DNA of 40,018 bases from Chitinophagaceae bacterium (lineage in GTDB: Bacteria > Bacteroidota > Bacteroidia > Chitinophagales > Chitinophagaceae), in contig JAHEZD010000004.1 in NCBI GenBank assembly GCA_023251255.1, forward strand, positions 1 to 40,018, in the 5' to 3' direction. Each line of letters starts with the position of its first letter. Position 1 is the stretch's first letter. The notes beneath the pieces are model-generated. The model had not been told where the DNA came from. It made no database searches and saw nothing but the letters and a program-made list of their open reading frames with translations. A program made the position numbers and the translations under genes. Below are positions 1-40,018 of the stretch, piece by piece.

Positions 1-197
1 GAATGAGGGTGAGGTCTGAAAACAGCAGGTATAATAGCTCTTAAAAGAATCAAACCTTCTACAAGAAGGTATCCAACATCAATAATAGCAAGGGCTTGCA
101 AGAAATTATTAGCTACTTAGCTTGACGCCAATACGCAAAATGTGGGACAGCCAAGAAATTCATATAGGGAAACCAGCGAATTGAATTTAAACAGCTT
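1..197. other. gene-free flank at window start
   Basis: No convincing coding region is visible on either strand. On the minus strand it is the 3' flank of the amidophosphoribosyltransferase gene. It contains a short hairpin (ACCTTCT at 54-60, loop ACA, AGAAGGT at 64-70) that is followed, in the minus direction, by a T-rich stretch. This could be a weak terminator for that gene, but it lies about 130 bases past the stop codon. Nothing else is supported. Confidence 0.35.
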
Positions 198-2045
198 CTA
201 ATACCCCCTCACATCCTTTCCTTCCATATAATTCAAGAAAGCTTTGTTGCAAACTTTGTTGCCCCCAGGTGTTGGATAATTGCCAGTAAAATACCAATCG
301 CCTGTATTAGTTGGGCAGCTATCATGTAGGTCTTCAATAGTTTGATAAATAACCTGAACCGGAATATCAATACCTGATGGAGTAATCAATTCTGCAATTT
401 TATCGGAGATTTCCTGTGTAGTAAATGGTTTGTAAATTTGACGCACTGCATTCTCTGAATGGAGTTTATTGGTGTCTTGCAGTTCCTTTATTTTATCCAA
501 TGTTTCCGCCAATACATTTTCCATTCCCCTCTCTTTCAATAAAGCAGTAGCGGCTTTAAAAGCAATGAAATCTCCCATTTTGCTCATGTCAATACCATAA
601 CAATCTGGGTAACGGATTTGTGGTGCTGAGGAAACAACAATAATTTTCTTGGGTTTCAGGCGCGCCAGCATCGTGATAATACTTTGCTTTAAAGTGGTGC
701 CACGAACAATACTATCATCAATTACTACCAGGGTGTCTTCATGATCTTTTACAGTACCATAAGTAATGTCATACACGTGCTGCACCATTTCGTCTCGGTT
801 GGCATCTTCTGTAATGAAGGTCCTAAGCTTTACATCCTTAATGGCAATTTTTTCCTGACGGATTTTCCTGTTAATCATTTCCTCCAGTTTCTCAGCAGGC
901 ACTTTTTCCTTCCAGCTTAAAATCCTTTCAACCTTAATCTTGTTCAGGTATTCTTCCATGCCTTTTACCAAACCATAAAAAGCCACTTCCGCCGTATTGG
1001 GTATGTAGGAGAAAATAGTGTTCTTCAAATCGTAATTGATACTTTCCAGAACAGTCTTGCTGAGATGGTGTCCCAAGGCAATCCTTTCACGATAAATTTT
1101 TTCATCACTTCCTCTTGAAAAGTAGATCCTTTCAAAAGAGCAAGCCCTTCTTTCTTTGGGCTCAATTACTTGTTGAATAGTGTAATTGCCTTTATTATCT
1201 ACTACCAAGGCTTTTCCGGGCAATAGTTCCAATACTTCATTCTCACCAACATTGAATGTTGTTCTGATTGCTGCTCGTTCGCTGGCTGCAACAATGACTT
1301 CTTCATTAATATAGTAATAAGCTGGACGGATGCCATGTGCGTCTCTCATTACAAAACTGTGCCCATTGCCTGTTAATCCACCTACGGTAAAGCCACCATC
1401 AAATAAAGGAATGGCTTTTTTTAAAGCGCCACCAATATCTGCATGATTGGGATTCTTTTCATCTTCTTTACAGATGTAATAATGCACTGTTTCCATCATT
1501 GCAGCAAGGTCACTTTGCTTTTGAAAAGTCCCTGGATTGATATTCAGGTGCTGGTACAACTCTTCTGTATTCACCAAATTGAAATTACCAGCCAATGCCA
1601 AATTCTTTCCTGTTTGTGTATGGCGTTTTAAAAAGGGATGGCAGAATTCCACATTGTTTTTACCCTGGGTACCATAACGCAAATGACCTAATAACAATTC
1701 TCCTAACATTGATACATGGCCTTTCATTAAACCAGGATGCTGTTTAATATCTGGCTGGTATTTTTCCAGTTCTTTTACTTCTTCCCCAATCTTTGAAAAG
1801 ATATCCGCAATAGGTTGCTGGGCACAGCTTCTTAATCTTGACATGAACGGGTAACCTGGTTCCACATCCAGTTTTACAGTTGCCACACCTGCACCATCCT
1901 GACCACGGTTATGCTGTTTTTCCATTAATAGGTACAGTTTATTCAGGCCGTAGGTTACCGTTCCATATTTCTGGAGATAAAATGAAAAAGGCTTACGAAG
2001 ACGAATGTAAGCAAGACCACATTCGTGTTTAATTGCGTCGCTCAT
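198..2045 (-). CDS. purF: amidophosphoribosyltransferase (PurF-type), long form
   Basis: Catalyses the first committed step of purine synthesis: glutamine plus PRPP gives phosphoribosylamine, in the cytoplasm. The N-terminus begins MSDAIKHECG, so Cys9 would be the Ntn-hydrolase nucleophile exposed after removal of an 8-residue propeptide. GHLRYGTQG and LALAGNFN follow the glutaminase-domain pattern. The phosphoribosyltransferase domain carries the PRPP-binding signature VVIDDSIVRGTT and, before it, FERIYFSRGSD. At 615 residues it is about 100 longer than the E. coli enzyme (about 505). The extra length includes residues inserted just after the nucleophile and a C-terminal extension. It stands alone here, with no other purine genes nearby. 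A strong hairpin ends only 16 bases before the start codon. The family is certain; the role of the extra segments is unknown. Confidence 0.93.
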   Translation of the reverse strand: MSDAIKHECGLAYIRLRKPFSFYLQKYGTVTYGLNKLYLLMEKQHNRGQDGAGVATVKLDVEPGYPFMSRLRSCAQQPIADIFSKIGEEVKELEKYQPDIKQHPGLMKGHVSMLGELLLGHLRYGTQGKNNVEFCHPFLKRHTQTGKNLALAGNFNLVNTEELYQHLNINPGTFQKQSDLAAMMETVHYYICKEDEKNPNHADIGGALKKAIPLFDGGFTVGGLTGNGHSFVMRDAHGIRPAYYYINEEVIVAASERAAIRTTFNVGENEVLELLPGKALVVDNKGNYTIQQVIEPKERRACSFERIYFSRGSDEKIYRERIALGHHLSKTVLESINYDLKNTIFSYIPNTAEVAFYGLVKGMEEYLNKIKVERILSWKEKVPAEKLEEMINRKIRQEKIAIKDVKLRTFITEDANRDEMVQHVYDITYGTVKDHEDTLVVIDDSIVRGTTLKQSIITMLARLKPKKIIVVSSAPQIRYPDCYGIDMSKMGDFIAFKAATALLKERGMENVLAETLDKIKELQDTNKLHSENAVRQIYKPFTTQEISDKIAELITPSGIDIPVQVIYQTIEDLHDSCPTNTGDWYFTGNYPTPGGNKVCNKAFLNYMEGKDVRGY

Positions 2046-2061
2046 GGTAGTATATAAAAAG

Positions 2062-2091
2062 AAAGTGGCGAAGTTACTGCTTCGCCACTTT
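2062..2091 (-). terminator. strong hairpin between FMN reductase and purF genes
   Basis: A perfect 12-bp stem, AAAGTGGCGAAG (2062-2073) against CTTCGCCACTTT (2080-2091), encloses a 6-base loop. In the minus direction it is followed by CTTTTTATA, and in the plus direction by TTATG. It is a good intrinsic terminator for the upstream minus-strand gene. The purF start at 2045 is only 16 bases beyond it, so purF has almost no room for its own promoter downstream of the hairpin. Confidence 0.75.
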
Positions 2092-2099
2092 TATGAATG

Positions 2100-2651
2100 T
2101 TATTTGTGCTGATGTTTTACACTTTCTGCCAACCATAGGAATTCCCTAACAAATGTGTCAACCGATGATTGGAATGCTCCATCCAAAAGGTTGCCTTCTG
2201 CGTCAAATTTTTTGTCAACATGGGGTGTAATCAATAAATAAGGGGATGGAATCCCAAATAAAGCTGGCACTAGCAGCAGCAATTGCTGCGAACTTCTTGC
2301 CCCGCCCAGTGCACCTACTGATGCTGTTGCCAAGCCAAATGCTTTTCGCATTTGTTTGGGGAAATGGTCCAATAAATTTTGTAGTGCAGGGGAGTAACTG
2401 CCATTGTATTCAGGTGTAACAATTACAAATGCATCTGCTGCAAACATCCGTTCTGCCAATGGCTTGAACTTTTCAGGGGTTTCACCCACGCTGATGAATA
2501 CTTTTTGTAAAAGTCCCAAATCATAGTCACGCACATCAATCAATCCTACATTGTGGCTGGATTTTTCTTTCAGTTGCTTTTCCAGAAAAAGGGCGAGCCT
2601 ATTGGTAACGCTTGTTGCCCTTGGGCTTCCGCTAATTATTTCTATATTCAT
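2100..2651 (-). CDS. NADPH-dependent FMN reductase family protein
   Basis: Flavodoxin-like NAD(P)H:FMN/quinone reductase, cytoplasmic. The start at 2651 gives 183 residues beginning MNIEIISGSPRATSVTNRL. This is the classic first beta-strand and phosphate-binding loop (SGSPR) of the family, and EYNGSYSPALQNLLD is the conserved PEYN-G-PALKN flavin-contact region near residue 90. An in-frame ATG at 2735 would add 28 residues without homology to the fold, so I prefer 2651. It is the last gene of the redox/pirin group on the minus strand, separated by about 100 bases from the first pirin gene, and is followed by a strong hairpin. A role in quinone or azo-compound reduction is inferred from the family and neighbours. 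The exact substrate is not known. Confidence 0.85.
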   Translation of the reverse strand: MNIEIISGSPRATSVTNRLALFLEKQLKEKSSHNVGLIDVRDYDLGLLQKVFISVGETPEKFKPLAERMFAADAFVIVTPEYNGSYSPALQNLLDHFPKQMRKAFGLATASVGALGGARSSQQLLLLVPALFGIPSPYLLITPHVDKKFDAEGNLLDGAFQSSVDTFVREFLWLAESVKHQHK

Positions 2652-2753
2652 TGATTCTTTTTGTTTACCAGTTACAGAATGAAAACTAAACTGCGGTTGT
2701 GTCCTGCACTTATACCATATAACATCATTCGGCAACGCAAAGTAGTAATCTGT

Positions 2754-3464
2754 TTAGTGATTGATGGGTACTTCAATCACAATAAATTCGGCTTCTTGCT
2801 CGGCGGTAAAATTTATTCTTGAGGTTTCCCAAATGCCAATGGCATCCCTTCTCTCAATGATTTGCCCATTCACTTCTAGGCTTCCTTCTAACACAAAAAC
2901 ATACAGCGCCTTATTTTGTTGGTTCAGGTCATAATTTAATGATTGCCCTTTCTCTAACCAGCCCAGACCCAGTTTGGCATTTTGGTTTATCCAACAATGT
3001 TCCGTTCCTTCCTCATTGCTGATAATAGTTTGCAAACGGTTCTTCCTGTCTTCTTTTGCAAAAAACCTTTTTTGGTAACGTGGTGCAATGTTCTGCAGTT
3101 TTGGTTCAATCCAAATTTGTAGGAACTGCACATCATCATCACCAATATTATGTTCCTCATGCTTCAATCCTGTGCCTGCACTCATAATTTGAACCCAATC
3201 CTTTTCCACCACTTCGCTGTAACCCATGTTGTCTTTATGGTTCATTTTTCCGGCCAGCATCACAGAAATGATTTCCATGTTCACATGTGGGTGAAGTCCA
3301 AATCCGCCACTTGGCTTTACCACATCATCATTAAACGTGTGCAATAAACCAAAGTTTTTCTGAACAGGGTTTTGATAAGAGGAAAAGCTAAAAGAAAACT
3401 TACTGATAAGCCAGCCGATATCTTTTGTGCCCCTGTTTTCAGCGTTATAAGTAATGTACTTCAT
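2754..3464 (-). CDS. pirin family protein (copy 1)
   Basis: Bicupin of the pirin family (236 residues), cytoplasmic. The metal-binding residues of the N-terminal cupin are present: the HPH pair in GFGLHPHVNME (around residue 60) and the HEE triplet in GTGLKHEEHN (around 100), corresponding to the two histidines, His and Glu that bind Fe in human pirin. Some bacterial pirins have quercetin 2,3-dioxygenase activity; whether this one does cannot be read from sequence. The gene starts 7 bases after the OsmC stop and belongs to a tight minus-strand run DoxX-OsmC-pirin. It is similar in length and motifs to the pirin at 5910-6626 and more distant from the longer one at 5010-5894. Confidence 0.92.
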   Translation of the reverse strand: MKYITYNAENRGTKDIGWLISKFSFSFSSYQNPVQKNFGLLHTFNDDVVKPSGGFGLHPHVNMEIISVMLAGKMNHKDNMGYSEVVEKDWVQIMSAGTGLKHEEHNIGDDDVQFLQIWIEPKLQNIAPRYQKRFFAKEDRKNRLQTIISNEEGTEHCWINQNAKLGLGWLEKGQSLNYDLNQQNKALYVFVLEGSLEVNGQIIERRDAIGIWETSRINFTAEQEAEFIVIEVPINH

Positions 3465-3471
3465 GGTTTTT

Positions 3472-3852
3472 TTATTGAATGCTGCTATTAATAGTTGATT
3501 GTCCCAATAAGGTTTTGCTTACCGGACAAGCTTTGGCAATTTCCAGTAAACGTTGTTTTTGCTCTTCTGTTAACTCGCCTTGCACACCAATATTCCTTAC
3601 AAAAGAACTAGTGCCATTCTCTCTTGATAAATGGACGGATACGTCAATTGTTTCCACCAACCATTGTTTCCTATCAGCATACATGCGTAGTGTAATGGCT
3701 GTACAGCTGGCCAGTGATGCCTCCAACAATTCATCTGGTGCAGGTGCTGTATCTGTACCTCCAGCACTTTGGGGTTCGTCTGCAAAAAAAGAATGCCTGC
3801 CATTGTTCAATGTCAGTCTGTATTTGGAAGAAGCAATACTGGCTGTTGTCAT
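3472..3852 (-). CDS. OsmC/Ohr family peroxiredoxin-like protein
   Basis: Small (126 residues) OsmC-fold protein. Members of the family reduce organic hydroperoxides with a pair of cysteines. Both are visible: Cys in LEASLASCTAITLRMYADRK (around residue 50) and Cys in ACPVSKTLLGQ (around 110). It lacks the C-terminal extension of some OsmC relatives. The start codon lies 2 bases from the stop of the DoxX-like gene, and the stop is 7 bases before the pirin start, so translation is probably coupled in one mRNA. Its presence with pirins, a flavin reductase and a MarR regulator points to an organic peroxide or electrophile response. That pathway assignment is inference. Confidence 0.9.
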   Translation of the reverse strand: MTTASIASSKYRLTLNNGRHSFFADEPQSAGGTDTAPAPDELLEASLASCTAITLRMYADRKQWLVETIDVSVHLSRENGTSSFVRNIGVQGELTEEQKQRLLEIAKACPVSKTLLGQSTINSSIQ

Positions 3853-3854
3853 AT

Positions 3855-4247
3855 TTAGTTGAATGATTGGGTAAACTGTATTGGTTTTACCATGCCAAGG
3901 TACTTTTCTTTATGTTGAAAAAGGCCAACTACATTCAATATCATCATGAAAATTCCAATGCCAGGTTGATGTGCTATTAACAATTCAAAGAGCATGATGT
4001 TGATGGTGATGGGTGCAATTAATACTAAAGCCAATGCTCTTGTTCTTGGAACAAACAATAGCAATGATAAAGACACTTCCAGCAGTTTCACCACCAATAA
4101 GAATTTAGTGGAAAAAAGGATGCCTGCAAATGTTCCTGCTGTACCTGGAATAGGTGGCGCGGGAATAAAGTGCAAGAAATAATTCAAGCCAAATACCAAA
4201 TAGATAATGGCCAATAGGTACACAGGTATGCTTTTAATGAATTTCAT
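3855..4247 (-). CDS. DoxX-like small integral membrane protein
   Basis: 130 residues with four predicted membrane segments, roughly at residues 8-26 (YLLAIIYLVFGLNYFLHFIP), 45-64, 70-92 and 95-112. This layout and the early FGLNYF-type motif fit the DoxX/DoxD-like family. In other bacteria, family members associate with redox stress proteins or thiosulfate:quinone oxidoreductase. Cotranscription with OsmC and pirin (2-base gap) supports a role at the membrane in the same oxidative or electrophile response. Biochemical function is unknown for most members. Confidence 0.75.
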   Translation of the reverse strand: MKFIKSIPVYLLAIIYLVFGLNYFLHFIPAPPIPGTAGTFAGILFSTKFLLVVKLLEVSLSLLLFVPRTRALALVLIAPITINIMLFELLIAHQPGIGIFMMILNVVGLFQHKEKYLGMVKPIQFTQSFN

Positions 4248-4298
4248 TATTGACAGTTTTTAATGTAGAAAGGTTTTTGGAAAGAATGCGAGAGATAA

Positions 4299-4330
4299 TG
4301 TATGCCACACTTTAGGAGATGTGGCATACA
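4299..4330 (-). terminator. hairpin after yceI-like gene
   Basis: A perfect 11-bp stem, TGTATGCCACA (4299-4309) against TGTGGCATACA (4320-4330), has a 10-base loop. It sits between the YceI gene stop (4345) and the DoxX start (4247). In the minus direction it is followed by a moderately T-rich stretch (TTATCTCTC). It probably ends or attenuates the yceI transcript before the DoxX-OsmC-pirin run. Confidence 0.6.
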
Positions 4331-4344
4331 ATGAAATGATATGT

Positions 4345-4872
4345 TTAGGCTTGTTTGATCATTTGTACAGCTAAGTGAAGTTTCACCTCATCACTAACCA
4401 CCACGCCACCAGCTTCTGTAACTGCACCCCATGTTAGACCAAAATCTTTGCGGTTGATCTTTCCCCCAATTTCAAATCCAGATTTTACTTGACCATAAGG
4501 ATCTGTAGCTGTGCCGCCATATTCGACACCTAATACTATTGATTTGGTTACACCACGAAGGGTAAGATTGCCGGTCAATGTGTATTCTTCATCGCTGATT
4601 TTTGTAAAAGATGTTGATACAAAAGAAAGTTTAGGGAATTTTTCTGCTGCAAAGAAATCATCGCTCTTTAAGTGGCCGTCTCTTTGCTCGTTGTTGGTGG
4701 AAATACTGTTCACATCTGCTTCGAAAGAAATTTTCGCATCACTGAAATCTGCTTGTTCAGCTTCCATAGTTGCATCAAATTTGGTGAAGCTGCCGGTTAC
4801 GTTGGTAATCATTAAGTGTTTCACTTTGAAAGTGATTTCACTGTGTGCTGTGTCGATTTTGTAAGTTGACAT
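4345..4872 (-). CDS. YceI family lipid-binding protein
   Basis: 175-residue YceI-domain protein, a lipocalin-like barrel that binds polyisoprenoids in characterised members. It begins directly with the domain (MSTYKIDTAHSEITFKVKHL), with no signal peptide, so a cytoplasmic location is likely, unlike the periplasmic E. coli protein. Other family landmarks are GSFTKFDATM (around residue 28), FPKLSFVSTSF, LTGNLTLRGVTKSI (around 95) and DFGLTWG. It is flanked by pirin genes and probably belongs to the MarR-linked stress block. The roughly 137-base gap upstream of its start is long enough for an independent promoter. Confidence 0.92.
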   Translation of the reverse strand: MSTYKIDTAHSEITFKVKHLMITNVTGSFTKFDATMEAEQADFSDAKISFEADVNSISTNNEQRDGHLKSDDFFAAEKFPKLSFVSTSFTKISDEEYTLTGNLTLRGVTKSIVLGVEYGGTATDPYGQVKSGFEIGGKINRKDFGLTWGAVTEAGGVVVSDEVKLHLAVQMIKQA

Positions 4873-5009
4873 GTTGTTTGGTTTTAATTGTTGATTGTAT
4901 AATTATGATTAATATTTATGCTTCGATAAAAGCTTAATTTATGTTCCTTATTTGAATGGAGTTGAAGCCACAGAAGTTCAATGCATATTCTTCAGCGTAT
5001 CCAAAAAAT

Positions 5010-5894
5010 TTACTCCACTGTTTCAGGATAAGCTTCAATCAGTACACCCATTTTACCTTGTTGGTAATCCTTGAATGCTTCCATGATTTCTGTTTGTGTG
5101 TTCATCACAAATGGACCATGGCTTGCAATTGGTTCATTGATGGGTTCACCGCTGCCTACAAAAAACAATGTGTCTGCTGTGGCTTTTATCGTGAATGCTT
5201 CGCCATCATTATTGAACAAGGCCAATTGCTTGTTTGTCAATACTTCTTTATCGTTAATGGTCAATTCACCACTTAACACATACAACAAAGTATTGTGTGC
5301 GGAAGGGAAATTGAAAATGAAGGATCCACCGTTTTTCATTTCGCCCATGGCTGTGGTAACATCTGTAAATGTTGGAATGATACCTTTTACATCATTGATT
5401 TTACCTGCTGGAATACGGATGCGTGTGAGGCCATCTTCTGTAACAACAGTGGGTGTTTCTTCCGCACTGGCTGGGTAGTATTTTGGCTGCTCCATTTTAT
5501 TGGCAGCAGGTGTGTTCACCCAAACCTGCAATAATTCTTGCTCACCCCCATGTTCGAAAATATCATCAGGCATACGTTCACTGTGGATGATTCCCATGCC
5601 AGCACTTGTCCATTGTGTGCCACCTGCATATACCACATGATTATTGCCCCTACTGTCCTGATGATGGACGCCACCTTTGTAAATAAAACTCACTGGTGAA
5701 AATCCACGATGCGGATGTGGCCCAACACCTTGCTGATATACAGGGATATTCTTATCAGCTACTGCTTTTCCATGATGGAAAACCAGGAATGGACTGAAGA
5801 ATTCGCCACCGTTGGGCAACAGTTCCTGTACCTGTATGTTGCCAACATTTATTGGGTGGCCTTTAATAATTTTATTGATTGTCTTGGTTGACAT
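5010..5894 (-). CDS. pirin family protein (copy 2, long form)
   Basis: 294-residue pirin, longer than the other two in this window and of the typical bacterial pirin length. The first cupin has GPHPHRGF (the two metal-binding histidines, around residue 60) and GMGIIHSERMP (His and Glu ligands, around 105), so the metal site looks intact. GNNHVVYAGGTQWTSAG is the conserved inter-strand segment. The C-terminal cupin is shorter on recognisable motifs, as is normal. It lies 15 bases downstream of the pirin at 5910-6626 and is probably cotranscribed with it. Pirins in bacteria have been reported as quercetinases and as modulators of central metabolism; no specific role is evident here. Confidence 0.93.
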   Translation of the reverse strand: MSTKTINKIIKGHPINVGNIQVQELLPNGGEFFSPFLVFHHGKAVADKNIPVYQQGVGPHPHRGFSPVSFIYKGGVHHQDSRGNNHVVYAGGTQWTSAGMGIIHSERMPDDIFEHGGEQELLQVWVNTPAANKMEQPKYYPASAEETPTVVTEDGLTRIRIPAGKINDVKGIIPTFTDVTTAMGEMKNGGSFIFNFPSAHNTLLYVLSGELTINDKEVLTNKQLALFNNDGEAFTIKATADTLFFVGSGEPINEPIASHGPFVMNTQTEIMEAFKDYQQGKMGVLIEAYPETVE

Positions 5895-5909
5895 AATTTA
5901 TATTCCTTC

Positions 5910-6626
5910 TTAATTTTTTAATTTCATTGGAACTTCCATCAACAATAATTCTGCATCATTGTCTGCTGTGATGTTCAAAGCTTCTGTTTCAGTGATTCCT
6001 AATCCATCCCTTTCATTTAAGGCAATACCATTAATCGTTACATCACCTTTGATGACGAAAGCATAAATGCCATTTTCAGGAAGATGGGTTTGGTAGGTTG
6101 TTTCAAATCCTTTGCCCAAATTGCCTAAGGTGAACCATGCATCTTGATTAATCCAAACTGCATGGTCATCATCTGGAGCAACCACTGTTAGGAGTTGGTT
6201 CTGCCTGTTTTCTGGTAAGAAAGTTCTCTGGTCATAACGTGGTTCAATATTCCTTTTTTTAGGAAACACCCATATCTGTAGAAATTTGACCTCTTTGTCA
6301 TGATTGGCATTGGTTTCACTGTGGGCAATACCGCTACCTGCGCTCATGATCTGAACGTCGCCTTGTTTGATGATTTTATCCCTACCAGTACTGTCTTGAT
6401 GGTGCAAGTCGCCAGATAATGGTATGGAAACAATTTCCATGTTATCGTGGGGGTGCTTGCCAAAACCCATACCAGCGGCAACTGTATCATCGTTCAATAC
6501 CCTGAGCAGGCCAAAACTGTGCCTCTCCTCATTGTGGTACCCAGCAAAGCTGAATGTGTGGTAACTGTTTAACCAGCCATGCTCTGCATGGCCCCTTGAA
6601 TTGGCTGTATGTAATATCGTTTTCAT
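5910..6626 (-). CDS. pirin family protein (copy 3)
   Basis: 238-residue pirin with an intact metal site: GFGKHPHDNME around residue 58 and GSGIAHSET around 102. Its N-terminal sequence (ILHTANSRGHAEHGWLNSYHTFSFAGY) and length place it with copy 1 at 2754-3464 rather than the long copy 2. It is the first structural gene after marR. The 56-base gap between the two contains a 14-bp sequence that is repeated upstream of marR (see regulatory sites), which suggests direct control by that regulator. Catalytic activity is unknown. Confidence 0.93.
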   Translation of the reverse strand: MKTILHTANSRGHAEHGWLNSYHTFSFAGYHNEERHSFGLLRVLNDDTVAAGMGFGKHPHDNMEIVSIPLSGDLHHQDSTGRDKIIKQGDVQIMSAGSGIAHSETNANHDKEVKFLQIWVFPKKRNIEPRYDQRTFLPENRQNQLLTVVAPDDDHAVWINQDAWFTLGNLGKGFETTYQTHLPENGIYAFVIKGDVTINGIALNERDGLGITETEALNITADNDAELLLMEVPMKLKN

Positions 6627-6653
6627 AAATGCTCCTTTTTGTTTCTAAATGCG

Positions 6654-6667
6654 TGTATGTACATGTA
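6654..6667. promoter_or_regulatory. candidate MarR operator, downstream copy
   Basis: TGTATGTACATGTA occurs here, between the marR stop and the first pirin start, and again at 7160-7173 upstream of marR. Each copy contains the overlapping palindromes ATGTACAT and TACATGTA. MarR dimers bind palindromes of about this size. The exact 14-base repetition flanking the regulator gene is the evidence; binding is inferred. Confidence 0.6.
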
Positions 6668-6682
6668 TTTATTTAAAAAAAA

Positions 6683-7141
6683 TCAAACTTCCTTTTCCCT
6701 GAATTTTTCAAGCAGGCTGTTCAGCTTTGCAGCGTCATCATTGCTGATGTCCGTGGACGCATTCATAATGGCATCCAGCTTTACGGTGGATGATTCCAAT
6801 ATACTGATACCTGCTTGGGTCAAGCTCATTACAGTTTGCCTAGCATCTTCTGTTCCTTGGTTGCGCTTGATTAGTTTCTTCTCTTCCAATCTGTCCAGAA
6901 TCCTTGGTACGTTCGAATTTTTCTCGATCATACGACCGGCAATGTCCTTAACGCACATCTGTTCCGGATGTTTGCCTTTTAATATTCTCAGCACATTGTA
7001 CTGCTCGTGTGTAAGGCCAAAATCCTTCAGTTCTTTGCAACTCAATGTCTTCAACCACCAAGCGGTGTACATAATGTTCAATCCTGCTTTCTGCACTTCG
7101 TTTTTAAATTTATTGCTCTGTATGGCTTGTTCCAGTTTCAT
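6683..7141 (-). CDS. MarR family transcriptional regulator
   Basis: 152-residue winged-helix DNA-binding protein of the MarR family. The recognition-helix/wing region is PEQMCVKDIAGRMIEKNSNVPRILDRLEEKKLIKR, with the wing signature RNQGTEDARQTVMSLTQAG (around residues 85-120). One cysteine (in MCVKD) lies at the start of the DNA-binding domain and another in LKTLSCKELKD near residue 36. The latter position is compatible with redox or electrophile sensing, but that is inference. It heads the minus-strand block of pirins, YceI, DoxX, OsmC and FMN reductase. Matching 14-bp sites lie just upstream of its own start and between it and the first pirin gene, so autoregulation plus control of the block is the simplest reading. 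Confidence 0.92.
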   Translation of the reverse strand: MKLEQAIQSNKFKNEVQKAGLNIMYTAWWLKTLSCKELKDFGLTHEQYNVLRILKGKHPEQMCVKDIAGRMIEKNSNVPRILDRLEEKKLIKRNQGTEDARQTVMSLTQAGISILESSTVKLDAIMNASTDISNDDAAKLNSLLEKFREKEV

Positions 7142-7154
7142 TGATAAAGCAAAT

Positions 7155-7173
7155 ATACATGTATGTACATGTA
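7155..7173. promoter_or_regulatory. candidate MarR operator, upstream copy
   Basis: This region holds the perfect palindrome ATACATGTAT (7155-7164), immediately joined to the 14-mer TGTATGTACATGTA (7160-7173) that recurs at 6654-6667. It starts 14 bases upstream of the marR start codon, where a repressor would block transcription or initiation. It is the stronger of the two sites because two overlapping palindromes are combined. Confidence 0.65.
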
Positions 7174-7235
7174 ATTTCCAAATTTATTTTTCTCCACTTA
7201 TATTTCTTGGTAATTCAGTAGTAATTTGATTCAAG

Positions 7236-7865
7236 TTATACCAACCCATTTTCTACGGCTACCCTAACAAGTCCTGCGGTATTCTTTACATTCAATTTAT
7301 GGAGTAAACTTATTCTGTGGTTCTCGACAGTATGGGGACTTAGGAATAATTTTTCAGCAATTTCCTGATTGGTATGTTCTTGTACTATGAGTTGAAGCAC
7401 TTCCTTTTCCCTGCGGGAAAGCACCAACTTTTGCTGCTTCCTGTTCTTGAAGCTGTCCTGTATAATCTCTTGGCTCAATCTGGTAGAAAGGTATTGGCCA
7501 CCATTGTACACTGTTTTAACTGCCTCTATGATGGTGGTATCATCTGCATCTTTTAATAAGTAACCTTGACAACCTATTTTCAACATTTTCTTTACCTGTA
7601 CAATTACATCAAAACTGCTTAGCACAATTATTTTTATTAGGGGGTACTGCTGCTGTATTAACTGTGCCAAATAAGGGCCCTGTAGGTCGGGCAATTGCAT
7701 ATCCAACAATAGTATGTCTGGCTGCTGCTGTGCAATACCTTCCAATAGTTCCTTGCCGGAGCCATAAGCAGCAATGACCTGCATGCCTTCCACGCTGCCG
7801 AGTACATTCACCAGTCCATTCCTTACAATGGGGTGATCATCTGTTATGCTGATTTTTATGTTCAT
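7236..7865 (-). CDS. NarL/FixJ-type (LuxR) response regulator
   Basis: 209-residue two-component response regulator. The receiver domain (residues 1-120) has the acidic pair DD at 9-10, phospho-acceptor Asp55 in ILLLDMQLPD, and the conserved Lys in GCQGYLLKDAD. The C-terminal LuxR-type helix-turn-helix (about 145-205) is LSRREKEVLQLI, then TNQEIAEKLFLSPHTVENH. Its start overlaps the stop of the kinase gene by 4 bases (ATGA), a standard sign of translational coupling and a cognate pair. The targets are unknown; a 7-2-7 inverted repeat upstream of the kinase gene is a candidate autoregulatory site. Confidence 0.95.
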   Translation of the reverse strand: MNIKISITDDHPIVRNGLVNVLGSVEGMQVIAAYGSGKELLEGIAQQQPDILLLDMQLPDLQGPYLAQLIQQQYPLIKIIVLSSFDVIVQVKKMLKIGCQGYLLKDADDTTIIEAVKTVYNGGQYLSTRLSQEIIQDSFKNRKQQKLVLSRREKEVLQLIVQEHTNQEIAEKLFLSPHTVENHRISLLHKLNVKNTAGLVRVAVENGLV

Positions 7866-9955
7866 GACATGTTGCTTGTTTGTTGGCCTGTAGCAAGGTT
7901 ACTGAATTCAATGTAAATGCTGGTGCCGTTTTCGGCCGATGAACTGATGTCCAAATGCCCATTGAGCGACTTTACCCTTTCTTTGATGGCTATAATGCCC
8001 ATGCCGCTGCTTTCATTGGATGGTTGCATTCCTTTGCCATTGTCTTCTATCGTAATGCTCAATAAGCCATTGTGGTAGTTCAACTGTACCAAGGCCTGAG
8101 TGGCCTGCGCATGCTTGACTATATTATTGACAAGTTCTTGCACAATGCGGTACACCACCAAGGAGAACTCACTGTTTAGCAAGGATAGTTCCCCGAAGCT
8201 CTCGAAACTTATTTCCATATTGCTGCCGCTTACTACACGTTCGCAGAAAAGGGAAACAGCTTTTGTTAGTCCTTCCTGCAACAATATTTCGGGCATCAGG
8301 TTGTGGGCAGAGGTCCTAAGTTCTGCAGATGCTTCTTCCAGCAATTGAAGCACAATTCCGAAATCAGCAGGCATATTTTCCTTTCCCTGTTTGCGTAGCA
8401 TGGCGCTCATTTGCAAACGCACAGTAGCCAGTGTTCCGCCCATGCCATCATGCAGTTCGCGGGCAATCCTGCTGCGTTCTTTTTCTTCCCCTTTTATCAT
8501 GGCATTCAACTGTTCTATTTTCATATTCTGCTGCAAGCTGCGGATCTTTTCTGTTTGGAGCTTCTGTTTGTTCCTGTTGTTGATGTAAAGCAGCAGGGTT
8601 ACCACGCTAATCAATAGCAGGCCAATGGAAATACCGCCAATCCAGAAGTTCTTTGATTTTATCCGGTTTTCGTTTCTTATTATGGCCAGTTCCTGCTGTG
8701 CTATTTCCCTGTTCTTGTCGGCAATGCGTGATTTTATTTCTACATTGTACACAAGGTCCAACTTCTCTGTTTTCATCAAGCTGTCCCTAATAATAGCATA
8801 TTGCTTGCGGTGGTAAGATGCTTTCTTGAATTGGCCCGTTGCTTCGTAGGCATTGGCTAATGTTTGATGTGCATGGTCAGTGATGCTAATGATTTTTGAA
8901 CTTTCTGCTTTTGCCAGTGCTGGAACTGTTATATCTATGGCTTTCTTGTACTGCTTCTGCATACAGTAAGCCTCACCTAATAAAATATCAGCAAAAACAA
9001 TGTACCGGTTGGCAGACCTGCCTTGCTTTGGCGCTTCATTAATGGCTTTCTGCATATTGATAATGGCCATTTCCGGATTCTTATCGTCCAGATAAGTAAT
9101 GCCAATATTTACATAGGATGACATGATCATGGATGGTACCACATGCTGCCTCTTCCCGAATACGATATTCTTATTGCTGTAATACCTTGCTGAATCATTC
9201 TTGCCAGAATTGTGGTAATAAGCTGCTTTTTGGAAGTAGATGCTGACCAATAAGCTACTGTCGTTATTAACAATTGCCTTCTTTTCCAATACATTTATGC
9301 GTTGCATGATTTGCTCTATGTACCGGTCGTTTTTGATGTCTTCATGGGCATTCATCCAAAACTGCAAAATCTTACTGAGCACTTTCAGTTGTGTGGAAGA
9401 GCTGACTGTTGATGGGGCCTTCTCCACCATTTCAAGTGCTTGGTAACGGTACCATGCACATGAGTCGTACCTGCCTGCATAATAAAAAGATTCTGACAAC
9501 AATAAATGTATGGCAATCGCCAAATCTTTTCCTTTGGTATCATTTCCACAATAAGGCAATGCCATGTGCAAATAGGCCATTGCTTTTTCTTGCACGTTTT
9601 TAATGTTGTAATACCGGCCCAGTCCACATAAGGATTCAGCAATCCCTTCCCTGTAATTAAGGTGTTTACTTGCTTCCAGTCCCTGCGAGTATAACATGGC
9701 TGAACTATCACTTGCGGTTTCCCTGAAGGTGTATGCTTTTTGAAGAAGGCGGTTAATAGCAACCGTGTCCTTTAAAGAAGGACCGTTCTGGAAACTATCC
9801 TGCGCATGGCCAGTTATTGTCAACAGCAATAACTGGCCAATACTAACAAGTAGTAGTAAGTGCTTCCCACAATTCCCTATTGTACGACTGGTACCTGTCA
9901 TGGTTGGATGGTGGATTTGATGATTGTCTTTTTCAAAAAGGGCTGTGCTAATCAT
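7862..9955 (-). CDS. TPR-containing sensor histidine kinase (HisKA_3 type)
   Basis: Membrane sensor kinase of 697 residues. A hydrophobic segment near residues 32-50 ending in GHAQ looks like a signal peptide. The following region to about 410 is rich in TPR-like helices (for example LCGLGRYYNIKNVQEKAMAYLHMALPY), giving a periplasmic sensor. A transmembrane helix (WIGGISIGLLLISVVTLLLYI) lies near 437-457, followed by a coiled coil. The HisKA_3 box is RIARELHDGMGG with phospho-acceptor His502, and the ATPase N box is VQELVNNIVKHAQ with G box EDNGKGM. The start is uncertain. ATG at 9955 has AGGAGG only one base upstream, which is too close. ATG at 9901 would begin nearer the signal peptide. It pairs with the overlapping regulator gene at 7236-7865. 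Confidence 0.93.
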   Translation of the reverse strand: MISTALFEKDNHQIHHPTMTGTSRTIGNCGKHLLLLVSIGQLLLLTITGHAQDSFQNGPSLKDTVAINRLLQKAYTFRETASDSSAMLYSQGLEASKHLNYREGIAESLCGLGRYYNIKNVQEKAMAYLHMALPYCGNDTKGKDLAIAIHLLLSESFYYAGRYDSCAWYRYQALEMVEKAPSTVSSSTQLKVLSKILQFWMNAHEDIKNDRYIEQIMQRINVLEKKAIVNNDSSLLVSIYFQKAAYYHNSGKNDSARYYSNKNIVFGKRQHVVPSMIMSSYVNIGITYLDDKNPEMAIINMQKAINEAPKQGRSANRYIVFADILLGEAYCMQKQYKKAIDITVPALAKAESSKIISITDHAHQTLANAYEATGQFKKASYHRKQYAIIRDSLMKTEKLDLVYNVEIKSRIADKNREIAQQELAIIRNENRIKSKNFWIGGISIGLLLISVVTLLLYINNRNKQKLQTEKIRSLQQNMKIEQLNAMIKGEEKERSRIARELHDGMGGTLATVRLQMSAMLRKQGKENMPADFGIVLQLLEEASAELRTSAHNLMPEILLQEGLTKAVSLFCERVVSGSNMEISFESFGELSLLNSEFSLVVYRIVQELVNNIVKHAQATQALVQLNYHNGLLSITIEDNGKGMQPSNESSGMGIIAIKERVKSLNGHLDISSSAENGTSIYIEFSNLATGQQTSNMS

Positions 9956-9972
9956 TCCTCCTATGCCTAAAG

Positions 9973-9988
9973 TAGTGGTTTACCACTA
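9973..9988. promoter_or_regulatory. 7-2-7 inverted repeat upstream of the kinase gene
   Basis: TAGTGGT (9973-9979), spacer TT, ACCACTA (9982-9988): a perfect 7-bp inverted repeat with a 2-base spacer, 17 bases upstream of the kinase start and in the divergent intergenic region with the beta-helix gene. NarL-family regulators are known to bind heptamers in exactly this 7-2-7 arrangement, although the heptamer sequence here is not the E. coli NarL consensus. A target site for the adjacent NarL-type regulator is inferred. Confidence 0.5.
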
Positions 9989-10102
9989 ATTTTTATTTCG
10001 GGCATTTCCCGCCAATTAATTCCTTAACAAGGAAGATACTTTTACGCAAATACGAACTACTGGTTCAGTAGACTATTTCCTCAAACTTAAAGTAAACCAG
10101 CT

Positions 10103-13100
10103 ATGCAAAAATTTTTACCAAATGTAAACGCAATTTATTCGTGTGTAAAGAAAGTTTCTTTTGCGTTACTGGCGTTGTTATGTGGTCTGTTTGCCAAGTC
10201 TCAGGTTTCAGGAACCTTTACCATTAACTCGGCACAGGCTTCTGCTGGTAACAATTTCCAGACCTTTACGGAAGCCGTTTTTTCGTTGGCTGGTGGTGTA
10301 AATGGTGCTGTTATCTTTAATGTGGCACCAGGAAGCGGCCCTTATAATGAACAGATTAATATCAATGCCATTGCAGGGGCATCGGTCACCAATACCATCA
10401 CTTTTAACTGCAATGGCACCACCATTACCAATGCTTCTACTAACTCATTGTCCAGGGCCGTCATTAAACTGGACGGGGCCAAGCATATCATATTTGACAG
10501 TGCTGTGGTTTTGCCAGTCACAACTGATATCCAAACTTATGGATGGGGTTTTGGTATCCTTAGGGATGCTGATAGCAATACGGTGAAACGTTGCAAGATT
10601 ATTGTCAGCGATACCATTGTGCAGAATACCATTGGCATCATCATTGGTGGAACAGATGATTATCCAAGTAGCAACGGCTTGAGCGGTTGCGATGGCAACC
10701 TAATTACTGGCAATACAGTTATTGGGGGCTATTGGGGCATCGTTATAGACAATTATGCTGGCAACTTTGGCTTCTCTTACACACCTGTAACCAATAACAT
10801 TATCTCCAACAATAAAGTCAGTGACTTTGTCAATACTGGTATATATGCTATTTGGACAAAGGGCACAGTTGTAGAAGGAAATGACATTAGTTGCAAGATG
10901 GTAGATGCTGCATCGGGTATTACGTTTAATGAGAAAAATGAAGGATTTAGAGTCCTTTCCAATAAAATACATAATTTCTATAAAAGCCCAACTACCGCCA
11001 GTACGGTGGACTTCTTCAATGGGATTTATATTGCCTATTGTCCATCGGATGCGGCTAACATCAATACAGTGGCCAATAATGCCATCTACGATATAAGAAA
11101 CGACAAAAACCAATATGGCATTATTGTCAGTTACAGTTCCTATGCAAATATCTACCACAATACAGTGGTACTGGATACAGCAGGAGCTGCCGCATCCACC
11201 ACTACCAGCGGCTTTGAGCATGATGCAGGCAACTCCAAAATTAACTTCAAGAACAATATTCTTGTTGTAACAAGAACAGGCTCCGGTAGTAAGTATGGCA
11301 TCTATGAGTCCAATGCGGGGAGTGGCTTTGTGAGTGATTATAACGATGTAATTACAGGCAGCAATACATGGGGCAGGTACGGAAGCACCAGTTATGCTAC
11401 ATTGGCCACTTGGCAAACAGGCACTTTGCAGGATGCCCATTCTGCTTCTACAGATCCGGTTTTTACCAATCTGGCTGCTGGCAACTTGAAACCAACCGCT
11501 GTTGCACTGGACAATCTTGGTGTTTATGTGGGCATTACCAAGGATATTGTGGGCGATATCAGGAACAATAACAATCCAGATGTGGGTGCCTATGAATTCT
11601 TGACACCTCCTTGCGGTTCCCCCTTGAACGGAGGCACGGGAATAGCTATTCCAACGGCGTTTACATGTAGCTCCGGCAATATCACCCTTAACCTTAGTGG
11701 TAATTCATTTGGTTCCGGGCAAAGTTACCAATGGCAAAGTTCCACCACGGCCAATGGCACTTATACCAATATTGGTTCTACGCTAATTGTTCCCAGTTTT
11801 GATATATACCCCACTGCATCCCTTTATTATAGGGCTGTGTTAACCTGTGGTCCCAATACCGTTAATTCTGCTCCCTTACTGGTGAACGTATTCCAACCAC
11901 TATCCGGAAACTATACCATTAACCCCAGCCAGCCACTAAGCCTCACCAACTTCCAATCATTTGCTGGTGCTTATGCGGCCATTAAATGTGGTATTGGCGG
12001 CCCTATAGTCATTGATGTGGCACCCAATAGCGGCCCTTACAATGAACAATTGGTCCTTGGAAAGATAACTGGTGCCAGCGCCACCAATACAGTGACCATC
12101 AAAGGCAATGGCAATACGATTACCTACCTATCGGTCAATTCAGACGAAAGGGCCACGATTAAACTGAACAATGCCAGCCATGTTATCCTGGACAGCCTCA
12201 ACATTGTGGCACAGGGCACTTCCAGCAGCCAATATGGTTTTGGTGTGCAGCTGATAAACAATTCAGATTCCAATATAATAAGGAAGTGCAAGGTGAGCGT
12301 AACCACTGGCAGCAGTTCACCCAACTATGCCGGTTTTGTGATCAACTCCAGCACCTCGGATGCCATTGGTGGCAGCGGCGTGGCCACCAGTTGCGATTAC
12401 AACAAGATTACGGGCAATACCATTATTGGTGGTTATTATGGCCTTACCGTATATTCCGATCCCTCCATTTCCAAGGTATTCTATGACACCATATCCAACA
12501 ATACCATCCAGGATTTCTATACCACAGGTTTATATGTTTATGGAACAGACCATGCTGTAATAGATGGCAATGATATCAGCAGGCCAACAAGGACCACTTC
12601 TGGAAGTACTGTAAACTGTCTTTACTTGAACAATATCAACACATCAGCCAAGGTGTCCAACAACAAAATCCATGGTACTTTTACCGGCTTTCCTGCGGGT
12701 ACAGGTGCTACCAATGGTATCAACCTCAATAACTGTGATGCTACAGCAAGCACACAGAACATCATTAGCAATAACTTGATGTACGACTTTGGTGGAACAG
12801 GTGCATTGGTTGGTATATTCAACACAAGCTCCGATTATAACCTATGCTACCACAACACTATTTCATTGAACAATAGCACAGGCACACCAACATCCACTGC
12901 AAGGGGTATTTATCAAACCACTACAGCAACTGGTTTGGAATTCACGAACAATAATATCACCATTACAAGAACCGGTACAGGCACCAATGTGGGCATTTAC
13001 ATGAATACTTCCACTACCAGCTATACAGCTAACAATAACAATTACTATATTGCTGGGGCCGGAACCAATAAAGTAGGCTCCATTGGCAGTACCACTTACA

Positions 13101-13870
13101 CCACACTGGCCAACTGGCAAACTGCCTCCAGCAAGGATGCCAACTCCTATGCCGAGAATCCCCTGTACACGGATTTGACCAATGGCAACCTTAAACCAAC
13201 AGCCTCCATCATTGATAACAAAGGCACCTATGTAGGCATTGCCACAGATATTACTGGCACTACAAGAAGCACTACCACACCAGATATAGGTGCCTATGAA
13301 TTTACTATTGTTGTGCCAATCAAATTATCCGGCATCACAGCAATAAAGAATGGAAAGGATATACTGGTAAAATGGACAACCATTTCGGAGATAAACAGTA
13401 AATCATTTGTGGTGGAGCGTTCTGTGGATGGCAGTTCCTTTGTGGAAGTAGGCACCATTGCTGCCAAAGGAAACACCAATGGCAGCGAAGCCTACCAGTT
13501 GAATGACAAGGATGCCACTGTTATACCTGCAAACGTGCTGTATTACCGATTGAGGATGATTGACAATGATGGCCACTATGACTATTCATCTACTGTACTG
13601 GTGCAATTGGGGAAGAACTATGCTAGCATAAAAGTGTATCCCAATCCATTTATGTCAGCATTGTATGCTGTGGTGAGTACAGATATGAGCGGCACAGCCA
13701 TCATTGATGTAAAGGACATAGTAGGAAGAACCATTACCAGCAATCAGCAAACCATTGTTCCCGGTGAAAATAAACTACCTGTTCCAGCAGCCGAATCATT
13801 GCAAAAAGGAGTCTATTTATTAACGGTAAGGTTCAATGGGAACAGTTGCCTGTTCAAAATAACGAAGTAG
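10103..13870 (+). CDS. secreted tandem parallel beta-helix protein with T9SS type A sorting domain
   Basis: 1255-residue exported protein. The N-terminal signal peptide is VSFALLALLCGLFAKSQ. Two homologous halves follow: residues about 35-500 and about 600-1065 each begin with a (G)x(F/Y)TIN...NFQ(T/S)F segment, then VAP-SGPYNEQ, then many N-rich right-handed beta-helix turns (IISNN, VIEGNDIS, NKIHNF). Each ends with a shared (T/N)LKPTA....NxGxYVGI..DI closing segment. A short Ig-like linker (about 501-595) separates them. Residues 1070-1255 hold a fibronectin-like part (VVERSVDGSSFVEVG) and a C-terminal domain (VYPNPFMSALYAVV ... GVYLLTVRFN) typical of type IX secretion cargo. It is probably a surface or released adhesin, or a carbohydrate-active protein without identifiable catalytic residues. 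A hairpin, CTACTG-GTT-CAGTAG (10057-10071), lies in its leader. Confidence 0.85.
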   Translation: MQKFLPNVNAIYSCVKKVSFALLALLCGLFAKSQVSGTFTINSAQASAGNNFQTFTEAVFSLAGGVNGAVIFNVAPGSGPYNEQININAIAGASVTNTITFNCNGTTITNASTNSLSRAVIKLDGAKHIIFDSAVVLPVTTDIQTYGWGFGILRDADSNTVKRCKIIVSDTIVQNTIGIIIGGTDDYPSSNGLSGCDGNLITGNTVIGGYWGIVIDNYAGNFGFSYTPVTNNIISNNKVSDFVNTGIYAIWTKGTVVEGNDISCKMVDAASGITFNEKNEGFRVLSNKIHNFYKSPTTASTVDFFNGIYIAYCPSDAANINTVANNAIYDIRNDKNQYGIIVSYSSYANIYHNTVVLDTAGAAASTTTSGFEHDAGNSKINFKNNILVVTRTGSGSKYGIYESNAGSGFVSDYNDVITGSNTWGRYGSTSYATLATWQTGTLQDAHSASTDPVFTNLAAGNLKPTAVALDNLGVYVGITKDIVGDIRNNNNPDVGAYEFLTPPCGSPLNGGTGIAIPTAFTCSSGNITLNLSGNSFGSGQSYQWQSSTTANGTYTNIGSTLIVPSFDIYPTASLYYRAVLTCGPNTVNSAPLLVNVFQPLSGNYTINPSQPLSLTNFQSFAGAYAAIKCGIGGPIVIDVAPNSGPYNEQLVLGKITGASATNTVTIKGNGNTITYLSVNSDERATIKLNNASHVILDSLNIVAQGTSSSQYGFGVQLINNSDSNIIRKCKVSVTTGSSSPNYAGFVINSSTSDAIGGSGVATSCDYNKITGNTIIGGYYGLTVYSDPSISKVFYDTISNNTIQDFYTTGLYVYGTDHAVIDGNDISRPTRTTSGSTVNCLYLNNINTSAKVSNNKIHGTFTGFPAGTGATNGINLNNCDATASTQNIISNNLMYDFGGTGALVGIFNTSSDYNLCYHNTISLNNSTGTPTSTARGIYQTTTATGLEFTNNNITITRTGTGTNVGIYMNTSTTSYTANNNNYYIAGAGTNKVGSIGSTTYTTLANWQTASSKDANSYAENPLYTDLTNGNLKPTASIIDNKGTYVGIATDITGTTRSTTTPDIGAYEFTIVVPIKLSGITAIKNGKDILVKWTTISEINSKSFVVERSVDGSSFVEVGTIAAKGNTNGSEAYQLNDKDATVIPANVLYYRLRMIDNDGHYDYSSTVLVQLGKNYASIKVYPNPFMSALYAVVSTDMSGTAIIDVKDIVGRTITSNQQTIVPGENKLPVPAAESLQKGVYLLTVRFNGNSCLFKITK

Positions 13871-13894
13871 TTTCTCTCCAGTTTAGTTTAGTTA

Positions 13895-13922
13895 AAACCA
13901 AGCAGTTTCTACTGCTTGGTTT
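13895..13922 (+). terminator. intrinsic terminator after the beta-helix gene
   Basis: A perfect 12-bp stem, AAACCAAGCAGT (13895-13906) and ACTGCTTGGTTT (13911-13922), with loop TTCT, starts 24 bases after the stop codon and is followed by ATTTAATAATA. It separates the two secreted-protein genes into independent transcripts. Confidence 0.85.
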
Positions 13923-13968
13923 ATTTAATAATAACGATGTTGCTGCCATCAATTTTTGATACTGTACT

Positions 13969-16947
13969 ATGCACCTACTAAAGAAAATATTCACCTGCAG
14001 CTTGTTGCTTGTTATGCAGCTTGGGCTTGCTCAGAATTTTACCAATAAAGGCAAAGAATTCTGGACAGCTTATGGGCACAACAGCCTTTTCACCAATGGC
14101 AATGCACAAACCATGGTGCTATACCTAAGTGCCGATGTGGCTGCCCATGTAACTGTAAGCATCAATGGAACGAGCTGGACAAAGAGCTATACCATTGCAG
14201 CACATTCAGTAGTGGTAAGCGACCCCTTGCCCAAAACAGGAACAGAAGATTGCAGGATATTGAATGAAGGCCTATTCAACAAAGCCATACATATTCAAAG
14301 CGATACGCCCATTGTGGCTTATGTGCATACTTATGGTACTTACAGCTCAGGAGGTACCATGTTATTACCTGTGGAAACCTATAGCTATACCTTCTTTTCT
14401 GTAAACCCTGAACAGAGTGCCAGCGATAGTTATTCATGGTTCTATGTGGTGGCTTCAGAAGACAATACCCAAGTAAAAATTACACCATCAAGACCAACTG
14501 TTGGCGGCCAGTTGCAGAACACGCCGTTTACAGTAACCCTAAACAAAGGACAGTTGTACAATGTGATGGGCAAGGTAAATGGCAGCACCAGTTATGATGT
14601 TTCAGGGAGCAAGATACAATCCGTTCAAGGTGTTGATGGCAAGTGCCACCCTGTAGGTGTGTTTTCAGGCAGCAGCAGGACCTATGTATGTGCAGGCAGT
14701 GACCCCTTTAATAGTGGGAGCGATTTTATCATGCAGCAGGTTTTTCCATTGAATGCTTGGGGTACCAAGTATATTACCGCACTTACTTCAAAAAGCACGT
14801 CGCCAAACCAATTGAACAACAACAAGTACCGGGTGTACGTAAGGGAATCCAACACATTGGTAAGGAAGAATGGTGTATTGCAATCCGGCCTTGTCAATAA
14901 TTTCTATTATGACTTTTCTGGAACCACTTCCGATGTCATTACTGCCACCAAACCAGTACTGGTGGCACAGTTCATACCATCTGCCAATGGTTGTGGCACT
15001 ACTGGTTTAGGCGATCCTGAAATGTTCCTGCTGAGCCCAGTGGACCAAGCGATCAACGACATCACTTTTTACAACACCAATAAGGAAAGCATTTCTGTCA
15101 ACTACCTAACCATGGTCATTCCAACCAATGGCGTACCCTCACTGAAGATTGATGGAACGTACAACAACTTTGACTATACCTATCCCCATCCCAATGCCCC
15201 CGGTTACACGGTGGTAGTAAAGCAGCTTGCATTGGCACCCATGCAACATACTGCCACAAGTGATTCCTCTTTTACGGCCATCACTTATGGTTTGGGAGAC
15301 TTTGAAAGCTATGGCTACAATGCAGGAACGTTCTTAAAGAACCTGGAATCCTCCGTAGTGGTGCAGAACAGTAACAATACGGGTTACAACGCCTATACAT
15401 GCCCAGGCACACCATTCCGTTTAATGTTGAAAACAACCTATAAGCCATCATCCATTTTATGGAAGCTAAGTGCTGTTGCCAATCTCTCCCCCAATACAGA
15501 TATGTTGCAGAACAATTATCCAGCCCCCACTGATTCTGTTACAGAATTCCAACGGAAATTTTATTTGTTTGCACTGCCTGGCACTTATACTTTTTCTGCA
15601 ACCGGAAACTATGCCATACCGGTAACCGTTACAGATTTGCTGATAGAAAATTGCAGCTTCTCGGAGAAATTGAATATCCCAATAAATGTTATTGCTGGGC
15701 CAATAGCAGACTTTATAGCATTGGCCTCCTGTGCAAAGGATTCCATCCATATAATGGGCACATCGCCAGAAGCATTGCAGATAAAACGTTGGAACTGGGA
15801 CTTTAATGATGGCTCAATTGATAGTGTACAGAACCCTGTTAAAGCATATACCATTGCAGGGAATTACACCATTGCCTTGCAAGTAATCAGGAATGATGGA
15901 TGTTTAGGAACTGCCAGTAAAATAGTGGAGATATATCCTTTACCTATTGCGGATTTTCAATTGCCGACCGTTGTTTGTATGCCTAATGGGCCTGCAAGTT
16001 TTACCAACCTGTCAGGCAATGGTTCAGGTCTTCAATATGGATGGAATTTTGGTGACAATGGCACTTCCACCGATAAGGACCCCGTACATTTTTATACAGT
16101 TCCATCCACCTACACCATTTCTTTAAAAGTTACAACAGACAAATATTGCAAGGATTCCGTTTCCAAAGTATTTGCTTCCTTCCACGACCGGCCAAAAGCA
16201 ATATTTGATGTGTCGGTTCCCTTTGTTTGCGAAAATGAGCCATTCAATTTTATGGATAAGTCCACTTCGTTCAGTGCAATTAATTATTGGCAATGGGACT
16301 TTGGGAATGGTAACCACGCTGCATCACAAATTCCACCAGCACAGCAATATACTGGCGCAAATACTTATCCGGTACAATTAATAATTAAGGACATAAATGC
16401 ATGTAGTGATACAGCGAAGCAGGATATTCAGGTATATCCTGCACCACTTATAGATGCAGGCCCTGATAAAACAATTGTGCAGGGTGGCATGGTACAGTTA
16501 GTGGGAACCATTGCCAATGCATCTCCGGCCACAGTTAACTGGTTTCCTATAGTAGGCCTTAGTGCAGCTAATTCACTTGCAACCATTGCATCACCACCTG
16601 CCACCCTAACTTATTATTTAACAGTTGAAAGCAGCCAAGGTTGTAAAGCAACTGATAGTGTTCAAATAAAAGTGCTCAAGAATATAATTATACCCAATGT
16701 TTTTACACCCAATGGGGACGGAACCAATGATTTTTGGGTAATTGATGGATTGAACAGCTATCCCAATGCCATTGTAGAAGTGTTCAATAGAAATGGCCAG
16801 AAAGTATTTGAATCAAAAGGGTATGCAACACCCTGGGATGGAAGGTACAAGGATAAGCCTGTGCCAGTAGGTACCTATTACTATATCATTGTGCCAAACA
16901 ATAATCTTGTAGGTAAATTATCAGGTAGTATCACTATTATTAAATAA
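13969..16947 (+). CDS. secreted IgGFc-binding-like/PKD protein with T9SS type B (gliding) C-terminal domain
   Basis: 992-residue exported protein with signal peptide LKKIFTCSLLLVMQLGLAQ. Residues about 22-460 resemble the IgGFc-binding-protein N-terminal domain found in Bacteroidota surface proteins (GKEFWTAYGHN, IVAYVHTYGTYSSGGTMLLPVETY, VVASEDNTQVKITPS). PKD-like domains follow at about 575-655, 657-735 and 740-820, each with the W-(D/N)FG(D/N) core (WNWDFNDGS, YGWNFGDNG, WQWDFGNGN), then another Ig-like unit at about 825-900. The C-terminus (about 907-992, NVFTPNGDGTNDFWVIDGL ... PVPVGTYYYII) is the gliding-motility-associated type B sorting domain. The start follows the terminator of the previous gene by 46 bases. 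It is probably surface-exposed and adhesive; the ligand is unknown. Confidence 0.85.
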   Translation: MHLLKKIFTCSLLLVMQLGLAQNFTNKGKEFWTAYGHNSLFTNGNAQTMVLYLSADVAAHVTVSINGTSWTKSYTIAAHSVVVSDPLPKTGTEDCRILNEGLFNKAIHIQSDTPIVAYVHTYGTYSSGGTMLLPVETYSYTFFSVNPEQSASDSYSWFYVVASEDNTQVKITPSRPTVGGQLQNTPFTVTLNKGQLYNVMGKVNGSTSYDVSGSKIQSVQGVDGKCHPVGVFSGSSRTYVCAGSDPFNSGSDFIMQQVFPLNAWGTKYITALTSKSTSPNQLNNNKYRVYVRESNTLVRKNGVLQSGLVNNFYYDFSGTTSDVITATKPVLVAQFIPSANGCGTTGLGDPEMFLLSPVDQAINDITFYNTNKESISVNYLTMVIPTNGVPSLKIDGTYNNFDYTYPHPNAPGYTVVVKQLALAPMQHTATSDSSFTAITYGLGDFESYGYNAGTFLKNLESSVVVQNSNNTGYNAYTCPGTPFRLMLKTTYKPSSILWKLSAVANLSPNTDMLQNNYPAPTDSVTEFQRKFYLFALPGTYTFSATGNYAIPVTVTDLLIENCSFSEKLNIPINVIAGPIADFIALASCAKDSIHIMGTSPEALQIKRWNWDFNDGSIDSVQNPVKAYTIAGNYTIALQVIRNDGCLGTASKIVEIYPLPIADFQLPTVVCMPNGPASFTNLSGNGSGLQYGWNFGDNGTSTDKDPVHFYTVPSTYTISLKVTTDKYCKDSVSKVFASFHDRPKAIFDVSVPFVCENEPFNFMDKSTSFSAINYWQWDFGNGNHAASQIPPAQQYTGANTYPVQLIIKDINACSDTAKQDIQVYPAPLIDAGPDKTIVQGGMVQLVGTIANASPATVNWFPIVGLSAANSLATIASPPATLTYYLTVESSQGCKATDSVQIKVLKNIIIPNVFTPNGDGTNDFWVIDGLNSYPNAIVEVFNRNGQKVFESKGYATPWDGRYKDKPVPVGTYYYIIVPNNNLVGKLSGSITIIK

Positions 16948-17132
16948 TTGTAAACTTATTGCCAAGATGTGGGAGCATGATGTTCAACCCTGTTCCGTAT
17001 ACATCCTGTATTTACTGCCTTATGCCCGCTTAGGCTTCATACATGGAGCAGACAGCTTCTTAGCCACTTCAGATTTATTTTGGCATATGCTTTAATGGGG
17101 ACATATTTGACAATCAACCCAAATAACTGCTC

Positions 17133-18059
17133 ATGAAAAAAATAATTCTGTGCCTCATTGGAATTGCATTCTTTGCATTTGCAGCCATTGCCGATAAGGA
17201 TAAGGGCAAGAAAAAGGATTCCAAAAAAGTAGAGGGAGATTCCATTACCAATGTAATTATGGAACAGCTCCATTTTAGGGATTCGGTTTTGAAGGTCATG
17301 AAATATGAAACTGGTTCCATAACGCTCAATGGCGGTTTTGCGAAACTTAACATCCCAAAAGGGTTCAAGTTCCTAAATGCGGAACAAAGCCGTTTTGTTG
17401 TTTCAAAAGTTTGGGGAAATCCTGAAAGGAACGATGTATTAGGAATGATTTTCTCTGAAGATAGGGACCCCTATAGTGATAGCAGCTTTGCTTTCATAGT
17501 TTCATTTGACGATATGGGCTATGTTAAGGATGATGACGCAAAAGATATGAAATACGAGGATTTGCTAAAGCAAATGCAGAAGGATGAGGTAGAAGAAAAC
17601 AAACAGAGAACTGCACAAGGGTACCCTGCAATACATATCGTTGGCTGGGCACAGGCTCCTTATTACGATGCCAATAAAAAAGTACTGCATTGGGCAAAGA
17701 ACCTGAAGTTTGGGGATGAAGAAGGGAACACGTTAAACTATGACGTAAGGGTACTGGGACGCAAAGGAGTTCTTTCTTTGAATGCGGTAGCTTCTATGAA
17801 CGAACTGCCATTGGTACAGCAGAATATTGATAAAGTATTGGGCATGGCAGAATTTACGGAAGGCAACAAATATTCCGATTACAGTTCAAGCAATGGCGAC
17901 AAAATTGCTGCCTATACCATTGGTGGCCTAGTTGCTGGTAAACTATTGCTTAAGGTTGGTTTCCTGGCCAAGTTCTGGAAGTTAATTGCAGTAGGCGTAA
18001 TGGGAGCATTTTATGGGATAAGAAAATTAATTACAGGAAAAGGGAAAGGGGAAGCATAA
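17133..18059 (+). CDS. DUF2167 family membrane protein
   Basis: 308 residues, with a signal peptide or N-terminal anchor (KKIILCLIGIAFFAFAAIAD), a charged Lys/Asp stretch, then a soluble DUF2167-like region (LNGGFAKLNIPKGFKFLNAEQSRFVV; VWGNPERNDVLGMIF; FAFIVSFDDMGYVKDDDA; GWAQAPYYDANKKVLHWAKNLKFG). A C-terminal membrane region (about 260-300) of hydrophobic, glycine-rich helices follows (YTIGGLVAGKLLLKVGFLAKFWKLIAVGVMGAFYG). The family is common in Proteobacteria and Bacteroidota and has no established biochemical function. It stands alone, convergent with the hom gene. The preceding 185-base gap shows no clear motif. Family assignment is by recalled sequence pattern. Confidence 0.8.
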   Translation: MKKIILCLIGIAFFAFAAIADKDKGKKKDSKKVEGDSITNVIMEQLHFRDSVLKVMKYETGSITLNGGFAKLNIPKGFKFLNAEQSRFVVSKVWGNPERNDVLGMIFSEDRDPYSDSSFAFIVSFDDMGYVKDDDAKDMKYEDLLKQMQKDEVEENKQRTAQGYPAIHIVGWAQAPYYDANKKVLHWAKNLKFGDEEGNTLNYDVRVLGRKGVLSLNAVASMNELPLVQQNIDKVLGMAEFTEGNKYSDYSSSNGDKIAAYTIGGLVAGKLLLKVGFLAKFWKLIAVGVMGAFYGIRKLITGKGKGEA

Positions 18060-18074
18060 TCTTTTGAATAAAAC

Positions 18075-18102
18075 AAGCCCCACTGTGAAAACAGCAGGGC
18101 TT
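18075..18102. terminator. hairpin between convergent genes
   Basis: The stem AAGCCCCACTGT (18075-18086) pairs with ACAGCAGGGCTT (18091-18102), with two mismatches and a GAAA loop. In the minus direction it is followed by GTTTTATTC. It lies just past the DUF2167 stop and could serve convergent transcripts from either side. Confidence 0.5.
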
Positions 18103-18154
18103 CAACCAAAAAACAAATACAAGTTATGAGCTTGTAAAAGATCATTGCTTAGAA

Positions 18155-18180
18155 GTGCCACAATTTGAAAGTTGTGGCAC
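18155..18180 (-). terminator. hairpin after hom
   Basis: The perfect 9-bp stem GTGCCACAA (18155-18163) / TTGTGGCAC (18172-18180) ends 7 bases beyond the hom stop codon in the minus direction and has an 8-base loop. It is the likely end of the metY-metX-hom transcript. Confidence 0.65.
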
Positions 18181-18187
18181 AAATGTT

Positions 18188-19444
18188 TTATACCACACCA
18201 GCCAGTTCCAAACTTCTCTTTTGCACATCACGGTACTCAATATTTTCAATGATGGGTTCCGGAGTAAGTATCAATGAAATACCATGCTGTTTCCACCAAT
18301 CGCTGTTCAGTAATTTTTCTGCATGGATTACGCCCACCAGATAACTTCTTTGTTGGCCACCATGGTATTCTTCAATCCATTCAAAAGCATCTTTGCGAAC
18401 ATTCTTGATATTATCGAAGCTTACATACACTTTTAAATAGTAGTCGTTACTTATCTCCGTTACTTGGTGATGGTTCTTTTTCTTGTACTCATACCTGTAC
18501 TCATAACGGAGGGCAGAAATATCGCTCAGTACTGCAGAAGCCGTTGGGAAGCTGCCAGCACCTTTGCCATAAAAAAACTGCTTGTCAGAAAACCCACTTT
18601 CAATCACAATGCCATTGTACTCATTGGCCACGTTGTACAGTTGTGTATCAGCAGTTACAAACTGCGGCAATACATACGCTGCAATTTTTCCGTTCTTCAA
18701 TTTGGAAGCCTTGGCAATCAGCTTTATTTGGTAATCCTTTTCAGCAGCCACTTTTGCGTCGGTCAACTGGATGTTCTGGATGCCACTGTACAATAGTTTC
18801 TTTGGATTGGATATAATACCATAAGCGTGTACCAATAAAATGGTGAGCTTGTTCACCGCATCAATGCCCAGTACATCCAAACTTGGATTGCTTTCTGCAA
18901 AGCCCAATTGCTGTGCCTGCAACAAAGCTTCAACAAACTCCACCTTCTCCTGGAAGATTTTGGTGAGTATGAAATTGGTGCTGCCATTTACAATACCGCT
19001 TACACTTTGCAGTAAATCATTATCATAATATTCTTCCAGGTTCCTGAGGATAGGGATGGAGCCAGCAACAGAAGCTTCATACAGAAAAGGCACATTGTAC
19101 TGCTCTTGCAAAGCCAACAACTCTTCTAGGTGTTCTGCTATGAGTTTCTTGTTGGCACTCACCACAGCTTTACCTTTTTTCAAGGCAGTGGTAACAATGT
19201 AGTGCGCAGCTTCTGCATCATCAATCAACTCAACCACCACATTAATGCTTTCATCATTCAGGATTTCGTCGGCCAACTGTGTAAAATATTCTGCTGGGGC
19301 ATTCCTTTTCTTATCAGGATGCTTGATGACAATTCTTTTAATGGTTGCATTTAAAGACGGCGTTTGCTTCAATATCTTATATAGGCCTTCACCTACTACA
19401 CCAAAGCCAAATAGGCCGATGGTCAATTGCTTATGTGTGCTCAT
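18188..19444 (-). CDS. hom: homoserine dehydrogenase
   Basis: Reduces aspartate semialdehyde to homoserine with NAD(P)H, the branch point toward methionine and threonine. The Rossmann motif GLFGFGVVGEGLYKIL is at residues 10-25, followed by KKGKAVVSANKKLIAEH and FLYEASVAGSIPILRNL, both highly conserved in the family. NGSTNFILTKI and FAESNPSLDVLGIDA form the catalytic region with the conserved Asp/Glu and Lys (VNKLTIL). At 418 residues it is a monofunctional enzyme (no aspartokinase domain). Its C-terminal 80 residues resemble a divergent ACT-like regulatory segment. It is the third gene of the minus-strand operon with metX and metY; the 75-base gap to metX shows no terminator. Expression should follow the upstream SAM riboswitch. 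Confidence 0.95.
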   Translation of the reverse strand: MSTHKQLTIGLFGFGVVGEGLYKILKQTPSLNATIKRIVIKHPDKKRNAPAEYFTQLADEILNDESINVVVELIDDAEAAHYIVTTALKKGKAVVSANKKLIAEHLEELLALQEQYNVPFLYEASVAGSIPILRNLEEYYDNDLLQSVSGIVNGSTNFILTKIFQEKVEFVEALLQAQQLGFAESNPSLDVLGIDAVNKLTILLVHAYGIISNPKKLLYSGIQNIQLTDAKVAAEKDYQIKLIAKASKLKNGKIAAYVLPQFVTADTQLYNVANEYNGIVIESGFSDKQFFYGKGAGSFPTASAVLSDISALRYEYRYEYKKKNHHQVTEISNDYYLKVYVSFDNIKNVRKDAFEWIEEYHGGQQRSYLVGVIHAEKLLNSDWWKQHGISLILTPEPIIENIEYRDVQKRSLELAGVV

Positions 19445-19519
19445 TTTTTGTCTATTTTATGAATGGTAATTACTGTTTTTTCTTTCCGTCTTCCGGTCTT
19501 ATGGACTTTCCAACTCCCA

Positions 19520-20590
19520 TTAATTAATTATTTGATCAATAAAATCCGTGTTCAAAATCCTGTCCCTTTTCAAAAAGCCTTTGAGTAATTGGGTTATCTT
19601 TTCATGCTCCAATAAAAAGCCATCATGCCCATAATAGGATTGGATAATGGCCAGCTCCGATACTGGAATATGTTCAGCCAGGAACTCCTGCTCAGGAATG
19701 GGGAACAGGATATCGCTTTTGATGCTGATCAGCAACGTCTTTGCTGCTATATTTTTCAGGGCTTCAACAACACTGCCCCTTCCGCGGCCAACATTGTGCG
19801 TATCCATTGCCCTGCTTAAAAACCAGTAGCTAAAAGCATTGAAGCGGTTGGCCAGTTTTTCACCTTGATAAGCTTGGTATGTTTCTGCCTTGAACACCTG
19901 TTCATCCACAGGCAAGCTGTCATCAAATACACCAGTTTGTGTTTCTGTATAGGCTTGGTAATGCCTGTAAGAAATCAGTGCCAATGACCTTGCTGTTTTC
20001 ATGCCTTCAATACCAGCATCGTTCTTTTGTTCCTTCCAAGTGGGGTCGTTTTCAATGCACATACGTTGGCTTTTATTGAAAGCAATACCCCAAGGTGAAT
20101 GCTGTGCATTGGTGGCTATGGGAACAATATATTCAAACAGCTCCGGTTGCTCAACAGCCCATTCCAGCAATTGCTGGCCACCCATACTTCCCCCAATGCC
20201 CATGTAGATTGTGGAGATGCCCAAATGTTCTTTCAGCAATTGATAGGCACTGATCATGTCCCTTGTGGTGAACAGTGGGAAGTTGTGGTAATAAGGTTCA
20301 TTGGTAATTGGATTAATGTCCAATGGGCCAATACTACCATAGCAGCTACCCGGCATGTTCACACAAATAATAAAATGCTGCTGCGGATTGATGATGCAGC
20401 CATCGCCAACAACACCGGGCCACCATTCTATGGGGTTGCTGTTAGCTGTAAGTGCATGGAAAACCCAAACTACATTGCTTTTGGCTGCATTTAGTTTCCC
20501 CAATGTGTTGTAGGCCAAATGCAGTTGCGGCAATGATTTGCCACTTTCTAATTGGAACGAATGCTTGTATTCAAATGTTTGATAGGACAT
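19520..20590 (-). CDS. metX: homoserine O-acetyltransferase
   Basis: Acetylates homoserine with acetyl-CoA, activating it for direct sulfhydrylation. Alpha/beta-hydrolase fold: VWVFHALTANSNPIEWWPGVVG near the oxyanion region, nucleophile Ser in GIGGSMGGQQLLEWA, catalytic Asp in SDILFPIPEQ, and His in YYGHDGFLLE near the C-terminus. I choose the ATG at 20590 (356 residues, starting MSYQTFEYKHSF). The longer in-frame start at 20704 adds 38 residues that are translated from a TTCAA-rich palindromic leader repeat and have no family counterpart. It lies between metY and hom in one operon. Acetyl rather than succinyl specificity follows from the MetX-MetY pairing. Confidence 0.95.
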   Translation of the reverse strand: MSYQTFEYKHSFQLESGKSLPQLHLAYNTLGKLNAAKSNVVWVFHALTANSNPIEWWPGVVGDGCIINPQQHFIICVNMPGSCYGSIGPLDINPITNEPYYHNFPLFTTRDMISAYQLLKEHLGISTIYMGIGGSMGGQQLLEWAVEQPELFEYIVPIATNAQHSPWGIAFNKSQRMCIENDPTWKEQKNDAGIEGMKTARSLALISYRHYQAYTETQTGVFDDSLPVDEQVFKAETYQAYQGEKLANRFNAFSYWFLSRAMDTHNVGRGRGSVVEALKNIAAKTLLISIKSDILFPIPEQEFLAEHIPVSELAIIQSYYGHDGFLLEHEKITQLLKGFLKRDRILNTDFIDQIIN

Positions 20591-20626
20591 TTCTTGGTTC
20601 TGCTGTTTTTTGGTTGGTGTGAAGAA

Positions 20627-20694
20627 GTTCAAATGTTTGAAAGTTCCATTGTTCACAAGTTCAATTGTCCTTCCGCTTCGATTAACATTTGAAC
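20627..20694. repeat. TTCAA-rich palindromic leader element before metX
   Basis: GTTCAAATGTT (20627-20637) and AACATTTGAAC (20684-20694) form a perfect 11-bp inverted repeat, with further TTGAAC/GTTCAA units between them. Nearly the same start, AAGTTCAAATGTT, recurs in the cysI leader (34221-34233). It occupies the metY-metX gap and would fold into a hairpin in the mRNA just before metX. Confidence 0.6.
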
Positions 20695-20718
20695 TATTGA
20701 ACAATGAAACGCCTGGAA

Positions 20719-22059
<1,341 letters not shown>

Positions 22060-22429
22060 TCAGGCAAATCATAATGCCATGATTGGGATGAATAATTTGA
22101 ATGAAGAAAAGAAAATGGGAAAAGGAGTCTGGGGAAGCCGTAAAGCCTTACTACAATAGAAAGCACGCCTTACGGCATTGTACAACAGCAGCAAATAATT
22201 GCGTTGCGGAAGATGGTTGTATGGTTGTTTGCTTTTTGCATTACTCTACAAATGTAGTAGGTTTTAAAAATGGCTACCAAATTTATTTGTTGGTTTTTAA
22301 TAGGTACACATTCGGGCCATGCTGTTTTTCCTGCTTTCGTAATTGAACCTACTGGCTGTTTTGTTCATCTGTTTTGTTTTTAAGTTTGATGAAATAGTTT
22401 GGTTAAACATTTAGGTGACAATCCGCCTT

Positions 22430-22477
22430 GTCATACTGAGCTTGTCGAAGCCTGCCTGCCGGCAAAGGCAGGTATGA
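22430..22477 (+). repeat. dispersed palindromic repeat, copy A
   Basis: GTCATACTGAGCTTGTCGAA followed by a GC hairpin (CCTGCC ... GGCAGG). The outer ends TCATAC and GTATGA are inverted repeats, so the whole 48-base unit can fold. It belongs to the GTCA(N)nCTGAGC(C/T)TGTCGAAG family seen nine times between 22.4 and 38.6 kb. Confidence 0.75.
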
Positions 22478-22490
22478 TTAACGAAATCTT

Positions 22491-22540
22491 CGTTCTTAAA
22501 CGGTAATGTCAGGTTGAGCCTGTCGAAACCGCTTAAGAAT
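22491..22540 (+). repeat. dispersed palindromic repeat, copy B
   Basis: The core GTCAGGTTGAGCCTGTCGAA (22508-22527) is flanked by an imperfect inverted repeat, CGTTCTTAAACGG (22491-22503) and CCGCTTAAGAAT (22529-22540). The flanking arms differ from those of the other copies, suggesting each copy has acquired or kept its own stem. Confidence 0.7.
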
Positions 22541-22613
22541 GAATGGTCACAATTGTTCCAAAGCAAAACTTAACAAGGTGGGGCAGAAAGCAGCTTACCA
22601 GCGGGCATAAAAA

Positions 22614-22641
22614 AAGCCCATCTGGTAAGTCAGATGGGCTT
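22614..22641 (-). terminator. riboswitch-controlled intrinsic terminator
   Basis: The perfect 11-bp stem AAGCCCATCTG (22614-22624) / CAGATGGGCTT (22631-22641) has a 6-base loop. In the minus direction it runs into a tract of seven T. Its minus-strand 5' arm and loop contain TCTGACTTA (plus 22626-22634 reads TAAGTCAGA). This is perfectly complementary to TAAGTCAGA formed by the 3' strand of riboswitch helix P1 (plus 22683-22691 reads TCTGACTTA). It is therefore the expression platform of the SAM-I riboswitch. Confidence 0.9.
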
Positions 22642-22686
22642 GATATATTGTGGCTATCGCTAGCTGTATTTTCAAACTTTTCTCTG

Positions 22687-22845
22687 ACTTATCTCTGGTT
22701 CTTGTCATGCTGAGCCTGCCTATCAGCAGATAGGCCTGTCGAAGCATAGACAAAAAACTTTGAGTTTGCACCTTCTTTTAGCTGAGTAAACTAAAAGGGT
22801 TGCAAAGGTTTCATTGGGCAAATCCCTCCACCTTTCTTGATAAGT
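22687..22845 (-). ncRNA. SAM-I (S-box) riboswitch aptamer upstream of metY-metX-hom
   Basis: Read on the minus strand, the sequence has the S-box landmarks in order: CTTATCAAGA (P1 5' side and kink-turn), GGTGGAGGGA, GCCCAATGAAACC (pseudoknot/P2 region), GCAACC, a 7-bp P3 (CTTTTAG/CTAAAAG), and AAGGTGC. P1 is ACTTATC (plus 22839-22845) pairing perfectly with GATAAGT (plus 22687-22693). The P4 arm (about 22694-22764) is unusually long because it contains a whole copy of a dispersed genomic palindrome. SAM binding should stabilise P1, leave the terminator at 22614-22641 free to form, and switch off methionine synthesis genes downstream. Without SAM the P1 3' strand can pair with the terminator loop. 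Confidence 0.93.
22704..22747 (+). repeat. dispersed palindromic repeat, copy C, inside riboswitch P4
   Basis: GTCATGCTGAGCCTG, then hairpin CCTATC-AGCA-GATAGG, then CCTGTCGAAGCATA. This is the form of the family that carries an internal hairpin, as in copy D at 30570-30612. On the RNA (minus) strand it forms the distal part of SAM-I helix P4, extended by TTTTTTGTC/GACAAGAA at its base. Confidence 0.8.
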
Positions 22846-22862
22846 AATTGTTTAAAGAACTT

Positions 22863-22918
22863 GCCTACTATCAGGTAGGCTGGTGCAAAAGTATAAGTGA
22901 GCGAATGGAATGGCCAAA
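22863..22918 (-). promoter_or_regulatory. candidate promoter and operator of the met operon
   Basis: On the minus strand, TACTTTTG (22886-22893) matches the Bacteroidota -7 element TAnnTTTG, and TTTG (22915-22918) lies 21 bases upstream as a -33 element. Transcription would start near 22880, about 35 bases before the riboswitch. A palindrome, GCCTAC-TATCAG-GTAGGC (22863-22880), covers this start point. It resembles the CCTAC-N7-GTAGG sites upstream of cysH and cysD but with one base less in the spacer. It is a candidate repressor site. Confidence 0.5.
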
Positions 22919-23000
22919 TTTATTTTGGAAAGAATGTGTTAACCTTGGATAAAGCCAAAGAAACCCGTGCCGCAGCTTCTCGTCAGTCATACATTCAACT

Positions 23001-23303
23001 TAACCTGTTGGCAGAGTTAATTCTTCCAAAAGTAAATAGGTAGTACATCATTGCCCTTCGGCTTCAGCCAAGGTACTATGATATTGGTTGAACGGTATTG
23101 GCTTTAGCCCAAGTTTTGGGCTAAAGCCCAAATTGTGATAGTTCTTTTCATAACCACGACCTAAAGTCCGCTTGAACGTCCGCCCGTGCCGGTTCGGACG
23201 GGGAACGGGCAGGAATCGGGGCAACGAAACTATTGTACCAATTGACGCATTATTCTATTTTGAACTTCAAAGGTGAAGGAAAATTAACTCTGCCAACGGG
23301 TTA
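23001..23303. mobile_element. MITE-like element with 22-bp terminal inverted repeats
   Basis: The left end, AACCTGTTGGCAGAGTTAAT (from 23002), and the right end (23282-23303) are inverted repeats of 22 bp with one mismatch, about 300 bases apart. A TA dinucleotide lies at each outer edge (23001-23002 and 23302-23303), compatible with a TA target duplication of the IS630/mariner kind. The interior has no gene but several internal palindromes, including a perfect 13-bp stem at 23100-23128. No transposase is encoded, so it would be non-autonomous. Confidence 0.5.
23100..23128. repeat. perfect 13-bp palindrome within the MITE-like element
   Basis: GGCTTTAGCCCAA (23100-23112), loop GTT, TTGGGCTAAAGCC (23116-23128). 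A related CCTAAAGTC segment follows at about 23160. This TTTAGCCC/GGGCTAAA palindrome type is familiar to me from intergenic regions of Bacteroidota. There is no T tract on either side to suggest a terminator. Confidence 0.6.
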
Positions 23304-23332
23304 TTAATAATTTCTGTTCCCGTATCGCCTGT

Positions 23333-25471
23333 TTACTCAGGTTCAGCTATCCCAAGAAAAATCACCACCCCATCGCCACCAGGATTATCAGCCACATCTA
23401 CCAGTGCCGAAGGTTTCCAGTTATTCATGCACCATAAGTTACCAGCACCATCAATATTGGTGGATGTTAACCGCATAATAGGTTGGTAGCATTTCACACG
23501 GACAGGTGTATAGGTGGGTACCCCTTGAATAAGGAATACGGGTTCCCCCGGTCTGGTCTGCGTGCCGTAAAGTGGCAGTCCGTTGGCAAGCATCACTTCA
23601 GCACCTCCCGTTGGAACGGTAAGCAGTTGGGCGGTATCAGGTTTGGATGCATCGCGGAGCATGGTTACGCCAAACGGTCCCTCCAGGTCAAAACTGCCGT
23701 CTTTCACGGAACCGGTATCATGCCCAAAATTGGCCAGGAACACTGTTTGGTTCTTATCTATTTTTACGCCCCAAGGAGCGTATGTATGTGTATCATAATA
23801 ACCCTTAATGGTAGAAAGGTCATTGGAGAGTACTGTTGCCCTGCTGCTCGTAACCCCCACTACCACCACATCCCCCTCTCCATTGATGTTCACCTGGCGG
23901 AGTGACTCAAAGCCCTTTTGCTTATTGATGGAACTGTAATAATCACTGTACCAACTGTTTTTCACCACCAACCTGTTACCCTCAATGGTTACTTTGTAAA
24001 CAGCCGAAAGCACACAGTTATCGGCAACATCGCTATCATAATTGCCGATGCAGGAAACATAGGCACTTCCCAGGTTATCAGGCGTTACATCAAATACTTT
24101 AAGGTAGGGCGTTCTTAACGGTACAGGGTCTGCTGCTGCCGTTTGTTTAACAGGGAATTCATCGCAGATCAATACATTCCCTGCTGTGGGTTCCCCGTTC
24201 AGGTACACTACTACGGCGCTTGGCTCGCTTTTGAATGGATAGACACCTGTGGGTGCCGGGGCAAAGGGATCCTGGCACCCTACAGAAGCCATCCATAGAT
24301 TGCCGGATACATCGTATTCCATTCCCTGCACGCGCGACAGCCCAATAGTATAGCCATTGGATGGGCTTATTGGTTGGCCGTCCTTATAATAGAAGCGGGA
24401 AATACTTCCTTCCTGCGGATTGTTAAGCTCGGGTCCCCATCCAAAATTGCCGAAGGAAATGTATTCTTTCTTGGGGTCTATCGCAGCCCCGAATGCCACG
24501 CCCAGCAATCCTCCACCCTGCACGGGGGAGAAATCCGTGGGCACCGCATTGTAGGCATAAACTGGGCAATGGGTTCCTGAAAGATTGGACCCTGCCCTGA
24601 AATTATTGGCCACCCATGCATTATCGTCCTTGTCAAACACCACGAATGCAAGCCCACTCGGAATAAAGTTCTTTGCGCCCGATGAATTGTTCTTTAAGGT
24701 AAGTGTCCAATTATTGGGTGCTTTTTCATCATCCCGTACATCCATAGAAGTAAGCGAATCTCCATAGATTTCCTCCCTGCCCACCAGCATTTGATAGATA
24801 TTGCCAGCATTGGTAAATGGGTCCCGCAGCATGTTCCTCACCGCCTGGAGGAAATTGCCATTTGGCATATCTTCTTCATGCCAAGCATAGTCGAGGAACT
24901 GGTCATAGAACAGTTTTCCAGAAGAAACCATAGGGTTGGTTAAGCAGTAATAAAACAGGTTGCACAGTGAATTGAACATGGGATAGCTGTTCGTTTCAAA
25001 TCCATTGGGCGATTGTTTGATCATATCCGCCACGGCCCCTTCCGTCTGGTAAAAGTGCTGCTTCATACCGTAAGCAATCTTCATGTTGCGTTCGGTGCCA
25101 CTCATATTTACCCAACCATCGTTTGCAACAGTTGTCATACGGGCAAACGTATAAATGGACGCGATAGATGATTCAGGGCAAACCCTCACCTCATTGCCAA
25201 CAGTAGGTAAATGGAATGTTGCCAAAAGGTTTACAGGGTTATCTGATATGGTTTTCGGAACCCCATTGATGGTATAAGTGTTTACCAAAACCGTTATGGC
25301 AAAATAGGCAGAGCCGCCTTCGGCTAACTCAACGCTAAAGCTATTTCCTGAAAATGAGCTTGAGTAAGCAGTGCCAACATATCCGCTGACAATACCCCGG
25401 ATTTCACACTGACCCGAAGTGATTTCAAGGTTCTTAACATCAACATTGAATTGAATAGTTTTTGTAGGCAT
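23333..25471 (-). CDS. unrecognised protein with beta-propeller-like (NHL/Vgb-like) repeats
   Basis: 712 residues with no signal peptide or membrane segment. I do not recognise a named family. The N-terminal 100 residues look like a beta-sandwich (TIQFNVDVKNLEITSGQCEI). About 100-260 contain helical segments rich in aromatic residues. From about 265 to the end there are recurrent strand motifs with D-x-x-GN-x-W (KDDNAWVANNF, YDVSGNLWMASVG, DNLGSAYVSCIG, IDGAGNLWCMNNW). These resemble NHL or streptogramin-lyase-like propeller blades, each reporting a value along a path. The coding sequence is richer in G+C than the neighbouring metabolic genes. With the 253-residue gene upstream it forms a minus-strand pair between a MITE-like element and a palindrome cluster. 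Function is unknown. Confidence 0.7.
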   Translation of the reverse strand: MPTKTIQFNVDVKNLEITSGQCEIRGIVSGYVGTAYSSSFSGNSFSVELAEGGSAYFAITVLVNTYTINGVPKTISDNPVNLLATFHLPTVGNEVRVCPESSIASIYTFARMTTVANDGWVNMSGTERNMKIAYGMKQHFYQTEGAVADMIKQSPNGFETNSYPMFNSLCNLFYYCLTNPMVSSGKLFYDQFLDYAWHEEDMPNGNFLQAVRNMLRDPFTNAGNIYQMLVGREEIYGDSLTSMDVRDDEKAPNNWTLTLKNNSSGAKNFIPSGLAFVVFDKDDNAWVANNFRAGSNLSGTHCPVYAYNAVPTDFSPVQGGGLLGVAFGAAIDPKKEYISFGNFGWGPELNNPQEGSISRFYYKDGQPISPSNGYTIGLSRVQGMEYDVSGNLWMASVGCQDPFAPAPTGVYPFKSEPSAVVVYLNGEPTAGNVLICDEFPVKQTAAADPVPLRTPYLKVFDVTPDNLGSAYVSCIGNYDSDVADNCVLSAVYKVTIEGNRLVVKNSWYSDYYSSINKQKGFESLRQVNINGEGDVVVVGVTSSRATVLSNDLSTIKGYYDTHTYAPWGVKIDKNQTVFLANFGHDTGSVKDGSFDLEGPFGVTMLRDASKPDTAQLLTVPTGGAEVMLANGLPLYGTQTRPGEPVFLIQGVPTYTPVRVKCYQPIMRLTSTNIDGAGNLWCMNNWKPSALVDVADNPGGDGVVIFLGIAEPE

Positions 25472-25622
25472 AGTTTAGGTGTTTTGTTTTTATGAATTGG
25501 CTGAATGCGCCATAGGCGCTGCAGCAAAAACAAGGGTTAGCAAATCGGTAGCTGGAGTTTTAATATTTTGAATTGAATAGGCAATGGTGTACAAGATAAA
25601 CATTGTCTTCAAAAAAACAAAT

Positions 25623-25660
25623 GCCAATAAAAAAGGTAGTGTACCTTTTTGAATATTGGC
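25623..25660 (-). terminator. long hairpin between the two unrecognised genes
   Basis: GCCAATA plus AAAAAGGTA (25623-25638, with one extra A at the junction) pairs with TACCTTTTT and TATTGGC (25642-25660), with loop GTG and a short bulge. In both directions the inner stem is A/T-rich. It could terminate the transcript of the 253-residue gene, whose stop codon is about 300 bases upstream. Confidence 0.45.
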
Positions 25661-25833
25661 GCCAGGTTGGGGCTGTCTTTGCCGATAGGCCGATGGAATT
25701 CCACATCGTATGATCTTTGCCCGCCCCACCATTCGGGCAGGAGCGGAACAAGGCGTATTTTGGGCGGGCCTTCTTTTTGCTAGCAGGCAACTCCATTTTC
25801 ACACCACCTCCTTCGCTTCTCCTTCGTGTCTTC

Positions 25834-25937
25834 TTCGGTACTCCTTCGGTGGTTCTTCGGTAGGGCTTCGGTGTGTACCGAACAGGTACCGAACATGGAC
25901 CGAAGGAGTACCGAACAAGTACCGAACAACGTTCGGT
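25834..25937. repeat. TTCGGT/ACCGAA palindrome cluster
   Basis: TTCGGTACTCCTTCGGT (25834-25850) and its exact reverse complement (25899-25915) form a perfect 17-bp inverted repeat. Between and beyond them are further TTCGGT units, then ACCGAA units, ending with a final TTCGGT at 25932-25937. About ten units of 6 bases appear in 100 bases. The arrangement would allow several alternative cruciforms. Confidence 0.7.
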
Positions 25938-25965
25938 AAAAAGCCATATCAGGACACGCCTTTCC

Positions 25966-26727
25966 CTATACCACTCTATCGACCTTAATTAGCGCGCAGG
26001 CATTGAAAGCCCCGCTACTCAGCGGGTACTTGTTGCCGTTCAGTTCCTGCACAAACTCAATACCCAGTGCCAGGAACAGCACATGAGTGCTGGCCGTTGG
26101 CAGCGCCATCTGGAAATGGATGGTCGTAGTAGGCTGCTGCGTATCCAGCAAAAAATAGTTGCTCTCCTTAATGTCCGTGCTGTCCTTTCCCTGCGTAAAG
26201 TCCACATCAGCAGCCGCAGCGAACAGCCTGAAATGGGTGCCGCTCGCTGGGGCCACCAACATCTTTTCCGGATTGAACGGCGGCACCGTAATAGTGGCAT
26301 TGCCCATTGCCCTGTCCAGCATGTATTGGAAAGGGGCTTTGAAAGTGGTGGAAAGTACGCCCTTGGCATTGAAGTTGAACCCCTGTAAAAGTTCCGCTTC
26401 GCCATTGGCCACCTTGCGCTGTCCGCGCAGGTTCAACTGGTCCGTTTGGATCACCCTCACCATTTCCCTGATTAGTCGGGAAGTTACCCTGCTGTCCCTA
26501 GCCTTGGTAATGATGGGTCCAAAGGCATAGCGGAGTGTTTTGGCCGCCTTGGCGGCCCTCCCAAACTCGGCTATATTTTCCCTTGTACGCTTATAGTTGG
26601 GGTGGGTGAGTATTTTCTCAGCGTTTGAGGGGGCTTTTTCTCTAATGATATAACCATCTATGGATCGGTAAAAGATAATGTCCCCAATGGTGCCTTCCAC
26701 CCTAACCAGTCCTCTTTGTCTTGCCAT
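25966..26727 (-). CDS. unrecognised Bacteroidota-type protein (MARQRG... N-terminus)
   Basis: 253 residues. I recognise the N-terminal pattern (RGLVRVEGTIGDIIFYRSIDGYIIREK) as one common in uncharacterised Bacteroidota proteins, but no function is established. Residues 1-110 are basic and probably helical after the first strands (NAEKILTHPNYKRTRENIAEFGRAAKAAKTLRYAF). Residues 120-253 look beta-rich. There is no signal peptide, membrane segment or evident catalytic motif. The DNA is noticeably more G+C-rich than the flanking operons. A perfect 16-bp palindrome (26845-26860) lies about 120 bases upstream of its start. It is probably not in one transcript with the 712-residue gene downstream, given the 494-base gap. 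Confidence 0.75.
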   Translation of the reverse strand: MARQRGLVRVEGTIGDIIFYRSIDGYIIREKAPSNAEKILTHPNYKRTRENIAEFGRAAKAAKTLRYAFGPIITKARDSRVTSRLIREMVRVIQTDQLNLRGQRKVANGEAELLQGFNFNAKGVLSTTFKAPFQYMLDRAMGNATITVPPFNPEKMLVAPASGTHFRLFAAAADVDFTQGKDSTDIKESNYFLLDTQQPTTTIHFQMALPTASTHVLFLALGIEFVQELNGNKYPLSSGAFNACALIKVDRVV

Positions 26728-26844
26728 GATTGTTGTTTTTTAAGTGAACGAATATTGTTTACACTGGGAGCCTCCACTGTACGGCCGTCAGGTCTTGGAA
26801 CCCATTGCAAATATGCTGTTGAAAAAAGGTCGCTTAGGGTTGCA

Positions 26845-26860
26845 GGGGTTGCGCAACCCC
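26845..26860. promoter_or_regulatory. perfect 16-bp palindrome upstream of the 253-residue protein gene
   Basis: GGGGTTGCGCAACCCC is a perfect palindrome without spacer, about 118 bases upstream of the minus-strand start at 26727. The half-site GGGTTGC is also present directly at 26837-26843. It could be an operator, or a hairpin in the leader. There is no T tract. Confidence 0.4.
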
Positions 26861-27021
26861 CAATAAATAATTGATTTATAGGTAGAAGCAGGAAAAAAAT
26901 ATTTGTGACACAGGGTTAGGAATAACAATTTGGCTGCTGCGAAGGAAGAACCCTTAACTGATTGTACCAGTAACGATGGGCAGGCTAAATAGTTAAAACC
27001 TGCTGCCTCCTGTTATGGATG

Positions 27022-27104
27022 TCCTATATTTCTCCCATACTTCTCCTATATCTGTCCCATATCAATTCTATATATCTCCCATATCTGGCACATATATGTC
27101 CTAC
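27022..27104. repeat. degenerate tandem repeat of about 11 bases
   Basis: About seven imperfect units related to CCATATCTSTC occur in a row (for example CTATATTTCTC, CCATACTTCTC, CTATATCTGTC, CCATATCAATT, CCATATCTGG). The period drifts between 10 and 12 bases. It is strand-biased: pyrimidines and TA steps on the plus strand. It has no recognisable function; it could be curved DNA near the cys promoter. Confidence 0.5.
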
Positions 27105-27295
27105 TAGTGCAGGTACTTCTTTTATGGAGAAGGATTTGCGCATTGATGGCACGCCTACCCATTTGTTCAGGCGGCCTCCGAAAAATCTATCGGGTCCCTG
27201 TCATCCGTGTTCTATTAAGTATGAACGTTTGTTAGCCACAAAAAAATAAATTCTTCCTAAAGTCCACCATTTTTATGGAATAATCAGTAGGTTTG

Positions 27296-27312
27296 CCTAC
27301 CAAACAAGTAGG
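27296..27312. promoter_or_regulatory. candidate sulfur-regulon operator, site 1 (cysH)
   Basis: CCTACCAAACAAGTAGG matches site 2 before cysD (CCTACTAAAAAAGTAGG) at 15 of 17 positions. CCTAC and GTAGG are inverted repeats with a 7-base spacer. An extra GTAGG-TTTG-CCTAC palindrome overlaps its left end. It lies 54 bases before the earliest cysH start. The binding protein is not in this window; an Rrf2/CymR-type regulator would be a reasonable guess but is inference. Confidence 0.6.
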
Positions 27313-27365
27313 ATAATGAAATTTCTCATGATGCATATTATTATGAAACCTAGCTGCGGCTTCTG

Positions 27366-28157
27366 TTGCTAATATTTTCTTGCAATCCGGCGTTCACCCT
27401 TCCTTCACTCATAATAATTCATCATCACTTGGACACTTCACAACAACATACCGACAAGGTTCTACAACTCATCAATCCATCAGACATTGCGGAGAGCATT
27501 GCCAATATTGCATCTGCCTATGCAGGTAAAGTGGTACTGTCTACCAGCTTCAGTTGGGAAGATCAAGCTATTAGCCATATCATTTTCAATAACGGGTTAC
27601 CTGTAGATGTATTTACCTTGGATACTGGTAGGATGTTTGCAGAAACCTATTCTACTTGGAGCAGAACGGTGGATATGTACCAGCAGAAAATCACCGCTTA
27701 TTACCCCGATGCAACTGCTTTGCAAGCGTTCATTGCGGAGAAAGGCCCGAATAGCTTCTATGAATCTGTGGAGAACAGGAAGCAATGCTGCTTCCTTAGA
27801 AAAGTGGAGCCTTTGCAGCGTGCATTAAAGGGAAAGGAAATCTGGATTACGGGTATCCGTGCAGAACATAGCAATGGCAGGCACGACATGCCACAAGTGG
27901 AATACGATGCAGTAAATAATATTGTGAAATACCATCCATTGCTGCATTGGACAACCAAGCAGGTAACGGACTTTATTGCAGCGAATAATGTACCTTACAA
28001 CCCCCTTCACGACAAGGGATTTGTAAGTATTGGCTGCCAGCCCTGTACAAGGGCCACCAAGCCTGGGGAGGATTTCAGGGCAGGCCGCTGGTGGTGGGAA
28101 GATGCAGACAAAAAGGAATGTGGCCTGCATGTACATGAACCTGCAGCGGCGCAGTAA
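27366..28157 (+). CDS. cysH: adenylyl-sulfate (APS) reductase, iron-sulfur type CysH
   Basis: Reduces activated sulfate to sulfite in the cytoplasm. The PP-loop-like motif LSTSFSWEDQ (about residue 58) and FTLDTGRMFAETY are family marks. The cysteines of the iron-sulfur type are all present: CC in RKQCCFLRKVEPL, the GCQPC pair in VSIGCQPCTRAT, and the C-terminal catalytic Cys in KKECGLHVHE. This pattern (CC...CxxC) is known from enzymes that take APS directly, and no APS kinase is present in the cluster. The start is uncertain: the first possible codon, TTG at 27366, gives 263 residues, while TTG at 27429 gives 242, nearer the usual length. No in-frame ATG lies in the N-terminal region. It is first in the plus-strand sulfur cluster. 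Confidence 0.93.
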   Translation: MLIFSCNPAFTLPSLIIIHHHLDTSQQHTDKVLQLINPSDIAESIANIASAYAGKVVLSTSFSWEDQAISHIIFNNGLPVDVFTLDTGRMFAETYSTWSRTVDMYQQKITAYYPDATALQAFIAEKGPNSFYESVENRKQCCFLRKVEPLQRALKGKEIWITGIRAEHSNGRHDMPQVEYDAVNNIVKYHPLLHWTTKQVTDFIAANNVPYNPLHDKGFVSIGCQPCTRATKPGEDFRAGRWWWEDADKKECGLHVHEPAAAQ

Positions 28158-28175
28158 AAATTTTTGAAACAGAAC

Positions 28176-28192
28176 CCTACTAAAAAAGTAGG
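28176..28192. promoter_or_regulatory. candidate sulfur-regulon operator, site 2 (cysD)
   Basis: CCTACTAAAAAAGTAGG has a 6-bp inverted repeat, CCTACT/AGTAGG, around five A. It lies 19 bases upstream of the cysD start, in the 54-base gap after cysH. The position suggests a second regulated promoter inside the cluster, or a repressor roadblock. Confidence 0.6.
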
Positions 28193-28211
28193 TTAATGAA
28201 CAAGGTAAATT

Positions 28212-29156
28212 ATGAGTGAACATTCAACACAAAAAAATAATTCCCCTTTAGGGGTTAGGGGGCTGGATTATTTAGAACAATTGGAAGCAGAGAGCATCCA
28301 CATTTTCCGTGAGATAGCTGCCCAATTTGAAAAGCCAGCTTTGTTGTTTAGTGGTGGCAAGGATTCCATTACGTTGGTACACTTGGCCAAAAAGGCTTTT
28401 GCCCCCGGAAAGATCCCTTTTCCATTGGTGCATATAGACACTGGGCACAATTTTCAGGAAGCATTGGATTATAGGGATGCCATGGCGGAGAAGGTGAATG
28501 CCACGTTGATTGTAAGAAAAGTGGAAGATACCATCAAAGCAAAAAGCCTAACTGAGCCCAAAGGGAAGTTCCCCAGCCGTAACTGGCTGCAGACCTATAC
28601 ATTGCTGGACACCATTGAGGAATTCAAGTTTGATGCCTGCATTGGTGGAGCAAGGCGCGATGAGGAGAAGGCAAGGGCCAAGGAAAGGATATTCTCCGTT
28701 CGTGATGACTTTGGCCAGTGGAACCCAAAGTTGCAAAGGCCAGAATTATGGAACACCTATAACGGCAGGATCAGCAAAGGGGAGAATGTGCGTGTGTTTC
28801 CTATTAGCAACTGGACCGAGTTGGATATATGGAACTATATCAAGAAAGAAAACATTCAATTGCCATCCATCTACTTTGCCCATGACAGGGAAGTGATTGT
28901 GCATGATGGACAGTTGGTAGCCATGTCGCCTTATGTGACCTTGGAAGAGGGGGATGAAGTGGTGACCAAACAAGTGCGTTACAGAACTGTTGGCGATATG
29001 ACCTGTACGGCGGCTGTTGAATCATCGGCCTCAACCCTGGATGAAGTCATCAATGAAATTACCGCCGCAAAAATTAGCGAACGTGGTGAAACAAGAATTG
29101 ATGATAAGGTGACTGAAGCAGCGATGGAGGACAGGAAGAAGAACGGATACTTCTAA
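28212..29156 (+). CDS. cysD: sulfate adenylyltransferase subunit 2
   Basis: ATP-sulfurylase small subunit; with CysN it makes APS from sulfate and ATP. The PP-loop is LLFSGGKDSITLVHLAKKAF (around residue 45-64), followed by FPLVHIDTGHNFQEALDYRD, ACIGGARRDEEKARAKERIFS and VRVFPISNWTELDIW, all strongly conserved. The protein is 314 residues. The family normally starts near DYLEQLEAESIHI. Here it is preceded by 17 residues whose codons include the palindrome TCCCCTTTAGGGGTTAGGGG, a repeat type found between genes in Bacteroidota. ATG at 28212 has AAGGT a few bases upstream. The catalytic residues are intact. Confidence 0.96.
   Translation: MSEHSTQKNNSPLGVRGLDYLEQLEAESIHIFREIAAQFEKPALLFSGGKDSITLVHLAKKAFAPGKIPFPLVHIDTGHNFQEALDYRDAMAEKVNATLIVRKVEDTIKAKSLTEPKGKFPSRNWLQTYTLLDTIEEFKFDACIGGARRDEEKARAKERIFSVRDDFGQWNPKLQRPELWNTYNGRISKGENVRVFPISNWTELDIWNYIKKENIQLPSIYFAHDREVIVHDGQLVAMSPYVTLEEGDEVVTKQVRYRTVGDMTCTAAVESSASTLDEVINEITAAKISERGETRIDDKVTEAAMEDRKKNGYF
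28242..28261. repeat. CCCCTTTAGGGG repeat inside the cysD 5' coding end
   Basis: TCCCCTTTAGGGGTTAGGGG encodes SPLGVRG in frame at cysD residues 11-17. CCCCT/AGGGG pair around TT. Similar C/G-block palindromes occur in Bacteroidota intergenic DNA as I remember them. It would form a small hairpin 30 bases downstream of the start codon. Confidence 0.5.
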
Positions 29157-29226
29157 CTATTCTAAATGATAAATTTTAAATGTTGAATCATTTAAAATTC
29201 AAAATACAACATTCAAAATAACAAAA
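29157..29226. repeat. AT-rich palindromic leader of cysN
   Basis: The cysD-cysN gap consists largely of interleaved AAATGTTGAAT, ATTTAAAATTCAAAAT and ACAACATTCAAAAT units, making imperfect inverted repeats (AAATGTTGAAT with ATTCAA; TTTTAAAT with ATTTAAAA). It resembles in style the TTCAA-rich leaders before cysI and metX. Confidence 0.5.
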
Positions 29227-30468
29227 ATGGACATTCTACGATTTATAACCGCAGGCAGTGTGGATGATGGCAAAAGCACATTGATTGGCCGTTTGCTGTA
29301 CGACAGTAAAAATATTCTGATTGACCAGTTGGAGCAATTGGAAAAGCATTCCAAGAACAAGGAAGCTGGTCCCATTGACCTAGCTTTGCTCACTGATGGT
29401 TTGCGTGCAGAACGTGAACAGGGCATTACCATTGATGTGGCTTACCGGTATTTTTCCACGCCCAAAAGAAAGTTCATCATAGCAGATGCCCCCGGACATG
29501 TGCAGTACACCAGGAACATGATTACGGGTGCATCCAACGCCAACTTGATTATTGTGTTGGTAGATGCAAGGCAGGGTGTTGTTGAACAAACAAGAAGGCA
29601 TAGCATCATTGCTTCCTTGTTGAAGATTCCCCATGTAGTGGTGGCCATCAATAAAATGGACCTGGTAGATTTTTCGGAAGATGTCTACAACAATATCGTG
29701 ATTGATTATGCAGCAGTGGCCAAGCAATTGGGCCTGACCGATGTAACCTATATACCTATCAGTGCATTGCAAGGTGATAATATTGTGGATGCTTCTACAA
29801 GCATGGACTGGTACGAAGGAAAGTCCCTGCTGGAAATTTTGGAAGAGGTGCCTGTGGATAGCGATATCAACTTGACCGACCCAAGGTTCCAAGTGCAGTT
29901 TGTAATCCGTCCACAAACAGAGGATCTGCATGATTATCGTGGATATGCGGGGCGCGTGATAAGTGGTGTTTACAAAAAAGGCGATGCAGTAACGGTGTTA
30001 CCTGCTGGCATAGAAACAACCATCTCCAAATTGGAAGTGGCCGGGGAAGAAGTGGAGGAAATTTTTGCCCCACAAAGCGCTACTATTTTATTGGCCAGCG
30101 ATATTGACATCAGCCGTGGCGACAGTATTGTAAAATCAGATAACCTTCCACAAACAGCCAATGATGTTGAAGTGCTGCTGTGCTGGATGGATGAGAAGCC
30201 CTTGATTCCTGGCAATAAATATTACCTACAGCACCATAGCCGTTTGATACGTTCCGTGGTGAAGCATGTGGAGTACAAGTTGGATGTGAACTCCTTGCAG
30301 CAACAGCCGGTTGAAGGCAATGTGAAACTGAACGAAGTGGTGAAAGCTACCATCAAGACCGCATCGCCGTTGGTATATGATAGTTACCAGCATTTGAGGG
30401 CAAACGGTAGTGCCATATTAATTGATGAAACAAGCCATAGCACAGTAGCTGCGGTATTGTTTCAATAA
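29227..30468 (+). CDS. cysN: sulfate adenylyltransferase subunit 1 (GTPase)
   Basis: GTPase subunit that drives APS formation by CysD. EF-Tu-like G domain: P-loop TAGSVDDGKSTLIGRLLYD (residues 8-26), switch region EREQGITIDVAYRYF, DAPGHVQYTRNM (G3), and NKMDLVDF (G4). Two beta-barrel domains follow. At 413 residues it is the short form: there is no C-terminal APS kinase (CysC) domain. Together with the iron-sulfur CysH this supports a PAPS-independent route. It follows cysD by 70 bases of repeat-like sequence and is followed by a cluster of two inverted repeats before cysE. Confidence 0.96.
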   Translation: MDILRFITAGSVDDGKSTLIGRLLYDSKNILIDQLEQLEKHSKNKEAGPIDLALLTDGLRAEREQGITIDVAYRYFSTPKRKFIIADAPGHVQYTRNMITGASNANLIIVLVDARQGVVEQTRRHSIIASLLKIPHVVVAINKMDLVDFSEDVYNNIVIDYAAVAKQLGLTDVTYIPISALQGDNIVDASTSMDWYEGKSLLEILEEVPVDSDINLTDPRFQVQFVIRPQTEDLHDYRGYAGRVISGVYKKGDAVTVLPAGIETTISKLEVAGEEVEEIFAPQSATILLASDIDISRGDSIVKSDNLPQTANDVEVLLCWMDEKPLIPGNKYYLQHHSRLIRSVVKHVEYKLDVNSLQQQPVEGNVKLNEVVKATIKTASPLVYDSYQHLRANGSAILIDETSHSTVAAVLFQ

Positions 30469-30510
30469 TTTTTGCTAAATGAGTTTATACATGCTCGTTC
30501 ATATTATCGC

Positions 30511-30546
30511 TTTCGACAAGCCGATAATTATCGGCTCAAGCTGGCA
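30511..30546 (-). repeat. dispersed palindromic repeat, copy D' (reverse)
   Basis: TTTCGACAAGCCGATAATTA continues to TCGGCTCAAGCTGGCA. Read on the minus strand it is a degenerate TGCCAGCTTGAGC...CTTGTCGAAA copy, with the perfect palindrome GCCGATAATTATCGGC (30520-30535) as its internal stem. It faces copy D, 23 bases away, so the pair forms a larger inverted structure after cysN. Confidence 0.65.
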
Positions 30547-30569
30547 AGCTGATTGATTGTAAGAGGGCT

Positions 30570-30612
30570 GTCAGGCTGAGCCTGCTTATCGGCAGACAGG
30601 CTTGTCGAAGCC
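30570..30612 (+). repeat. dispersed palindromic repeat, copy D
   Basis: GTCAGGCTGAGCCTG, then an internal stem, CTTATCGGCAGACAGG, then CTTGTCGAAGCC. It has the same layout as copy C in the riboswitch, with the internal hairpin inserted in the CCTG centre. Confidence 0.75.
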
Positions 30613-30669
30613 GATTAAATTGAAGGGTGGTAATATGTAGAAAATATCCTTTAACCTAAAATGTAACAC

Positions 30670-31536
30670 ATGAGCCAAGCAACATTTATACAACAGCTTT
30701 TTGAAGCTAACGCCAACTCAAAAAGTTCCTTCCCCGATAAGAAGTCGGCACAGGAATTTATAGACCTTCTTTTTAATTTACTGTTCATTCCCCGCATCCA
30801 CAGGAAGCGGATTACGGACTTTGAATCGGAGTATGGGTCATTGAAAAGCCACTTGCTCACTTTGGTGTACGATGTGCTGAAGGATGGTGAAAAGTCACAG
30901 GTAGTGGTGGACAGCTTTTTCAATGAGTTACCTGCTATTTATGCAAGCTCCCAAAAGGATGCCTCTGCCATTTCACAGTACGACCCTGCGGCCCAAAATA
31001 TCGAAGAAGTAATCGTAGCATATCCGGGCTTCTATGCCATTTTTGTGTACAGGTTATCACATCAACTTTGGAAGCAGAGCGTAGGCATCCTGCCACGTTT
31101 GTTCACTGAATATGCCCATAGCAAAACAGGTATTGACATCCATCCAGGTGCCAGCATTGGTGAATCCTTTTTTATTGACCATGGTACTGGCATTGTAATT
31201 GGTGAAACAACAGAGATTGGCAACAACGTGAAAATTTACCAAGGTGTAACCTTGGGTGCATTGAATACTGCCAAGGAAATTGCATTGGGCAAACGCCATC
31301 CAACCATTGAGGACAATGTGATTATTTATTCAGGTGCAACCATATTGGGTGGCAAAACAGTGATTGGTGCCAATAGTACCATTGGCGGCAATGTTTGGAT
31401 AACTTATTCGGTACCTGACAACTCAATTGTTTACCATAAAAGTGAGATAGCGGCAAAGGACACATTCTCGTTCAAGGACTCCGTGAACGAGATTTTGCAA
31501 ACGAGAAAAAATGTTGTTCAGCAACTGCAGGACTGA
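30670..31536 (+). CDS. cysE: serine O-acetyltransferase
   Basis: Makes O-acetylserine from serine and acetyl-CoA, the carbon skeleton for cysteine. An N-terminal helical domain (residues 1-150, ADP-like AYPGFYAIFVYRLSHQLW) precedes a left-handed beta-helix with hexapeptide repeats (about 155-265): GIDIHPGASIGESFFIDHGTGIVIGETTEIGNN, TLGALN, KRHPTIEDNVIIYSGATILGG, IGANSTIGGNVWIT. Catalytic His in IDHGTG is present. At 288 residues it is near the E. coli size (273), with slightly different ends. It sits between cysN and cobA. The usual partner O-acetylserine sulfhydrylase (CysK) is not in this window. Confidence 0.94.
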   Translation: MSQATFIQQLFEANANSKSSFPDKKSAQEFIDLLFNLLFIPRIHRKRITDFESEYGSLKSHLLTLVYDVLKDGEKSQVVVDSFFNELPAIYASSQKDASAISQYDPAAQNIEEVIVAYPGFYAIFVYRLSHQLWKQSVGILPRLFTEYAHSKTGIDIHPGASIGESFFIDHGTGIVIGETTEIGNNVKIYQGVTLGALNTAKEIALGKRHPTIEDNVIIYSGATILGGKTVIGANSTIGGNVWITYSVPDNSIVYHKSEIAAKDTFSFKDSVNEILQTRKNVVQQLQD

Positions 31537-31577
31537 TTTTTTTCTGGATGATTATCCTATAAAAATTGTAGAATACT

Positions 31578-32372
31578 ATGCAAACGAAAAGAGGAAAAGT
31601 AACACTTGCAGGCGCTGGACCTGGCGATGCAGAACTGATAACAGTAAAGCTTCAACGCAGGTTGGCAGAAGCAGATGTGATATTAACCGACAGGTTGGTG
31701 AACCCTGAAATCATAGAACTGTTTGCCAACAAGGAGGCAGAAATTATCCTATCTGGCAAGCAAGGCTATAATGATGCTTCTTATACCCAAGAAGAAATCA
31801 GTGCCCTGATTGTTGAACATGCTTTGCAAGGCAAGAACGTATTGCGTTTAAAAGGCGGTGATGTGGCTTTCTTCAGCAATGTGCTGGATGAGTTAATTGC
31901 TGTTGAACAAAACGGTATCGAGTTTGAAATTATTCCCGGCATCACTGCTGCCTCCGGGGCTTCGGCTTATACTGGTATTCCTTTGACGGCAAGGGGCTAT
32001 GCGCAGGGTGTGCAGTTCCTGACCTACAATCCAAACAGCAGTTATTCACCAGAAGCATGGAGGCAGTTTGCCACCTGCAATGACACGTTGGTGTTTTATA
32101 TGGCTGCAAAAAATATTGCTGGACTTGCAGAAATTCTGTTGCGTTATACCAAGAAGCCCAATACTGCTTTGGCATTGATAGAACAGGCTACCACCATTCA
32201 CCAGCAAATACATATCACTACTTTGAAGAACTGTGAGAGCGATTTCAGGGGCAAGCAGTTCAGTTCGCCCTCATTGGTGATTATTGGTGATGTGGTAAAC
32301 CTTCATCAACGTTTTCATTGGTTGACATCATCAACAGAAGAAGGAAGTGTTTTTAATGAACTGGTAAATTGA
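31578..32372 (+). CDS. cobA: uroporphyrinogen-III C-methyltransferase
   Basis: SAM-dependent methylation of uroporphyrinogen III at C2 and C7 to give precorrin-2, the first siroheme-specific step. Conserved SUMT motifs: LAGAGPGDAELITVK (residues 9-23), LRLKGGDVAFF (SAM binding, around 93) and EIIPGITAASGASAYTGIPLTARG (around 117-140). It is a single-domain enzyme (264 residues); the dehydrogenase/ferrochelatase activity is encoded separately by the Met8-like domain at 38684. It lies 41 bases after cysE, with no terminator between. Its product feeds the siroheme for CysI in the same cluster, so coexpression is logical. Confidence 0.95.
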   Translation: MQTKRGKVTLAGAGPGDAELITVKLQRRLAEADVILTDRLVNPEIIELFANKEAEIILSGKQGYNDASYTQEEISALIVEHALQGKNVLRLKGGDVAFFSNVLDELIAVEQNGIEFEIIPGITAASGASAYTGIPLTARGYAQGVQFLTYNPNSSYSPEAWRQFATCNDTLVFYMAAKNIAGLAEILLRYTKKPNTALALIEQATTIHQQIHITTLKNCESDFRGKQFSSPSLVIIGDVVNLHQRFHWLTSSTEEGSVFNELVN

Positions 32373-32378
32373 TATAAA

Positions 32379-32444
32379 CCACAAAGACACAAAGTTCACC
32401 AAGAAAACGAAATTTTCTCCTTTGTGTCCTTAGTGCCTTTGTGG
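32379..32444. repeat. CACAAAG/CTTTGTG inverted repeat element
   Basis: Two 25-base arms (32379-32403 starting CCACAAAGACACAAAG, and 32420-32444 ending GTGCCTTTGTGG) match as inverted repeats at 20 of 25 positions, with a 16-base loop. I know this phrase (CTTTGTGTCCTTAGTGCCTTTGTGG-like) as a frequent intergenic palindrome in Bacteroidota. It sits 7 bases after the cobA stop. Confidence 0.75.
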
Positions 32445-32463
32445 TAAAATTTAAAAGTAAACC

Positions 32464-32488
32464 TGTCAGCCTGAGCTTGTCGAAGGCG
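32464..32488 (+). repeat. dispersed palindromic repeat, copy E
   Basis: TGTCAGCCTGAGCTTGTCGA followed by AGGCG: all 25 bases are identical to copy F inside hemC (36581-36605). It lies 33 bases before cysJ. No internal hairpin is inserted in this copy. Confidence 0.8.
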
Positions 32489-32521
32489 GTATGAATTAGA
32501 GATAGTAAATCAGAAGTTCCC

Positions 32522-34216
32522 ATGTTGCAAGAAGCAAAATTCAAACAGTTACAGTCCCTCATCAGTTCCTCCACCAAAGAAGAATTGATTTGGATAAATG
32601 GCTACCTCAATGGCATTGTGGCCAATAGTACACCTGCTGTTGCCAATACAAATGCTGTAAAGAAAATCACTTTGCTATATGGCACAGAAACGGGTAATTC
32701 AAAATCGCTTGCTACACAATTTGCAGCCACAGCCAAAAAACATGGCATTGTTGCAAAACTTGCTGGTGTTGACCAATACCGCTTGACTGATTTGCCCAAA
32801 GAAGAAAACCTATTCATTGTCATCAGTACGCACGGTGAAGGTGAACCACCGGAATCTGCAAAGAAATTTTACGACTATATCCACCAGAATGAATTGGGTT
32901 TAAATAATACAAAGTTCAGTGTGCTTGCTTTGGGTGATACTTCCTATCCAATCTTTTGCAAGACAGGCGAGGATGTGGATACCCAATTGGCAAAGTTTGG
33001 AGCTACACGTGTGGTGCCCCTGCAAAAATGCGATGTGGACTACGAAGAAGATGCCAAGCAATGGTTTGATAAAGTGCTGAACTATCTGGAGCAATCAAGC
33101 AATGCTGTTCCTGCTCAACCAATTGCTGCAACAGAGCAAGCTCCTAAAAAAGCAGGTAAGAAATTCTATGATGGAACCATCGTTGCCAATATCAATTTGA
33201 ACGATGTAGGCTCCAACAAAAAAACCTACCACATAGAAATTGCAACAGAAGAAACCATTGACTATGAACCGGGAGATGCTGTTGCCATTATACCCAACAA
33301 CAAGGACTTTGTGGTGGATACCATCATTGCACTCACTGGCATCAATCCATCAACAGAAATTGCGACTGCAAAACATACGGCAACTGTTAGGGACTTGTTG
33401 ATAGGGCAATTGAATATTTGTTACCTACTTGTTTCGACCATCAAAAAATATGCAGCCATTGTTCAGCAGGATATTCCTGAGAACAGGGTTGACTTAATTG
33501 ATTTGATCCATACTTATCCTGTAAAGAATGTAGAGCAGTTCATTGAAGTGGTGAAAATATTATCACCCATTGCCCCACGGTTGTACACCATTTCATCTTC
33601 ACCAAACGTGCACAGTACAGAAGTGCATATCACGGTACGCCAGGATGAATTTATTATTGTTGGTGACAAATGCTATGGCCTTTGCAGTAATTTCTTGGGT
33701 GATGTTCCAGTGGAAACGAAAATCCAGTTTTACATACATAAGAACAAGCATTTCAAGTTGGCTGCCCCTGATAAGGATATCATCATGATTGGCCCAGGAA
33801 CGGGTATTGCTCCATTCCGTTCATTCCTTGCAGAGCGGGATGCTACGGGGGCTACAGGTAAAAACTGGTTGTTCTTTGGGGAGCAGCATTTCCAAAAAGA
33901 TTTCCTTTATCAAACTGAGTTGCAGAACCACCTGCAAACAGAAGTGCTGCACAATATCAGCCTTGCTTTTTCCCGTGACCAAAAGGAGAAAGTGTATGTG
34001 CAACACAGGATGCTGGAGCAAGGAAAGGAACTGTTTACTTGGATAGAAAATGGGGCGAGTGTTTACCTAAGTGGCACCAAGCATCCCATGAGCAGCGATG
34101 TGGAGAAGACCTTGCTGCATGTATTTGAACAGCATGGGAACAAGACGCAGGAAGAAGCAAAAGCCTATTGGGAGCAATTGAAGAAAGAAGGGCGTTACCA
34201 GAAAGAAGTGTATTAA
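32522..34216 (+). CDS. cysJ: sulfite reductase flavoprotein (diflavin reductase)
   Basis: Transfers electrons from NADPH via FAD and FMN to the hemoprotein CysI. The flavodoxin domain (about residues 50-195) has TLLYGTETGNSKSLATQF, VISTHGEGEPPESAKKF and VLALGDTSYPIFC. The FAD domain (about 215-415) has RLYTISSSP and GLCSNFL. The NADPH domain (about 420-564) has IMIGPGTGIAPFRSFLAER, WLFFGEQHFQKDF, FSRDQ and YLSGTKHPMSSDV. At 564 residues it is slightly shorter than E. coli CysJ (599) because the connecting domain is smaller. Two intergenic repeats separate it from cobA. It is followed by cysI after a TTCAA-rich leader. Confidence 0.95.
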   Translation: MLQEAKFKQLQSLISSSTKEELIWINGYLNGIVANSTPAVANTNAVKKITLLYGTETGNSKSLATQFAATAKKHGIVAKLAGVDQYRLTDLPKEENLFIVISTHGEGEPPESAKKFYDYIHQNELGLNNTKFSVLALGDTSYPIFCKTGEDVDTQLAKFGATRVVPLQKCDVDYEEDAKQWFDKVLNYLEQSSNAVPAQPIAATEQAPKKAGKKFYDGTIVANINLNDVGSNKKTYHIEIATEETIDYEPGDAVAIIPNNKDFVVDTIIALTGINPSTEIATAKHTATVRDLLIGQLNICYLLVSTIKKYAAIVQQDIPENRVDLIDLIHTYPVKNVEQFIEVVKILSPIAPRLYTISSSPNVHSTEVHITVRQDEFIIVGDKCYGLCSNFLGDVPVETKIQFYIHKNKHFKLAAPDKDIIMIGPGTGIAPFRSFLAERDATGATGKNWLFFGEQHFQKDFLYQTELQNHLQTEVLHNISLAFSRDQKEKVYVQHRMLEQGKELFTWIENGASVYLSGTKHPMSSDVEKTLLHVFEQHGNKTQEEAKAYWEQLKKEGRYQKEVY

Positions 34217-34220
34217 GAAG

Positions 34221-34310
34221 AAGTTCAAATGTTCCAAAGTTCACAAGTTCCATTGTTCGTTGCATCGTTCAACATTCAAACAATCGAACAATCAAACATT
34301 CAAACAACTC
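34221..34310. repeat. TTCAA-rich palindromic leader element before cysI
   Basis: AAGTTCAAATGTTCCAAAGT, then repeated (A)CATTCAAAC/AATC(G/A)AAC units run up to the cysI start codon. It is built from GTTCAA/TTGAAC words as in the metX leader (20627-20694), where AAGTTCAAATGTTTGAAAGT occurs. The region could be misread as coding, because an in-frame start at 34260 would add 17 residues made of repeat. Confidence 0.6.
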
Positions 34311-35984
34311 ATGTCCAACGAAAAAAAACTTTCCCACGTAGAAAAAATAAAAACCAGTAGCGATGGGTTGCGCGGCACTTTAAAAGAAAGTCTGCAGGAC
34401 GACTTCACAGGTTCCTTGCGTGAAGATGACCAATCACTCATAAAATTCCATGGTCTTTATCAGCAGGATGATAGGGACAGGAGGGAAGAGCGTTCAGCCA
34501 AAAAATTGGAATGGCTCTATTCCTTCATGATCCGTTTACGTTTGCCTGGTGGTTTTCTCACACCCGAGCAATGGGTTGGCCTGCATCATATTGCTGGTGA
34601 ACATTCAACAGGTGTTATAAAAATTACCACCCGTCAAACTGTACAATTGCATGGCATTGTAAAGAGCCATATCAAACCCACCATACAAGCATTTGATACC
34701 TTGAAGCTGGATTCCATAGCAGCTTGTGGGGATGTGAACAGGAATGTATTGTGCTCACCAAATCCAAAGCAATCTTCTTTGCACGAGGAAATTTATGCCT
34801 ATGCAGACGAGATAAGCAGGTTGCTATTACCAAAGACCAGAAGCTACTACGATATCTGGTTGGATGAAGAAAAACTGGCAGAACATAGCGAAGAGGACCC
34901 ATTGTACCAAGATAGGTACTTGCCCCGTAAATTCAAGATTGCCATTGCCATTCCACCCAATAATGATGTGGATGTTTTTGCCAACGACATTGGTTTGATA
35001 GCAATCATCAACAATGGGAGATTAAAGGGATTCAACATTGCAGTTGGTGGCGGACTGTCTGCTACACATGGTAACCCCGCTACTTATGCAAGGGCTGCAA
35101 CGGTTATTGGCTTTGCTGGTACCAAGGAGCAATTGTTCAAGGCAGTGTATGAAATCATCACCATTCAACGTGATTATGGAAACCGCAGTGATAGGAAATT
35201 GGCAAGGTTGAAATACACCATTGACAATATGGGTATCGAAGCTTTCAAAGCAGAGCTCAACAAAAGAATAGGGTATACGTTAGAAGAGGAAAAGCCTTAC
35301 AGCTTTACAGAACGCAGGGATTATTATGGTTGGGAGCAATGCGATAAAGGTTTATGGCATTATACTGTGTTTGTGGAGAATGGGAGGGTGCTGGATGAAG
35401 AGAACCTTGCCCTAAAGACGGCATTACTGGAACTTGCCGAAACGGGCAAAGCCAATTTCCGTTTTACAGGTAATCAGAATGTTATTTTAACGGATGTGCA
35501 AGCCGTGGATAAAAACACCATCAACGATATCCTAGCAAAATATAAAATAATTGAACACACCAACAATGCGTCAGGCCTGCGCAAGAACGCCATGGCCTGT
35601 GTGGCTTTGCCAACATGTCCTTTGGCATTGGCCGAAGCACAACGTTACCTGCCTTCATTGATTGATAAAATTGAGCCGTTGCTAACCAAACACCAATTGC
35701 AAGATGAGGAGATTATCACACGAATGACTGGCTGTCCCAATGGTTGTGGACGGTCGGCCATTTCTGAAATTGGCTTCATTGGTACGGCTGCCGGCAAATA
35801 CAATTTGCAGTTAGGCGGTGATTATGAAGGTTATCGTTTAAACAAAACCTATAAGGAGCATCTTGACGAAGATGGGCTTTTACAAGAGCTGGACGGCTTA
35901 TTCCTATCTTTTAAGAATGAAAGGAACAGGGAAGAAAAGTTTGGTGATTTCACCAAACGGAAATATTTGGCAGATAGGCTTTAA
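34311..35984 (+). CDS. cysI: sulfite reductase hemoprotein (siroheme, 4Fe-4S)
   Basis: Six-electron reduction of sulfite to sulfide using siroheme coupled to a 4Fe-4S cluster. The cluster-binding cysteines are visible: C-x5-C in MACVALPTCPLAL (about residue 430) and C-x3-C in TGCPNGCGRSAISEIGFIG (about 478). Other conserved parts are GVIKITTRQTVQLHGI, DVNRNVLCSP and YLPRKFKIAIAIPPNNDVDVFANDIGLI. I set the start at ATG 34311 (557 residues, MSNEKKLSHVEKIK), typical for the family. Electrons come from the CysJ-type protein just upstream. The cofactor comes from hemC/D, hemB, cobA and the Met8-like domain in the same cluster. hemC starts 8 bases after the stop. Confidence 0.96.
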   Translation: MSNEKKLSHVEKIKTSSDGLRGTLKESLQDDFTGSLREDDQSLIKFHGLYQQDDRDRREERSAKKLEWLYSFMIRLRLPGGFLTPEQWVGLHHIAGEHSTGVIKITTRQTVQLHGIVKSHIKPTIQAFDTLKLDSIAACGDVNRNVLCSPNPKQSSLHEEIYAYADEISRLLLPKTRSYYDIWLDEEKLAEHSEEDPLYQDRYLPRKFKIAIAIPPNNDVDVFANDIGLIAIINNGRLKGFNIAVGGGLSATHGNPATYARAATVIGFAGTKEQLFKAVYEIITIQRDYGNRSDRKLARLKYTIDNMGIEAFKAELNKRIGYTLEEEKPYSFTERRDYYGWEQCDKGLWHYTVFVENGRVLDEENLALKTALLELAETGKANFRFTGNQNVILTDVQAVDKNTINDILAKYKIIEHTNNASGLRKNAMACVALPTCPLALAEAQRYLPSLIDKIEPLLTKHQLQDEEIITRMTGCPNGCGRSAISEIGFIGTAAGKYNLQLGGDYEGYRLNKTYKEHLDEDGLLQELDGLFLSFKNERNREEKFGDFTKRKYLADRL

Positions 35985-35992
35985 TTTGCTGT

Positions 35993-37531
35993 ATGGAGAA
36001 GGTACGCATAACGGGCAGGACATCGAGACTATCGCTTTTGCAGATGGAAAAAACGAAGCGTAAGATAGAAGTTGCTTTTCCAGACATGCAAGTTGAATTA
36101 TTGCCAAGGGAAAGCCGTGGCGACCAATTGCAGAACATACCGCTACAAACTGTTGAAGGGTCTGATTTTTTTACCCAGGATATTTTTGATGCCCTACAAA
36201 ATGGAGAAGCAGATATTGCTGTTCATTCATTGAAGGACATGAGCGGCAACCATTTCTTTGGTGGGAACAAATTTGCCCTTGTTGAAAGGGATGATACAAG
36301 GGATGTTGCCATTTTCAATGCAAGTGTTGAGGAAAAAATCAAGCGGGGCCAAACCATCATTATTGGTACATGCTCCCCACGGAGGGAAGAAATGGCCATA
36401 GGTTTCCTAAGAAGGGCCTTGCCACAATGGAACAATAATTTTTCCATTGAAACGAAAATCATCCGCGGCAACGTTGATTCACGTTTGAGGAAGTTGGATG
36501 CTGGTGAATATGATGGAATCATTTTAGCAACAGCGGGCATTAATCGTTTATTGGATAGTGAATACCAGTCACTAAAAGCATGTCAGCCTGAGCTTGTCGA
36601 AGGCGTTTCTATAATCAGGAATTTATTAGCAGATAAAAAGCTAATGGTATTGCCCCTAATTGAATGTGTACCTGCTCCTTGCCAAGGTGCAATTGTTGCA
36701 GAAGCCCATTATTCAAATGCAAGGGCAATAGCAATATTGCAGGCAATTAACGATGAAAATTTAATGCAGGATTGCAAGAACGAGAAACAATGCGCATTGA
36801 ATTATGGTACAGGTTGCTTGCAGAAATTTGGTGTCACGACCATTCAATATGCTGCGGATAAAAAAACTGGTTATGCGGCAGGCATGAGCAGTAGTGGCAA
36901 AAGGTTCAGTCATTGGTTTGGCTTACCTGAACTGGATTTAGGTCATAAGATATTGTTCAGCACAACGGATTATATGGGCGCTTTTTTCTCTTATCAATAT
37001 GAGGAAGAACCGATAGGGATAAAACAACCTATTGTTTACGTAGCTAATTACAAGGCAGTCAAAGCTGCATCTTTAGTTAATCAATTGCAAACAAAGGAAG
37101 TTTGGGCTGCTGGAACTAAAACATGGTATGAATTGGCCAAACAAAATATTTGGGTTACTGGCTGCGCAGATGCTTTTGGTTTGGAATTCTTGGAGAAAGC
37201 GTGGCAAATGCCCTTGTTAAACATCAATAAAGATGCTGTTTGTATTGTTACTGGCAAGCAAGCAGTGAGCAATTGGCAAAACAAGGGCTGGGAAGCCATT
37301 GGCACGTATGTTTTTTCAGCAAAAGAAGATAGGGACATTGAAGAAGCCATCAAGCAGGCAACTGCTTTTTTCTGGACAAGCTTTCATCAATACAATCAGT
37401 ATAAAAAACTAATCCAGCAAAATGCATTGCATCTTTGCCCTTCAGGAGAAACGGCGATACTGCTAAGGGAAGCCGGTATCCACCCAATTGTATTTCCTAA
37501 CATCAAATCATTCTTGCAATGGAAAAAATAA
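35993..37531 (+). CDS. hemC: hydroxymethylbilane synthase fused to a uroporphyrinogen-III synthase-like domain
   Basis: 512 residues. Residues 1-300 are porphobilinogen deaminase: RITGRTSRLSLLQ, AVHSLKDM with the catalytic Asp, RGNVDSRLRKL, APCQGAIVAE, and the dipyrromethane-cofactor Cys275 in NYGTGCLQKFG. Residues about 320-512 resemble HemD: two lobes with VAAGTKTWYELAKQ-like WAAGTKTW, AVCIVTGKQAVSNW and LHLCPSGETAILLREAG. The HemD part is divergent, as usual for that family, so that call is moderate. A fusion would make uroporphyrinogen III from porphobilinogen in one chain. Residues 197-204 (CQPELVEG) are translated from a copy of the dispersed palindrome, in a loop region between two conserved blocks. 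The gene starts 8 bases after cysI and overlaps hemB by 13 bases. Confidence 0.9.
   Translation: MEKVRITGRTSRLSLLQMEKTKRKIEVAFPDMQVELLPRESRGDQLQNIPLQTVEGSDFFTQDIFDALQNGEADIAVHSLKDMSGNHFFGGNKFALVERDDTRDVAIFNASVEEKIKRGQTIIIGTCSPRREEMAIGFLRRALPQWNNNFSIETKIIRGNVDSRLRKLDAGEYDGIILATAGINRLLDSEYQSLKACQPELVEGVSIIRNLLADKKLMVLPLIECVPAPCQGAIVAEAHYSNARAIAILQAINDENLMQDCKNEKQCALNYGTGCLQKFGVTTIQYAADKKTGYAAGMSSSGKRFSHWFGLPELDLGHKILFSTTDYMGAFFSYQYEEEPIGIKQPIVYVANYKAVKAASLVNQLQTKEVWAAGTKTWYELAKQNIWVTGCADAFGLEFLEKAWQMPLLNINKDAVCIVTGKQAVSNWQNKGWEAIGTYVFSAKEDRDIEEAIKQATAFFWTSFHQYNQYKKLIQQNALHLCPSGETAILLREAGIHPIVFPNIKSFLQWKK
36581..36605 (+). repeat. dispersed palindromic repeat, copy F, inside hemC
   Basis: The 25 bases starting TGTCAGCCTGAGCTTGTCGA are identical to intergenic copy E (32464-32488). 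They are read in frame as CQPELVEG at residues 197-204. The reading frame stays open on both sides and conserved HMBS motifs flank it, so the insertion is tolerated. Confidence 0.85.
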
Positions 37532-38514
37532 ACTATCCGCTTACACAACGCAGACTACGTACAGACACACATATACGTGAGCTGACTGCCTCTGTTCATT
37601 TGTCGCACAAGAGTTTTATTCAACCATTGTTTGTGAATGAATCATTGAATCAACCAGTGGCATTGAATGGTTTAAATGGTGTCCAATCAGAAACCATCAG
37701 CTCTGTTCTGCAGACCATCGAAAATGACATACAGCATGGTATCCATAAATTTTTACTGTTCCCGGTACCTGCAAACAAAGTGGCCAATAACTTCGACTTT
37801 TCATTTGCTACCAATGTTGTAAAAGCGATTAAGGAAAACTTTGGAAATGATATTTGGCTGGCAACCGATGTTTGTTTGTGCAGCTACACCACCCATGGCC
37901 ATTGTGGGATTTTAAATGAGGACCATTCAAAATTGCTCAACAACAAAACAGTTGATGTATTAAGCAAGTATGCTGCAGAATTGGCTGCTGCTGGTGCAGA
38001 TTGTATTGCACCAAGCGATATGATGGATGGAAGGATTGCTGCTATTAGGAACATACTGAATGCTTTAAGCTTTGATGGGGTGAGCATCATGAGTTATTCG
38101 GCGAAGTTTTCTTCCCAGCTATATGGACCATTCCGTGATGCCTGCAATTCTGCACCCAACACACATGGTATCCAAAACAGGAAGAGCTACCAAATTTCCC
38201 CATTCAATATCAATGATGCCATAGCATCAAGTCTTCGTGATGAAGAACAAGGCGCGGATATTTTAATGATAAAACCCGCTGGCCTTTATACAGACATTAT
38301 TGCTGCATTGAAACAGCAAACATTAAAACCCCTCGCAGCCTATCATGTAAGTGGGGAATATGCAGCTATAGAAGCTATGGTGCAGCAAGGCTTTATGCAG
38401 CGTGAAGCTGCCCATGCAGAGGTTTGGACCGCATTGCTTCGCAGTGGTGCCAACATGATTATTTCATATGCTTCCAGGAATGCTAAGGATTGGATTGAGA
38501 GGATTGTATATTGA
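37519..38514 (+). CDS. hemB: porphobilinogen synthase (5-aminolevulinate dehydratase)
   Basis: Condenses two 5-aminolevulinate molecules into porphobilinogen. Zinc-type active site: LATDVCLCSYTTHGHCGIL supplies the three cysteines (about residues 118-131). The two Schiff-base lysines are in MSYSAKFSSQLYGPFRDA and ILMIKPAGLYTDII. At 331 residues the length is typical. The first 13 bases overlap the end of hemC in another frame, indicating translational coupling. It supplies the substrate for HemC in the same operon, which makes the sulfur cluster self-sufficient for siroheme from 5-aminolevulinate onward. Whether another hemB exists elsewhere for heme cannot be known from this window. Confidence 0.96.
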   Translation: MEKINYPLTQRRLRTDTHIRELTASVHLSHKSFIQPLFVNESLNQPVALNGLNGVQSETISSVLQTIENDIQHGIHKFLLFPVPANKVANNFDFSFATNVVKAIKENFGNDIWLATDVCLCSYTTHGHCGILNEDHSKLLNNKTVDVLSKYAAELAAAGADCIAPSDMMDGRIAAIRNILNALSFDGVSIMSYSAKFSSQLYGPFRDACNSAPNTHGIQNRKSYQISPFNINDAIASSLRDEEQGADILMIKPAGLYTDIIAALKQQTLKPLAAYHVSGEYAAIEAMVQQGFMQREAAHAEVWTALLRSGANMIISYASRNAKDWIERIVY

Positions 38515-38539
38515 ACATAACTTGTTAAATGAATGAACT

Positions 38540-38613
38540 GTCAGCCTGAGTTTGGCGAAGCAGCTTGGTGAGCATTGCTTCGTAAAGCCAGTTTCGACAG
38601 GCTCAACTTGGCA
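38540..38613. repeat. dispersed palindromic repeat, copies G and G' (inverted pair)
   Basis: GTCAGCCTGAGTTTGGCGAA (38540-38559) and, in reverse, GTTTCGACAGGCTCAACTTG (38591-38610) face each other across about 30 bases containing AGCATTGCTTCG. Folded together they make one large imperfect hairpin between hemB and the fusion gene, possibly also acting as a terminator or mRNA-stabilising stem. Confidence 0.7.
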
Positions 38614-38646
38614 TCCATCTATAAATCAAAATAGTTTATTAAATAG

Positions 38647-38663
38647 TCTCCTAAATTAGTAGG
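38647..38663. promoter_or_regulatory. candidate sulfur-regulon operator, site 3 (Met8-TauE fusion)
   Basis: TCTCCTAAATTAGTAGG keeps CTAAA and AGTAGG of sites 1 and 2 in the same register, but its left half-site is degenerate. It lies 20 bases before the ATG at 38684. TATATTCG (38671-38678) after it resembles a -7 element only weakly. Confidence 0.4.
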
Positions 38664-38683
38664 GTATTATTATATTCGCAACC

Positions 38684-40018
38684 ATGCCAAATTCATCTGA
38701 GCATTCTAATAACTTATTTCCAGTCTTCTTAAAACTGGAAAACCTGCGATTATTAATTGTAGGTGGTGGTTATGTGGGCATGGAAAAATTACTGGCTGTT
38801 GTCAATAATTCACCAGCTACAAGAATCAAACTAGTAGCGAAAGAAATAGGTAGTGAGATAAAGGAGCTTTCAAAAAATTATCCAAATCTTCAGCTCATTG
38901 AAAAACCTTACAGTATTGGTGACCTGGATAGCATTGACATTGTGATTGCTGCCATCAATGAAAAAGAAATCAGTGCACAAATTGTTCTGGATGCAAGGAG
39001 CAGGGGGATATTGGTAAACGCTGCTGATAAACCGGAACTCTGCGATTTTTATTTGAGTTCCATTGTTAAAAAGGGGAACCTCAAAATAGCTATCTCCACC
39101 AATGGCAAGTCGCCAACCATTGCCAAACGTGTAAAGGAAGTCATCACGGATTTGATCCCCGATGAAGTAGATGATGTATTGAACAATATGCAATATATCA
39201 GGAACAATCTGAGCGGCGATTTTGATGATAAGGTAAAGCAATTGAATGAGCTTACAAAAGTGTTGGTATCAAAACAGTCCAATCTTCAAACAACAGCAAA
39301 AGATGAACAAAAGAAATGGCCAAGAATTGTTTTATGGAGCCTATTGGGGTTTGTAGTTATTCTTGTGTCCCATGCACTCTTATCTTATGTGCCATTTGAT
39401 ACCTTATTGAGTAACAGCAAGGAACTTTTCAAAACAATTGATACACATACTTTCCTGTTAATGTTACTAACTGGTTTCCTCGCACAAATGGTAGATGGTT
39501 CTATGGGTATGGGTTATGGAACCATCTCCACAACATTCCTATTGGCTATTGGTGTGCCTCCAGCAATTGTTAGTAGCAGGGTACATTCGGCTAGGGTTTT
39601 TTCCAGTGGTGTAGCAGGCTTCAGCCATCACCGTTTTGGCAATATCAATAAAAAATTGTTCAGCACATTGGTTTGGTCCGGTGTTGTTGGCGCCATTGCC
39701 GGTGCCGCTTTGGCGGTGCATGCACAAAATAAAAACCTGTCTTGGGTCCGTATTCCTTTATCTGTATACACTTGTTATTTGGGCTACTTTATTATTCGTA
39801 AAGCCTACAAGAAAAAGAACCAGAGCGATAAAGTAAAACGTGCTGGTTGGTTAGCCACCATTGGTGGTTTCATGGATGCATTTGCTGGTGGTGGCTGGGG
39901 GGCATTGGTTACCAGTACATTGATAGCAAAAAGAAGGAGCCCCCGCTACGTAATTGGTTCGGTTTGTTTGGCTGAGTTTTTTGTAGTGCTGGCAAGTGCC
40001 GTTACCTTTTTTATTCTC
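38684..40018 (+). CDS. precorrin-2 dehydrogenase/ferrochelatase (Met8-like) fused to TauE/SafE-type transporter, partial
   Basis: An open reading frame of 445 codons starting at ATG 38684 continues past the window end without a stop. Residues 1-205 are the Met8/CysG-B type enzyme that oxidises precorrin-2 and inserts iron to give siroheme: NAD-binding LRLLIVGGGYVGMEKL, then VNAADKPELCDFYLSSIVKKGNLKIAISTNGKSPTIAKRVKEVI. Residues from about 211 form membrane helices (IVLWSLLGFVVILVSHALLSY), and from about 250 a TSUP/TauE-type transporter domain (LLTGFLAQMVDGSMGMGYGTISTTFLLAIGVPPAIVSSRVH; ATIGGFMDAFAGGGWGALVTSTLIAKRRSPRY). TSUP proteins move sulfite, sulfate or organosulfonates. The only transporter in this cluster is thus tied to a siroheme enzyme. 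The transport direction is inferred to be sulfate uptake or sulfite export. Confidence 0.9.
   Translation, partial: MPNSSEHSNNLFPVFLKLENLRLLIVGGGYVGMEKLLAVVNNSPATRIKLVAKEIGSEIKELSKNYPNLQLIEKPYSIGDLDSIDIVIAAINEKEISAQIVLDARSRGILVNAADKPELCDFYLSSIVKKGNLKIAISTNGKSPTIAKRVKEVITDLIPDEVDDVLNNMQYIRNNLSGDFDDKVKQLNELTKVLVSKQSNLQTTAKDEQKKWPRIVLWSLLGFVVILVSHALLSYVPFDTLLSNSKELFKTIDTHTFLLMLLTGFLAQMVDGSMGMGYGTISTTFLLAIGVPPAIVSSRVHSARVFSSGVAGFSHHRFGNINKKLFSTLVWSGVVGAIAGAALAVHAQNKNLSWVRIPLSVYTCYLGYFIIRKAYKKKNQSDKVKRAGWLATIGGFMDAFAGGGWGALVTSTLIAKRRSPRYVIGSVCLAEFFVVLASAVTFFIL

Follow-up and report, generated by a model that had tools for sequence, protein, structure and literature searches.

How does a dispersed, many-copy palindrome come to form the arm of a riboswitch, and what keeps it there? 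The question is raised by a stretch of 40,018 nucleotides from a Chitinophagaceae bacterium (hereafter the window), in which the repeat TGTCATGCTGAGCCTG...CCTGTCGAAGCA lies at 22703-22746, within the P4 arm of a SAM-I riboswitch. A first-pass annotation of this DNA had described such an arrangement, and both the Rfam match (65.1 bits) and the minimum free energy (MFE) fold, in which the repeat is distal in P4, confirm it.

Riboswitches carry "variable insertions" and accept stem-loop insertions (Barrick and Breaker 2007, PMC2258182); the available portion of that paper does not give the origin of these insertions, whereas the insert in the window is an identifiable dispersed repeat. REP and REPIN elements, with RAYT, are portrayed in the available portions of two further papers as imperfect palindromes, short and present in high copy, that carry a near-invariant tag (GT[AG]G or CGTC) and often stand in inverted pairs (PMC3733652, PMC6006769).

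Results

A SAM-I riboswitch upstream of methionine genes

The sole Rfam match at the gathering threshold in the window is SAM (RF00162), at 22846-22717 of the minus strand, with 65.1 bits against a gathering cut-off of 44.4; in the 6.1-Mb genome, one RF00162 match was found among the 150 of 625 candidates that were scored. In 5' to 3' order the minus strand carries a promoter-like sequence, the SAM-I aptamer, a terminator, a gap of about 560 nt, metY and a metX-like gene. The covariance-model match, the P1-P4 four-way junction present in the MFE fold of 22846-22683 (all folds computed here are pseudoknot-free), the methionine genes downstream and the terminator with its antiterminator are all shared with the SAM-I (S-box) class RF00162; the difference is a P4 of 74 nt, most of it dispersed repeat. 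The features are listed below, where G001, G007 and G008 denote genomes of the same genus.

22886-22918, minus strand: promoter-like TTTG-N21-TAnnTTTG, read from the sequence
22687-22845, minus strand: SAM-I aptamer, P1 to P1', with the boundary set here (Rfam: 22717-22846); RF00162, 65.1 bits; MFE -51.8 kcal/mol
22839-22845, minus strand: P1 5' strand ACUUAUC, seven Watson-Crick pairs with 22693-22687
22694-22767, minus strand: P4 arm, 74 nt, between AAGGTGC and GATAAG
22687-22693, minus strand: P1 3' strand GAUAAGU, also the start of the antiterminator strand; identical in G001, G007 and G008
22616-22639, minus strand: intrinsic terminator hairpin, followed by a U run at 22615-22609; -19.0 kcal/mol alone
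22626-22634, minus strand: terminator segment complementary to the antiterminator 22691-22683, paired in the MFE fold of 22693-22600 (-26.5 kcal/mol)
20719-22059, minus strand: metY, O-acetylhomoserine sulfhydrylase (TIGR01326, 681.2 bits, cut-off 495.1)
19520-20704, minus strand: metX-like homoserine O-acyltransferase (TIGR01392, 335.6 bits versus 500, under the curated cut-offs)

We take TTTG-N21-TAnnTTTG to be the Bacteroidetes promoter consensus; TAnnTTTG is present in the leaders of G001 and G007 too. Between promoter and P1 lies a short palindrome (22860-22879, no strand assigned) similar to the inner palindrome of the repeat, with 3 mismatches, and absent from the otherwise matching G001 leader.

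Where P1 ends decides to which helix the repeat belongs. In the Rfam alignment (65.1 bits) the partner of the P1 5' strand is UGAUAGG at 22725-22719, within the repeat, which would thus be part of P1 and not of P4. An alternative partner, GAUAAGU at 22693-22687, offers seven Watson-Crick pairs and is the one used in the MFE fold of 22846-22683 (-51.8 kcal/mol), which comprises P1, P2, P3 and a long P4; with the P1 of Rfam forced, the energy is -35.7 kcal/mol, 16 kcal/mol worse. The GAUAAGUCAGA strand is, moreover, unchanged in G001, G007 and G008 and complementary to the terminator. Because of the energy penalty and the conservation of the 22693-22687 strand, we reject the Rfam placement of P1' and consider a repeat lying inside P1 extremely improbable. 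With P1 closed by 22693-22687, the repeat is the distal part of P4, and the stem TTTTTTGTC/GACAAGAA that flanks it is paired, extending the stem of the repeat as the first-pass annotation had it. That annotation had also held that the aptamer stays intact, and had named disruption of P1 or P3 by the repeat as the contrary outcome; the predicted fold keeps P1-P4, with P1 and P3 formed and the repeat in P4.

The segment 22691-22683 (UAAGUCAGA) complements 22634-22626 of the terminator. Folding of 22693-22600 yields the antiterminator (-26.5 kcal/mol) and, when the P1 3' strand is blocked, the terminator (-24.0 kcal/mol). AGAGATAAGTCAGAG is retained in G001, G007 and G008 and, on reading, the G001 terminator differs from that of the window by a paired change and by another that creates a wobble. 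By terminating transcription, the riboswitch would switch off metY and the metX-like gene: in the presence of SAM, P1 would form, its 3' strand would be unavailable and the terminator at 22639-22616 would form, whereas in its absence this strand would pair with the 5' half of the terminator and transcription would continue. For a longer leader (251 or 247 nt) the MFE fold lacks P1 (-78.1 kcal/mol, versus -75.8 kcal/mol with P1 forced); this prediction counts against the model, yet it does not decide the matter for an RNA with a ligand and with co-transcriptional folding.

The repeat belongs to a REP-like family

22703-22746, plus strand: REP-like repeat, with tag TGTCA (22703-22707), arm TGC (22708-22710), core (22711-22743) and arm GCA (22744-22746)
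22715-22734, no strand assigned: second palindrome in the repeat core (CCTGCCTATCAGCAGATAGG), missing from the G001 arm, which is 21 nt shorter
22430-22451, plus strand: further repeat copy, between terminator and metY
22508-22529, plus strand: further repeat copy, between terminator and metY

The copy in P4 reads TGTCA-TGC-TGAGCC...GGCCTGTCGAA-GCA. Eight other copies were counted in the window, the number given originally: six on the plus strand (22430, 22508, 30569, 32465, 36582 and 38540) and two on the minus strand (about 30512 and 38591), leaving aside a match of 67% at 35845 and another, weak and in a coding frame, at 25319. The core is common to these copies and the arms vary; two others besides the P4 copy have an enlarged core. 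With up to three mismatches, GTCATGCTGAGCNNGNCGAAGC has 5 matches in the window, the enlarged P4 copy not among them, versus 0.02 in shuffles, and the near-identical GTCATGCTGAGCNTGTCGAAGC has 173 copies in the genome versus 0 for the reversed pattern. The inner palindrome of the window arm resembles those at 22860-22879 and 30581 and has few copies, a count that includes duplicates from overlapping loci.

A sample of 45 distinct copies was taken from the window and from 33 loci of its own genome; some are related tandem copies, and the core is imposed by the search pattern. The tag TGTCA is present in 40 of them. The base triplets that border the core are fully complementary to each other in 36 of the 45, in 11 versions (shuffles: mean 7.6, maximum 18 in 10,000). 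Among the roughly 100 of the 173 places that were listed, copies on opposite strands form 11 pairs whose starts are 47-53 bp apart. In being a short, high-copy imperfect palindrome with a near-invariant tag and inverted pairs of the BIME/REPIN kind, the repeat resembles REP elements as the available portions of PMC3733652 and PMC6006769 describe them; the unpaired tag is TGTCA, which has GTC in common with CGTC, and is neither GT[AG]G nor CGTC. Since this tag is not canonical, we write REP-like rather than REP: judged by these sequence traits, the repeat is a REP-like hairpin family.

An Rfam scan of 26 of 30 loci taken from the repeat matches in the genome (L038, L041, L054 and L061 being left out) and of three transposase loci gave no structured RNA at the gathering threshold; the 8 matches obtained were the 8 riboswitch loci included as positives. 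Within the genus, G003 has 57 matches to the repeat core in a 2.6-Mb genome with no SAM-I match, and the counted congeners of 2.2-3.1 Mb have 0-11. The window also contains repeats of 11-bp period at 27013-27101 and, at 25823-25929, an array of TTCGGT/ACCGAA units that form a 50-nt inverted repeat.

Candidate mobilising enzymes

The genome has three Y1_Tnp genes (L067, L068 and L069). L069 scores 98.2, versus 80 for the NCBI cut-off of REP-associated transposases, and is flanked by structures unlike the repeat. These flanks of the RAYT-class gene, at 1000-1246 and 1818-2050 of the locus, carry ATCCGTAG...CTACGGAT arms. L067 scored as IS200 (73.3 versus 55), and a perfect copy of the repeat lies about 200 nt past it; around L068 or L069 no copy was found at up to 4 mismatches. 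A tie between the repeat and one particular transposase, sought among these three genes, was not found. The original suggestion of a mobile or REP-like element thus holds as far as a REP-like palindrome family goes, with the canonical tag absent and no cognate transposase established.

The P4 arm within the genus

A riboswitch match is present in 6 of 10 genomes of the genus. The arm from AAGGTGC to GATAAG measures 74 nt in the window, 53 nt in G001, G007 and G008, 28 nt in G005 and 30 nt in G004, where the enzyme encoded after the riboswitch is a more distant member of the same superfamily. G001, with 97% identity over 334 aligned MetY residues, has a short form of the repeat in its P4. It has the far flank TAGACA in common with the genome of the window (G000), and its arms are TGT/ACA versus TGC/GCA in the window; most simply, both genomes would have inherited the copy from a single insertion, and the arms would since have undergone a compensatory change. 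The 21 nt by which the window arm is longer hold the second palindrome.

G007 and G008 (92% in MetY) have an AT-rich P4 arm without the repeat, of the same 53 nt as that of G001, so that the genus offers no case of a short P4 receiving the repeat. The AT-rich arm may be a decayed copy of the repeat or an unrelated long arm. If the latter, a long P4 could be older in this part of the genus, and the repeat could have arisen in an existing long hairpin, replaced it or recombined into it; the small numbers of repeat-core matches in G007 (1) and G008 (6) agree with this, as does the equal arm length. The G007 arm, however, shows on reading the ATGC-N13-GCATGA spacing of the window arm, as a decayed copy could (p of about 0.05, a head estimate), and in another genus the repeat-bearing P4 of G274 has 47 nt versus 26-29 nt in four congeners. 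We consider an older long P4 somewhat unlikely and favour, at a probability of about 0.77, a SAM-I riboswitch in whose P4 hairpin a REP-like palindrome landed, was tolerated by the core and was kept as a longer P4.

The first-pass annotation had proposed to look for metY-linked orthologs with a short P4, and had named long, repeat-free P4 arms in all of them as the adverse case. Outside the genus the four metY-linked riboswitches measured do have short P4 arms (G341, 26 nt; G293, 30 nt; G367, 30 nt; the second riboswitch of G274, G274b, 31 nt), whereas the nearest repeat-free congeners, G007 and G008 with their 53 nt, come close to that adverse case. Arm lengths were measured at 28 of 32 loci, the expression missing L116, L119, L031 and L133; of these, L119 is likewise metY-linked and from outside the genus, making a fifth such locus, and its P4 looks short by eye.

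Repeat-bearing riboswitch arms in other genera

The survey of the family covered 394 genomes, 303 of them with a SAM-I match. A pattern for P4 arms longer than about 36 nt matched 27 of the 394 genomes (reversed control: 1 genome); by reading, 19 of the 27 places are SAM-I riboswitches with a non-repeat P4, and four that look coding (G145, G072, G364 and G000:C93) were dropped. Longer P4 arms without the repeat are thus common in the family.

On reading, the matches across the 394 genomes include five riboswitches outside the genus with a REP-like copy in P3 or P4; they come from four genomes, which represent three other genera. The occurrence of such repeats in riboswitch arms thus extends beyond the window, which supports insertion. 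The P4 pattern, with the core in either orientation, matched 4 genomes, and no match of the reversed control was seen; the repeat is present in G001, G274 and G363, and G313 (two matches at one place) was dropped on reading. The enlarged copy of the window is not matched by this pattern. The P3 pattern, again in either orientation, matched 8 genomes versus 4 of 394 for its reversed control, so the P3 identifications rest on reading the sequences: the repeat is present in G013, G274b and G321, and G356, G335, G096 and G385 were dropped as having none. The P3 of G035 has another repeat-like motif (TGAGCGAAGCGAAG) in the opposite orientation and was not counted; it also contains TCTGAGCGAAGCGAAGGA (L141), which we take to resemble another dispersed Bacteroidota repeat.

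On the repeat strand the tag is exactly TGTCA in the first riboswitch of G274 (G274a), G363, G013 and G321, TGTTA in G001 and GATCA in G274b, with the core after each. The P4 stem of G363 reads CCCG-repeat-CGGG versus CCCGAAGGTTCGGG in its congener G341, a pair whose orthology is not assured, the G363 contig ending there. In the same G363 riboswitch (L142, L101) the P3 arm measures 53 nt and ends in GATGACAAAGGG; it may represent a second insertion. The four congeners with which the 47-nt P4 of G274 was compared have their riboswitches before similar genes, the one in G274 being presumably PAPS-reductase-like. In G321 and G274b the repeat in P3 is closed by an outer stem; in the MFE fold of G013 it pairs with other P3 sequence and has no hairpin of its own. 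P3 arms without the repeat measure 42 nt at L109 (G112, a congener of G013) and 50 nt at L118 (G013). All seven repeat-bearing aptamers keep P1 and P2 in their MFE folds.

A scan of contigs, in one orientation and with records very near the genome of the window possibly omitted, gave 8 loci and no G001-like record. By reading, two are SAM riboswitches with the repeat: L101, from the Chitinophagaceae isolate Chersky.15_85, is the same stretch as G363, and L103, from a Flavisolibacter MAG, the same as G274. Five have no riboswitch, and L098, apparently a SAM riboswitch that matches the repeat by chance, was set aside.

Apparently independent insertions and their expected number

Taken together, these cases imply about six independent insertion events, three in P4 and three in P3. 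P3 having been hit as often, P4 is not special. For a rough estimate of enrichment we used the first 200 of 371 genome rows, the genome of the window included, in which repeat cores exceed the reversed control by a mean of 13 per genome, and about 369 riboswitches tallied by hand, with 8, 12 or 100% of the genome taken as intergenic and a target of 15-70 nt per riboswitch. At 8-12% intergenic, 0.14-0.95 insertions are expected versus six seen (P of about 8e-9 to 5e-4); over all assumptions the expectation is 0.02-0.95 (1.2 without subtraction of the control), with P(>=6) of about 3e-14 to 5e-4. The window was chosen as a striking case, and without its event five remain, with P at most about 0.003. 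All six events share one orientation (two-sided binomial, about 0.03).

The apparent over-representation in riboswitch arms, together with the common orientation and the Rfam placement of P1' on UGAUAGG within the repeat, could point to an active regulatory part: a pause site, a protein-binding hairpin or a competitor of P1 acting through the inner GAUAGG. The competing P1, however, costs 16 kcal/mol and uses the inner palindrome missing from G001, and the orientation bias reaches merely p of about 0.03, so we hold such a role to be improbable. The evidence agrees with an insertion that was tolerated and retained as a helix; domestication of the repeat, in the sense of an added function, goes beyond it.

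Discussion

The course of events that we favour is tolerated insertion. The P4 hairpin would have received a REP-like palindrome before this genome and its congener G001 diverged, the copy in the genome of the window carrying an additional inner palindrome, and other genera would have acquired insertions of the same kind independently, both in P3 and in P4. A RAYT/IS200-type transposase may have mobilised the element. Because a palindrome at a hairpin tip folds on itself, the aptamer core would be unaffected and the insertion kept as a longer P4. Retention would have a simple cause, in that a palindrome at the tip does little harm while losing it imprecisely would impair the aptamer; alternatively, the element may prefer hairpins. 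Our best reading is that hairpin tips are where REP-like elements insert, and that tolerance by the aptamer lets them persist. A more tentative generalisation, to which we give slightly less than even odds, is that the tips of riboswitch hairpins receive such elements, or preferentially keep them, in a single orientation, and that these elements are a regular source of variable arms.

A search of open-licence papers gave none on REP-like elements forming riboswitch arms; within that literature, stem-loop insertions in riboswitches are known, and what is new here is that the insert is a REP-like dispersed repeat. STRR repeats were reportedly described in 1997 by Vioque in the RNase P RNA gene of cyanobacteria. 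They would likewise be dispersed short repeats inside a structured RNA gene, but tandem repeats in a ribozyme, whereas here a palindrome lies in a riboswitch.

In these riboswitches the origin of an insertion can be read, with a dispersed many-copy palindrome, several apparently independent cases and repeat-free relatives for comparison. The entry of new helices into structured RNAs, the hairpin preference of mobile repeats and the later function of such arms become testable thereby. Palindromes in arms suggest one way in which riboswitch RNAs gain new arms and, if this is true, mobile palindromes would be raw material for RNA structure.
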